From: a virus
DNA: 36,401 nucleotides
IMG/VR virus record: IMGVR_UViG_3300011116_000555
Span: 1-36,401 of that record
Reading direction: 5' to 3' (one strand)
In this document: positions 1 through 36,401 of the stretch, one piece after another
Layout of the letters: every line of letters begins with the position of its first letter
How positions within the stretch are numbered: the first letter of the stretch is position 1
The notes under the pieces: model-generated
What the model saw: the letters and a program-made list of their open reading frames with translations, nothing else
The model's database searches: none
What the model was told of the DNA's origin: nothing
Program-made: the position numbers and the translations under genes

Positions 1-10
1 GGTTCCGAGC
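1..10. repeat. 10-bp terminal direct repeat, candidate cohesive end (left copy)
   Basis: GGTTCCGAGC is present here and again as the last ten bases of the window. A 5-prime cohesive end filled in during library preparation leaves exactly such a short direct repeat, and the site lies 580 bp upstream of the small terminase, as expected for a lambda-type cos site with a GpA-type terminase. A simple assembler overlap of a circular molecule is the alternative. Confidence 0.6.
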
Positions 11-73
11 CGACGAGTCTTTGTGCGAGTTGCATTAAAAACCATATTGTAAAAATCTGATATAAAAAACTTT

Positions 74-553
74 ATGAATAAAGACCAAAAATTCCCCATG
101 CTAGTTCAGAAGAAAATCTCTGAACTTCTTCCAGCATCATACAATCCCAGGAAAATTTCTTCAGATGCCCTGGGCAGATTAACTAAATCTCTGCATGAGC
201 TTGGGAATCTCCAGCCCATTACCTGGAATGCAAAAACAGGCAGAATTGTTGGAGGTCATCAAAGACTGAAATGTTATATGGCCATGGGAGTAGATGTTGT
301 GGATGTCTGGGCAGTGTGGCTGGATGAACAAAAAGAAAAGACAGCAAACATTGCACTAAATAAATTGAGTGGTGAGTTTGACCTGCCACAACTCAAAGAC
401 ATAATTGAGGAACTAGACACTGGAGAGATTGACTTAGATATTACAGGGTTTGGTGCTGATGAATTGGCAGAGCTAATGGAACAAACAGCCCCAGAAGATG
501 ATGGGAAAAAAGAGGATGGGGAAAAATGCCAAGCCTGTGGCAAGCCTTTGTGA
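74..553 (+). CDS. ParB-like nuclease-domain protein
   Basis: A 159-residue protein with a ParB/Spo0J N-terminal-type fold. The segment around residues 24-70 holds NPRKISSDALGRL, then GRIVGGHQRL, the usual signature box of this family in phages. In many phages this domain is fused to a DNA methylase or sits beside the terminase; here there is no methylase, and the protein ends in an acidic stretch and a lone CQACGK half zinc knuckle, so it may be a truncated form. No ParA partner is visible. It is the first gene of the packaging block. Likely roles are DNA binding or nicking; a plasmid partition role is unsupported. An extended -10-like TGATATAAA lies at 58-66 just before the ATG. Confidence 0.75.
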   Translation: MNKDQKFPMLVQKKISELLPASYNPRKISSDALGRLTKSLHELGNLQPITWNAKTGRIVGGHQRLKCYMAMGVDVVDVWAVWLDEQKEKTANIALNKLSGEFDLPQLKDIIEELDTGEIDLDITGFGADELAELMEQTAPEDDGKKEDGEKCQACGKPL

Positions 554-589
554 TGAATGAGGATTACCCTTCAGCAGTTAAATTAGTTT

Positions 590-1198
590 ATGATAAGTCA
601 AAAAGAGCTTTGCCAGAAATGGGGCTACAGCCCAGGACAGGTTTCAAGAATGGCAAAAAGGGGAATGCCCCTGGATTCAGAAGCTTCAGCCATGAGATGG
701 AGGCTGGAGAACATGAAGATGCCAAAGAAGCACGCCATTCCAGTGGAGGAAACCAAAGACAACCAAGAAGAGCCAGAACCAGCAGGTTTCTCTGATGAGG
801 ACATATCAGCAACCACAAGCCTGGGAAGAGTTCTTAGGGCAGAGAGAATTGAGTTATCAGCGGCCAGGAAGGTCGGAAAAGCCCTTAAAACAGACAACAT
901 CTTCCACATTAAGGCCGCAATTCATGCCCACAATGAAGCCAGGAAAGGATATGAAGATGCCAAGAGATGCCATGAAGAAGAAAAAGCTAGGCTTCGACAA
1001 ACACTTTCGGCTGACGAGGTTCAAGAAACTCTTTCTAAGTTCCTCTCTCAAATCCGTTCATTACTGGATGCTATGCCATCATCAGTCGCAACCAGGGCAA
1101 ACCCAAGCGACCCAGAGTGTTCCAAAAAAGCAATCCAAGATGCAGTTGATCAATTGATGCTTACCATTCAGAAAACAGAAGATGAGGCATTCAAATGA
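590..1198 (+). CDS. Terminase small subunit (Nu1-like)
   Basis: A 202-residue protein beginning with a helix-turn-helix (ELCQKWGYSPGQVSRMAKRG, residues 6-25), followed by a charged helical region and a helical C-terminus. This is the build of Nu1-type small terminases, which bind the packaging site and bring the large subunit to DNA. Its place, upstream of an HNH nuclease and a GpA-type large terminase, supports the call. The start ATGATAAGT is the first of the frame. It overlaps a 27-codon ORF by ATGA at its end. Sequence similarity alone is weak; context carries the assignment. Confidence 0.75.
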   Translation: MISQKELCQKWGYSPGQVSRMAKRGMPLDSEASAMRWRLENMKMPKKHAIPVEETKDNQEEPEPAGFSDEDISATTSLGRVLRAERIELSAARKVGKALKTDNIFHIKAAIHAHNEARKGYEDAKRCHEEEKARLRQTLSADEVQETLSKFLSQIRSLLDAMPSSVATRANPSDPECSKKAIQDAVDQLMLTIQKTEDEAFK

Positions 1199-1278
1199 AC
1201 GAAAGTGTTTTTCTTCTACTTGCTGGGATATGGATTATCTGCATCCTCGGCTCATTGCTAGATGACATTCTAAAATGA
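1195..1278 (+). CDS. 27-residue single-pass membrane peptide
   Basis: The ATG overlaps the small-terminase stop (ATGA) and its own stop TGA overlaps the HNH start in the same way. The peptide is MNESVFLLLAGIWIICILGS followed by LLDDILK: a short polar N-terminus, one hydrophobic helix of about 17 residues and an acidic/basic tail. Perfect four-base overlaps on both sides argue that it is translated, or at least that it couples translation through the gap between the two genes. Function unknown. Confidence 0.6.
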   Translation: MNESVFLLLAGIWIICILGSLLDDILK

Positions 1279-1577
1279 AACGATCACCACTAAAAAGAAA
1301 GACACCACTCAAGAGGAGTGGAAGGCTTAATCCTGTTTCAAAGAAAAGAGCAAAGCAGAACAAGGTCTATTCAACTGCAAGGATTGAATACCTAGAGCAA
1401 AACCCACTATGCGAAAGGTGCGGGAAAAAGGCAGATCAAATCCACCACAAGAGAGGCAGGTTTGGGGAGAGGCTGAATGATAAAGACTTTTTCATGGCAG
1501 TATGCATGACTTGTCATAACTGGATTCACAGCAACTCAATTCAAGCATACTCAAAAGGCTACCTGCTATTTAGATGA
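1275..1577 (+). CDS. HNH endonuclease (packaging-associated)
   Basis: A 100-residue protein with a basic N-terminus (SPLKRKTPLKRSGRLNP) and an HNH/treble-clef fold: C46-x2-C49, H57-H58 in QIHHKRGR, C77-x2-C80 and H81/H85 in CMTCHNWIH. HNH proteins encoded next to terminases are known to work with the large subunit in cutting cos ends in several phages; that role is inferred here from position. It is directly followed by the large terminase ATG. Confidence 0.9.
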   Translation: MKRSPLKRKTPLKRSGRLNPVSKKRAKQNKVYSTARIEYLEQNPLCERCGKKADQIHHKRGRFGERLNDKDFFMAVCMTCHNWIHSNSIQAYSKGYLLFR

Positions 1578-3353
1578 ATGAAGCTTGTTCCCTTCATGAA
1601 GAGCTTCTTGATTCCAAAGAAGCAATTATCAATTTCAGAATGGTGTGAGCAGAGCCTGGTTCTTTCACCAAGAATCACAAATATCCCCGGCCCCTATAGC
1701 ACCAACCTTACACCCTATGTGAGGGAGCCCCTGGAGGCTTTTGGAAATGATTCTGTTAGGAGAATTACCCTGGTGTGGGGAGCCCAGACATCCAAGACAA
1801 CCACAATTCTTGCAGGGCTTTCCTACAGGCTTGCAGTTGAACCATGTCCAGCCCTTTGGGTAATGCCATCTGAAGCCCTGGCAAGATCATTCTCTGAAAC
1901 CAGGTGGTTGCCAATGGTGGATGATTGCCCAGTTCTGGCCAAGGAAAAGCCAGAGAACACAGACAAAATAAAGATTCTAGAACAACACTTCAGAAAGATG
2001 AGCCTTTGGTTTGTCGGCTCAAACAGCCCAGCGAATTTGTCGTCTAGGTCGGTGTCACTTTTAATGCTGGATGAGGTTGATAAATTTAGCGATGGAACAA
2101 ATTCAAAAGAGGCTGGAGCATTGCAGTTGGCAGAAGCCAGGGTTGCAACATACCCAAACCATTTGGTTGTTTCTACCAGCACACCAACCACAGCAGATTC
2201 AATTATATGGGCAGAGTGGCAGAAGGGAGACATGAGGTTCTTCTTTGTTCCATGCCCACATTGTGGACACAAACAAAAGCTTATCTGGGAGAGGGTGAAA
2301 TGGGATGAAAAGGCAAAGCTTGAAGATGGGGTCTATGACTTTGGGATAGTTAAAAATTCAGCTTACTATGAATGCGAACACTGCCAGAAGCCAATTAGGG
2401 ATGGACACAAAACAATGATGTTGAGACAGGGTGAGTGGAGACCAACCAACCCCAAGGGTGAGCCAGGCAGGAGATCGTATCATTTGAATGGCTTGTATCC
2501 ACCCTGGGTAACATTTGGAAGCCTGGCAGTTAAGTTCTTACAGGACAAACATAGCGGAATCATGGGGCTCCAGGACTTTGTGAACAGGGTTCTGGCAGAA
2601 CCATGGATGGAGCATGACCAAGAAAGAGTGGAGATTGTTCCAGGCAAATATAAACTGGGTGAAGTTAATATGGGTGAGAAGCTTATCATGGCCTGTGATA
2701 TTCAAGAGGCTGGTGGTTTCCATGCCTGGTGTGTGGTTAGAGCCTGGGATATGGATGGCAAGAGCAGATTGGTGTGGGCTGGAAGGCTTGAGACCTGGGG
2801 AGACATCAAAGCCAAGGCTGATGAATTCAATGTTGAGCCAAAGGCGGTCTTTATTGATTCTGGTGATCAGACCCGTGATGTTTATTTACATTGTTGCCAA
2901 TGGGGATTTATTGCCCTGGTTGGTTCAGACAAATCAAGCTTCTCAGAGATTGTGGGAGAGCAGAGAGTTCAAAGACCATACGCCAGGATTGCCAATGGAG
3001 ACCCATTTAGCGGAAAGAATGTTGGCTCCAGGGAGGGATGGAAGTGGAAGCTTTGCCCAGTTTGGAGGTGGTCAAACCCAGCCATTAAAGACATCCTTTC
3101 CAATCTTTTGAAAACTGATGGATTTATTGCAGAGGACACACCAGAAGTCTGGAAGGTTCACATCTCATCTGAAACTAAGGTTGAGGTTAAGAACCCAATG
3201 ACAGGAAGAACCAGGAGAGTATGGAAGCAGATAGGCAAGCATAACCACTTACTTGATTGTGAATGCATGGCCGTTGTGGGTGCGGCCTTACATAAGAGGC
3301 TGAAGATCATGCCCGCAGGCTTGACAGAGGAGATTGAACATGGCGAAGGGTGA
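1578..3353 (+). CDS. Terminase large subunit, GpA family
   Basis: A 591-residue ATPase-nuclease that pumps DNA into the prohead and cuts it. Residues 67-75 (WGAQTSKTT) form the variant Walker A, and LLMLDEVDKF (161-170) is Walker B with D165/E166. Two Cys pairs (CPHCGHKQ and CEHCQKP) form the zinc finger typical of GpA. The C-terminal nuclease half has MACDIQ and FIDSGDQTRD as likely metal-binding aspartates. Length fits the family (about 600). GpA terminases are mostly of cos-cleaving phages. The first ATG (1574) is in another frame; the ATG at 1578 begins just after the HNH stop. Confidence 0.95.
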   Translation: MKLVPFMKSFLIPKKQLSISEWCEQSLVLSPRITNIPGPYSTNLTPYVREPLEAFGNDSVRRITLVWGAQTSKTTTILAGLSYRLAVEPCPALWVMPSEALARSFSETRWLPMVDDCPVLAKEKPENTDKIKILEQHFRKMSLWFVGSNSPANLSSRSVSLLMLDEVDKFSDGTNSKEAGALQLAEARVATYPNHLVVSTSTPTTADSIIWAEWQKGDMRFFFVPCPHCGHKQKLIWERVKWDEKAKLEDGVYDFGIVKNSAYYECEHCQKPIRDGHKTMMLRQGEWRPTNPKGEPGRRSYHLNGLYPPWVTFGSLAVKFLQDKHSGIMGLQDFVNRVLAEPWMEHDQERVEIVPGKYKLGEVNMGEKLIMACDIQEAGGFHAWCVVRAWDMDGKSRLVWAGRLETWGDIKAKADEFNVEPKAVFIDSGDQTRDVYLHCCQWGFIALVGSDKSSFSEIVGEQRVQRPYARIANGDPFSGKNVGSREGWKWKLCPVWRWSNPAIKDILSNLLKTDGFIAEDTPEVWKVHISSETKVEVKNPMTGRTRRVWKQIGKHNHLLDCECMAVVGAALHKRLKIMPAGLTEEIEHGEG

Positions 3354-3576
3354 TTTTATTGGTTTGCCCATTGCCACCTTAAATTCCCTGCGTGATAAGT
3401 ATATTACTTGCTTGGAGGCAATTGCGGTGGCAGGTGCAAGTTATTCTATTGCTGGAAGATCATTCAGCAGGGCAAATTTATCTGAGGTGAGAGAGATTAT
3501 TGCAGAATTGACCATTGCAATTCAATCTGCATCTGGCACAAGAATCAGAACCACCTATGCAAAATTCGGCCCATGA
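3340..3576 (+). CDS. gpW-like head-to-tail joining protein
   Basis: A 78-residue helical protein with YSIAGRSFSRANLSEVREII near its middle, matching the helix-hairpin-helix plan of lambda gpW, which fits under the portal after packaging. It lies between terminase and portal, as W does in lambda. The frame can start at TTG 3334, but the ATG at 3340 has GAGGAG seven bases upstream and is preferred. Its start lies inside the terminase gene, 13 nt after a TTGACA. It overlaps the portal start by ATGA. Confidence 0.8.
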   Translation: MAKGDFIGLPIATLNSLRDKYITCLEAIAVAGASYSIAGRSFSRANLSEVREIIAELTIAIQSASGTRIRTTYAKFGP

Positions 3577-6500
3577 AGCTTAAACAGACATTCCTGGATA
3601 AGCTTGTTTCATTTGTAAATCCCCAGGCTGGGGTTCAGAGGCTGATGGCTAAAAAAGCCCTAACAAAATTTGAATATGATGCAGTGAAATACACCAGGGA
3701 AAGGCGGGGGCCGAGCAATCTATCTGGTGCAGAGGACTATAGATCAAATTATGATCGTGTAGAACTGATGAAGAGGGCAAGAGACCTGGCAGAAAACAAT
3801 GGCCTGGTTCGCTCCATCTTGATGAAGTTTGCAAGCCATGTTGCATCAAATATCACATACCAGGCCAGAACAGATAAGCCCAAGGTAAATACTGAAATTG
3901 AAGCCTATTGGAATCAGTGGTTTGAGAATTGTGACCTATCAACCAGACATACAGGCTCAACCCTTATGCAGGTTGCAACCATGTCCATGCTCCGCGATGG
4001 AGATTTTCTTTTTGTATTGGTCAGAGATAAAGATGGAGACTTGAGGCTCCAGGGAATTGAATCTGATAGACTCGGCGACCCTTACAAAACTTATACAAGC
4101 TTGGAGCTTATTGGTGGTATTCACATTGATAGAGGAACAGGAGCACCAACTGCCTATGATATTTATAATCGTAGCATTGGAGATTTTTATACATACCAGG
4201 CAACTATTCCAGCAAGCCAGGCATTCCACTATTTTGACCCACTTAGGATTGATCAATATAGGGGTGTGTCTGCTTTCCATACAGCCATAAATGATGCCAC
4301 TGATATTTATGATATTGTGAACTTTGAAAAACTGGCCGCAAAGGTTGCCAGTTCACAGAGTGCAGTTGTGAAAAGGTCGAACAATAATGCCTCTGACCTT
4401 AGTGCATTAACCACAGAGGAAAACTTTGATAATCAACAAATTAAGTTGGAATCAATGGAATCTGGAAAGGTTAGTTATCTTGAGCCTGGAGAGGACATTA
4501 TTTTCCCAGACGGCCCTAGCAGACCCAGTGGAGCCTTTGCAGAGTTCCATAAAATTTTGCTGAGAAACATTTGCATGGGGCTTGGAATCCCATACTCCTT
4601 TGCTGTCGACCCATCTGCAATGTCCGGCCCAACAGCCAGGCTTGAAATGCAACAGGCTGGAAGAACTTTCAACAGATACCAGAAGCTTCTTAATGATAAG
4701 GTTCTGAGCCCAATCAAGAACATTGTTATTGCTGATGCTGTAGCCAGGGGAATTATCAGTGGGAATGGAGCCAAAACAACCAAAGGCTTTTTCAACTTTG
4801 GAGCAAATGTCTCTATCGACCTTGGACGGGAATCTGCATCAGCTATTGCAGAGTTCAAGGCTGGACTGAGAACTGCTTCAGATATTTACTCTGAAAGGGG
4901 TATGGATGTTGAAGCCGCCTTTAGGGCAAGAGCTATTGAGACCAAAATGATTCAAGACCTGGCAAAGGAGTATGGAGTTCCAGCCCAGGCAGTTTCTGAA
5001 ATTCTACTTCCCACAGGCCAGCCAGCACAACAAGGCCAACCAGGGCAAACAACCCAAGATGGTCAGCAAGTGGATGGCCAAGAGGATGTTATTGGCCAGA
5101 GTCTTAATGGAGCCCAGGTTGCCTCTCTTATCAATGTTATCAATGCAGTTGCGGCTGGTGCATTGTCCAAAGAGGGTGCAGTTTCAGTTATCACAGCCGC
5201 CTTCCCAACTATTTCAAGGGAACAGGCCGTCGGAATTGTTGCTGGTGTGCAGTCTGGAAAAATCATTCCAACCACAGAAAAAGAAAAACAAGCTGTCCAG
5301 GATGGTCAAAAGGATGAAGGCCAGGGTGGGGCTCCAGTTCCAGAAACACCAAAAACCCCAGTTCCTCCAACAGGCCTGGAAGAATTAAAATGCCCACTAC
5401 CAACTCAAGACATAAAGCTTAATTTAGAGAACAGGCAAACAGCAGTTGATAAGGCCAACTACGGGCCAGCCAATCCAAATGAACCCAATGAGGACTATTG
5501 GAAGGCAAAGGCCAATGAGTTCCAGGGTGATGTTGCAACAGCAAAGAAAATGCTTTGTGGTAATTGTGCCGCATTCAATCAAACAAGCAGACTACTTGGT
5601 TGCATTAAAAATGGAATTGGTGAAGATGCCAATGAGGTGGCACTTGGTGGAGACCTGGGATATTGTGAAATTTTTGATTTCAAATGTGCGGCCAAAAGAA
5701 CCTGCGATGCCTGGATTGTTGGCGGCCCATTAACAGATAAAAAAAAAGAAACTGAGCAAGCTCTATCAAGTTTAAGCCAGCAAGAGCTTAAAATGCTCAT
5801 TGCTGGAATGATGGGTGGAATTGAGTTGGGCAAGTATGATGGCATTGATTTTACCCCACCAGAAGGGGCAAGATTGGCCGCCAAAAGGGCTTTGGCAGTA
5901 AGGGAACAGAAACCATCTAGTCAAAAGGGAATGACGCCTGTAGGCATAGCCAGAGCACGAGATTTGATCAATGGAGTTAAGTTCTCTCCAGATACCGTCC
6001 GCAGAATGAAGGCATTCTTCGATCGCCATGAGGTTGATAAGAAAGGTGAAACCTGGGACGACCAAGGCAAAGGATGGCAAGCCTGGAATGGATGGGGTGG
6101 AGATGCTGGGTATTCCTGGGCAAAGAAAGTAGTTGGCCAGATGGAATCTAGGGATAACAAACAATTGGCACGCCCAATTGCCCAAACACCAGCACCAGCC
6201 AAAGACAGAATCAAGGGCTCAGAGCAAAACAAACCCGGCTCTGCGGCAACTAAAAGCACAGGAGGCAAAATTGAGATTGGAGAAGGAACAGAAGAATCCA
6301 TTAAGAATAAACTAAAGGAATGGAAAGATAAGCACCCAAACAAGAAAGCTCCATCTCTTGGAACTCTAATGAAGGTATTCAGAAGAGGTGCTGGTGCTTA
6401 CTCAACAAGCCATAGGCCAACCATCTCTGGTGGGGCTCCAAATAGCCGCAATGCCTGGGCAATGGCCAGGGTTAATAAATTCTTAAAGATGGCAGGTGGT

Positions 6501-7973
6501 GGTGAAGTGAAGAAAAGCTATAGACAGGCAGACGGAGATTTGCTTGAGGCAATTACATCAAATACCAATCTTGCGGCTGGTGATGGGCTAAATCCTTGTG
6601 GCATGAAAGATGACGGAACTTTCGATGATGAAAATGAATGTGCTCAAGGCTATGGAAGGCCAAAACTTGTTGGTGGATATACCCCTAAAAGGCCTGGCGG
6701 AAAGATTCCGACAAAGCCAGTAAAGCCAACACCAACAGGAACAAAGCCAAAGCCACCACTTCCACCACCCCCTCCACCACCGTCCCCTACTGGTGGAACA
6801 AAGCCTACAGATGAAAAGGAATCTAAATTTCCAAATTCGAAAAAGGAATATGACAGCAGGGAAAAGGCATCTCTTGAATCAGCCATTAAAGGAAATCAAA
6901 AGGAACTTGATTCAGTAAGACAAGCAGTCATCAAAAAGTCAGAAGATACGCTAAAAGAAATAGATTCTGCAAAAAATAATATTGCTGAATCACAAAAACA
7001 ATTAGAGGAACTTAGAGCAAAAGCAAGACCCCTAAGAAATGAGGCTGAGCAATATAGAGAATCAGACCCCAAAAAGTATATTGAAATACGAAGAACACTA
7101 GACATTGAATATGCAAAAATTAATAAACTGGAGCAAAACATTGAAGAGCAAGAAAAAAAAATAAAAACAGCAAATGAAAAAGCCAGGCAAATTGGATTTG
7201 CTGAAATCAAAAAAGATATGCTGGCTGTAAATAAACAGGATGGATTCTCATCAGAGCAATTAGCAAAGGCAACCCAAGGGCTAAAAGAACAACAACAATC
7301 AGCAATTGTTAATGATCGCAAATCACTAAAAGATAGTGCTATTGAATATGTTAAGGCAAGAAGAGAAGCGGCACAAGGAGCATTAAGAGAGATATGCAAT
7401 CCAAACATTCACACTAAATCATTAACAAGGCCAGTTACATATTGGAATCAGAAAAGAGCAGATTCAACTGCAACAATAGTGCAGTTTGTAGATGGAACAA
7501 GAAATTCAACAGGTGGTGGAATAAGGGTTAGCATAGAGACAGAGACAAAAACCTATATGCATGAATATGGGCATCAAATTGAAGATGGAAATCCAGAAGC
7601 AAAAGACCTTTGCATGGAATTTCTTAATAAAAGAACTGCTGGAGAAAAGATTCAAAAGTTCCAAAAGACAATGCCAGGCTACGGCTACAAAAGATATGAA
7701 AAGGGTTCAGCAGATGGGTTTGGAAAGGCTCATGCAGAACTTTTTCCAGAATTTGATACAAATAATCGGGCATATTATACTGGCAAAAGATATGATGATC
7801 AACCTTTTGGAGCTAGTTCAAAGTATATTGGAGCAACAGAAGTTTATTCTATGGGAATGGAATTGCTTCACAGAAATCCAGCAAAGTTTGCCAAGATAGA
7901 CCCAGAGTGGTTTGATCTAGTTACTGGAATTGCAACAGGAAGATTGCTAAAGAAAACAAGAGGGGTAGAATAA
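3573..7973 (+). CDS. Portal protein fused to accessory modules and a C-terminal zincin-like domain
   Basis: A 1466-residue open frame. Residues 1 to about 480 are a lambda gpB-type portal (FDPLRIDQYRGVSAF, the ICMGLGIPYSFAVDPSAMSG region). Then follow a Gln-rich linker (about 485-510), a Cys-rich module from about 662 (CGNCAAF, DFKCAAKRTCDAW), a module with GKGWQAWNGWGGDAGYSWA near 830-850, a module with RRGAGAYSTSHRP near 935, a proline-rich hinge near 1050-1080, a charged coiled coil (about 1090-1250), and a C-terminal domain with HEYGH at 1330-1334 and a candidate third ligand E1423. Ordinary portals are about 450-550 residues. From about 6800 the DNA is markedly A-rich, suggesting that the last part was acquired. 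The extra modules are found in phage head proteins generally, but I do not know their functions. The C-terminus would sit inside the capsid. Confidence 0.9.
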   Translation: MKLKQTFLDKLVSFVNPQAGVQRLMAKKALTKFEYDAVKYTRERRGPSNLSGAEDYRSNYDRVELMKRARDLAENNGLVRSILMKFASHVASNITYQARTDKPKVNTEIEAYWNQWFENCDLSTRHTGSTLMQVATMSMLRDGDFLFVLVRDKDGDLRLQGIESDRLGDPYKTYTSLELIGGIHIDRGTGAPTAYDIYNRSIGDFYTYQATIPASQAFHYFDPLRIDQYRGVSAFHTAINDATDIYDIVNFEKLAAKVASSQSAVVKRSNNNASDLSALTTEENFDNQQIKLESMESGKVSYLEPGEDIIFPDGPSRPSGAFAEFHKILLRNICMGLGIPYSFAVDPSAMSGPTARLEMQQAGRTFNRYQKLLNDKVLSPIKNIVIADAVARGIISGNGAKTTKGFFNFGANVSIDLGRESASAIAEFKAGLRTASDIYSERGMDVEAAFRARAIETKMIQDLAKEYGVPAQAVSEILLPTGQPAQQGQPGQTTQDGQQVDGQEDVIGQSLNGAQVASLINVINAVAAGALSKEGAVSVITAAFPTISREQAVGIVAGVQSGKIIPTTEKEKQAVQDGQKDEGQGGAPVPETPKTPVPPTGLEELKCPLPTQDIKLNLENRQTAVDKANYGPANPNEPNEDYWKAKANEFQGDVATAKKMLCGNCAAFNQTSRLLGCIKNGIGEDANEVALGGDLGYCEIFDFKCAAKRTCDAWIVGGPLTDKKKETEQALSSLSQQELKMLIAGMMGGIELGKYDGIDFTPPEGARLAAKRALAVREQKPSSQKGMTPVGIARARDLINGVKFSPDTVRRMKAFFDRHEVDKKGETWDDQGKGWQAWNGWGGDAGYSWAKKVVGQMESRDNKQLARPIAQTPAPAKDRIKGSEQNKPGSAATKSTGGKIEIGEGTEESIKNKLKEWKDKHPNKKAPSLGTLMKVFRRGAGAYSTSHRPTISGGAPNSRNAWAMARVNKFLKMAGGGEVKKSYRQADGDLLEAITSNTNLAAGDGLNPCGMKDDGTFDDENECAQGYGRPKLVGGYTPKRPGGKIPTKPVKPTPTGTKPKPPLPPPPPPPSPTGGTKPTDEKESKFPNSKKEYDSREKASLESAIKGNQKELDSVRQAVIKKSEDTLKEIDSAKNNIAESQKQLEELRAKARPLRNEAEQYRESDPKKYIEIRRTLDIEYAKINKLEQNIEEQEKKIKTANEKARQIGFAEIKKDMLAVNKQDGFSSEQLAKATQGLKEQQQSAIVNDRKSLKDSAIEYVKARREAAQGALREICNPNIHTKSLTRPVTYWNQKRADSTATIVQFVDGTRNSTGGGIRVSIETETKTYMHEYGHQIEDGNPEAKDLCMEFLNKRTAGEKIQKFQKTMPGYGYKRYEKGSADGFGKAHAELFPEFDTNNRAYYTGKRYDDQPFGASSKYIGATEVYSMGMELLHRNPAKFAKIDPEWFDLVTGIATGRLLKKTRGVE

Positions 7974-7981
7974 TAACTCTT

Positions 7982-8242
7982 ATGATCAAAATTGTTGCTA
8001 TTTTTTATGATGATGAGAAAACATTGATAACCATAGATGATAAAGGTATTTCAATTGATTCTAAATATGATCAAATTATTAAGCTTATAAAATCAGTATA
8101 TAGTCGTGCTGTTGGAAATTATGGGCCGTCAGATGGCTTCTTTGGAAAATACTTGGCAATGCAGTTAGATAAGTATGGTGCAGAAATAGTAGAAGTATCA
8201 GATACAGAGGAAGATAAAGCAGAGGGGAATGCGGTTTACTAA
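7982..8242 (+). CDS. Small unknown protein downstream of the zincin domain
   Basis: An 86-residue, mildly acidic protein (FYDDEKTLITIDDKG near the N-terminus, SDTEEDKAEGN at the end) predicted as mixed alpha/beta. It starts eight bases after the portal-fusion stop and shares the same A-rich composition and codon use as the zincin part, unlike the protease gene after it. That shared composition suggests the two arrived together. An immunity or chaperone partner of the zincin domain is possible but unproven. There is no clear Shine-Dalgarno sequence. Confidence 0.7.
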   Translation: MIKIVAIFYDDEKTLITIDDKGISIDSKYDQIIKLIKSVYSRAVGNYGPSDGFFGKYLAMQLDKYGAEIVEVSDTEEDKAEGNAVY

Positions 8243-8273
8243 GTTTTAATGCTTTGACATAACCTTGGCATTT

Positions 8274-9431
8274 ATGCCCTTGCCCCTTCCTACAGGTGAC
8301 GAATCTGAACAAGACTTTGTTTCCCGATTCATGGGAGATGAAGAGGCAATAAGCAAGTTCCCGGATGAAACCCAAAGGGCGGCTGTAGCATATAGCACCT
8401 ACAGGGATGAAGAAGAAATGGAATGTGGGGAAAATTGTGAATGCCAAGAATGTGAAATGGAATCTGGAGATTTTGGAGGGGTAAGCATTCTTGAGATTGG
8501 TGAGGCAAAGGGGCATGACCTTTTTGTAGATAAGCTTAGCCTAGAGAAGGCCAAGGACATCATGAACCAGGCTCCTAATGGGGTTAAGGTTAAAATGAAC
8601 CATGGCTCTGGGTTGGATGCAGTCGTTGGATTTGCAAGGAATGCAAGGATTGAAGGAAACAAGCTGGTTGCAGACCTAAAGCTTTTGAAGAGTAGCCAGC
8701 ACTATGGATTGATTAAAGAGATGGCTGATGAGGCTCCAGACCAGTTTGGAATCTCCCTGGCATTTGTGAATGAGAGTGAATCAATCAATGGCAAGGACTA
8801 TATCAGACCCCAAAGCATTGCCTCTGCTGACCTGGTATCCAGCCCAGCGGCTACAAATGGCCTGTTTGAAGAAGTTGTAAAATTTATGCAAAAATTCGGC
8901 TATGTGGCCGGAGGTAAGCCAATCCCCGTCGATCTGCCCAATGCAGTTGTTGAAGGTGATGGTTTGACAAAAGAAGGAGAAGCAATGGAAAATAAAGAAG
9001 GCTATGATTATAAAAAGGATATGGAAGATATTAAAACTCGCCTATCCGCCCTTGAGGATTCTATGAAGCCCAAGGAAGAAGTTAAAAAAGACGAAATGGT
9101 TAAGGATGAATCCTCTAAACAGGAAGTTGTCCAGGCTCAAGAAGCCCCCACTATTGCTGTTAAAGAAGAGGACAAAGAAGAAGGTGGATGTGAATCTGAG
9201 ATGTCAGAAGTTGTTAAAAAAGTTCTGACCCAGTTTGGCATCAAACCTATCCCTGCCTCCCCAGCTGTTGAGGTTGCTCTTGAAAAGAAAGAGGAGCCCA
9301 AGAACTTTGAAGCGCTTGTTTCTGCTCATGCAGAATATAAGACTTCGAAGCTGAAGGCCATGAAGGCCGTCATGCTTTCTAACCCGAAAGAATATGCTGA
9401 GGCTCTTAGCCGTGGCATTAAGAACATCTAA
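8274..9431 (+). CDS. Prohead protease with C-terminal scaffold
   Basis: A 385-residue protein. The N-terminal PLPTGDESEQDFVSRFM and FPDETQRAAVAYSTYR segments are common at the front of phage prohead proteases. Residues about 75-205 look like the protease, with KMNHGSG supplying a candidate catalytic His and FGISLAF a candidate Ser. From about residue 235 it becomes a charged, coiled scaffold. The ATG at 8274 gives the usual family start; a TTG at 8265 is possible. TTGACA lies 14 nt upstream. It stands between portal and decoration protein, as lambda gene C does. The catalytic residues are inferred. Confidence 0.85.
   Translation: MPLPLPTGDESEQDFVSRFMGDEEAISKFPDETQRAAVAYSTYRDEEEMECGENCECQECEMESGDFGGVSILEIGEAKGHDLFVDKLSLEKAKDIMNQAPNGVKVKMNHGSGLDAVVGFARNARIEGNKLVADLKLLKSSQHYGLIKEMADEAPDQFGISLAFVNESESINGKDYIRPQSIASADLVSSPAATNGLFEEVVKFMQKFGYVAGGKPIPVDLPNAVVEGDGLTKEGEAMENKEGYDYKKDMEDIKTRLSALEDSMKPKEEVKKDEMVKDESSKQEVVQAQEAPTIAVKEEDKEEGGCESEMSEVVKKVLTQFGIKPIPASPAVEVALEKKEEPKNFEALVSAHAEYKTSKLKAMKAVMLSNPKEYAEALSRGIKNI
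8985..9431 (+). CDS. Nested in-frame scaffold protein (Nu3-like)
   Basis: An internal ATG in the same frame as the protease, preceded by AAGGAG (8974-8979) at five bases and by TTGACA at 8964. It would yield a 148-residue acidic/basic coiled protein (starting MENKEGYDYKKDMEDIKTRL) equal to the scaffold half of the protease. Lambda makes Nu3 in just this way from within gene C. The Shine-Dalgarno match is better than at the protease start itself, so separate production of scaffold is likely. Confidence 0.75.
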   Translation: MENKEGYDYKKDMEDIKTRLSALEDSMKPKEEVKKDEMVKDESSKQEVVQAQEAPTIAVKEEDKEEGGCESEMSEVVKKVLTQFGIKPIPASPAVEVALEKKEEPKNFEALVSAHAEYKTSKLKAMKAVMLSNPKEYAEALSRGIKNI

Positions 9432-9449
9432 CAAAAGGATAAATAGAAA

Positions 9450-9812
9450 ATGAGCACTCAAATTGATAATGGGTATCGGACTTTCTCAACATCGTCCGCT
9501 ATCTCTGCTTATCGCATGGTTCAGCCTTCTACCGTCACTGCTGGTGGCGTTGATGTGGCTGTTACTGGTGCGACCAAAGCTATTGGTTCAACCCTTGAAG
9601 ATGTGGCGGCCGGCGGTTATGTGACCGTGAAGCTGTTCCATCCTACCTTCTTCGCGACCGTAAGTGGCACTGCCGCCGCTGGTGATGTGATGAAATTCGA
9701 TGCCGCTGGCCAGGTTACGACCTTGGCGGCAAACCTTGTTACTGCTGGAATTGCATTGGAAGCCGCTACTGCGACTTCTGCTGTGATTGAAATTGCAGTG
9801 CCAATGTTCTAA
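9450..9812 (+). CDS. Capsid decoration protein (gpD-like)
   Basis: A 120-residue, Ala/Thr/Val-rich beta protein between scaffold and major capsid, the position of lambda D. The centre (GGYVTVKLFHPTFFATVSGT) and the end (GIALEAATATSAVIEIAVPMF) match the common decoration/stabilising family. Such trimers plug the capsid threefold axes after expansion. Codon use shifts here to CGT, GCC, ACC and GAC compared with AGG/AGA-rich neighbours, consistent with high expression. The upstream ribosome site is weak (AAAAGGA). Confidence 0.8.
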   Translation: MSTQIDNGYRTFSTSSAISAYRMVQPSTVTAGGVDVAVTGATKAIGSTLEDVAAGGYVTVKLFHPTFFATVSGTAAAGDVMKFDAAGQVTTLAANLVTAGIALEAATATSAVIEIAVPMF

Positions 9813-9840
9813 CCCATAACCAAGAAAGAATAATAATACA

Positions 9841-10806
9841 ATGAGTTTTATTTCTGGTGGCACAACCATTCGGGCCGATATCAACCAGGCACTGGTTGAA
9901 GCCCCTAACGCCGAAACTGGCTTGATTGGAGCAGAGGTTCTGCCTTTGCTTCCTGTCTCTGCCAAGAGCGGACAATATCTCAAAGTTCAGCTTGCACAAG
10001 CTGACCTGTTGAACAATGACTCTAAGCCCCGCGCGGCCGCTGGTGATTATGCCCGTGCTGTTCGTTCCTTTGGAACTGACACGTACGACACGATCGAATA
10101 TGGCCTCGAAGAGCTAATTGATGATGGTTTCCGCGCTGATGCTGACAGGTTTTTTGATCTCGAAGCATCCTCGGCTCGCTTCCTCCTCCGCCAAATCAAA
10201 CTTGGCCATGAGAAGCGTGTAAGTGACCTGTTGTTTGCAAACACGACCCCATTCACAACTGCTGACCAGAGTGCAATCTCTGCCTACACCAATGCGAATC
10301 TTTCTAACATTGATGTGGCTGGTGATGTTGCTGGAGCCCGTACCGAGTTGAACAAGCTTGGTTATGAAGCCAACACAATCATCATGTCTGCCCCTGTGTT
10401 TGAGCGTATCCGCCGCACAACCAAACTCCAGAACCAGTTCTTTGGTGTTGTTTCTGACACCAAAGGCCGTCTCTTGAGTGAAGCCGAAATTGCCGCCGCC
10501 CTTGGGGTGGAGCGGGTTTTGGTTGGTCGGGCCGCAATTAACTCTGCTAATAAGAACAAGAGCTACTCTGGTGGATTCATTGTTCCCAATACGCAGATCA
10601 TTGTTGCCAATGTGCAAGGTGGTCAGTTCACTGCTGGTGGAATTGGTCGTACCCTGGTGTGGTCGGCTGATGCCCCTGGTGGTTTTGTTTCTGAAAGCTA
10701 TCGTGATGAAGCCCGTCGCTCCAATGTTCTCCGTGTTCGCATGAACACCAGTGAGAAGCTCATTGATGCTAACGCGGCCGTCCGCATCACCACAAGCTTC
10801 GCCTAA
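9841..10806 (+). CDS. Major capsid protein, lambda gpE family
   Basis: A 321-residue protein following the decoration gene. It has the HK97-fold order for this family: N-terminal arm, LIGAEVLPLLPVSAKSGQYL, an E-loop region, then a long helix with KLGHEKRVSDLLFANTTPF, and a C-terminal beta region ending in NAAVRITTSFA. Length matches lambda E (341). Codon use is the most biased of the window (CGT/CGC, GAC, ACC), as expected for the most abundant product. It is followed by a strong terminator. Confidence 0.9.
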   Translation: MSFISGGTTIRADINQALVEAPNAETGLIGAEVLPLLPVSAKSGQYLKVQLAQADLLNNDSKPRAAAGDYARAVRSFGTDTYDTIEYGLEELIDDGFRADADRFFDLEASSARFLLRQIKLGHEKRVSDLLFANTTPFTTADQSAISAYTNANLSNIDVAGDVAGARTELNKLGYEANTIIMSAPVFERIRRTTKLQNQFFGVVSDTKGRLLSEAEIAAALGVERVLVGRAAINSANKNKSYSGGFIVPNTQIIVANVQGGQFTAGGIGRTLVWSADAPGGFVSESYRDEARRSNVLRVRMNTSEKLIDANAAVRITTSFA

Positions 10807-10832
10807 AGACTGCTGTTGGTGTGTTCCTGGTG

Positions 10833-10872
10833 GGGGCTGGAGGGCTAAAACCTTCCAGCCCCTACTTTTTTT
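10833..10872 (+). terminator. Rho-independent terminator after the capsid gene
   Basis: A 12-bp stem GGGGCTGGAGGG / CCTTCCAGCCCC with one G-T pair and a six-base CTAAAA loop, followed by TAC and seven T residues. It would end or attenuate transcription after the major capsid gene, which raises the question of what transcribes the accessory and tail genes beyond it. The last T residues overlap a TTGACA at 10871. Confidence 0.9.
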
Positions 10873-10892
10873 GACAATACCATAACAATACT

Positions 10893-11189
10893 ATGGCACA
10901 ACCAACCACTTCATCTGTTTATTATGATCAGCTTTCTCATGCCGCACGCCCTGGAACCCAGTATGTAACTACAACTGGAACAGCCATCAGCCTGTCTAGT
11001 GGTTTTGCTGGTATCTATATTGTTTCGGACGCAAAGTTTTCAAGCATTTCCTCTGCTGTAACTGGCTTTTCTGGGCTTGCTAATGCAACGGCGGCCTCTG
11101 CCTCCACGATCAACGCAGGGATTTATCTTGCTGGCACTTGCACGGCTTTTTCTATTCATAGCGGAATTGTTCTTGGCATTGGTGACTAA
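10893..11189 (+). CDS. Small structural-like protein of unknown function
   Basis: A 98-residue Ser/Ala/Thr/Gly-rich protein, predicted mostly beta (GTAISLSSGFAGIYIVSDAK, then SSAVTGFSGLANATAASAST). The character resembles small phage head or fibre proteins, but I recognise no family. It is the first gene after the capsid terminator, with TTGACA 16 nt before the ATG and no good Shine-Dalgarno sequence. Confidence 0.7.
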   Translation: MAQPTTSSVYYDQLSHAARPGTQYVTTTGTAISLSSGFAGIYIVSDAKFSSISSAVTGFSGLANATAASASTINAGIYLAGTCTAFSIHSGIVLGIGD

Positions 11190-11211
11190 AAGTCTGTAAG
11201 GTTAAATCCTT

Positions 11212-11952
11212 ATGATGATTAAGGGCGGGATTCGAATTAGCAGAATAATCATTAAAAGAGATGCCCCATCTCCACTACTAACCGGATTGCTTGCATATTG
11301 GAAGCTGGACAATAACGGAAGCGGGGGAGTTTCTTATTTAGATTCAACTGGAAATTCGAGAACACTTTCTGCTCCCAATGGAACTGGTGGATTATCTTTG
11401 GGGGCTGGAATAATAAATGGAAGCGCAACTTTTAATGGAGATGAACAGACTTATTTAACAACAAGCGGAACATTTCTTGATGGCTCAAGAGATGAATATA
11501 GCATTTCTGCTTGGGTAAATACATACGAATCACTTCTTTTTATAGTCAATCAATCTACGGGGGATAATTGGGGTGGGTCTTCAATTGCAATTGAGCTTTC
11601 TGATGGAAATTTAATTGGAACTGTATTTTGGAGTTCAGGACCTAATTACGACAGGGCAATAGGATCATCCTTCTTAAATGATGAAGGATGGAATCATGTC
11701 GCAATGACATGGAAAAGAACTGGCTCAATTAGAGTTTATGTTAATGGTGTATTAGATGGGTCGAATTCTTCTTCTGGAAATTATGCAAATGTTCCAACAG
11801 AAAATATTTCAATAAATGGAAATGCTGACGGAACTTTTGCAGTTGGGAAAAATTGCTCCATAGATGAGGTAGGAATTTGGAACAAAGAACTATCTCAAGT
11901 GGAAATTGCTGATTTATATAATTCTGGAATAGGGAAAAGCTATCCATTTTAA
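11212..11952 (+). CDS. LamG/concanavalin-like jelly-roll protein
   Basis: A 246-residue protein with a laminin-G-like/concanavalin jelly-roll: LLAYWKLDNNGSGG at the front, YSISAWVNT, GWNHVAMTWKRTGSIRVYVN, and the typical end SIDEVGIWNKELSQVEIADL. Such domains bind glycans or proteins; in phages they occur on head fibres and tail tips. It has no signal peptide. The gene is A+T-rich compared with its neighbours, suggesting recent gain. It starts at a double ATG right after AAATCCT and an AAGG/CCTT mini-hairpin. It is followed by glycosyltransferases, so a virion-surface glycan role is plausible. Confidence 0.85.
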   Translation: MMIKGGIRISRIIIKRDAPSPLLTGLLAYWKLDNNGSGGVSYLDSTGNSRTLSAPNGTGGLSLGAGIINGSATFNGDEQTYLTTSGTFLDGSRDEYSISAWVNTYESLLFIVNQSTGDNWGGSSIAIELSDGNLIGTVFWSSGPNYDRAIGSSFLNDEGWNHVAMTWKRTGSIRVYVNGVLDGSNSSSGNYANVPTENISINGNADGTFAVGKNCSIDEVGIWNKELSQVEIADLYNSGIGKSYPF

Positions 11953-11992
11953 TGGACACATAAACACAAAAAATCCTATTCTGAAATCCTCA

Positions 11993-13648
11993 ATGAAACA
12001 CGACCTTTCAATTTACTTAATCTCTGGAAATGAGGAAGCCTATATTGCCAGGTGTCTGGAATCATTTAAGCCAATGGCAGAAGAGTTTATTATTTGCATC
12101 GCTAGGGGGAGCCTTGAGGCAGACAAAACAGAAGAGATCGCATTGGCTCACGGCGCTAGAATTGTTCATTATAAAAATAAAAACAATGATTGGAATCATG
12201 TAGATGATTTTGCCTCTGCCAGGAATACTGCCCTAGAGGCTTGCAAGAATGAATGGGCTTTGTGGGTAGATGCTGATGATGTGATGCAACCAGGGGCAGA
12301 AACCCTGGTGGACAATGCCATTGAGGAGGCAAACAAAAGAGGAGCAGATTTGATTGCCTTTAGATACGATGTTCAAAATGCTGGCCTTATCCCGCTGAGA
12401 GAAATGGCCAGCAGAAAAGGCAAATGCAAGTGGAGGAACAGGGTTCATGAGGCTCTTGTTGCGAATGAGCCAGATAAGCTTTTTGGTGTGGACAAGGTGG
12501 TTAGGATTCACAAGCCACATGGCTATAAAAAAGCTTCAGCAGAAAGAAATTTCACAATTCTAAAAGACACCCTGGAGCCAGCCCCCAACTCCCTTTATTA
12601 CACACAGCAAGAATATTTCCTTACAATGAACTTTGAAAAATGCCTGGAGTTTGGTGAAATGGCATTAATGTTCAAAGACCTTGATGATACTCTGAGATAT
12701 GAAGTTCTTTGCAATATGGGCAGATGTGCAAAGCCAGAGAACAGGCTGAAATATCTTGGCCAGGCAATTGCCCTCCAGCCAGATAGAAGAGAGGCACACT
12801 ATTGGACAGCATTGGAATATGCTGGAAGGGGTCAATGGGCTAAAGCCTGGGGCTCTGCCAGGGCGGCCATGAGCTTACCAAGACCAGCTTCACACTACTG
12901 GAACCAGGTAGAAGCCATCTATGGGTGGCAATCAATAGACCTTTATGAGACTGCTTCTGCTTGTGTTGGCAAGGCTGATGAGGTGGCAAAGATGAAGAAG
13001 ATAAAGCCAGCCCCAAGAATAACCATGGTTCATGCAACCAAGGGAAGACCGCAGGTTGCCTGGCAGAGAAGGTTTCAGTGGCTTTCATTGGCTGAAAAAC
13101 CTATGGAAGTTGAATGGTTATTCATGGTTGATCATGATGACCCAATTGATTACACGCCCCACCAGGCCATTAGATGCAATCCTGGTGGCATTATCAATGC
13201 TTGGAACCAGGGTGCAAAACTAGCCAATTCAGACATCATTGTGCAGATGTCTGATGATTGGGCTCCACCAAGACACTGGGATGCCTCTATTTGCTCTTTA
13301 ATTGGCTCTAAAAACACCGATCAAGTGCTGGCCATATCAGATGGCTACAGAACAGATAAACTGCTCTGTATGGCTATTCTAAACAAAAAGAGGCTTGAGA
13401 CCCAGGGTGGATGGTTATTCCATCCAGACTACCAGGATTCAGATGGGCTGTATTCAGATAATGAGTTCACAGAAAGAGCCTATGCCGACCAGGTTGTTGT
13501 TGAGGCAAAGGACTTGAAGTTTACTCATGAGAACCCAATTCACACTGGCAAAGAAGCAGACAAGCAACTGATTCACCACAACAAGCCAGAGTTTTATGAA
13601 AAAGGCAAAGCCATCTATGACAAAAGAAAAGCAAACAACTGGGCTTAA
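11993..13648 (+). CDS. Two-domain GT2-type glycosyltransferase with TPR-like middle
   Basis: A 551-residue protein. The N-terminal GT-A domain has SIYLISGNEEAYIARCLESF and the DxD motif in WVDADDV (D93/D95). The middle (about 200-335) is helical and TPR-like (REAHYWTALEYAGRGQWAKAW). A second GT-A-like domain (about 340-551) has VHATKGRP, MVDHDDP and MSDDWAPP. GT2 enzymes move sugars from nucleotide-sugars to an acceptor. There are no membrane helices. It heads a run of five tightly packed glycan genes and is preceded by two AAATCCT boxes. The acceptor is unknown: host surface polysaccharide or virion protein are both possible. Confidence 0.85.
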   Translation: MKHDLSIYLISGNEEAYIARCLESFKPMAEEFIICIARGSLEADKTEEIALAHGARIVHYKNKNNDWNHVDDFASARNTALEACKNEWALWVDADDVMQPGAETLVDNAIEEANKRGADLIAFRYDVQNAGLIPLREMASRKGKCKWRNRVHEALVANEPDKLFGVDKVVRIHKPHGYKKASAERNFTILKDTLEPAPNSLYYTQQEYFLTMNFEKCLEFGEMALMFKDLDDTLRYEVLCNMGRCAKPENRLKYLGQAIALQPDRREAHYWTALEYAGRGQWAKAWGSARAAMSLPRPASHYWNQVEAIYGWQSIDLYETASACVGKADEVAKMKKIKPAPRITMVHATKGRPQVAWQRRFQWLSLAEKPMEVEWLFMVDHDDPIDYTPHQAIRCNPGGIINAWNQGAKLANSDIIVQMSDDWAPPRHWDASICSLIGSKNTDQVLAISDGYRTDKLLCMAILNKKRLETQGGWLFHPDYQDSDGLYSDNEFTERAYADQVVVEAKDLKFTHENPIHTGKEADKQLIHHNKPEFYEKGKAIYDKRKANNWA

Positions 13649-13650
13649 AT

Positions 13651-14259
13651 ATGCAAGAAGTAACCATTAACGATTCATTTGGAGGGGCAATGGCCAGGTA
13701 TAGCTATGGCCTAGATGTTGGCTTGGAGATTGGTGGGGGAACTGGAGATGGCTCCACTCAGTGCATCAGAACAAAAAAGCTTTTCTCAATTGAAAACCAC
13801 CCAGATAGGGTTGGAAGGCATAGAATGAACCTTGAGCTAAAGGGTGGAGTTTCAATCCAGGGAACAGCAGTTATTCCTAGTTTATGGATGAACAAGAAAG
13901 ATGTTGAAGAGTTTTATAGAACTACAAAAACAAACTTAAACCAATACCCAGTTGAACAGGTTTTGGGCTGGTATGATGAGTGCCTGGAAACAGCCAAGCC
14001 ATATAAGACAAGTTCCATTGAGGACATCAGTGTTGAGCATAATGTAAATTTCAACTTTGTGCTTATTGATGGCTCACCATTCTCTGGTGAAGCAGAGCTT
14101 CGGTGTGTAAGGCCATTCTTGGCAGAGAAAGCAATCATTGCCCTGGACGACATAAACGACATTAAAAATTGGACTAACTACCACAAGCTAAAAGGCTTTG
14201 CCAAACTGCTGTGGGAGGATTGGTCTGTGCGGAATGGAGCCGCTATTTTTGGACTATGA
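13651..14259 (+). CDS. SAM-dependent methyltransferase-like protein
   Basis: A 202-residue protein with a class I methyltransferase plan: motif I GLEIGGGTGDGSTQCI (about 30-45), the acidic ribose-binding position in FSIENHPDR, and a motif IV-like FVLIDGSPFSGEAELR followed by IIALDDINDI. This resembles O-methyltransferases of the Methyltransf_24 kind used in glycan tailoring. It overlaps the next gene by ATGA. The substrate is unknown; the surrounding glycosyltransferases suggest a sugar. Confidence 0.7.
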   Translation: MQEVTINDSFGGAMARYSYGLDVGLEIGGGTGDGSTQCIRTKKLFSIENHPDRVGRHRMNLELKGGVSIQGTAVIPSLWMNKKDVEEFYRTTKTNLNQYPVEQVLGWYDECLETAKPYKTSSIEDISVEHNVNFNFVLIDGSPFSGEAELRCVRPFLAEKAIIALDDINDIKNWTNYHKLKGFAKLLWEDWSVRNGAAIFGL

Positions 14260-14768
14260 TTAAAGGAGTAATTACATCAGAAGCCCCACAAATTCACTGG
14301 GAACATCTCAATGTTACTGGAGGCAGGGTTCTAGATTTAGGATGTGCATTCTGGACACAGGCAGAAAGAGAAGAGGGGAATGGAACAGCCAAATATTTTC
14401 TGTCTCAAAAGCCAGAGTTTTACATGGGAGTGGACATTAACCAGGGGGACATAACAACCCTTTCAGAGCAATACCCAGAAGGAAAGTTCATCTGTGAAAA
14501 GGCAGATTCAGCATTTCAAATGGATTCCTGGATAACTGAAAATTCAATTACCCATGTTAAATGCGACATTGAGGGAGATGAGGCGCATCTCTTGCAGATT
14601 GGTAATATTCACAATCTAAAAGAGATTGCCATTGAGCTACACTATTCAGATGCCTGGCTAAATGAATTCATGGATTGGTTCAAGTCTATTGGCTTTGAGT
14701 GTTACAGGCATGACTCAGTTTCTTTCTGCTCAGAAATCAGTGTTATATATGGCAGACTAAAATGCTGA
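14256..14768 (+). CDS. FkbM-like methyltransferase
   Basis: A 170-residue protein from the ATG overlapping the previous stop; longer upstream starts would lie inside that gene. It shows motif I (GRVLDLGCAFWTQAE), the acidic MGVDINQGD position and the FkbM-type HVKCDIEGDEAHLLQIG box, where the E-G-D/A-E pattern is characteristic. FkbM-type enzymes O-methylate sugars and are frequent in polysaccharide clusters. It is somewhat shorter than the usual family (about 200-250). Confidence 0.7.
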   Translation: MIKGVITSEAPQIHWEHLNVTGGRVLDLGCAFWTQAEREEGNGTAKYFLSQKPEFYMGVDINQGDITTLSEQYPEGKFICEKADSAFQMDSWITENSITHVKCDIEGDEAHLLQIGNIHNLKEIAIELHYSDAWLNEFMDWFKSIGFECYRHDSVSFCSEISVIYGRLKC

Positions 14769-15532
14769 CAATCTTTACCATTGTTCTCAATGGGATGCCA
14801 TACATCAACAGGCATCTTGATGAGTTCAAGAAGCTAAAGATTCCATGGCAGTGGAAGATTGTGGAGGGAGTTTCAGAGCCACTTGGATGCACCAGGTGGT
14901 GCAAGCAGGTTCCAGACAAATGGCACAAGAACTTTGTTAGTGTGGATGGAACCCATGAATATCTAAATAGCCTAAATGAACCTAATGTTTCAGTTTATTG
15001 GCAAGCTAAACCATTTCCAGGGAAATTGGCGATGATTAAAGAGGCTTTGCAGGGAGTAGAAAAAGGGGTGGTAATGGAGATTGATGCTGATGAAATGTGG
15101 AGAGCAGACCAGCTAGATGCAATTTATGGACATCTGAAGGGATGTGAAGAGGGTCGTGCAATGCAGTTTCATTGTAATTATTATGTTGGGCAAAACAAAA
15201 AGGTTGTGACTAGGCAGGGCTTTGGCTCCAACTGGTATGAGTGGTTCAGAGCCTGGAAGTGGGGGAAGAGCATTGAGTTTATAAGCCATGAGCCACCAAA
15301 GCTAAATGTGAATGGTCTTATGATTCCAAGGGGAATGACAGAAGCCTGGGGATTAACCTTTGAGCATTTTGCCTATACAACCAGGGAGCAAGTGCAATTC
15401 AAGGAAGATTTCTATGGATACAAGGGGCTGGTTGAAGGATGGGAAAAGCTACAGCAAACCAATGGGCCGGTAAGGCTTTCAGATTATATGCCATTTGTAG
15501 CAGACAAGAGTGTCGCTGATGACTCAGCCTAG
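14762..15532 (+). CDS. GT-A-type glycosyltransferase-like protein
   Basis: A 256-residue protein beginning LTIFTIVLNGMPYINRHLDE, the typical first strand of a GT2-like fold, with a DxD-type motif in VVMEIDADEMW (near residue 110). The C-terminal half is rich in aromatic residues (NWYEWFRAWKWGKSIEFISH), likely the acceptor side. It overlaps both neighbours, placing it in the glycan operon. Confidence 0.75.
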   Translation: MLTIFTIVLNGMPYINRHLDEFKKLKIPWQWKIVEGVSEPLGCTRWCKQVPDKWHKNFVSVDGTHEYLNSLNEPNVSVYWQAKPFPGKLAMIKEALQGVEKGVVMEIDADEMWRADQLDAIYGHLKGCEEGRAMQFHCNYYVGQNKKVVTRQGFGSNWYEWFRAWKWGKSIEFISHEPPKLNVNGLMIPRGMTEAWGLTFEHFAYTTREQVQFKEDFYGYKGLVEGWEKLQQTNGPVRLSDYMPFVADKSVADDSA

Positions 15533-16196
15533 AACCATAAAATACAGCCAAAGGCTTGGGGATGTTCTCAGATGCCTTCCAGCCTGTAAATATTTGGCAG
15601 ATCAGGGGCATGAGGTGTTTTTTGATTGCTATGCCCAATATCATGGGGTCTTTGAAATGGTTTCCTATGTAAAGGCTGGACATAGACAGGGGGTAACCAT
15701 TGACCTGGAGATTTGGCCTAATAGGTATGAGGAGTTTATAAAGAGCAAAAAGACATGGCATGACTTTGTGTATTCCCATAACTCAATCAAGGATGCAGAT
15801 AAAACTAACATTATCCTGGACAGACTAGATAAAGCACCAGCAGAAGGGCTCCCCACAAATTATGTCTTGGTTGCACCATTTGGAATAAGCCAATCATACA
15901 AAAGAGACCCAGTTGTAATTATACAGGATGCAGTTAGAGAATTTGGCAGAGATAATATTATTATTTTATGCCCAGAGGGAGCATCAATCCAAGGGCTCAG
16001 AACCTATACAGCACCAACAATTCAAGATATGGCAAAGGCCATTAGGGATGCAGAAGAGTTCCTGGCCGTAAATTCAAGCCCAATCATCCTGGCGTCTGCC
16101 GTAAGGAATGGCAAAACAAGCAGACTTTATGGAGAGAAATTTGAGCATAAAGTTCAGAATGTCTTTGATTTTGAGGGGCTTGTAATAATAGATTGA
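15519..16196 (+). CDS. GT-B, heptosyltransferase-like (GT9-type) protein
   Basis: A 225-residue protein. The N-terminal RLGDVLRCLPACKYLADQG is the GT9 (ADP-heptose transferase) opening; the second half has YVLVAPFG and EFLAVNSSPIILASA, matching the nucleotide-sugar-binding half of that family. It is shorter than bacterial heptosyltransferases (about 320-350), so it is a minimal or diverged member. The ATG at 15519 is chosen over GTG 15510; both overlap the preceding gene. It is the last of the glycan cassette. Confidence 0.65.
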   Translation: MTQPRTIKYSQRLGDVLRCLPACKYLADQGHEVFFDCYAQYHGVFEMVSYVKAGHRQGVTIDLEIWPNRYEEFIKSKKTWHDFVYSHNSIKDADKTNIILDRLDKAPAEGLPTNYVLVAPFGISQSYKRDPVVIIQDAVREFGRDNIIILCPEGASIQGLRTYTAPTIQDMAKAIRDAEEFLAVNSSPIILASAVRNGKTSRLYGEKFEHKVQNVFDFEGLVIID

Positions 16197-16211
16197 CAGG
16201 GGTAGTGGGAT

Positions 16212-16529
16212 GTGGGTGGCACAATTCAAACTTCCTATTTCAGCACAGACTTAAACTACATGATAACAGACCTGTGGCAATCTGTCACTGGTCTTGGTTC
16301 AAGTGCTGTTTCTGCAAGTGTTACAGACCTGGCAGTGTCATCTGAGTTGGATGTAGGCGGAGATGTTTTTAGAATCACACAGAGTGTTGTTGTCTGTGCA
16401 TCCATGATTTCTGCCCCTGTAATTGGAAACCTTTGCACGGTGTCTGGTATTGAAAGGATGATTGCTGGATTCTCACAATCCACAGACGGACTTTCCTATA
16501 CAATAGACATGGCAGAGATTACAACATAA
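16212..16529 (+). CDS. Probable head-tail connector protein
   Basis: A 105-residue protein starting at GTG (an ATG two bases earlier is in a short closed frame). It has a Ser/Val-rich beta character (DLAVSSELDVGGDVFRITQS) and a YTIDMAEITT end. Size, position after the head block and before tail-completion genes, and beta content resemble gpFII-type connectors, but no clear motif supports this. TTGACA lies 13 nt upstream, overlapping the stop of the glycan cassette. Confidence 0.6.
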   Translation: MGGTIQTSYFSTDLNYMITDLWQSVTGLGSSAVSASVTDLAVSSELDVGGDVFRITQSVVVCASMISAPVIGNLCTVSGIERMIAGFSQSTDGLSYTIDMAEITT

Positions 16530-16533
16530 GGCC

Positions 16534-16950
16534 ATGGCATCTATTGAAAGAGAGGTTGAGAATGGGCTTCTCAATGCTGTCTCTGCTGTAACTGGTCTGA
16601 ATGCCTATACAAGTGAAAGAGGAGAGGCAAGGCTTTTGCCAAACATGGTGGCTCAAGCACAGATTGGGTCTGAGGTTCTCGGCCCATTTACAGGTGTTTT
16701 TAGTGTTCCAGCAACCATTACATATACAGCCAGGGCAGACTCAACAACCAGGGTGGCATTCGATGCCAAGTTCCAAGACATCATGAACCAGCTTTACAGG
16801 TCTCCAGACCTTCCAACATATATGACAAATGTGTCCAGCATCTCAGTTTATGTTGCTAAGGTAACAAGTGAAAGCCCTCAGATCATTGCCCAGAATAGAA
16901 CCTGGTCAAAAACAATCACCCTGGACATAAGTGCAACAGCTAAAAAATGA
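16534..16950 (+). CDS. Tail completion-like protein, copy 1
   Basis: A 138-residue protein with a helical start (EREVENGLLNAVSAVTGLNA), a beta core (GVFSVPATITYTARADSTT), a helix (FDAKFQDIMNQLYRSPDL) and an end ITLDISATAKK. It aligns by eye along its whole length with the next gene, so the two are tandem paralogues. Size and position suggest tail terminator or completion proteins (lambda U/Z region). It overlaps the next gene by ATGA. Confidence 0.65.
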   Translation: MASIEREVENGLLNAVSAVTGLNAYTSERGEARLLPNMVAQAQIGSEVLGPFTGVFSVPATITYTARADSTTRVAFDAKFQDIMNQLYRSPDLPTYMTNVSSISVYVAKVTSESPQIIAQNRTWSKTITLDISATAKK

Positions 16951-17369
16951 GCCAATCAATCCAGCTTAACCTAGAGAATGCCATTGCAAGCATTCTGTCT
17001 AGTGTGTCTAATGTTAATGTTTATACAGCTAATCGTGTTGGGGCTAGGCTTTACCCATTTGTAACTATCCAGGCATCTATTAACTCCCAGCTTCTTGGGA
17101 ACTATACTGGTGTCTATGATTTGAATGTTCTGGTGAACTACTCAGACACTGCTGATAAGATTACCCAGGATGACTTTGATTCAAAGTATTGTGATGTATT
17201 TAATGCATTCTATGAGCAAACGCCAACACTGGTAGCCAAGATTCAGAATGTAATAGCCAATACAAAGGTCTTTATGGCCAGGATTGTAAGCCAGACACCA
17301 TCTATAAGAACAGATAAGGATGCCTGGCAAAGAGGCTTAACACTGAATGTTTATGCAACACCACAATGA
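16947..17369 (+). CDS. Tail completion-like protein, copy 2 (paralogue)
   Basis: A 140-residue protein paralogous to the gene before it: ENAIASILSSVSNVNVYTAN matches ENGLLNAVSAVTGLNAYTSE; LLGNYTGVYDLNVLVNYS matches VLGPFTGVFSVPATITYT; RGLTLNVYATPQ matches KTITLDISATAK. Divergence is large at DNA level, so the duplication is old. The two may form a hetero-oligomeric ring or serve two positions of the neck. Confidence 0.65.
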   Translation: MSQSIQLNLENAIASILSSVSNVNVYTANRVGARLYPFVTIQASINSQLLGNYTGVYDLNVLVNYSDTADKITQDDFDSKYCDVFNAFYEQTPTLVAKIQNVIANTKVFMARIVSQTPSIRTDKDAWQRGLTLNVYATPQ

Positions 17370-17506
17370 GGGCTATTTTATTTATCTCTATTTCTGGAAT
17401 TATCTGTTCCTGTAGTCCTATGCAGGTTGTAGATAACCAAGAAACTAAATACCCAAACACTCCAACCATGGGAGATGTTGAGAGGGCATCTGCTGGAACC
17501 TTATGA
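17366..17506 (+). CDS. 46-residue predicted lipoprotein
   Basis: It starts by ATGA overlap with the tail gene. The N-terminus RAILFISISGIICSC is a short signal with a lipobox I-C-S-C, followed by a polar tail (SPMQVVDNQETKYPNTP). It ends by overlap with the next small ORF. Small phage lipoproteins act in superinfection exclusion or lysis; here it sits with an XhlA-like gene. Function unproven. Confidence 0.6.
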   Translation: MRAILFISISGIICSCSPMQVVDNQETKYPNTPTMGDVERASAGTL

Positions 17507-17652
17507 GCGGTGAGGTTGATTGGTCTAAAATCTCTGATGAGGAGAAGATTGGGGCGTTATCCTATCTTTTCGATGAGGGATTCATTGAGGCCTACCAGGA
17601 TGATAGTGGAGAATGGTTCATTAAGGTTACAGAACCAGGTTCAAGGCTATGA
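17503..17652 (+). CDS. 49-residue acidic small protein
   Basis: An ORF chained by ATGA overlaps to both neighbours. The product (SGEVDWSKISDEEKIGALSY onward) is acidic and soluble, with a short helix then a beta hairpin (SGEWFIKVTEPG). No family recognised. The double overlap is the main evidence for translation. Confidence 0.55.
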   Translation: MSGEVDWSKISDEEKIGALSYLFDEGFIEAYQDDSGEWFIKVTEPGSRL

Positions 17653-17882
17653 GTGAAAATGACTCCAGTGAAATAAAGGAGCGTCTTGCTAGGATGGAAG
17701 AACGCCAAAAGAATATTTCATCAATGCTTGAAATGAGTCTTTCTAGATATGCTGACCTTGTAAATAGGGTGGGTGCATTAGAGGTGTTAAAGCACAGAAT
17801 GCTTGGAATGGTTGCTGTGGCTGGCTTCCTTTTCACCATTGGATGGGAAATCCTAAAATCAAAATTTCTATCTAAACCCTAA
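17649..17882 (+). CDS. XhlA-like coiled-coil membrane protein
   Basis: A 77-residue protein with an amphipathic helical N-terminus (SSEIKERLARMEERQKNISS) and one C-terminal hydrophobic helix (GMVAVAGFLFTIGWEIL), the plan of XhlA/hemolysin-type phage proteins that assist holins or anchor to membrane. It lies in the tail gene block rather than with the endolysin, so a lysis role is not assured. Confidence 0.6.
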   Translation: MSENDSSEIKERLARMEERQKNISSMLEMSLSRYADLVNRVGALEVLKHRMLGMVAVAGFLFTIGWEILKSKFLSKP

Positions 17883-17905
17883 CTTGACATAAAGGAGACA
17901 TTACT

Positions 17906-18259
17906 ATGCCCGCAACGACTATTGGACAACCCGGATTGGTTTTCGGGGCAACTACTGAAGGAATTGGACTTATTCAAAGCTTCAGTGAAACTCGCAACAT
18001 TGAGAAAAGTGAAATTCGCGATCGGACTGGCGACATCGTTGGTATTGCATATTACAATGCAACCACTGGATACAGCCTCTCTGTTGCTGTAACTGGTGCT
18101 TATGCTGTGACTGCTGGAGCCGCCCTGGCCGCCCTAGCTAATGCAACCACAGCAGTTGGCACTGGCTCGCTTCGCATTGACTCCATCACTATTAACAAGA
18201 GCAATGATGCCTTTGTTACCTTGGACATCAGTGCCACTGGATACCCTAACGTAAGTTAA
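17906..18259 (+). CDS. Probable major tail (tube) protein
   Basis: A 117-residue beta-rich protein (GLVFGATTEGIGLIQSFSET, then RIDSITINKSNDAFVTLDIS). It lies shortly before the G/GT frameshift pair and tape measure, where tube proteins belong. Its codon use is closer to the capsid gene (GCC, ATC, GAC, CGC), consistent with high expression, and it has the best ribosome site of the region (AAAGGAG, with TTGACAT just before it). It is shorter than most tube proteins. Confidence 0.65.
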   Translation: MPATTIGQPGLVFGATTEGIGLIQSFSETRNIEKSEIRDRTGDIVGIAYYNATTGYSLSVAVTGAYAVTAGAALAALANATTAVGTGSLRIDSITINKSNDAFVTLDISATGYPNVS

Positions 18260-18267
18260 TAAGAATA

Positions 18268-18284
18268 CTGGGTTCAATCCCCAG
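18268..18284 (+). other. T-arm-like hairpin in the intergenic gap
   Basis: CTGGG-TTCAATC-CCCAG forms a perfect 5-bp stem with a seven-base loop that reads like a tRNA T-arm. There is no tRNA body: the upstream bases are coding. It lies between the tube-protein stop and the next ATG and is followed by TGAAATCCTA. It may be an mRNA processing or translation element, or a chance hairpin. Confidence 0.5.
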
Positions 18285-18300
18285 ATCATGAAATCCTAAA

Positions 18301-18678
18301 ATGGAAGGCCATACTTACTGGGGAACAACAAATCTCAAGGTTGCATCTGCTGTTGCGGCCTTTGGTGCAAAGCCTAGACCTGTCGATCCTGTAACCAGGG
18401 TAATTAAAGATGGACAGCAACAAGTAACATTCTGGTTTATATCTGATGGCAATGGAGATGTTGCAAAAAAGGAAATGGAGAGAACATGGGCAGATATGCA
18501 ATCTGATGAGGAATCTCCAATTAGATATGTTAGAGCGGCCTTAGAGAACCGAGAAACATTGTTAGGGCTCGTTAAGAGAGCAGAGCCGATTAGAATTATC
18601 CAGGTAGGTGGGCAAACCCTCATGGTGCCGGAGAATGCCAGCCCAGAAAGAAAGAAGGCACTTTTAAGACATATATGA
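18301..18678 (+). CDS. Unknown protein upstream of the tail assembly chaperone
   Basis: A 125-residue protein. The front is beta (GTTNLKVASAVAAFGAKPRP), then comes a charged helix with ADMQSDEESPIRYVRAALEN, and an end with MVPENASPERKKALLRHI. No family recognised. It overlaps the following tail chaperone by ATGA, and its place between tube and chaperone suggests a tail assembly role. Confidence 0.65.
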   Translation: MEGHTYWGTTNLKVASAVAAFGAKPRPVDPVTRVIKDGQQQVTFWFISDGNGDVAKKEMERTWADMQSDEESPIRYVRAALENRETLLGLVKRAEPIRIIQVGGQTLMVPENASPERKKALLRHI

Positions 18679-19052
18679 ATGACATCCTAGAAGAAGCATT
18701 GGAATCAGCCTTTGTGACTCCAGAAAAGCAGTTCAAGGGTGAATCCCTTGCACCATATACAGAGGGCTCAAGGCTATTGATGATACAGGCTAGGAGTGAT
18801 GAGGACTCAACGCAGTTCTTTATTTGGGCTTTTATATTCCTTCATATTAAGCTTAATAAAAACAGAAAAGAAGCCATTAGGCTCTGCTGGAACAAAGACC
18901 TATTTAGAGAATCAATTCTTGATTGGATTGTAGACAAAACAGAATCAGACAGGGAAACTGCAAGCAGTCTGGTTGCATCCATTCTTGATGAAGCAAACAG
19001 GGGACAGGTTGAGCCTATCCCAACCCCAGGGGCAACAGCCCAGGGAAACTGA
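18675..19052 (+). CDS. Tail assembly chaperone, short (G-like) form
   Basis: A 125-residue, mostly helical protein (EEALESAFVTPEKQFKG, then FFIWAFIFLHIKLNKNRKEA). Position before the tape measure and size match lambda gpG, which coats the tape measure during tail assembly. It ends at TGA 19050-19052, immediately after the slippery heptamer GGGAAAC, so a minority of ribosomes should read on in the -1 frame. Confidence 0.75.
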   Translation: MNDILEEALESAFVTPEKQFKGESLAPYTEGSRLLMIQARSDEDSTQFFIWAFIFLHIKLNKNRKEAIRLCWNKDLFRESILDWIVDKTESDRETASSLVASILDEANRGQVEPIPTPGATAQGN

Positions 19053-19258
19053 CACAGCCAACGGGCATAGCGGCCTCTGTATTCTCGTTGGCACAAAGGA
19101 CAGGTTGGAGCATAGATTACATTATGTGGGAGCTTCCAATCAGCTTATTCCACCAGGCAAACCATGTTCATCTGTGGATGTCTGGAGTTAAGTTGAGAAG
19201 AAGGGCTTATCTAGAGACTACAAATATTGAGGAACTTGAAAAACAGCTAGGCTTATGA
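18675..19258 (+). CDS. Tail assembly chaperone, frameshifted (GT-like) form
   Basis: GGGAAAC (19043-19049) lies in the zero frame as G-GGA-AAC directly before TGA. After a -1 slip reading continues from CTG at 19049 through an open frame to TGA 19256-19258, adding 69 residues (total 194), including IAASVFSLAQRTGWSIDYIM and ending NIEELEKQLGL. The added part has the Trp/aromatic-rich look of T domains. The -1 frame is closed upstream by TGA at 19010, so it can hardly be translated on its own. Lambda uses GGGAAAG for the same switch. The stop overlaps the next ATG (ATGA). Confidence 0.85.
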
Positions 19259-19974
19259 GCTTCAAACTAGATACCAGGCAATTTGAAAGAAGGCTCCAGC
19301 AGTATGTTCCACTGGCAAGAAAGGACATAACCAATGAGCTTAATAGGCGTTCTGCCAATATCCTCATGAAGGCCATTGTTAATACAGAAAAGGCAAGCCT
19401 GGGGGCTCTAAGGTCGTTCTTTTCAAGGACTGCAACGGTGATGAGAGCAAGAACAAACAAGAAAACAGGCATAACCAAGATTACAAAGCCAAGGCAGAAG
19501 GTTGTTCATGGAACCATGGATGGCTATAGAATAGCTAACTATAGAAGGAACATAAGGCTTGGAAGAAGGCCAACAGGCAACCCTCCTGGTGGTGGATTGG
19601 GTGGAGCCTCAATGAAGGCATACATAAGGAAAACATTCAAAGCCCTGGGCAGTGCAGTTGGTTATTTGAAGTCTGGCTGGTTGCCAGCATTAAGAGTTTT
19701 TAAGCAGTCTGGAGGAGCAAAGGATTCTGCAAAATTAAGGGGCAAAAAGGGAACAGCAAGCTTTGGTGGTGGTGTAAAAGCTACTCCAGGTGAAACCATG
19801 AGAACCTATTTTTACTCGACAGCCAACCCAAGGACATTTGCAAAGGGGCCGGTTTCCATTGAAACCAGGCTAAATACAGCACTACAAAAGGCTGTAGATG
19901 AAGAGACAGAAGATATGATGGTCTATATCTTCAGAAAAATACAGGAGAGGGCTGACAAGAGCTTAATGTCATGA
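19255..19974 (+). CDS. Basic minor tail protein
   Basis: A 239-residue, strongly basic protein (KLDTRQFERRLQQYVPLARK; RTNKKTGITKITKPRQKVVH) with a Gly-rich stretch (NPPGGGLGGAS) and GYLKSGWLPALRVFKQSG, reminiscent of HK97 gp10-type or gpZ-like neck proteins. Position between the chaperone and tape measure is unusual for those, but its overlap with both (ATGA) ties it to tail assembly. Confidence 0.6.
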   Translation: MSFKLDTRQFERRLQQYVPLARKDITNELNRRSANILMKAIVNTEKASLGALRSFFSRTATVMRARTNKKTGITKITKPRQKVVHGTMDGYRIANYRRNIRLGRRPTGNPPGGGLGGASMKAYIRKTFKALGSAVGYLKSGWLPALRVFKQSGGAKDSAKLRGKKGTASFGGGVKATPGETMRTYFYSTANPRTFAKGPVSIETRLNTALQKAVDEETEDMMVYIFRKIQERADKSLMS

Positions 19975-21383
19975 AGAAGGTCGCAGAGGGAGAGTTGCTA
20001 ATTCACACCCAGAAATCTGGGCAGAATGTTGATAGGCTTAGACAATACCTAGCAAGCCTTAGGGCTGAATCACAGAGAACAAGTGTTGGAATGGATGACC
20101 TGGCAAAAAGCATATTGCAAGCAGGGGCAAGGGGATTGTCTTTAGGCAAGATAGTTAAGGGGTTAGCTGGCGCGGCTGGATTTGGTGGCTTTGGTGTAGC
20201 GGCATATCTTGCAATTGATAAAATGACCAAGGGGCTAATTGATGCCCAAGAGGAATCAGACAAGCTTGCAGAGACATTAAATAAAGCAGTTGGAGCCAGG
20301 GCCGGAGATAGCATTGAGGGAACCATCCAAAAAATGCAGTCTCTCACAACTGCAATAAATGAAAGCAAGACTGCAATTGGCAACCAGGGTGTTATGAACT
20401 CTATAGCCGCATTCTTCTTTAATGACGATGCAGATAAGGCGGCCAAGGCTTTTGAAAAGGCAGTGGAAACCAGGATTGCACTTGGAGATAAACTTACAAA
20501 GCAAGAGGCAGAAAGAATTGCACAGCAAAAAATCATCATGGACTTAGATGATGAAATGGCTGAAGTCTTTAAGATCAACATTGAGACAAGAAAGAAGCTT
20601 GGCCAGATTGAAAGCAACGATGCCCTTACTTCACAGCAAAAGCTTGAACAGGCTGACTTGGCCAGAGAAGAACAGGCAGATAAGCTAAGATCATTAAGAC
20701 TTAAAAAATCCAAGGAAACAGACAAGAAGATTGCTGAAGAAAAAAAGAAAACTGATGAGGATTCTGCAAGACTTTCAATAAAAATTACAGACAGCCTAAT
20801 TAAACAAGAAGAGGCATTGTTTGAAAAGGGAGTTAAAGACTTCAAGGACTCTCAGGAAGAAAAGATTAAAGCCGCTGAAGAGGCTAATAGACAACTTGTA
20901 GCGGCATCAAAAAAGGCAATAGATAAAGTTAAAGAACAGGATGACCAGGCAAGAAAGGACACTGAAGATACCGTTGGAGGTGATGTGGGTGTTCTCCTGG
21001 CATCTAAGGCAGGTTCACAGGCGTTAGATCAAGCAAGAAAGGTAAGGGCTCAAAAGAATCCGCAGGAAAATTTTAGAACTCAAGAGGCAATATTATCATC
21101 AGAGGCAGAAAGGCTTTCAAAAGCTGAAGGCAAAAAAGTAACCATGCAAGATGTTAGGGTTAGAATGGCAACAAGAGTGGCGGCCACTGAGATGCCAACC
21201 TTGGGAGAAAAGCTTGCAGGGACAGCGGCCGGCATTGAGCCAGCACAGGTTGCAAGGAGCAGGTCTGAAGCAGTAATGGCAAGCAACAAGCAGGGAGCCC
21301 CAGACATCATGAAATCTATTGAAACAATCCTTAACAAGCTTTCATCTGCACCACTTGTTACATCTGGCGCTGGAGGTTCATAA
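19971..21383 (+). CDS. Tape measure protein
   Basis: A 470-residue protein. After a basic start it has a Gly/Ala-rich hydrophobic segment (GLAGAAGFGGFGVAAYLAI, near 65-83), then about 250 residues of charged coiled coil (EQADKLRSLRLKKSKETDKK) and a C-terminal helical region. This is the plan of tape measures that set tail length and line the tube. At roughly 1.5 angstrom per residue it would give a short tail near 70 nm; this estimate uses the general rule only. Confidence 0.75.
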   Translation: MKKVAEGELLIHTQKSGQNVDRLRQYLASLRAESQRTSVGMDDLAKSILQAGARGLSLGKIVKGLAGAAGFGGFGVAAYLAIDKMTKGLIDAQEESDKLAETLNKAVGARAGDSIEGTIQKMQSLTTAINESKTAIGNQGVMNSIAAFFFNDDADKAAKAFEKAVETRIALGDKLTKQEAERIAQQKIIMDLDDEMAEVFKINIETRKKLGQIESNDALTSQQKLEQADLAREEQADKLRSLRLKKSKETDKKIAEEKKKTDEDSARLSIKITDSLIKQEEALFEKGVKDFKDSQEEKIKAAEEANRQLVAASKKAIDKVKEQDDQARKDTEDTVGGDVGVLLASKAGSQALDQARKVRAQKNPQENFRTQEAILSSEAERLSKAEGKKVTMQDVRVRMATRVAATEMPTLGEKLAGTAAGIEPAQVARSRSEAVMASNKQGAPDIMKSIETILNKLSSAPLVTSGAGGS

Positions 21384-22057
21384 TGAGTGCAGTTATCATT
21401 GGCTCCCCTGTTTCTGGTGGAAAGGTTTTGCAGAGGCAAAACTTTCAGAGGGACATCAACGGCCTAGAAACCATCACTGAAAACTACATAATCAGAACTG
21501 CTGATAGGACTGCACTTGCTCCAGCAAAAGATACAACATATTCTGCATTTACTGCAACTACCAGCTACCCAAGGATGGCAGTGGAAACCATTACATTTGA
21601 TGAAAATGATGGCGGATTAACCACTATGAATGTTGTTTTTGTTGGGCTTACTAGCTCAAGTGGGTTGCCAAAGCCAGTAGTAAGACAGATTCCAACCACA
21701 AATGCTGGAATCTACGGTCCTCCATTAACCATAGAAATTGAGTTTGTAACAGACCTGGTTGAAAGTGAATTTTCTGCTGGCCAGCTTGTGAAAGGCATTC
21801 CAGCAAATCAACAATTCACAAACATTGGACTTGGAAGATTCCTCACAATGCCAACAGAATTAAATGGACTAATCCTTCCAAGTCATCCAAGGCCAGTTGG
21901 TGTTGTGAGGTCTAGCAATGCCGGCAACATTACATATTATGGGTATTGCATGGATAGTCTTGACTCTACCAGAAGAGGTCAATTCCTTGTAGCCAGGGCT
22001 GTATTCAAAGAGAAACAATTTGGCATTGGTGCATTTGCTTATGCCACCCAAGTATGA
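21383..22057 (+). CDS. Distal tail / tail tip protein, unknown
   Basis: A 224-residue beta-rich protein (MAVETITFDENDGGLTTMNV, IYGPPLTIEIEFVTDLVESE). It starts by TAATG overlap after the tape measure, where distal tail proteins lie, but no diagnostic motif is visible. Confidence 0.6.
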   Translation: MSAVIIGSPVSGGKVLQRQNFQRDINGLETITENYIIRTADRTALAPAKDTTYSAFTATTSYPRMAVETITFDENDGGLTTMNVVFVGLTSSSGLPKPVVRQIPTTNAGIYGPPLTIEIEFVTDLVESEFSAGQLVKGIPANQQFTNIGLGRFLTMPTELNGLILPSHPRPVGVVRSSNAGNITYYGYCMDSLDSTRRGQFLVARAVFKEKQFGIGAFAYATQV

Positions 22058-22311
22058 CCAAAGAGCCTAGGCTAACAGAACTTAAGGGAGATTCCAGGCT
22101 GGCTCTTGGGTTCTTTAACAGCATTATCAGAAGAATTGAATGCACTAAGCCGATAGCTGGTGAAGGTATTTCTTTAACTGAAAAAGAAGATGGCATTCAA
22201 ATTGCGGTATCTGGTGGACTTACTGGTGCTGGAGGGATGAGGGTTATTGAACTTAATGTTTGCTCTAATGGAACCCCAGCAACAATCCAGGTATATGGGC
22301 CGGATGTCTAG
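22054..22311 (+). CDS. Small tail-associated protein
   Basis: An 85-residue protein with GFFNSIIRRIECTKPIAGEG, then an alternating beta segment with GIQIAVSGGLTGAGG. Overlaps the upstream gene by ATGA and precedes the large fibre gene by 23 bases. It resembles small baseplate or fibre-attachment proteins only by position. Confidence 0.6.
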   Translation: MTKEPRLTELKGDSRLALGFFNSIIRRIECTKPIAGEGISLTEKEDGIQIAVSGGLTGAGGMRVIELNVCSNGTPATIQVYGPDV

Positions 22312-22334
22312 CATTGACATAGAGGGCAGTTAAA

Positions 22335-24038
22335 ATGGCTCAAAACATCGACTTTTTTATTGATGTTACAAACGGAACCCTGGTTGCGGCTGGCTCAGTT
22401 AAGAATGGGGTTCTGCCTACCTTCACAAGGAATGATACCTACAACTTCAGAGTTAGGCTCCAGGAGAGGGACACAAATAACTTCCTTCGTGATTTAGATA
22501 CAACTGGTTCCTCATTAAAACTTGGCATTGGTGGCATTGATGACGGCCCCACAGATGGAGCATTCAAGCTTGTAATAAATTCTGTAACTTCCAATGCTAT
22601 TACCTGGAGCTCTGATGAGGCAACGGTTGCATCCAGGATTTATACGGCAGTTTCAAATAATGTTTCTACCTGTGGAGTTTATGGGCTTGAGCCAGATGCA
22701 TACCTGCTTACTGCAACCCAGCCAAACACTGCCATGTCTTTTGGTGGCTCTAGCTTCACTCTTTTCCCCACTAGCTCAGTGGTTATAAGCACCCGCCGAT
22801 ACCCATCAGCAAGCGTCCAAGCCCAGCAGGTGGTTAAGCTTCGCAGAAACCCTGCTGTTTATTCTGATAGCTTCACAGCATCTTCAGTATCTGGAGTGGT
22901 TGCACTAACTAGAACTCAAGTTGGTTCTACTACATTCCCAAGGAATGAAACATATAACCTTTCCATTGGTTCAGATGCAGAGGGTGGCTCAATTGTTTTA
23001 TCATATAATAACAATACAACCACAGCCATCCCAATTGGTTCTAGTGCCGCAAGCTTTGCTGAAGCCCTAACTGCTGTTACTGGCATTGGTGCTAACAATG
23101 TTTCTGTGGACTCTGGAAACAACTCTGGAGACTACTCAATTTCTTTTGTCCAGGCTCTTGGCTCACAGGCTTTGCCATATCAATTGGTTCTTGATTCTAC
23201 TGGCGTTATTTATGGAAACTATCTTGGAACATCAGTTACAATGGCAACAGCCGAGCTTGATGAGCTTTTTGCTGAAGCCGGAACTGATACAATCACACCC
23301 ACTATTGAAATTGAACTTACCCAGGGTGGAACCCCAAAGACAATTTACCAAGGGTCGATTAGTGTTCGCCGTGACCTTATCACCACAGGGGCAGTAGTCC
23401 CCGCCGACCAAGCCAGCTACTACACGAAGGCCGAAGCCAACGCTCTCTTTGTTGAGGACACCACATCTAATGTCGATGCAACCAACCGCAAGCTGGTCAA
23501 TAGCTATGGAACCACATTCCTAGATTGGCAAAACAATTCGATCGGAACTGGCTCCACAATTCTAGACCTTTCTGGAACTGCCATCACGATTTCTGATGGA
23601 TACAATTTGGGAGTAGGCACAACAACTGGAACAAAGATTGGGGTTAGCACGGCCTCAAAGATTGCCTTCTACGGCTCCACCCCAATCACACAACCTGCAA
23701 ACATTAATGTTGTTTCTGGCCTAATCAATGTGGGCTTGATAGCAAATGGGACAACCTACGGAGTGTTTCCACAATCTCCAAGAACCATTACCAGGCTAAC
23801 ATCTGTTTCATTTGGAGCGGTTGCTGGAAACGATCAGCATTATCGAGATGTGGTTGTTACTGGTGCGGCAGTAAATGATATTGTTCTTGTTGGATTGCCA
23901 TCAGCTATTTCTGCTGGTGCAATTATTCAAGGAGTTGTCTATGCTCCAAATGTTGTTTGCTTGTCTTGCGTAAATGCCGATAGCGTTTCTAGGGATGTGA
24001 ACACGGCCACTTACAGAATCTCTGTCATCGGCTATTAA
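22335..24038 (+). CDS. Tail fibre / receptor-binding protein
   Basis: A 567-residue, Ser/Thr/Gly-rich beta protein. Residues 1-360 appear to hold two related beta modules (TFTRNDTYNFRVRLQERD; TFPRNETYNLSIGSD). Near 370-380 there is a short helix (SYYTKAEANALFVED) of the kind found before trimer fibre shafts. The end holds GTKIGVSTASKIAFYGSTPI, a segment seen at the tips of many phage fibres, and finishes TYRISVIGY. It probably contacts the host receptor. TTGACA lies 15 nt upstream of ATG. Confidence 0.8.
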   Translation: MAQNIDFFIDVTNGTLVAAGSVKNGVLPTFTRNDTYNFRVRLQERDTNNFLRDLDTTGSSLKLGIGGIDDGPTDGAFKLVINSVTSNAITWSSDEATVASRIYTAVSNNVSTCGVYGLEPDAYLLTATQPNTAMSFGGSSFTLFPTSSVVISTRRYPSASVQAQQVVKLRRNPAVYSDSFTASSVSGVVALTRTQVGSTTFPRNETYNLSIGSDAEGGSIVLSYNNNTTTAIPIGSSAASFAEALTAVTGIGANNVSVDSGNNSGDYSISFVQALGSQALPYQLVLDSTGVIYGNYLGTSVTMATAELDELFAEAGTDTITPTIEIELTQGGTPKTIYQGSISVRRDLITTGAVVPADQASYYTKAEANALFVEDTTSNVDATNRKLVNSYGTTFLDWQNNSIGTGSTILDLSGTAITISDGYNLGVGTTTGTKIGVSTASKIAFYGSTPITQPANINVVSGLINVGLIANGTTYGVFPQSPRTITRLTSVSFGAVAGNDQHYRDVVVTGAAVNDIVLVGLPSAISAGAIIQGVVYAPNVVCLSCVNADSVSRDVNTATYRISVIGY

Positions 24039-24044
24039 GCCGAG

Positions 24045-24056
24045 AGCCGAAAGGCT
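24045..24056 (+). other. GNRA tetraloop mini-hairpin before the next start
   Basis: AGCC-GAAA-GGCT is a perfect 4-bp stem with a GAAA loop, in the 26-base gap between the fibre stop and ATG 24065. It is followed at once by the TGAAATCCT box, which abuts the ATG. Its likely role is in mRNA folding or processing around the start. Confidence 0.5.
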
Positions 24057-24064
24057 GAAATCCT

Positions 24065-24712
24065 ATGGGTAAAATCCTCACAACCCAACCCTTTCCATTC
24101 AGCCATTACGACTCCGAGGCTGGTGGATATGTTCCTTGTGGAATTACTACTGGGTTAAATGTTCGAGGAACAATAGAGGAAATGATGAAACTCTATTGGA
24201 GAGTAAAGAAGTTTTCTGTATCTGGCTCATTTACTGCTTATCTATTTAATGATCCAGCAAATCCAGTAAGCGTTACTTGGAGTGGAACCACTACATCCCT
24301 AGCTGATGAAGAAGCAAATCTTGTTTGCAACGATGGTTATTCAACAAGTCTAACTGATACTGGTGCAAGCGTGGCATTTAATTTGCAATTTAGGGGTGCT
24401 GATTTTTATGTTAATTCATCGCCAACCCAATCACTCGTTCATCTTTATATGGATGTGACTTTCGCAACAGATCAAGACGATCAATCTGGTGTTCTTCTTG
24501 GGGTTGAGGGTGCCCCATACACCATACAAGAATTTACGATAGACGGATTCCAAGTCTATACAACAAGCGGTCAAAAGGTTTATTATACTGGTTATATTTT
24601 TCCTCCCGGCCCAACTCCCTTAATTACAGACTTTACCTCCACAATCGTGGCTAGTGAATACTGGTCTTATGGTGGAACCTACAACACATCTACTGGTGAA
24701 CCCTTGACATAA
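24065..24712 (+). CDS. Fibre-associated protein, unknown
   Basis: A 215-residue, beta-rich, aromatic protein (VKKFSVSGSFTAYLFNDPA; WSYGGTYNTSTGEPLT at the end). It follows the fibre gene and may be a second receptor-binding or chaperone protein. The ATG directly follows TGAAATCCT, leaving no room for a normal Shine-Dalgarno sequence. Confidence 0.65.
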   Translation: MGKILTTQPFPFSHYDSEAGGYVPCGITTGLNVRGTIEEMMKLYWRVKKFSVSGSFTAYLFNDPANPVSVTWSGTTTSLADEEANLVCNDGYSTSLTDTGASVAFNLQFRGADFYVNSSPTQSLVHLYMDVTFATDQDDQSGVLLGVEGAPYTIQEFTIDGFQVYTTSGQKVYYTGYIFPPGPTPLITDFTSTIVASEYWSYGGTYNTSTGEPLT

Positions 24713-24722
24713 GGGCAGGTCT

Positions 24723-24884
24723 ATGAACTGGCTTACTGAAAACTTTGCAAACATTATGGCGGTAGTAGGAGCAGTCGTTGTCCTGGCTCGTATCGTTGTG
24801 AAGCTAACCCCAACACCAGCCGATGACAGCGTGCTAGAAAAGATTGTTTCAGTTCTAAAGACCCTTGGACTTCACATTGATTAA
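24723..24884 (+). CDS. 53-residue membrane protein, candidate holin
   Basis: The start MNWLTENFANIMAVVGAVVV gives a polar front followed by one hydrophobic helix, then a soluble amphipathic tail (SVLEKIVSVLKTLGLHID). It is first in the lysis region, TTGACA lies 13 nt upstream, and its stop abuts the next ATG. One helix only, so it would be a class III-like or pinholin-like protein if it is the holin. Confidence 0.6.
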   Translation: MNWLTENFANIMAVVGAVVVLARIVVKLTPTPADDSVLEKIVSVLKTLGLHID

Positions 24885-25046
24885 ATGATTACTTCAATCC
24901 TTGCCATTGTTGCAGGGTTGGTTGGTGTTGGTGGGTGGTGGATTAAAAACAGACTAAAGACCAGGAGGGAAAGGGATGATGAACAAATTGCTTACAGGCG
25001 TTCCCTTAGAGATGCTGAAGTGGATTCCTGGATTCATCGCCGTTAG
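24885..25046 (+). CDS. 53-residue inner-membrane protein, i-spanin-like
   Basis: An N-terminal hydrophobic helix (ITSILAIVAGLVGVGGWWI) is followed by a highly charged tail (KNRLKTRRERDDEQ). The lipoprotein gene begins inside it in another frame, the Rz/Rz1 arrangement. It is short for an i-spanin (usually 100 or more residues), so a holin-antiholin partner is an alternative. Confidence 0.6.
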   Translation: MITSILAIVAGLVGVGGWWIKNRLKTRRERDDEQIAYRRSLRDAEVDSWIHRR

Positions 25047-25260
25047 CATCCTGGTTGGATGTTCAACCATCCAGCCCTATGACATTGGCCAGACACCGAA
25101 CCAAGACTCAATCTCAGACTTTATCATGCGGTGGGACAGGCTGGACAGAGCCCACGCAACACCAGAAGAATACAGGGAGCTATATGGCCAGACGCTCAAA
25201 GCACTATCTAGAAGCCTGGAAGAGACAGAACGATGCAGGTCTAGGCTTGAGGCACAATGA
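24976..25260 (+). CDS. Lipoprotein, o-spanin-like
   Basis: A 94-residue protein with a signal segment (LKWIPGFIAVSILVGC) ending in the lipobox L-V-G-C. The mature part is polar and helical (PEEYRELYGQTLKALSRSLE). AGGAGG at 24963-24968, seven bases before the ATG, gives a strong start. The gene overlaps the membrane protein before it out of frame and the endolysin after it by four bases. Together these suggest a spanin pair bridging the inner and outer membranes. Confidence 0.7.
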   Translation: MMNKLLTGVPLEMLKWIPGFIAVSILVGCSTIQPYDIGQTPNQDSISDFIMRWDRLDRAHATPEEYRELYGQTLKALSRSLEETERCRSRLEAQ

Positions 25261-25763
25261 CCCTAAGGGAAGCGGCTGAACGCTCCAGGGGGCATATAGA
25301 GCGTTTAGAGGCTAGTTTTGGAGCTAGGGTAGCCAAGTGGTATTCAGAACTATTGGATAAGAAAATACCTGTTTTGATTTATTGCTCAGTCAGAACACCA
25401 GAAGAACAGGAAGAGCTTTATTCCAGGGGAAGAACCAAGCCTGGAACCAAGGTTACAAATGCCAGGGGCATACCAGCCCAGAGCCTACACATCCACGGCA
25501 AGGCCATTGATGCTGTTCCCTTGGCACGCAGTTCCACTGGAGAATACTTCACAGCCTGGGATGATGAACTGACATATGGCATCATGAGAAAAATAGGGGA
25601 GAAACATGGGCTTAGATTTTTGGAATGGGAGACTCCACATTTTGAGGATGCCAATGTTTCTGGATGGAGGGAACTTGTCTCAATTCCAAAGAAAGAAATC
25701 CAAAAGGCTGTGGATAAAAAAATACCTTCCATTGCTAAAAAGAATCCATGGTCTAGTCGTTGA
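25257..25763 (+). CDS. Endolysin, M15-type L-Ala-D-Glu peptidase
   Basis: A 168-residue peptidase of the VanY/M15 family, like the T5 endolysin. The zinc site is visible: SLHIHGKAID gives H78 and D85, and WETPHFE gives H128. RTPEEQEELYSRGRT (46-60) is the family's usual first block. It cleaves peptidoglycan stem peptides. It has no signal peptide, so it needs the holin to reach the wall. Start overlaps the lipoprotein stop by ATGA. Confidence 0.9.
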   Translation: MTLREAAERSRGHIERLEASFGARVAKWYSELLDKKIPVLIYCSVRTPEEQEELYSRGRTKPGTKVTNARGIPAQSLHIHGKAIDAVPLARSSTGEYFTAWDDELTYGIMRKIGEKHGLRFLEWETPHFEDANVSGWRELVSIPKKEIQKAVDKKIPSIAKKNPWSSR

Positions 25764-25765
25764 GC

Positions 25766-26122
25766 ATGACAAAGAGCATTGGTATTGTGGCTGATAATAA
25801 ATTCACAGAAAGTCATGCCATTCACCTACAGCAGATCAAATCTGCATCGGAAGAAATGCTCGACCAGAAATACAGGCGTGGCCAGGCTGAGCATGGTGGA
25901 AGCTTGTGGAATATGCCAACTGGTAAGGTTATTGAATCCTCTCTCGAGGAGGCCACGGACCAACTGACCTATCTTTTCACCCTACGCCAGCAAATGAGAA
26001 TCATTATGGAGCTTGCCTATGAAGGGATGAAAGACGACTCAGTCTGTGCCTTAACTGCCAGGGAGAATTGTAGAACAATCTGGTATGTTATTACAGGTAG
26101 AGATGATGGCGCAAAAATTTAA
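25766..26122 (+). CDS. MazG-like nucleotide pyrophosphohydrolase-like protein
   Basis: A 118-residue helical protein with KYRRGQAEHGGSLWNM and IESSLEEATDQLTYLFTLRQ. The EExxD segment within the second helix is the metal-binding pattern of all-alpha NTP pyrophosphatases. Such phage enzymes remove odd dNTPs or lower ppGpp. The second conserved motif is not obvious, so it may be a diverged member. Confidence 0.55.
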   Translation: MTKSIGIVADNKFTESHAIHLQQIKSASEEMLDQKYRRGQAEHGGSLWNMPTGKVIESSLEEATDQLTYLFTLRQQMRIIMELAYEGMKDDSVCALTARENCRTIWYVITGRDDGAKI

Positions 26123-26840
26123 GAAGTTCCTGGCTGTATCCTGTTCCCATGGACACCTTGCAGATGCCAAGGCTACCAGGGCTGTGCTTGAGTTTAAGAA
26201 GAGATGGAGGCCAGACCTTACACTCCACCTGGGCGATGCCATCGACCTGGCCGCTTTTAGGGCTGGGGCAATGCGTTCCCCAGACTCAGCAGACAGAGCC
26301 TCAAGCATTGCAGAGGACTTCAATGCGGGCATAAACTTTTTAAGGTTATTAGAGCCAAATGTATTTTTTGTAGGCAACCACGAGCACAGAGTTTACGAGC
26401 ATCAATATTCTCCCAATGCAATCTTGGCTCATTGTGCCACCAGTTGCCTGGCTGACCTTCACCAGGTCTGCAAAGATTTAAGAGCAGAGATTGTGCAATA
26501 CGACATTATGAAAGGCTGGAGGGAGTATGGTGGGACTTTGTTTGGACATGGCTGGATGTTCAATGAGCACGCCGTGCGTGACCATGTTGAGATGATGAAG
26601 AAGCCCATTGTCATTGGGCATCTGCACAGGGTGGACAGGGCGGCTGGCAGAAGTGTTGGGGCTCCAGTGGGCTGGACAATTGGATGCTTGGCTAATGTTG
26701 ATTCAATGAGCTATGCCAGGAGAAACAGAAGCATCACCAGGTGGCAACATGGAATAGCATGGGGTGAATACAATGATTACGATTGCATTGTGAATGTTCT
26801 TTCACCAACCAGCAGTGGAGGGTGGCGATTCCCAGTATGA
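26103..26840 (+). CDS. Calcineurin-like metallophosphoesterase
   Basis: A 245-residue protein with the dimetal phosphoesterase motif order: SCSHGH (13-18), LGDAID (GD at 44-45), GNHEHR (91-96), FGHGW (H149) and IGHLHR (H173, H175). The first motif is normally SDxHGH; here the metal-binding Asp is replaced by Cys14, with H16 kept. Substrates in this superfamily range from nucleotides to DNA ends. The start at ATG 26103 overlaps the MazG-like gene. Confidence 0.85.
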   Translation: MMAQKFKKFLAVSCSHGHLADAKATRAVLEFKKRWRPDLTLHLGDAIDLAAFRAGAMRSPDSADRASSIAEDFNAGINFLRLLEPNVFFVGNHEHRVYEHQYSPNAILAHCATSCLADLHQVCKDLRAEIVQYDIMKGWREYGGTLFGHGWMFNEHAVRDHVEMMKKPIVIGHLHRVDRAAGRSVGAPVGWTIGCLANVDSMSYARRNRSITRWQHGIAWGEYNDYDCIVNVLSPTSSGGWRFPV

Positions 26841-27130
26841 GCAAAGGGAAAAGAAAGCAGTGGACAGAAATAGGATTTAAGGGGGAATGGGCTGAGACCC
26901 TAAAAAAGTTTTTGTCCAAACAACAGGATGTGGTTCCACCTGGTTGGATTACTGGAGAAAAGGCACTTAAAAAAATGGGGCTCATGGGACATTGTTCTGG
27001 CCAAAGAAATAAACTGCTTCAGAGGATGGTGGAAGATGGATTCCTAGATAAAAGAATCTACAGAGTTTTTGATGGTTCTGGGCGAAGAGTTACACAAATT
27101 GCCCACTATAAATTGATCAAGACATCATAA
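26837..27130 (+). CDS. Winged-helix-like DNA-binding protein
   Basis: A 97-residue basic protein (SKGKRKQWTEIGFKGEWAET) with a likely winged helix in the second half: WITGEKALKKMGLMGHCSGQ, then LLQRMVEDGFLDKRIY and a beta wing. ATG overlaps the phosphoesterase stop; the longer TTG frame upstream is not needed. It is the last gene before the early promoter region, so it could be a local regulator. Confidence 0.6.
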   Translation: MSKGKRKQWTEIGFKGEWAETLKKFLSKQQDVVPPGWITGEKALKKMGLMGHCSGQRNKLLQRMVEDGFLDKRIYRVFDGSGRRVTQIAHYKLIKTS

Positions 27131-27133
27131 GTT

Positions 27134-27160
27134 ATTGATATTCAATGAAATCCTATTGAA
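27134..27160. promoter_or_regulatory. Nested dyads, candidate operator
   Basis: ATTGA-TAT-TCAAT (27134-27146) is a perfect dyad, and TTCAAT...ATTGAA (27141-27160) is a second 6-bp dyad enclosing GAAATCCT, so the two share TCAAT. They lie 10 bases upstream of the TTGACA of the early promoter, a good position for a regulator. A weak hairpin terminator is less likely, as no T-run follows. Confidence 0.55.
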
Positions 27161-27169
27161 GAAAAACCA

Positions 27170-27197
27170 TTGACAAACCCTCAATATAGATTAGATT
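27170..27197 (+). promoter_or_regulatory. Early promoter 1
   Basis: TTGACA (27170-27175), a 16-base spacer and TAGATT (27192-27197). A start six or seven bases after the -10 would fall on the ATG at 27204, giving a leaderless message. Two other early sites share the CATTGACA-N16-TAG form. Confidence 0.65.
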
Positions 27198-27203
27198 GTG
27201 GGC

Positions 27204-27464
27204 ATGACAAAAAACCAAAAGTTCTATGAAGGCCAGTATGTGCTGGCCAATGATTTGATTGGGTTTGCTAATGGCAGAGAGAGAAGAAACCTTAGAGTTA
27301 GGGTTCTTAAAATTCTCGGGCCTTACGATGTGCTTGTTATTACTGCAAGCATTATTGATTCTGGAACCAAGCTGGTTCTAAGCCCATCACAACTTGAAGA
27401 TGTGAATGATGAAGCAAATTGGGTCAAGGCTGGCGCAAATGAATATGCCCAGCCAATTAACTAA
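27204..27464 (+). CDS. Small early protein, unknown
   Basis: An 86-residue protein, likely a small beta barrel (FYEGQYVLANDLIGFANGRE, then LRVRVLKILGPYDVLVITAS). The frame could open at GTG 27198, but ATG 27204 fits the predicted transcript start. First gene of the early operon. No family recognised. Confidence 0.65.
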   Translation: MTKNQKFYEGQYVLANDLIGFANGRERRNLRVRVLKILGPYDVLVITASIIDSGTKLVLSPSQLEDVNDEANWVKAGANEYAQPIN

Positions 27465-27488
27465 ACCAACCAAGAAAGGAACATACAA

Positions 27489-27722
27489 ATGCAACCACTA
27501 GAAAAACCTACAGCAAAAAGAAAGTTCAGTCATTCTTGTCATACCAAGCAAAACTTTATTGACCTGTTAATTGGACTTCGTGATGAGGCAGAGAAACTGC
27601 AATACAACCCAGAGAATACCTTTAGTGAGGAATATCAGCAAGGCTTTGGGGATGGGAAATGGAGCCTGCTTAATTATTTAATAGATGAACTTGCAAAGTC
27701 TCCAGACAGCAGAACCTATTAA
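27489..27722 (+). CDS. Small early protein, unknown
   Basis: A 77-residue protein with a helical start (CHTKQNFIDLLIGLRDEAEK) and FSEEYQQGFGDGKWSLLNYL, the latter typical of small phage proteins of unknown role. The upstream AACCAAGAAAGGAA box, shared with several early genes, is its ribosome site. Confidence 0.65.
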   Translation: MQPLEKPTAKRKFSHSCHTKQNFIDLLIGLRDEAEKLQYNPENTFSEEYQQGFGDGKWSLLNYLIDELAKSPDSRTY

Positions 27723-27742
27723 TAAAAGAAAGGAAATCCTAT

Positions 27743-28189
27743 ATGAACTGGACATACAATGATGGTGGAAGAAAAGAGGCTGGATACAAAGGCAAGGCCA
27801 GGGACTGCGGCACCAGGGCATTGGCAATAGCACTGGAACTGCCATACAACATTGTTTGGCAAGAGCTTTGGGCTCTTATGAAAGATGAGCCTCTGACCAA
27901 GAAGAGGCAGGCCAAGATTGCCAGTAATGGAAAATACACCCCAGACACTGGAATCTTTCACCAGCATCTGAGGTCTTATCTAAAATCAAAAGGCTGGAAG
28001 TGGGTTGCCACAATGGGGATTGGAACTGGGTGCAAGACCCATCTCAAATCTCATGAGCTTCCAATGGGCAGAATTATATGCAGGGTGACCCACCACTTCG
28101 CCGCTGTAGTGGATGGAATTGTAAATGATACACATGACTGCACCAGGGATGGCACAAGGTGTGTATATGGCTATTACATCAAAGCCTAA
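27743..28189 (+). CDS. Papain-like cysteine-protease-fold protein
   Basis: A 148-residue protein. YKGKARDCGTRALAIALELP places C22 at a helix start, as in papain-like folds; VTHHFAAVVDGIVNDTHDC offers H117/H118 and an Asp/Asn partner. This small family is frequent in phages, but targets are not known to me. Start lies two bases after AGGAAATCCT. The absence of a signal peptide suggests a cytoplasmic target. Confidence 0.7.
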   Translation: MNWTYNDGGRKEAGYKGKARDCGTRALAIALELPYNIVWQELWALMKDEPLTKKRQAKIASNGKYTPDTGIFHQHLRSYLKSKGWKWVATMGIGTGCKTHLKSHELPMGRIICRVTHHFAAVVDGIVNDTHDCTRDGTRCVYGYYIKA

Positions 28190-28207
28190 CCAGGAAAGGA
28201 AAATACA

Positions 28208-28399
28208 ATGATAACCAAAAGACAAATCAAGGAATTGCTTGAAGAGGCAAAAGCAGAGGCAAGGAAGACCCATCATGCCAGACACCAACATGGCAAGCCG
28301 TCTTATAACTTGAGCTTCGATTCTGGATACTATGAGGGGCAGAAAGACCTGCTCGAAATGCTTCTAAAAATGAAAAAGGTTAAATATATTGTTAATTAA
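28208..28399 (+). CDS. Small early protein, unknown
   Basis: A 63-residue helical, His/Lys/Glu-rich protein (ITKRQIKELLEEAKAEARK; HHARHQHGK). SDSGYYEG-like segment (DSGYYEGQKDLLEMLLKM) resembles that of the ORF at 27489. Ribosome site AGGAAAGGAA. No function recognised. Confidence 0.6.
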   Translation: MITKRQIKELLEEAKAEARKTHHARHQHGKPSYNLSFDSGYYEGQKDLLEMLLKMKKVKYIVN

Positions 28400-28404
28400 A
28401 TTCA

Positions 28405-28432
28405 TTGACACATTAACCCCAAACCCTAGAAC
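28405..28432 (+). promoter_or_regulatory. Early promoter 2
   Basis: TTGACA (28405-28410), 16-base spacer, TAGAAC (28427-28432), preceded by an A+T-rich stretch (TATATTGTTAATTAAA). The message would have a leader of about ten bases with AAGAAAG before the ATG at 28449. Confidence 0.6.
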
Positions 28433-28448
28433 AAGAAAGAAACACACT

Positions 28449-28538
28449 ATGAAAATTGCAAAAGCTTACTTTTTTATTACACTTGGAATGTTTATTGGCA
28501 TGGGCATTTATTCCTGGATTGAGTTTTTGTCCAAATGA
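28449..28538 (+). CDS. 29-residue single-pass membrane peptide
   Basis: Product: KIAKAYFFITLGMFIGMGIY followed by SWIEFLSK. A basic front and one hydrophobic helix. It lies just after promoter 2 and AAGAAAG, and its stop overlaps the next ATG (ATGA). Function unknown. Confidence 0.65.
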   Translation: MKIAKAYFFITLGMFIGMGIYSWIEFLSK

Positions 28539-28753
28539 TTATTGCCATCATCATCTGCACTGCATTTCTTCTATTTTTTTTGAATAGACTTGGCAGTGCA
28601 ATCCAGGATGTTGAATCTCAGAGAGAAAGGCTGGCTCAATTGTTTGCCCAGGAGATTCACAGGCTGGACATTTCAATCCAACAAAACAGAAAGATGATTG
28701 CCAGGGCAGAGGCCATGCTTGAGCCAGAGCCCAAGTGGTGGGGTAGAAACTAG
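28535..28753 (+). CDS. Membrane-anchored coiled-coil protein
   Basis: A 72-residue protein: N-terminal hydrophobic helix (IIAIIICTAFLLFFLNRLG) and a coiled-coil tail (DVESQRERLAQLFAQEIHRL) ending in PEPKWWGRN. Paired with the 29-residue membrane peptide by ATGA overlap. Superinfection exclusion or membrane anchoring of replication are possible. Confidence 0.6.
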   Translation: MIIAIIICTAFLLFFLNRLGSAIQDVESQRERLAQLFAQEIHRLDISIQQNRKMIARAEAMLEPEPKWWGRN

Positions 28754-28760
28754 AATTAAA

Positions 28761-29126
28761 ATGAAATCCTCCAAAGCAAACAAGAAGTTTGAGTTTATGT
28801 GGAGGGTGATTCATGGCCAGGAACTTGTTGCTGAATACAAGTTTCATCCAACAAGGAAGTGGAGATTTGATTACTTTCACAAGTCTGGTGTAGCCATTGA
28901 GCTTGAGGGTGGAATCTATACAGGTGGACGGCACACCAGGGGAGCGGGGTTCCTCAAGGATATGGAAAAATATAATGAGGCCGCAAGCAGGGGCATCCTT
29001 GTGTTTAGGATTCCATCCCACAAGATCACTTCTGAATGGCTCCAGCCTATCCAAGCAACCATCAGCAAGGGTGGTTCAATGGCCTACAATGCTTTACTGA
29101 ATCAAATAAAGAAAGGAATCAAATGA
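28761..29126 (+). CDS. PD-(D/E)XK-like nuclease
   Basis: A 121-residue protein with RKWRFDYF (D37), VAIELEGG (E47, E49), GRHTRGAGFLKDMEKYN and ILVFRI. This is the compact VSR/VRR-type nuclease plan common in phages. The usual Lys is replaced by E49, as in several relatives. Likely acts on DNA structures or mismatches. The ATG at 28761 is within a TGAAATCCT sequence; upstream starts are in the preceding gene. Confidence 0.7.
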   Translation: MKSSKANKKFEFMWRVIHGQELVAEYKFHPTRKWRFDYFHKSGVAIELEGGIYTGGRHTRGAGFLKDMEKYNEAASRGILVFRIPSHKITSEWLQPIQATISKGGSMAYNALLNQIKKGIK

Positions 29127-29335
29127 GTTATCCATGCCCAGAGATGCCAAAGAGGTTGCCAGGAGAAACCCAAGACGAGTGGATTATCAGAGCCTGCGGC
29201 CCATTCCCAGATACTGAATACGATCAGAGCAAAGACTTTAGCAGCTTGAATTTACCTGTCAGTGGAAGCAGAGAAGATCGTGAATCCCTGGGGGATTACG
29301 ACTACAACAACCAACCAATAAGGAGGATGAAATGA
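29123..29335 (+). CDS. Small acidic early protein, unknown
   Basis: A 70-residue protein with YPCPEMPKRLPGETQDEWII at the front and an acidic tail (REDRESLGDYDYNNQP). Overlaps both neighbours by ATGA. No family recognised. Confidence 0.6.
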   Translation: MSYPCPEMPKRLPGETQDEWIIRACGPFPDTEYDQSKDFSSLNLPVSGSREDRESLGDYDYNNQPIRRMK

Positions 29336-30117
29336 GCAGTGAACTAACTACAACAAACAACCAGGTGGCAATCCTGGCAAGGCAGAGCTCTGATGTTGCT
29401 GGAGCTTGTCGTGAAATTGTTAAGGCAACAGCACAGAGAATTGGCAATAAAGATTATGTGAAGGTGGAAGGCTGGCAAGCCATTGCAGTGGCTCATGGAT
29501 GTGTTGCATCTGCCAAGGGTGTTGAGAAAGTGGAGGGTGGATTCAGATGCATTGGAGAAGTTAGAAAGATGGCAGACGGCCAGGTAATTAGCCAGGCAGA
29601 GGGTTTTGTTGGAGATGATGAGCCCATGTGGGCTAAGAGGCCCGAATATGCCAGAAGGGCAATGTGCCAGACCAGGGCAATCAGCAGAGCCTGTCGCTCA
29701 GCCTTTGCCCATATTGTGGTTCTAATCGACAGCAACCTATCCACCACACCAGCCGAGGAAGTTCCTCATGGTGGCTTTGAGGACATCAACACTGAGAAGT
29801 ATGAGGAGCCAATCAAAGCCCCAGTAGGTATGGCTGAAAAGATTGTTGCCCAGGTAGCTAATGAAAAGCTTGGTGGTGCTAGGGATATGGTGCTGAACTT
29901 TGGAAAGCATAAGGGCTCAACTCTCAGAGAGATTGCCCAGTTCCCAAGTGGTAAAGGATTGGACTATCTGGATTGGCTTTCTAAGCAAGAACTGAAGCCA
30001 GGCAAAGATGGCAAGCCATACAAGAACGACATCATCAGAAATGAAATCATCAGAGAAATCTTGTTGGAAGCAGATGCAGTGACCAAGGAGAATCCAGATG
30101 ACCAGATTCCTTTCTGA
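29332..30117 (+). CDS. ssDNA-annealing-like protein with SSB-type tail
   Basis: A 261-residue protein. The N-terminal two-thirds (KVEGWQAIAVAHGCVASAKG; RRAMCQTRAISRACRSAFAH) looks like a phage recombination/annealing domain. Residues about 188-225 (VLNFGKHKGSTLREIAQFPS, YLDWLSKQ) match the small module at the end of exodeoxyribonuclease X-like proteins. The extreme end, ENPDDQIPF, is close to the DDDIPF tail of bacterial SSB that recruits partner proteins. Likely binds single-stranded DNA in replication or recombination. There is no separate SSB gene visible. Confidence 0.65.
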   Translation: MSSELTTTNNQVAILARQSSDVAGACREIVKATAQRIGNKDYVKVEGWQAIAVAHGCVASAKGVEKVEGGFRCIGEVRKMADGQVISQAEGFVGDDEPMWAKRPEYARRAMCQTRAISRACRSAFAHIVVLIDSNLSTTPAEEVPHGGFEDINTEKYEEPIKAPVGMAEKIVAQVANEKLGGARDMVLNFGKHKGSTLREIAQFPSGKGLDYLDWLSKQELKPGKDGKPYKNDIIRNEIIREILLEADAVTKENPDDQIPF

Positions 30118-30322
30118 TGCCACAGAAAGCATAGGCTCTCAGATGTTGGGTGAAATCCCCAACATTCTGAGGGAGAATTTTGCAAAGGTTGCAGAGGTGG
30201 AGCGCAATCGTTGTGCTGAATTAGTTCAGCAGATTGCTGACTCAACCGAAGACCAGGTTATTAAGGATGTTCTTAATGATGTAGTTCTTGCTATAAGGAG
30301 ACTGCAAAATGTCCGCTATTGA
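30098..30322 (+). CDS. Small helical early protein, unknown
   Basis: A 74-residue protein, all helical (NILRENFAKVAEVERNRCAE; DQVIKDVLNDVVLAIRRLQN). Overlaps the annealing-like gene by 20 bases; a later ATG at 30143 would remove the overlap. Function unknown. Confidence 0.6.
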   Translation: MTRFLSDATESIGSQMLGEIPNILRENFAKVAEVERNRCAELVQQIADSTEDQVIKDVLNDVVLAIRRLQNVRY

Positions 30323-30527
30323 TGTGGAGATTGTAGAAACCAAGTGGTCAATGCTGGTTTGGAAAACAATAAAGGAGCAACCAAAGCAAGATGAACAAGT
30401 GCTTATTGATACTGGCGAGGAAGTTGTTGCAGGTCGTTACATTTGTAGCACATTTGTGGCTCGTAGCTGGCAGGCAAATCCAAGAGTTGTTATGTGGGCA
30501 TCCTGGCCGAAGGCACCCAAATGGTAA
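30309..30527 (+). CDS. Small DUF551-like protein
   Basis: A 72-residue protein with MLVWKTIKEQPKQDEQVLID, then GRYICSTFVARSW and MWASWPKAPKW at the end. The W-x-tail and the 'P-x-x-x-x-V-L' opening resemble small phage proteins of the DUF551 type. Function unknown. Confidence 0.6.
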   Translation: MSAIDVEIVETKWSMLVWKTIKEQPKQDEQVLIDTGEEVVAGRYICSTFVARSWQANPRVVMWASWPKAPKW

Positions 30528-30667
30528 GTTTCCTTTCATACATAGGGAGACTTTTGTGGGAGGCATACATTTTAAGCATAGGCTTATTAGCTATATTTCT
30601 CACAACAATTTTTCTGCTCGGAATGTTTTGGGATTTAATAAAAGACAAAAGGAGAAAAAATAAATGA
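30521..30667 (+). CDS. 48-residue membrane peptide
   Basis: A peptide beginning VSFLSYIGRLLWEAYILSIG with one long hydrophobic helix (about 15-37) and a basic end (KDKRRKNK). ATG overlaps the previous stop, and its stop overlaps the next ATG. Third membrane microprotein of the early/packaging genes; function unknown. Confidence 0.6.
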   Translation: MVSFLSYIGRLLWEAYILSIGLLAIFLTTIFLLGMFWDLIKDKRRKNK

Positions 30668-30870
30668 GTGTAAAGAGGTTATTGCTTGTGGAGGAGTTCC
30701 ACAGGGTTGTAAGCAAAAGACTGAAGGAGTTGTTTAAAGACTTCGACCATGCAAAGAGGGAGAATTATAAGGACATTGTAAGCCACCTAGATTATTCCCA
30801 TCGTATTACAAAAGAGCTATTAGAAAGGGCAAAGAAATACCAGAAGAGAGACCTGGAGACCAGGAAATGA
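30664..30870 (+). CDS. Small basic helical protein, unknown
   Basis: A 68-residue helical, charged protein (LLVEEFHRVVSKRLKELFKD; KELLERAKKYQKRDLETRK). Overlaps both neighbours by ATGA. No family recognised. Confidence 0.6.
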   Translation: MSVKRLLLVEEFHRVVSKRLKELFKDFDHAKRENYKDIVSHLDYSHRITKELLERAKKYQKRDLETRK

Positions 30871-31628
30871 GCAAGGATTCCTTCTGGTTTCCATTTGAAC
30901 CAAACAGATGGCTTTCCAATGAGAAACTTTCCCTGGTAAGCCTGGAGGCCAAGGGTCTATGGATTCACCTGGTGTGCCTAATGTATAAGGCAAACAGCAA
31001 TGGTAGTCTGGTGATAGGTGGCAACATACCAACCAAAGAACAGATCAGCAGAATGGTTGGCCAAGAGGCTGGGCATCTTGTTGATGAGCTTCAGAAGGCT
31101 GGGGTCTTTGAGCTTAAAGATGGAGCCATTCACCATCAAGGAGTTGCACAAGGATTGAGCAAAATCAATTCAAAGATAGAGGCTTACAGACGCAGAGATG
31201 GAGCAAAGATGGATGATCTATCACTCAAAGATGAGCCATGTATTGATCAAAGATGGGGGGAGAATAAGAGTAAGAGTAAGAATAAGAATATACATACAGA
31301 AAGGGCGACACGCCCTAGTCTTTTGGAATGGTCTGAATATGCAACTTCAATTGGATGGTATGGAGATTCAGTTGAAGGAGCCTATGATCACTACCAGGCT
31401 AATGGCTGGAGGGTTGGTGGAAAAGGCCATGTTAAGGATTGGCAAGCCGCGGCCAGGAACTGCTTCAGAAGGAACAAGGACACAAAAACAACACACCAAC
31501 AGAAAGGAACACAAGCAATGCAAACTAAACAGCAGTATAAATCATCTTGTGAATCTGCTCCCTTATATAGGGTTATGGGATTCACAAGCTTCAGTGAATG
31601 GCAGAAGGCTGGGGCTCCTACATCATGA
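30867..31628 (+). CDS. Replisome organizer-like replication initiation protein
   Basis: A 253-residue protein. The N-terminal third (WFPFEPNRWLSNEKLSLVSL, EQISRMVGQEAGHLVDELQK) is a winged-helix of the DUF1376/replisome-organizer kind, followed by a basic linker (SKSKNKNIHTERATRP) and a C-terminal domain (YDHYQANGWRVGGKGHVKDW) seen at the ends of DnaD-like phage replication proteins. It probably binds the phage origin and recruits host helicase; no phage polymerase or helicase is visible. Confidence 0.75.
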   Translation: MSKDSFWFPFEPNRWLSNEKLSLVSLEAKGLWIHLVCLMYKANSNGSLVIGGNIPTKEQISRMVGQEAGHLVDELQKAGVFELKDGAIHHQGVAQGLSKINSKIEAYRRRDGAKMDDLSLKDEPCIDQRWGENKSKSKNKNIHTERATRPSLLEWSEYATSIGWYGDSVEGAYDHYQANGWRVGGKGHVKDWQAAARNCFRRNKDTKTTHQQKGTQAMQTKQQYKSSCESAPLYRVMGFTSFSEWQKAGAPTS

Positions 31629-32062
31629 TCAGCAATATTGAGATGGCACTTCCAGCTACAATCTACAGGGTTGCAGAACTTGAAAAGAAGATTGAAGAAC
31701 TGATGCAGAAAATTGATACATCAAACAACAGCTTGGGAGCCCAGATTACCCAGATTAAATCATGCATGGTGCTCAAGCATTCAGTTCCAAATGAAGAGTG
31801 TAGGATTGCAAACATTGTAGTTCCAGAAGAGCTTTCCTATTCAAAAGGAAAGAAGTTCAAAAAGGGAAAGACAATGTGCAGGGCAACAGCCAACAAAAAC
31901 TCAGAGATTGTTGCTAGGCGTTGGGCATTGTGGAAAGACCAATACAATGCTGGCATACCCGCATCAGTCATTGCCAGGGCATGGGGTTGTGACCACACCA
32001 CAATTCTCAATGCCAGGGACATGAACTGGATTAACTACAAACCAAAGGGGATAAAAAAATGA
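31625..32062 (+). CDS. DnaA-domain-IV-like DNA-binding protein
   Basis: A 145-residue protein with an N-terminal coiled coil (RVAELEKKIEELMQKIDTSN) and a C-terminal domain (about 98-135) with VARRWALWKDQYNAG, SVIARAWGCDHTTILNA. The latter matches the DnaA domain IV signature (G-R-D-H-T-T-V-L-H-A), which binds DnaA boxes. There is no AAA+ domain. The ATG overlaps the previous stop, and a longer frame from 31598 is not needed. Confidence 0.7.
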   Translation: MISNIEMALPATIYRVAELEKKIEELMQKIDTSNNSLGAQITQIKSCMVLKHSVPNEECRIANIVVPEELSYSKGKKFKKGKTMCRATANKNSEIVARRWALWKDQYNAGIPASVIARAWGCDHTTILNARDMNWINYKPKGIKK

Positions 32063-32334
32063 GCTACCATTATGCATCTCAGCTAACCATGGACTTTGTT
32101 GAGCCAGTTCAGACCCACCACCCAATTAAGCCAATTGGCTCCAAGCAATGTCAGCAGGTGCTGTCACATCTGCAAAGTGGAAAGCCAATCACATCCCTGG
32201 AGGCTCTGAGGCTTTATGGTATTTTTAGGCTGGCAAGCAGAATCCATGATCTAAAAAAGAATGGCTTTGCAATCAAGAGCAGGGACATACAGACTGAGAC
32301 AGGAAAGAAGGTGAGCCAGTATTATGTTGATTAA
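32059..32334 (+). CDS. Winged-helix/HTH protein
   Basis: A 91-residue protein with PIGSKQCQQVLSHLQSGKPI, then SLEALRLYGIFRLASRIHDL. This is the small HTH phage family with a recognition helix in LASRIHDLKKNGF and a beta wing. Likely DNA-binding in replication or regulation. Confidence 0.7.
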   Translation: MSYHYASQLTMDFVEPVQTHHPIKPIGSKQCQQVLSHLQSGKPITSLEALRLYGIFRLASRIHDLKKNGFAIKSRDIQTETGKKVSQYYVD

Positions 32335-32533
32335 AGACCTACCAACAAAAAGACATGAACTTGTTCTGTTCAAGATACAGGTTGTTGATCAAAGCCTTCT
32401 TACCTGGAGGGAACTTCCAAAAGCCTACAAATCACTTTCAATGGCAAAACTTGAGGTTCCAAAGATTGGAAGGTCTAGGATTGTTAAGAGAACCAACAAA
32501 GGATGGGAGGTGGTAAGTGGATGGAATCCATAA
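32324..32533 (+). CDS. Small early protein, unknown
   Basis: A 69-residue basic protein (RHELVLFKIQVVDQSLLTWR; RSRIVKRTNKGWEVVSGWNP). Overlaps the HTH gene by 11 bases and the next by 17. No family recognised. Confidence 0.55.
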   Translation: MLIKDLPTKRHELVLFKIQVVDQSLLTWRELPKAYKSLSMAKLEVPKIGRSRIVKRTNKGWEVVSGWNP

Positions 32534-32924
32534 ACAGGCCAACTTATTTGGTGGAGAGCTTGAGCCAGACCAGGGTGATTCAAAGTATTCATCAAAGATA
32601 GAGGCTCCTATCTATGAGCCAAAGAACAAGAAGCCTCACCTGCTTGAACTGGTTGATATTGCAAAATCAAACAGCCTAATTAGGGAGATTCTTGCATCAG
32701 ACATTCCACAAGATGTGAAGGAGTTTCTGATTGAGGCGGCCAAGAGGCATAGTGTGTTCAATTATGAAAAGATTGCAGACTACTATGCTCATGCCACGCC
32801 AGAGGTTCAGCATCTAATGGAGAAGTCTGCCCTGGTTATCATAGACTTCGGGAAGGCCATTCAAAATGGATATGTGAAGCTTTGTGATGAGATAAGGAGC
32901 CAATATCTTGAGCAAACAGAATGA
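32517..32924 (+). CDS. Conserved phage protein, unknown
   Basis: A 135-residue protein starting at GTG, with GGGAGG six bases upstream. The C-terminal part (REILASDIPQDVKEFLIEAA; KIADYYAHATPEVQHLMEKS; LVIIDFGKAIQNGYVKL) is a recurring phage block that I associate with ParB-like and base-modification neighbourhoods, but its function is unknown to me. It is directly followed by the GREB1/TAGT-like glycosyltransferase. Confidence 0.6.
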   Translation: MDGIHKQANLFGGELEPDQGDSKYSSKIEAPIYEPKNKKPHLLELVDIAKSNSLIREILASDIPQDVKEFLIEAAKRHSVFNYEKIADYYAHATPEVQHLMEKSALVIIDFGKAIQNGYVKLCDEIRSQYLEQTE

Positions 32925-33795
32925 TTTTGCCATCTTCATCCTAACCCACGGCAGACCAACCAATGTAAAGACCATGGCAACCCTTCAGAGGGCTGGCTAC
33001 ACTGGAAAGCTTTACCTGGTTGTGGATGATGAGGACAAGACCCTGGACAAATACATTGCCAACTTTGGCAAGGATAGGGTTGTGGTATTCAACAAGAAGC
33101 AGTTGGCAGACCAGGTTGATGAAGGCAACAACTTTGATGAGAGAAGGACAATCACTCATGCCAGGAATGCCTGTTTCCAAATAGCCAAGGACAAGGGGCT
33201 GAAGTTCTTTATGGAGTTAGATGATGACTACATATCTTTTGAATACAGATATGTAAGCAGGTGTGGTGAGAAGCTTAATGTTCACAGGATAACAAACCTG
33301 GACAGCATTCTTGGGCTCTACCTTGAGTTTTATAAAGCAACAGGGTTCTTTAGCATAGCCTTTGCCCAGGGTGGAGACTTCATTGGTGGTGTTGAAAATA
33401 GATATGCCACTAAGAAGCCATTGATCAGAAAATGCATGAACTCATTCATCTGCTCTCCAGATAGGCCATTCCAATTTATTGGTGCAATGAATGAGGATGT
33501 GAATACCTATGTGACCCTTGGCTCAAGGGGGACAATGTTTGGAACCATCCCAATGATAAGCCTGGTTCAGACAGCTACCCAGAGCCAGAAAAACGGTATA
33601 ACTGATATGTATCTGAGGTTTGGAACATACTGCAAGGCTTTCACTACGGTGATGATGCACCCATCCAGTGTTAGAATTTCTATGATTAACACCAGCAACC
33701 CCAGGATTCACCATCTTATTAAGTGGCAGAACACAACCCCAATGATTGTCTCAGAGGAGCATAAGAAGCCAGTGTGTGTAAGTTGTGACAAATAA
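32908..33795 (+). CDS. GREB1/TET-associated-type glycosyltransferase-like protein
   Basis: A 295-residue protein starting at TTG with AAGGAG eight bases before; an ATG 12 bases on is out of frame. FAIFILTHGRPTNVKTMATL, KLYLVVDDEDKTLDKYIANF, a HARNACFQIAKDKG helix and FMELDDDYISFEYRY are the motifs of the GT-A fold seen in GREB1-like and TET/JBP-associated glycosyltransferases. Those phage enzymes are proposed to glucosylate oxidised bases in DNA. No TET/JBP dioxygenase is visible here, so the acceptor is uncertain. The gene stands in the replication block, apart from the other glycosyltransferases. Confidence 0.7.
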   Translation: MSKQNDFAIFILTHGRPTNVKTMATLQRAGYTGKLYLVVDDEDKTLDKYIANFGKDRVVVFNKKQLADQVDEGNNFDERRTITHARNACFQIAKDKGLKFFMELDDDYISFEYRYVSRCGEKLNVHRITNLDSILGLYLEFYKATGFFSIAFAQGGDFIGGVENRYATKKPLIRKCMNSFICSPDRPFQFIGAMNEDVNTYVTLGSRGTMFGTIPMISLVQTATQSQKNGITDMYLRFGTYCKAFTTVMMHPSSVRISMINTSNPRIHHLIKWQNTTPMIVSEEHKKPVCVSCDK

Positions 33796-33805
33796 AGCAC
33801 CAACA

Positions 33806-33833
33806 TTGACACCATAAAGTCAAAAGCTAGGAC
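33806..33833 (+). promoter_or_regulatory. Early promoter 3
   Basis: TTGACA (33806-33811), 16-base spacer, TAGGAC (33828-33833). The ATG of the next gene begins five bases after the -10, which predicts a leaderless message, like promoter 1. TAGAACAAG and TAGGACAAG link this site with promoter 2. Confidence 0.6.
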
Positions 33834-33838
33834 AAGCT

Positions 33839-34135
33839 ATGCCCATTGAATCAGCACAAATTAGGGCTGAAAGGCTTTTGATTGAACTCTGCCCAGATAA
33901 TACAGAGTTTAAGAAGCTTACAGCAAGGAACAGGACTGAAGAACGCATAGATTTATTGCGCCAGGCCATTGCAGTACTGTTAATCAATGGCATTCCAACA
34001 GCAGTCATTGCCAAAATCCTTAAGCTTGGCCAGGGAGCAGTCCAATATCATGCCAGGTGGCTGGAGAAAAACGGTAAGATTGTTAAGCCTGGGAGATTTG
34101 CACACTGGATTGATGCAGAACAGGTGGCTACATGA
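33839..34135 (+). CDS. HTH regulator-like protein
   Basis: A 98-residue protein with a helix-turn-helix in AVLLINGIPTAVIAKILKLG followed by QGAVQYHARWLEKNGKIV, resembling MarR/ArsR-type or small phage transcription factors. It has its own promoter, which suits a regulator. Candidate binder of the AAAAACGGTA repeats nearby; one copy (34067) lies in its own gene. Confidence 0.65.
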   Translation: MPIESAQIRAERLLIELCPDNTEFKKLTARNRTEERIDLLRQAIAVLLINGIPTAVIAKILKLGQGAVQYHARWLEKNGKIVKPGRFAHWIDAEQVAT

Positions 34136-34536
34136 GGTTCCTGGCAATGATTATTGCCTTAATGGCTCCATGCCAGGCGGCTAACATACTGATTGAGGCT
34201 TCACCAAAGCCAAAGAAGTTGATTAAGGCCAGGATTACAGCCTATTGGGCTCATCCAAGCCAAGACCCCTGGACTACCAGGTATGAAAGTTCAACAGGGA
34301 AGAGGCTTGTGAGTGGCAAGACCTGTGCTGTCGACCCAAAAATCATAAAATATGGCTCCAGGGTAAAGGTGAATGGCAAGACCTACATAGCTAAAGACAC
34401 TGGCACAGCAGTGGTGGCAAAGAAGGCCAGCAGTGGTAAAGCCCCAGTAATTGACCTGTTTTTCTCAACCCAGAGACAAGCAATGGCAGAACTGAACAGG
34501 GTAGGCAGGTATGCCTGGGTGGAAGTGGAAAATTAA
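34132..34536 (+). CDS. Secreted 3D-domain (double-psi beta-barrel) protein
   Basis: A 134-residue protein with a signal peptide (RFLAMIIALMAPCQAA) and a 3D domain: SSTGKRLVSGKTCAVDPKII, YIAKDTGTAV and PVIDLFFS carry the three Asp residues for which the domain is named. This fold occurs in lytic transglycosylases (MltA) and RlpA-like proteins that act on peptidoglycan. Its placement in the early region, far from the lysis genes, is unusual. Confidence 0.75.
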   Translation: MRFLAMIIALMAPCQAANILIEASPKPKKLIKARITAYWAHPSQDPWTTRYESSTGKRLVSGKTCAVDPKIIKYGSRVKVNGKTYIAKDTGTAVVAKKASSGKAPVIDLFFSTQRQAMAELNRVGRYAWVEVEN

Positions 34537-34541
34537 ACGGT

Positions 34542-35081
34542 ATGAGCCCTATAAATCAAGACCCTGCTGATAGCATCCTGGCCAGTTACACCCCAGATAT
34601 AGCATCAGAAATTGATACCATGGAGGATGTGGTAAAAGAGAGGCTTTCCAAGATGAAGGGCATGAACCCAGCAATTAGCCTGGATGAGCTTGCCAAGATG
34701 GCCGCCCAGGTGATTCAAGACACCATCCAGACAGAACTTAGTGGGCCGCTACTGAGAACCAAAAGGGATGATACCCTGGATGAGGCACTACTAGCACTAG
34801 CTACCAACAGGAGCCCAGAAAGCCTAACCAGCATTGCCAAGAAATACATCAATCCACTTACAGGCAAGCCCTATACCAGGGCGGCTCTATCAGCCAGGCT
34901 ATCTGAGTTGTCTCAAAGAACAGGGCTTGTGTTGAGGGTGCAGAGGTCTCAAAGGGTTAGGGAGATTTATAAGGAGAGGGCTCTGAGGATTCACCAGAGA
35001 CGACGCCAGGAATGTCCAAAATGGCCAAAGGGAGCCTGGGAAAAGGGCATCAAAAAAACGGTAGGGAGGGGTAAAAAATGA
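34542..35081 (+). CDS. HTH-like regulatory protein
   Basis: A 179-residue protein: acidic helical N-terminus (SEIDTMEDVVKERLSKMKGM) and a basic C-terminal DNA-binding part with SPESLTSIAKKY, YTRAALSARLSELSQRTGLV and a basic tail (ERALRIHQRRRQECPKWPKG). The HTH resembles those of small terminases or sigma-like phage regulators. Its ATG overlaps an AAACGGTA copy. Role unknown. Confidence 0.6.
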   Translation: MSPINQDPADSILASYTPDIASEIDTMEDVVKERLSKMKGMNPAISLDELAKMAAQVIQDTIQTELSGPLLRTKRDDTLDEALLALATNRSPESLTSIAKKYINPLTGKPYTRAALSARLSELSQRTGLVLRVQRSQRVREIYKERALRIHQRRRQECPKWPKGAWEKGIKKTVGRGKK

Positions 35082-35377
35082 GGTCTGGGAGCAAGGTTGT
35101 ATGCCTGGACGACAGGTTCCCAACAGACATCCTGGTCTATTACAATAGCTTGCCAATAAAAGATAGGGTCTATGTGGTAAGGGACATGGGGATTGGCATC
35201 GGCCTGGACGGCCAGCCAGGTGAGGTGGTAGTTTATCTACAAGGGCTAGAGAACCCAGGCTCTAGTGTTCCACCCCATGCAGAAAGAGGCTTTGCACAAC
35301 ACAGGTTTGCAGAATTGGAACCACCAGCAGAGGAAGCCCAGGAGGCACAAATGCCATGGGAAGCCTTTGCACAATAA
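35078..35377 (+). CDS. Conserved small phage protein
   Basis: A 99-residue protein with GSKVVCLDDRFPTDILVYYN, DRVYVVRDMGIGIG and a C-terminal HAERGFAQHRFAELEPPAEE. This is a small beta-barrel family often found in phages and prophages with no assigned role. Overlaps the HTH gene by ATGA. Confidence 0.65.
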   Translation: MRSGSKVVCLDDRFPTDILVYYNSLPIKDRVYVVRDMGIGIGLDGQPGEVVVYLQGLENPGSSVPPHAERGFAQHRFAELEPPAEEAQEAQMPWEAFAQ

Positions 35378-35391
35378 GGAGAACACAACAC

Positions 35392-35886
35392 ATGAGTAAG
35401 GCAATCACCCAGGACAATGAAAAACAGGTAGGAATGGAGCTACAAAAAACGGTAGCCAAACTACGCCAGGCCAGGGAACAGGCAATCCAGGACATGGCTG
35501 AAGCAATCAGCCTGGCCGCTGATGCAGGGCAACTGCTATTATCAGCCAGGAGTGAGGGGCTGGATATTGAGCAAGTGCTTGATATTGGTGGCATCAATGG
35601 TGAGGAAGGCAGACGCCTGGAGAGGGTAGCCAAGGCCAAGACCATGCTGGCCAGCCCGAAACCAGGGGAGCTCAAACAGCTATGCCTTTGGGCAGGTATC
35701 TTGCCAGACCCCATTGAAGGCTCAAGCCCAAGACCCCAAGCCCATTGGTTAGCATATGTTTTTAAGGCCAAGCAATGGGTAGCTAAGAAGAGCCCATCAG
35801 CCTGGTCAGAAGCCCAGAGACTAGAGTTCATTGAGGAAGCCAAGCCCCTGGTAGAGGCATGGGTGGAGGCAGGTGGGAGCCTGTGA
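35392..35886 (+). CDS. DUF3102-like helical protein
   Basis: A 164-residue helical protein (VAKLRQAREQAIQDMAEAIS, LAADAGQLLLSARSEG) with a Trp-rich C-terminal part (HWLAYVFKAKQWVAKKSPSA). It resembles DUF3102-type phage proteins involved in DNA metabolism or host take-over. The ATG at 35392 with AAGGAG ten bases upstream is preferred over in-frame 35356. It contains an AAAAACGGTA copy. Confidence 0.6.
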   Translation: MSKAITQDNEKQVGMELQKTVAKLRQAREQAIQDMAEAISLAADAGQLLLSARSEGLDIEQVLDIGGINGEEGRRLERVAKAKTMLASPKPGELKQLCLWAGILPDPIEGSSPRPQAHWLAYVFKAKQWVAKKSPSAWSEAQRLEFIEEAKPLVEAWVEAGGSL

Positions 35887-36129
35887 GGAATCAACGAAAA
35901 GCCACCTGGAAGCCCGACCACAAGCCCAGCCTTGCAGGGTCAGACCATGGACACCAGACCACCCAGCCTGGTGAGGAGCCTGGATGCCCAACCAGGGCAG
36001 GCAAAAAACGGTAGCCACCCAGGGAATGCCCTATAAATCACTTCTATATACACAAAATAAACAGCTAAATCTATGCATATTAAGGGCTTAAAGAAGAAAA
36101 AGGCATGGTCTCTTGAGTAAAAAGATCAA
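35887..36129. other. Intergenic region with repeats
   Basis: About 240 bases without a convincing gene. It carries a CACCAG/CTGGTG dyad (35952-35973), an AAAAACGGTA copy (36004-36013) and an A+T-rich stretch from 36030. A 29-codon ATG frame (35947-36036) has no good ribosome site and is not called. A regulatory or origin role is possible. Confidence 0.6.
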
Positions 36130-36401
36130 ATGAAACCACTCCATTTGATGTACTTTGCCACCCCCTGGAAACATGGCTTCTTGTTAAAGGCTCTATACCA
36201 GCAGGTTACAAAAGCCAAGAAAAGCCAGGAACGACCTGTTGATTTACAGGCACTTACACAGGCACATGGCACTTACAAAAGCCTGGTTGTTGATACTATC
36301 CATACTTATGACTTAAAAAGCAATAACTTCTGTAAGTTGTTATCAATAAAAAACATAGATAACTTTTTACAGGGTGTTTTTCTGCACGGCAGGTTCCGAG
36401 C
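36130..36401 (+). CDS. Open frame running off the end (possible 99-residue protein across the junction)
   Basis: ATG 36130 follows an in-frame TAA at 36118. The frame (KPLHLMYFATPWKHGFLLKA onward) stays open for 90 codons to the window end. If the ten-base terminal repeat is joined as one copy, it goes on in frame from base 11 through nine more codons to TAA at 36-38. Codon use is unremarkable and no family is recognised. A cos site inside a gene would be unusual, so the frame may be chance. No strong ribosome site. Confidence 0.4.
   Translation, partial: MKPLHLMYFATPWKHGFLLKALYQQVTKAKKSQERPVDLQALTQAHGTYKSLVVDTIHTYDLKSNNFCKLLSIKNIDNFLQGVFLHGRFR
36249..36277 (+). repeat. GGCACTTACA direct repeat
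   Basis: GGCACTTACA occurs at 36249-36258 and 36268-36277, a 19-base period, about 125-140 bases before the candidate cohesive end. It may be part of a terminase or replication binding site, or chance. Confidence 0.4.
36323..36365. other. A+T-rich dyad cluster near the right end
   Basis: AACTT-CTGT-AAGTT (36325-36338) is a short hairpin, and GTTATC...GATAAC (36339-36363) forms a second dyad around a 13-base A-rich spacer. ATAACTT appears twice (36323 and 36359). The cluster lies 30-70 bases left of the candidate cohesive end. Confidence 0.45.
36392..36401. repeat. 10-bp terminal direct repeat, candidate cohesive end (right copy)
   Basis: GGTTCCGAGC, identical to bases 1-10. When the ends are joined as a single copy the flanks read CGGCA-GGTTCCGAGC-CG, giving a short CGGC/GCCG dyad around the site, as is common at cos nicking sites. 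Confidence 0.6.

What the first reader, a model, noticed from the sequence alone, without database searches (positions are those of the whole stretch)
3573..8242. Portal fused to about 980 extra residues ending in a zincin-like domain, with a companion ORF
The portal continues without a stop into a Cys-rich module, two further phage head modules, a proline hinge, a coiled coil and a domain with HEYGH plus E1423. The last part and the 86-codon ORF after it share an A-rich composition unlike their neighbours. Twelve portal subunits would place twelve such domains inside the capsid, ready for ejection or cleavage. MuF-type head proteins with C-terminal toxins are known; a zincin on the portal with an immunity-like small gene would be a distinct version.
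Basis: partly seen in the sequence, partly recalled or inferred. Interest (0 to 1): 0.85.

Follow-up and report, generated by a model that had tools for sequence, protein, structure and literature searches.

The report
Phage portal carrying a swappable protease
A phage's DNA-entry ring protein carries at its end an exchangeable enzyme, here a predicted zinc protease encoded with its own small partner protein, probably packed in the particle and delivered into the bacterium at infection; similar cargo is known on a neighbouring head protein (MuF), so this is a new variant of a known strategy.

Summary
One 1466-codon frame (3573-7973) runs from a lambda-type portal into extra modules and a C-terminal HEYGH domain, followed 8 nt later by an 86-codon gene under purifying selection. 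AlphaFold folds the last 242 residues confidently (pLDDT 93.8); H1330, E1331, H1334 and E1423 are invariant in 51 relatives. Near-identical portals (>=92%) carry other C-termini at the same place: a second HExxH family, no cassette, and one unidentified domain; portals ~79% identical carry ADP-ribosyltransferases. DNA homology to these stops at residue ~1046 and resumes at nt 8250, so zincin and small gene are exchanged as one block. The same zincin sits on MuF and other carriers; [quoted passage not shown] Best reading: a portal-borne polymorphic effector cassette with a cognate partner, probably an inhibitor. Delivery, proteolysis and inhibition are inferred; a fused AlphaFold model did not support docking. 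MuF toxins with small immunity ORFs, and portals fused to other effector enzymes, are published: a new variant of a known kind.

The parts
3573..4982 (+). Lambda-type portal core, residues 1-470
   Evidence: Pfam PF05136 E 2.9e-56; phrog_21; TIGR01539 partial
5373..5738 (+). Cys-rich module, residues ~601-722; optional, absent or relocated in relatives
   Evidence: absent from L021/L023 or found in the next ORF in other relatives
5832..6152 (+). phrog_2859-like module, residues 754-860
   Evidence: E 3.5e-19; last block collinear with differently tipped portals ends near aa 858
6342..6515 (+). DUF5824-like module, residues 924-981; lies in a separate downstream ORF in other-cassette relatives
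6588..6818 (+). Cys-containing linker (NPCG..GTF..N.CA.GYGRP) and Pro-rich hinge, residues 1006-1082; leads into the cassette in types A, B, D and L040
   Evidence: shared with L030, L033, L040
6819..7292 (+). Coiled-coil segment, residues 1083-1240
   Evidence: 48% A, low GC; helical in the part modelled
7293..7970 (+). Zincin-like domain, residues 1241-1466
   Evidence: AF2 of residues 1225-1466: pLDDT 93.8, pTM 0.90; phrog_33618 E 1.2e-9, phrog_19443 minor head protein E 1.6e-6
7560..7574 (+). HEYGH motif, H1330-H1334
   Evidence: H, E, H invariant in 51 sequences
7839..7841 (+). E1423 of the E(V/I)(Y/L)SMG motif, predicted third zinc ligand
   Evidence: invariant in 51 sequences
7982..8242 (+). 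86-aa companion gene, predicted cognate inhibitor/immunity protein
6588..8249 (+). Exchangeable effector cassette; exchange within ~6710-8249, linker shared
   Evidence: blastn homology to L030/L033/L040 stops at 6703-6735 and resumes at 8250-8252
8265..9431 (+). Next head gene, presumed prohead protease (assignment from sequence pattern, no library hit); constant downstream border

Best explanation
The portal is the carrier of a polymorphic effector cassette. The constant part (portal, optional modules, Cys linker, Pro hinge) puts a variable enzyme at its C-terminus, which in tailed-phage portals faces the capsid interior (general knowledge). In this phage the enzyme is a divergent zincin metallopeptidase; relatives carry a different HExxH enzyme, an ADP-ribosyltransferase, or nothing there. 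The enzyme is most likely packaged as part of the portal ring or as a fragment cleaved from it, and enters the next cell with the DNA, where it cleaves a host (possibly defence) protein. The 86-aa protein made from the next gene most likely binds and restrains the zincin in the producing cell until assembly and lysis. Shown: fusion, signature and confident fold, co-exchange of zincin and small gene, conserved pairing across carriers, homology of partners. Inferred: packaging, delivery, proteolysis, target, inhibition.
For: Swapped C-termini on one portal family; sharp exchange borders including the small gene; Pfam ART on portal L099 and Alt-like or minor-head ART hits on L069 and L087 in the same slot, a virion-delivered enzyme class; zincin on MuF carriers (10 of 19 tested over the PF04233 cut-off, 1 PF06152, 1 other portal); 33/34 zincin clusters with a small ORF versus 7/94 control genes, p 1e-22; partner profiles homologous (hhalign P 1.4e-7; 1.8e-6 without close relatives; reversed/shuffled controls 0.1-0.7); partner folds b-b-b-a-a-b with confidence; purifying selection on both. 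Precedent: MuF toxins Bxa and Apk2 with demonstrated immunity proteins (PMC11699363); 89% of MuF toxin genes followed by small ORFs (PMC5576092).
Against: No virion proteomics or activity. The fused zincin-partner AF2 model gave pTM 0.75 and a disordered partner tail, so docking is not supported, although the test was weak (4-residue linker, two paired rows). Foldseek found no PDB relative. No integrase found, and MuF toxins are described as restricted to temperate phages.
Confidence: 0.62

Rival explanations
1. The zincin is an autoprocessing peptidase that trims the long portal polypeptide or releases its modules during or after packaging, with the small protein timing it.
For: Proposed for polyvalent-protein MPTases such as P1 DdrB (PMC5512222); the protein has several modules that could be released.
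Against: Portals with the same modules carry unrelated enzymes or nothing in this slot, so processing by this domain is not generally needed; the same zincin sits on MuF and small carriers with no other recognised effector domain.
Confidence: 0.17
2. The zincin is a maturation factor of the capsid interior (cleaves scaffold or portal), the small protein being its chaperone or a structural component.
For: It sits in the head module, directly before the presumed prohead protease; relatives are annotated as minor head or head morphogenesis proteins.
Against: Type C portals (14 representatives) lack any such domain and partner and have the same next gene.
Confidence: 0.1
3. The pair is a toxin-immunity device acting between phages or lysogens (superinfection exclusion), not an infection-promoting effector.
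For: Toxin-immunity layout and exchange as one block.
Against: No integrase in the window and no lysogeny gene among about 20 larger ORFs tested; a late-expressed portal is an unlikely source of exclusion.
Confidence: 0.08

Closest known systems
MuF polymorphic toxins (Jamet 2017 PMC5576092; Bxa and Apk2, PMC11699363)
   Same: Head-module carrier with variable C-terminal enzyme (20% of MuF toxins are metallopeptidases) and a small downstream ORF; the same zincin family occurs on MuF carriers here
   Different: Carrier here is the portal itself, without a MuF domain; no lysogeny gene found
Portal fusions to PBECR, 2H, Nudix or ART domains and polyvalent proteins (PMC5512222, PMC9503650)
   Same: Enzyme domain fused to the portal and predicted to be packaged and injected; zincin MPTases are the commonest polyvalent domain
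   Different: Single zincin at the tip with a dedicated partner gene, exchanged as a cassette on otherwise near-identical portals; this was not found in the passages read
Phage T4 Alt, virion-delivered ADP-ribosyltransferase
   Same: Alt-like ART occupies the same slot in relatives
   Different: Alt is a free internal head protein; the window carries a zincin

Membership tests
Lambda-type portal (PF05136) | Portal core above the Pfam cut-off | tested here: met
   191.6 bits against a cut-off of 32.9
Zincin-like metallopeptidase | HExxH plus distal Glu, conserved | tested here: met
   invariant in 51 sequences
Zincin-like metallopeptidase | Fold similar to a solved zincin, ligands together | tested here: inconclusive
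   Confident model, Foldseek PDB none, coordinates not available; BFVD hits are phage proteins including a head morphogenesis domain, with only sub-significant IrrE-like matches
Zincin-like metallopeptidase | Zn binding and proteolysis | not testable with these tools
   needs protein
MuF polymorphic toxin | N-terminal MuF domain | tested here: not met
   only the portal and sub-threshold DUF5824 matched meaningfully in Pfam
MuF polymorphic toxin | Variable C-terminal toxin domain on a constant carrier | tested here: met
   with the portal as carrier
MuF polymorphic toxin | Small ORF directly downstream | tested here: met
MuF polymorphic toxin | Temperate phage | tested here: inconclusive
   no integrase found; completeness of the contig unknown
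Immunity protein | Travels with its toxin | tested here: met
   present with every type A portal, no match in other types; co-exchanged
Immunity protein | Binds the toxin | tested here: inconclusive
   fused AF2 model pTM 0.75, tail disordered
Immunity protein | Neutralises the toxin | not testable with these tools
   needs a co-expression assay
Polyvalent protein | Several distinct effector domains in one injected polypeptide | tested here: not met
   only one recognisable enzyme domain in this portal; L084 may carry two, by eye only

The most novel reading that the evidence does not exclude
A delivery system in which the portal ring itself is the loading platform for swappable effectors, including a new zincin family paired throughout tailed phages with one dedicated inhibitor family that moves with it between portal, MuF and other carriers, also in phages without lysogeny.
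Probability: 0.35. Interest if true: 0.75.

Novelty: new variant of a known kind. Interest (0 to 1): 0.58.

Why it matters
It extends phage polymorphic effectors from MuF to the portal with a clear natural swap series, and defines a zincin-partner pair with two testable activities (protease, inhibitor). Portals with and without the cassette give a natural control for what head-borne enzymes do.

Tried and rejected
Partner tail ([VI]Y-type end in 21 of 34) as an active-site plug: the tail stayed disordered in the fused model, so not claimed. Foldseek PDB: chance matches only. PDB sequence search with the zincin profile: nothing significant. Partner against Pfam, PHROGs, NCBIfam and phage tblastn: nothing convincing. 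The first mixed alignment misplaced distant partners and was replaced by A5. In one search query 9 carried a made-up N-terminal prefix by mistake; its weak hit is ignored. JAB-like (L040 'THNHP') and ParB-like (L084 'IIDGWHRA') labels rest on the eye only and were not supported by PHROGs.

Full report
What is there. The window is an IMG/VR virus record of 36,401 bases. Gene order: ParB-like (74-553), small and large terminase, head-tail adaptor, the long portal, the 86-aa ORF, presumed prohead protease, scaffold/decoration-type protein, major head protein, then glycosyltransferases and an endolysin. The portal ORF is 1466 aa; residues 56-370 match Phage_portal_2 at E 3e-56. The extra ~980 residues hold a Cys-rich module, a phrog_2859-like module, a weak DUF5824 match, a Cys linker, a Pro hinge, a coiled coil and a C-terminal HEYGH domain. 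The stretch 6819-8242 is the lowest-GC 1.4 kb of the window.

The C-terminal domain. It matches two phage families, one called minor head protein. An alignment of 51 relatives leaves ten invariant residues, including H1330, E1331, H1334 and E1423. AlphaFold gives pLDDT 93.8 and pTM 0.90, with HEYGH inside one helix and E1423 at the start of a later helix, as in zincins. Foldseek found no solved relative but seven predicted phage proteins with probability 0.99 or more. Catalysis and the exact ligand geometry are therefore inferred.

The slot is polymorphic. A scan with the portal core returned 80 loci. Their C-termini fall into unrelated classes: A, this zincin (11 representatives); B, another HExxH family (21 representatives; phrog peptidase E 5e-6); C, nothing (14 representatives); D, ADP-ribosyltransferases (L099 Pfam ART E 2e-8; L069 and L087 Alt/minor-head-type hits); and singletons of unknown nature. 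Portals at least 92% identical to this one include A, B, C and one singleton. DNA comparison shows that homology with other-cassette portals stops around residue 1046 in the linker/hinge and resumes at nucleotide 8250, just after the stop of the small gene. Zincin and small gene are thus exchanged together. In B, D and the L040 singleton the DUF5824 module lies in the next ORF, behind a short cassette-specific start; in several B loci this start is a free 28-54 aa ORF.

The companion. Every complete type A portal is followed by it after 8-9 nt; no other type has a match. Both genes are under purifying selection (dN/dS 0.08-0.20). Zincin relatives elsewhere (149 viral, 11 genome hits) sit mostly on MuF proteins, plus one unrelated portal (L138) and free proteins. 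Of 34 clusters, all are followed by a 70-120 aa ORF and 33 look credible, often with a 4-nt overlap, against 7 of 94 other long genes in the same loci. Profiles of partners from portals and from other carriers align with P 1.4e-7, or 1.8e-6 without the closest group, against 0.1-0.7 for reversed and shuffled controls. The partner is predicted as a compact b-b-b-a-a-b fold with a disordered tail.

Mechanism. The natural exchange with ADP-ribosyltransferases, a class known to be packaged and injected (T4 Alt), and the shared use with MuF carriers favour a delivered effector over a processing enzyme. The constant, co-exchanged partner fits an inhibitor or immunity protein, as shown for the MuF toxins Bxa and Apk2 (PMC11699363). 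The attempted fused model did not support docking (pTM 0.75); it was a weak test and is reported as inconclusive.

Novelty. MuF toxins with metallopeptidase tips and small ORFs are published (PMC5576092), and so are portals fused to PBECR, 2H, Nudix and ART domains (PMC5512222, PMC9503650). A zincin-tipped portal with a dedicated partner, and its cassette exchange, were not found in the passages read. Verdict: new variant of a known kind.

Noticed in passing
L258, L259, L263, L265, L266, L268 (downstream of type B HExxH domains): Distant type B relatives are followed by a different small ORF with a CxxC...C.AFP.GIP...DHR.P..GD.G pattern, suggesting a second enzyme-partner pair.
   Followed up: partly
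L105 (Planktothrix phage PaV-LD ORF80R-82R): Two zincin genes in tandem share one downstream partner ORF.
   Followed up: partly
L084 (portal 3992-7975): Portal of 1327 aa with an ART-like segment inserted between core and phrog_2859 module and a second unknown domain at its end; the linker CGTG.GGFKEGNTCAGG occurs before each (by eye).
   Followed up: no
window 32908-33795: Strong match to phrog_842, beta-glucosyl-HMC-alpha-glucosyltransferase (E 3e-63), in a small phage; possible DNA or surface glucosylation.
   Followed up: no
window 5373-5738 and L060, L082, L095: The Cys-rich module moves between the portal and the DUF5824 ORF in different relatives.
   Followed up: partly

What the first reader, a model, noticed from the sequence alone, without database searches (positions are those of the whole stretch)
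11212..16196. Glycan-modification cassette inside the structural operon
A LamG-like protein, a two-domain GT2, two methyltransferase-like proteins, another GT-A-like protein and a GT9-like protein lie between the capsid terminator and the neck genes. Expression with late genes suggests that virion proteins, rather than the host surface, may be the acceptor; the Ser/Thr-rich protein at 10893, LamG protein or fibre are candidates. The GT9-like opening also allows a link to lipopolysaccharide-type sugars.
Basis: partly seen in the sequence, partly recalled or inferred. Interest (0 to 1): 0.7.

Follow-up and report, generated by a model that had tools for sequence, protein, structure and literature searches.

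The report
Phage virion-glycosylation gene cassette
A group of uncultured phages always carries, right after the shell-protein gene, a block of sugar-attaching and methylating enzymes whose core enzyme is built like known protein-sugar-coating enzymes, so these phages probably sugar-coat one of their own virus-particle proteins and keep swapping parts of the sugar recipe.

Summary
After the capsid gene and its terminator lie a LamG protein, a large GT2 enzyme, two methyltransferase-like proteins, a GT-A-like protein and a short GT9-fold protein, in abutting or overlapping ORFs that run into further late genes. The GT9-fold protein's best Foldseek match is TibC, a protein heptosyltransferase, but LPS heptosyltransferases match as well. 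All 69 capsid-bearing relatives with enough DNA downstream carry this enzyme behind the capsid gene. The genes after it are under purifying selection but exchangeable. A DNA glycosyltransferase (TAGT) elsewhere in the window occurs in only 6 of 23 related records, so the cassette is not coupled to it. Best reading: cytoplasmic glycosylation and O-methylation of a conserved virion protein, functionally like the mycobacteriophage Corndog cassette but with a different enzyme core. Chemistry, acceptor and host are not shown.

The parts
9841..10806 (+). Major capsid protein; anchor gene of the locus
   Evidence: phrog_1005 major head protein E 3.2e-34; 69 of 69 relatives with enough downstream DNA carry GT2-TPR-GT2 behind it
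10829..10866 (+). Intrinsic terminator after the capsid gene
   Evidence: 16-bp stem plus T run; hairpin + T run in 88/88 relatives
10893..11189 (+). 98-aa Ser/Thr-rich (28%) protein, first gene of an optional two-gene module
   Evidence: composition; in 33 of 35 long-gap loci and 0 of 50 short-gap loci
11212..11952 (+). LamG/ConA-like lectin-fold protein in an exchangeable slot (LamG, c9, Gly_rich_2 or short c17-type protein in relatives)
   Evidence: PF13385 E 3.5e-18; slot content in relatives
11984..11990 (+). AAATCCT element just upstream of the GT2-TPR-GT2 start (a second copy at 11971-11977; another at 11204-11210 before LamG)
   Evidence: in 53 of 56 distinct upstream 25-mers of this gene; none before capsid, MT1, MT2, GTA, GT9-like or the next late genes
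11993..13648 (+). Core enzyme: GT-A (res. 1-~175) + TPR (~195-330) + second GT-A (~340-515); proposed protein glycosyltransferase that starts the glycan
   Evidence: PF00535; GmaR E 3e-10 and SunS E 1.3e-8 by profile; Foldseek SunS E 1e-15; VIA ThuS Z 18.3 over 270 residues, C-terminal domain WrtF Z 17.6; both acidic motifs invariant
13651..14259 (+). MT1, class I SAM methyltransferase-like (Methyltransf_24 type)
   Evidence: PF13578 E 0.035; hhalign 70% to Methyltransf_24 proteins of related cassettes; in 50 of 53 intact loci
14256..14768 (+). MT2, possible FkbM-like methyltransferase; occupies an exchangeable slot
   Evidence: motif-level likeness only, hhalign E 0.004, probability 8.5%; in 27 of 53 loci; start inferred from stops in relatives
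14762..15532 (+). GT-A-like glycosyltransferase with conserved DADE motif
   Evidence: PF00535 E 0.04; conservation; weak profile match to the core GT2 domain aligning the two DxD motifs; 50 of 53 loci
15519..16196 (+). Short GT9-fold (GT-B) glycosyltransferase
   Evidence: AlphaFold2 pLDDT 86.9; Foldseek TibC E 2.7e-6, GT9 3tov E 5e-6, WaaC E 5.4e-6; VIA Z 15.5 to heptosyltransferase II
16212..16529 (+). First downstream late gene, right border of the cassette in 53 distinct loci
   Evidence: synteny
32908..33795 (+). TAGT-type DNA glycosyltransferase elsewhere in the genome; relevant to the DNA rival, not part of the cassette
   Evidence: PF20691 E 1.8e-32; in 6 of 23 related records

Best explanation
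The block 11993-16196 is a cassette for glycosylating a virion protein. Inferred mechanism: in the host cytoplasm late in infection, the GT-A+TPR half of the 551-aa enzyme binds a phage structural protein and attaches a first sugar to it. The second GT-A domain, the separate GT-A-like enzyme and the short GT9-fold enzyme extend this to a short oligosaccharide, and MT1 and MT2 O-methylate it. The acceptor is a virion protein shared by all members of the group (capsid, the small head protein before it, or a neck/tail-tube protein), not the optional Ser/Thr-rich or LamG proteins. Lineages exchange the later enzymes and so change the glycan, while the initiating enzyme stays with its capsid. Shown: gene content, domain build, conservation, selection, synteny, exchangeability. 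Inferred: catalysis, order of steps, acceptor, purpose (probably shielding or changing the particle surface).
For: GT2+TPR build matching protein/peptide glycosyltransferases: GmaR, SunS and ThuS by sequence profile and SunS/ThuS by structure, with SunS the best NCBIfam hit. In the TPR glycosyltransferase FlmG the TPR part is what binds the protein acceptor (PMC7591256). 69/69 capsid-bearing loci with enough DNA carry the enzyme behind the capsid gene. Purifying selection, median dN/dS about 0.065-0.11. No transmembrane-like segment in any cassette enzyme of the window. Swapped-in genes in relatives are again of sugar or methylation type: Methyltransf_24, FkbM, Methyltransf_23, GT7, Nucleotid_trans, exostosin GT47, epimerase, plus a radical-SAM/B12 protein. 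An unrelated capsid lineage shows the same layout: podovirus ctKR88 has an SU10-type capsid gene, one small gene, then GT2-TPR-GT4, glycosyltransferases and methyltransferases, and its relative L145 keeps the capsid gene, small gene and the three glycosyltransferases in that order. Published parallel: Corndog has an O-methyltransferase and glycosyltransferases between portal and protease genes, proposed to modify the capsid (PMC4351075), and related mycobacteriophages are cited as carrying glycans on capsid and tail tube.
Against: No virion of this group has been studied, and no acceptor sequon or glycopeptide is known. Pfam does not recognise MT2 at all and MT1 and the GT-A-like protein only below cut-off. 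The GT9-fold protein is as close to LPS heptosyltransferases as to TibC. SunS-like similarity covers only the first half of the core enzyme. Tight linkage to the capsid gene could partly reflect inheritance as a block. A DNA glycosyltransferase exists elsewhere in this genome, so this phage may use sugars on another target.
Confidence: 0.62

Rival explanations
1. Host-surface modification: the enzymes alter host LPS, capsule or flagellar glycans during infection, masking receptors or blocking superinfection.
For: The GT9-fold protein matches WaaC/WaaF-type heptosyltransferases as well as TibC; GmaR is a flagellar glycosyltransferase, so a host surface protein could be the acceptor; temperate-phage glycosyltransferases that modify host serotype are known (stated in PMC12619734).
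Against: No flippase-like or lipid-carrier membrane enzyme in any relative's cassette examined; fixed position next to the capsid gene in all informative relatives, whereas surface-conversion genes usually sit with lysogeny or moron genes (own knowledge); no capsid relative found in bacterial genomes, hence no sign of prophage life.
Confidence: 0.16
2. DNA hypermodification: the cassette builds a glycan on modified bases begun by the TAGT enzyme at 32908-33795.
For: TAGT (PF20691 E 1.8e-32) in the same genome; virus-encoded glycosyltransferases making diverse DNA glycans are published (title cited).
Against: TAGT found in only 6 of 23 related records, absent from several of 34-38.5 kb that carry the core enzyme; no thymidylate-synthase-type gene in 16 records and no C5-methylase in the window; TET search negative but its control did not ring, so inconclusive; TPR and SunS/GmaR likeness favour a protein acceptor.
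Confidence: 0.1
3. The acceptor is the optional module itself: the Ser/Thr-rich protein at 10893 and/or the LamG protein is the glycosylated decoration.
For: They lie directly upstream in this phage; the 10893 protein is 28% Ser+Thr; LamG and the core enzyme share the AAATCCT element.
Against: 50 of 85 loci lack the module and 29 of these hold a cassette bounded on both sides; cassette genes are about equally frequent with and without it. It could still be an additional acceptor.
Confidence: 0.1

Closest known systems
Cluster O mycobacteriophage (Corndog) capsid-modification genes gp35-gp38, and virion glycosylation of Che8-type phages
   Same: O-methyltransferase plus glycosyltransferases inside the virion structural genes; proposed or reported glycans on capsid and tail-tube proteins
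   Different: Here between capsid and neck genes, not between portal and protease; core enzyme GT-A+TPR+GT-A; no Corndog hit by tblastn of the core enzyme, GT-A-like protein or MT1; uncultured, host unknown
SunS/ThuS peptide S-glycosyltransferases and GmaR flagellar glycosyltransferase (GT2 + TPR)
   Same: Catalytic GT2 domain followed by TPR-like helices over about 280 residues; Z 18 to ThuS
   Different: Extra C-terminal GT-A domain, phage structural locus, about 16-20% identity, far below the SunS equivalog cut-off (27.8 vs 350 bits)
TibC (autotransporter protein heptosyltransferase) and GT9 heptosyltransferases WaaC/WaaF
   Same: GT9-type GT-B fold (Foldseek E about 1e-6, VIA Z 13-15.5)
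   Different: Only about 225 residues against 320-400; no GT9 family HMM hit; donor sugar unknown
Podovirus ctKR88 (Manatee Spring) glycosyltransferase block
   Same: GT2+TPR enzyme one gene behind the capsid gene, then glycosyltransferases and methyltransferases, then late genes
   Different: Unrelated capsid family by blastp (SU10 type) and a C-terminal GT4-type domain instead of the second GT-A
TAGT DNA glycosyltransferases
   Same: Present in this genome at 32908; sugar transfer by a phage enzyme
   Different: Different family, elsewhere in the genome, and not coupled to the cassette

Membership tests
Virion-protein glycosylation cassette (Corndog type) | Glycosyltransferase and methyltransferase genes inside the structural gene region | tested here: met
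Virion-protein glycosylation cassette (Corndog type) | Homology to the Corndog enzymes | tested here: inconclusive
   tblastn of core GT, GT-A-like protein and MT1 against 50,697 phage records gave no Corndog hit; Corndog's presence in the collection was not checked
Virion-protein glycosylation cassette (Corndog type) | Glycan covalently attached to a virion protein | not testable with these tools
   needs virions and mass spectrometry
GT2-TPR protein glycosyltransferase (SunS/GmaR kind) | GT-A domain with DxD followed by TPR helices | tested here: met
GT2-TPR protein glycosyltransferase (SunS/GmaR kind) | SunS equivalog score cut-off (TIGR04195, 350 bits) | tested here: not met
   27.8 bits: same build, not a SunS equivalog
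GT2-TPR protein glycosyltransferase (SunS/GmaR kind) | Transfer of sugar to a peptide or protein | not testable with these tools
   no assay possible
GT9 / BAHT heptosyltransferase (15519-16196) | GT9 GT-B fold | tested here: met
GT9 / BAHT heptosyltransferase (15519-16196) | Pfam or NCBIfam family hit of GT9 kind | tested here: not met
   none; a fold relative, not an assigned member
TAGT DNA glycosyltransferase system | Cassette enzymes belong to PF20691 or depend on it | tested here: not met
   no PF20691 hit in the cassette; TAGT in 6 of 23 records
Serotype-conversion (gtr-like) cassette | Membrane flippase and lipid-carrier glycosyltransferase with transmembrane helices | tested here: not met
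   no cassette enzyme of the window reaches a Kyte-Doolittle 19-residue mean of 1.6; among genes after the core enzyme in relatives only an epimerase (1.6) and an ORF read into the next late gene (1.92) do
FkbM methyltransferase (MT2) | Methyltransf_21 family match | tested here: inconclusive
   no Pfam hit, hhalign E 0.004 but 8.5% probability

The most novel reading that the evidence does not exclude
A widespread group of uncultured phages has an obligatory, modular 'virion serotype' locus. A capsid-linked GT-A+TPR+GT-A enzyme starts a glycan on the capsid or another universal virion protein, and an exchangeable set of glycosyltransferases, methyltransferases, epimerase and radical-SAM genes diversifies it, as O-antigen loci do for bacteria. 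An unrelated capsid lineage (ctKR88) reached the same layout independently.
Probability: 0.4. Interest if true: 0.75.

Novelty: new variant of a known kind. Interest (0 to 1): 0.52.

Why it matters
Virion glycosylation in tailed phages is documented in only a few cases, mainly mycobacteriophages. Here it would be a fixed, obligatory trait of a whole environmental phage group, with a recognisable initiating enzyme and exchangeable tailoring genes. That would give a way to spot glycosylated phages from sequence (GT2+TPR gene next to the capsid gene) and would raise the question of what selects for changing sugar coats on phage particles outside animal immunity.

Tried and rejected
Nucleotide search of named phages: no match. 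Host search by capsid in 84,980 species genomes: none; by core enzyme: one MAG contig labelled Chthoniobacteraceae (L146, 33% identity), itself possibly phage, so the host stays unknown. TTGACA as a promoter for the cassette: the promoter-like count equals chance, and TTGACA occurs in the window less often than in every shuffle; not used as evidence. Thymidylate-synthase and C5-methylase searches for a DNA-modification pathway: not linked to the cassette; TET search uninformative because no control rang. Apparent stop codons in MT2 and GT9-like homologues lie in falsely extended N-termini; only L135 GTA looks broken. PDB profile searches for MT1, MT2, GT-A-like and GT9-like gave no usable hit by sequence. 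GT-A-like against core GT2 by profile: weak, E 0.035. Distance correlation (capsid vs core enzyme rho 0.74; MT1 vs GTA 0.81; capsid vs MT1 0.29) suggests exchange of the later genes, but physical linkage alone could produce part of it.
Full report
WHAT IS THERE. The window is a 36,401-base virus record, not found among named phages by nucleotide search of its 9-18 kb part. Terminase, portal and capsid genes precede the region. The six ORFs named in the finding exist at the given coordinates. They are co-directional and the five enzymes abut or overlap (13648/13651, 14256-14259, 14762-14768, 15510-15532), as in one transcription and translation unit. The capsid gene ends at 10806 and is followed by a strong intrinsic terminator at 10829-10866.

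IDENTITIES. LamG is secure (PF13385 E 3.5e-18). The 551-aa protein has two GT2 stretches (PF00535 E 4e-17). A profile of 17 relatives finds GmaR (3e-10), SunS (1.3e-8), ThuS 7msk (4e-6) and TPR proteins. The AlphaFold2 model (mean pLDDT 76) aligns with ThuS and SunS over residues 2-283 (Z 18.3, rmsd 3.0, 270 residues), and its C-terminal domain aligns with GT-A enzymes such as WrtF (Z 17.6). Both acidic motifs (WVDADD and QMSDDW) are invariant across the alignment. The last protein folds as a short GT9-type GT-B enzyme (pLDDT 87). By Foldseek its best match is TibC, a protein heptosyltransferase (abstract of PMC4358343), closely followed by GT9 3tov and WaaC. By VIA-align WaaF/WaaC score slightly above TibC, so protein and LPS specificity cannot be told apart by fold. 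MT1 is supported as a Methyltransf_24-type enzyme by profile comparison. MT2 and the GT-A-like protein are weaker calls.

COMPARATIVE TEST. I fetched 80 loci by the capsid protein alone, a set not selected for the cassette, and 80 by the core enzyme (partly the same contigs). Loci with identical core-enzyme sequence were then merged, leaving 99. Of 69 loci with a complete capsid gene and at least 2.7 kb downstream, 69 carry the core enzyme; this count pools both searches, but in the capsid-only set the loci without it were likewise only those whose contig ends too soon. Of 53 that also reach the next late gene, 50 have MT1, 50 GTA, 47 GT9-like and 27 MT2. In the missing positions other genes appear: Methyltransf_24, FkbM, Methyltransf_23, a GT7, a Nucleotid_trans protein, an exostosin GT47, an epimerase and a radical-SAM/B12 protein. 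In L126 the cassette is only the core enzyme plus one further gene. These loci are related, so counts are not independent events. The five enzymes are under purifying selection (median dN/dS 0.065-0.11), like the capsid (0.083).

ACCEPTOR. The Ser/Thr-rich protein at 10893 and the LamG slot form a removable module. Of 85 loci measured, 50 have capsid and core enzyme only 67-233 bp apart and none of these has the 10893 protein; 33 of the 35 long-gap loci have it. Twenty-nine short-gap loci hold a cassette bounded on both sides, against 20 long-gap ones. So these proteins are not the required acceptor, although they may be additional ones. The acceptor, if a virion protein, should be one shared by all: capsid, the small protein at 9450, or a neck/tail protein. 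A fibre was not tested, and this step is inferred.

MECHANISM, SHOWN AND INFERRED. Shown: domain build, conservation, selection, synteny, absence of membrane enzymes, exchange of tailoring genes. Inferred: direct cytoplasmic transfer from sugar nucleotides to a protein held by the TPR block, as the TPR domain of FlmG holds flagellins (PMC7591256); extension by the other glycosyltransferases; O-methylation by the MTs. GmaR has the same order, glycosyltransferase then TPR (PMC3150276).

INDEPENDENT PARALLELS. Podovirus ctKR88 has an SU10-type capsid gene, unrelated by blastp, then a small gene, a GT2-TPR-GT4 enzyme, further glycosyltransferases and methyltransferases, then late genes. Its relative L145 keeps capsid, small gene and the three glycosyltransferases in that order. 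A 33%-identical core enzyme in a MAG contig is fused to a Methyltransf_24 domain and followed by a GT2. The distantly related Enterobacter phage Mulvp2 (capsid 28%) has no annotated glycosyltransferase between capsid and the following genes.

RIVALS. A TAGT-type DNA glycosyltransferase lies at 32908-33795 (PF20691). It is found in only 6 of 23 related records and is missing from several of 34-38.5 kb that carry the core enzyme, so cassette and DNA glycosylation are not coupled; those records may still be incomplete. A host-surface role is not excluded, but it lacks membrane or lipid-carrier enzymes and does not explain the fixed link to the capsid gene.

REGULATION. The terminator hairpin follows the capsid gene in 88 of 88 relatives. 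AAATCCT stands within 25 bases upstream of the core enzyme in 53 of 56 distinct sequences, and never before capsid, MT1, MT2, GTA, GT9-like or the next late genes. The same motif precedes LamG/c9-type slot genes and the gene at 18301 in relatives. Its role is unknown. It suggests that the cassette has its own initiation signal, so 'late-gene expression' is plausible but not simple read-through from the capsid gene.

KNOWN OR NEW. Corndog carries an O-methyltransferase and glycosyltransferases between portal and protease genes; these were proposed to modify the capsid and were seen in infected cells but not in virions (PMC4351075). Che8-type phages are reported to carry capsid glycans (cited in PMC11256854), and capsid and tail-tube glycans are cited in PMC12619734. 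The original paper is not held in the library. The kind is therefore known; the TPR-containing core enzyme, its invariable place behind the capsid gene in a large environmental group, and the exchangeable tailoring slots make it a new variant.

LIMITS. No host, no virion, no chemistry. All loci except the named phages are metagenomic. Family libraries recognise only part of the enzymes.

Noticed in passing
window 32908-33795: TAGT (TET-associated DNA glycosyltransferase) gene, E 1.8e-32, in a genome without a detectable C5-methylase or thymidylate-synthase-type gene; found in 6 of 23 related records.
   Followed up: partly
window 11204, 11971, 11984, 18291, 24058, 27734: Motif AAATCCT sits a few nt (11971: 16 nt) before the starts of five genes; before the core enzyme it is present in 53 of 56 distinct relatives. 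Too close to the start codon for a normal Shine-Dalgarno; possibly a translational or regulatory element.
   Followed up: partly
window 10829-10866: Strong terminator behind the capsid gene, with sequence-divergent hairpins in 88 of 88 relatives, in the middle of the structural genes: a likely stoichiometry device.
   Followed up: partly
L019-L032 and others, between capsid and core enzyme: Small lipoprotein-like ORF (c8, MKWLVLAIILSGC...) in place of the LamG module; possible superinfection-exclusion lipoprotein.
   Followed up: no
L077:12372-13676 and 14290-15186: Radical-SAM/B12-binding protein and NAD-dependent epimerase inserted in the cassette, suggesting unusual sugar chemistry in one relative.
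   Followed up: no
window 3573-7973: 1466-aa portal-type protein with long C-terminal extension; hits include portal, minor head and unknown phage families.
   Followed up: no
L080:2337-3260, L072:2222-2641, L126:5562-5945: Slot proteins with different bodies share a short N-terminus (MA.YG.GMSVS.S), as if an exchangeable domain were hung on a common particle anchor.
   Followed up: no
window 16534-16950 and 16947-17369: Two adjacent, similar-looking late genes that may be a duplication; in some relatives the second cross-matches the place of the first.
   Followed up: no

Follow-up and report, generated by a model that had tools for sequence, protein, structure and literature searches.

The window analysed here is the virus record IMGVR_UViG_3300011116_000555 itself, with a length of 36,401 bases. 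Its genes include those for terminase, a major head protein, and a portal of the lambda family. The portal domain occupies residues 56-370 of a 1466-aa ORF (3573-7973), in which about 1000 more residues follow; this ORF also has weaker PHROG matches, a minor head protein among them. The features of the putative tail module that are relevant to the frameshift are as follows.

17906-18259, + strand: probable tail tube protein, 117 aa (predicted fold and Foldseek)
18301-18678, + strand: conserved 125-aa gene between the tail tube gene and G, function unassigned (81 of 81 loci)
18675-19052, + strand: G-like ORF, zero-frame product of 125 aa (ORF; related ORFs in all 81 loci tested)
19028-19032, + strand: SD-like AGGGG, possible stimulator, 10 nt before the heptamer (window's clade only)
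19043-19049, + strand: slippery heptamer G_GGA_AAC (all 123 distinct relatives have a heptamer in the correct phase)
19050-19052, + strand: zero-frame stop TGA, abutting the heptamer (sequence)
19050-19056, + strand: spacer of 7 nt between heptamer and hairpin (fold)
19049-19258, + strand: T-like extension in the -1 frame, 69 codons past the slip plus the stop (open frame)
19057-19065, + strand: 5' arm of the predicted hairpin, 9-bp outer stem (MFE fold and covariation)
19084-19092, + strand: 3' arm of the same hairpin (MFE fold and covariation)
19255-19974, + strand: gene for a 239-aa product, situated after GT and before the candidate tape measure gene (ORF list and locus comparison)
19971-21383, + strand: candidate tape measure protein, 470 aa (position and size only)

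The heptamer GGGAAAC at 19043-19049 is read as GGA AAC in frame 0, and TGA is the next codon. The -1 frame is closed by a TGA at 19010-19012, is open from 19013 onwards, and ends with the TGA at 19256-19258, which overlaps the ATG of the next gene at 19255. The frameshifted GT product comprises 194 aa. The positions, the phase, and the limits of the -1 frame had been given in an earlier, sequence-only reading of the window, and all of them hold on re-reading of the sequence. Transcriptional slippage was considered as well and judged unlikely, the site being devoid of a long homopolymer run.

The chance level of such sites was estimated within the window. In-phase heptamers (Y = A or T) occurred 13 times per 4540 codons of nine genes. 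Both strands were then scanned for the full pattern, namely a phase-correct heptamer (Y = A or T) at most 30 nt from a zero-frame stop, with 60 or more open codons on either side of this stop, those after it in the -1 frame. This pattern was found at two places, one of which is the G/T site. At the other (32053-32062), an A7 run stands directly before the stop and the -1 frame is open for 91 codons; the gene downstream is equipped with an SD-like AAGGGG and with an ATG of its own (32059), and the place probably represents ordinary overlapping genes. Given this frequency of in-phase heptamers and the two occurrences of the full pattern, the window site taken singly is weak, suggestive evidence. 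Conservation across loci, not the single site, is the decisive argument for a frameshift, as read from the sequences compared below.

Relatives were collected in scans with G, which gave 18 loci and then 149 relatives, the best 80 of which were kept. A second G alignment added 80 of 151 relatives and the T alignment 80 of 106; these sets overlap in contigs. The full set comprised 241 loci (L019-L259). Both parts were found in 237 of them (L048, L082, L119, and L229 were dropped); comparison of T together with the last 150 nt of G reduced these to 123 distinct loci. These 123 loci are mutually related and do not count as independent events.

The T part was located in the -1 frame in all 123 distinct loci, G and T were never joined in one ORF, and a phase-correct heptamer was present next to the stop in every case. 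The heptamers were GGGAAAC (116 loci), GGGAAAA (3), CCCAAAC (3), and GGGAAAT (1). A readable subset of 81 cases, made up of the window, L019, and the 79 loci of L020-L099 other than L082, which extends beyond its contig, gave 77 distinct ones with GGGAAAC in 72, GGGAAAA in 3, GGGAAAT in 1, and CCCAAAC in 1. In the CCCAAAC form, all three X bases are altered together, by which the X_XXY_YYZ rule is retained and the peptide changed. The last base of the heptamer, Z, is C in 119 of the 123 distinct loci and G in none. The zero-frame stop follows the heptamer with no gap in 14 of these loci, the immediate stop being a trait of the window's clade, and stands 3 nt (one codon) after it in the other 109. 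The sequence-only reading had proposed to compare the heptamer in relatives and would have been rejected if close relatives lacked either the heptamer or the open -1 frame; both are retained in all 123.

The T region contains no stops in the -1 frame in any of 75 distinct loci with a complete T, while frame 0 of the same loci has 3-11 stops per locus. In pairs of more than 60% identity, 6747, 4022, and 13879 differences fell on the first, second, and third codon positions of the -1 frame, respectively, so that change is third-position-rich. Together with the start codons considered below, this comparison shows the -1 extension to be under protein-level selection and dependent on the shift.

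A hairpin absent from the earlier reading was identified downstream of the slip site; its stem begins 7 nt past the heptamer. The fold z-score of 60 nt taken from 5 nt after the heptamer, calculated against dinucleotide shuffles, had a median of -2.33, and 49 of 75 values were below -2. The medians at five control offsets were between -0.12 and 0.25. The window's own hairpin displays modest values (-1.17 and -2.25 in two computations). Rfam matches in the window numbered zero.

Covariation was examined in a gapless alignment of 56 distinct 66-mers. In a 13-pair stem, 92.2% of cells were paired, as compared to 31.3-51.4% with the partners slid by 1 to 3 columns, and double-change cells numbered 53 versus 14.6 in shuffles. 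Further pair types (15 versus 14.4 shuffled) and pairs changed on both sides (6 versus 4.3, with 47 of 500 shuffles as high) were not outstanding in this stem. RNAalifold independently recovered 11 of its pairs. The lower (first) six pairs form, with compensatory changes, in every one of 83 distinct 66-mers; the pair at offsets 19/44, for example, is CG in 55, GC in 25, and GT in 3 of these. Since the six lower pairs are formed throughout and with compensatory changes, the heptamer, the 7-nt spacer, and the covarying hairpin are, on comparative grounds, a complete -1 frameshift element. A pseudoknot between the loop and downstream sequence was rejected within the 66 nt tested, the best 5-bp helix being formed in 17% of the 83 sequences.

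An SD-like stimulator is located upstream of the slip site in the dnaX frameshift. The AGGGG in the window lies 10 nt before the heptamer, which we take to be a dnaX-like distance. Within this motif, the Gly119 codon is GGG in all 14 sequences of the window's clade, in which just 21 of 81 residue-invariant codons are codon-invariant. SD cores precede 19 of 46 gene starts, versus 16% of 876 other ATGs. It is possible, for the window's clade only, that AGGGG stimulates the frameshift; as a family-wide feature the SD-like stimulator was rejected, the motif having been seen by eye in this clade only.

The -1 frameshift itself is strongly supported by these comparisons, namely by a heptamer class that never varies, by conservation of the -1 product, and by the covarying hairpin at a fixed spacing. 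The claim of a programmed -1 frameshift at GGGAAAC thus found support. We consider it highly probable (about 0.9) that this element yields a tail-assembly chaperone pair on the lambda G/GT plan. The identity of the pair as G/GT-type tail chaperones is supported by the architecture and by the tail-tube-like gene upstream. With regard to the GT-type chaperone proposed earlier, architecture and position agree with the proposal, and homology of sequence or fold adds no support, as no known chaperone family or fold was matched.

In lambda-type pairs, G is made in large excess over GT, and neither is part of the virion; the binding partner of G is the tape measure protein, and that of T is the tube protein. 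By the same scheme, most ribosomes at the present site would read GGA-AAC and stop at TGA, giving the 125-aa G-like protein, whose zero-frame sequence is directly readable. A minority would pause as the hairpin, 7 nt downstream, comes up against the mRNA entry, and both tRNAs would slip back by one base, from GGA-AAC to GGG-AAA. Translation would then go on for 69 codons in the -1 frame, resulting in the 194-aa GT-like protein; use of this frame is evident from the comparison of loci, and the ratio of the two products is presumed. On the lambda model, the role of the G part would be to coat the tape measure protein, and that of the T part to recruit tail tube subunits.

The surroundings of the pair bear on the second most probable explanation, according to which the frameshift is real and the products are not tail chaperones but some other protein pair kept at a fixed ratio. 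We regard this as improbable, though it has the protein searches on its side: neither G nor T matched known tail-assembly chaperones in sequence or fold. Pfam and PHROG were searched with G, T, GT, and their neighbours, with no convincing result for G or T; T members weakly matched PHROG 11996, which has no assigned function (10 of 14 members, best E 0.0014). The G model is good (pLDDT 84.3), fold searches with it revealed no PDB relative, and its best viral fold match, at TM 0.70, was one unnamed phage protein. Searching the PDB by sequence with the alignments of G and of the tail tube protein returned only chance-like rows, the best for G being a designed helical repeat protein (E 0.0006). 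Against this explanation, low similarity among G/GT pairs is normal (PMC5009743, excerpt), and the site lies in a tail module after the tail-tube-like gene. All four of the genes compared were found in 39 of the 81 loci examined, and each of these 39 has them in the order tail tube, 125-aa gene, G, and candidate tape measure.

The tail-tube-like gene (17906-18259) is conserved in 79 of these 81 loci. The AlphaFold2 model of its 117-aa product is of low confidence (pLDDT 63.5). A siphophage tail tube protein topped the Foldseek list obtained with this model (E 0.003 and above), and most of the top rows were chains from the tail tube, neck, or baseplate of phages and related particles, including lambda tube protein V. 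VIA-align gave a mixed picture, with ribosomal S24e scoring as high as tail proteins. The model suggests that this product is probably a tail tube protein. The 470-aa product of 19971-21383 gave no family match and is a candidate tape measure protein by position and size only. One gene (19255-19974) sits between GT and this candidate.

Separate synthesis of T by internal initiation or termination-coupled restart, with no slippage, is less probable still. Starts that could serve it exist in the -1 frame of the window, namely TTG at 19088 and later ATGs. However, this TTG, the first ATG, GTG, or TTG of the frame, lies inside the conserved T domain, and two loci with a complete T, L064 and L068, list no such codon in the -1 frame (nor does L048, in which T is cut off). 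Separate initiation of T is unlikely for these reasons, and a restart would leave the invariant heptamer and the hairpin unexplained. Sequencing error or a decayed gene, for which no supporting point was found, is refuted, since all 123 distinct loci, which come from many samples, share this frame break at the same site.

The slip site of lambda is GGGAAAG. The present locus differs from lambda in having GGGAAAC, in the lack of a sequence match, and in the gene between GT and the candidate tape measure. The likeness consists in a -1 shift near the end of G, an extended product, and the location in the tail module; lambda G/GT is described as a -1 frameshift near the G end with a C-terminally extended minor product, G_GGA_AAG being highly shift-prone in E. 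coli and G/GT pairs being widely conserved despite low sequence similarity (PMC5009743, excerpt). The closest parallel is Burkholderia phage KL1, in which GGGAAAC of gp18/gp19 stands immediately upstream of the TGA of the shorter product, a downstream stem-loop is predicted, and a tail gene intervenes between the frameshift pair and the tape measure gene, an arrangement also reported for HK97 (PMC3483164, excerpt). All three features, GGGAAAC abutting TGA, the intervening gene (here ahead of the candidate tape measure gene), and the downstream stem-loop, recur here. The products differ in size, with 125 and 194 aa here and 142 and 264 aa in KL1 (PMC3483164, excerpt); homology to KL1 was gauged only indirectly, by a tblastn search of the phage collection with GT from the window, which gave no match.

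GGGAAAC is also the slip site of the tape-measure chaperone of Caulobacter phage Colossus (PMC3556154, excerpt) and of g-t in the archaeal virus HCTV-1 (PMC5009743, excerpt). Both have the same heptamer at the G/GT position; they belong to other phages and hosts and are likened to the present locus by slip site and position. Annotation of such genes is common: PRFect reported a joined frameshift gene in 2476 of 3679 SEA-PHAGES genomes (PMC10885494, excerpt). The novelty implied in the earlier reading, GGGAAAC in place of GGGAAAG with an immediate stop, does not persist, as both traits occur in KL1 (PMC3483164, excerpt) and the heptamer also in Colossus and HCTV-1. With the precedents of KL1, Colossus, HCTV-1, and lambda and with annotation being common, the system is of a known kind. 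The G/GT frameshift plan and GGGAAAC-TGA were already known, and the added value lies in the comparative depth and in a phage family with no match in the records searched.

A tblastn search with GT against 50,697 phage records gave no match, and no paper on the present phage family was noticed among those listed by literature searches, which is not proof of absence. Neither the G alignment nor the terminase brought up a relative encoded in the bacterial and archaeal genome contigs scanned, and therefore no host was found. G, T, the probable tail tube, and the candidate tape measure are now marked in a family of uncultivated phages without a GT match among the phage records searched. The locus also offers an alignment-backed bacteriophage -1 frameshift element, whose slip site, spacer, and hairpin are all readable from 123 distinct loci. 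We tentatively suggest, with considerable doubt, that this lineage is unrelated in sequence to catalogued chaperones, that slippage, hairpin pausing, and release-factor competition together set G:GT, and that its host slips on AAC more readily than E. coli. If so, Z = C, the hairpin at a fixed 7 nt, and the stop within one codon would act together on the G:GT ratio. Whether slippage depends on the host can be tested by way of the preference in the last base (C, never G).

Several other genes of the window deserve mention. The adjacent genes 16534-16950 and 16947-17369, which were without PHROG match at the limits used, encode products that by eye resemble paralogues of each other. A block of glycosyltransferase- and methyltransferase-like genes, mostly judged by eye, occupies 11993-16196 between the head and tail genes; within it, 11993-13648 matches PHROG glycosyltransferases. 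The gene at 32908-33795 has a strong PHROG match annotated as beta-glucosyl-HMC-alpha-glucosyltransferase (E 3e-63), a name of the DNA-modification type that could hint at modified bases.
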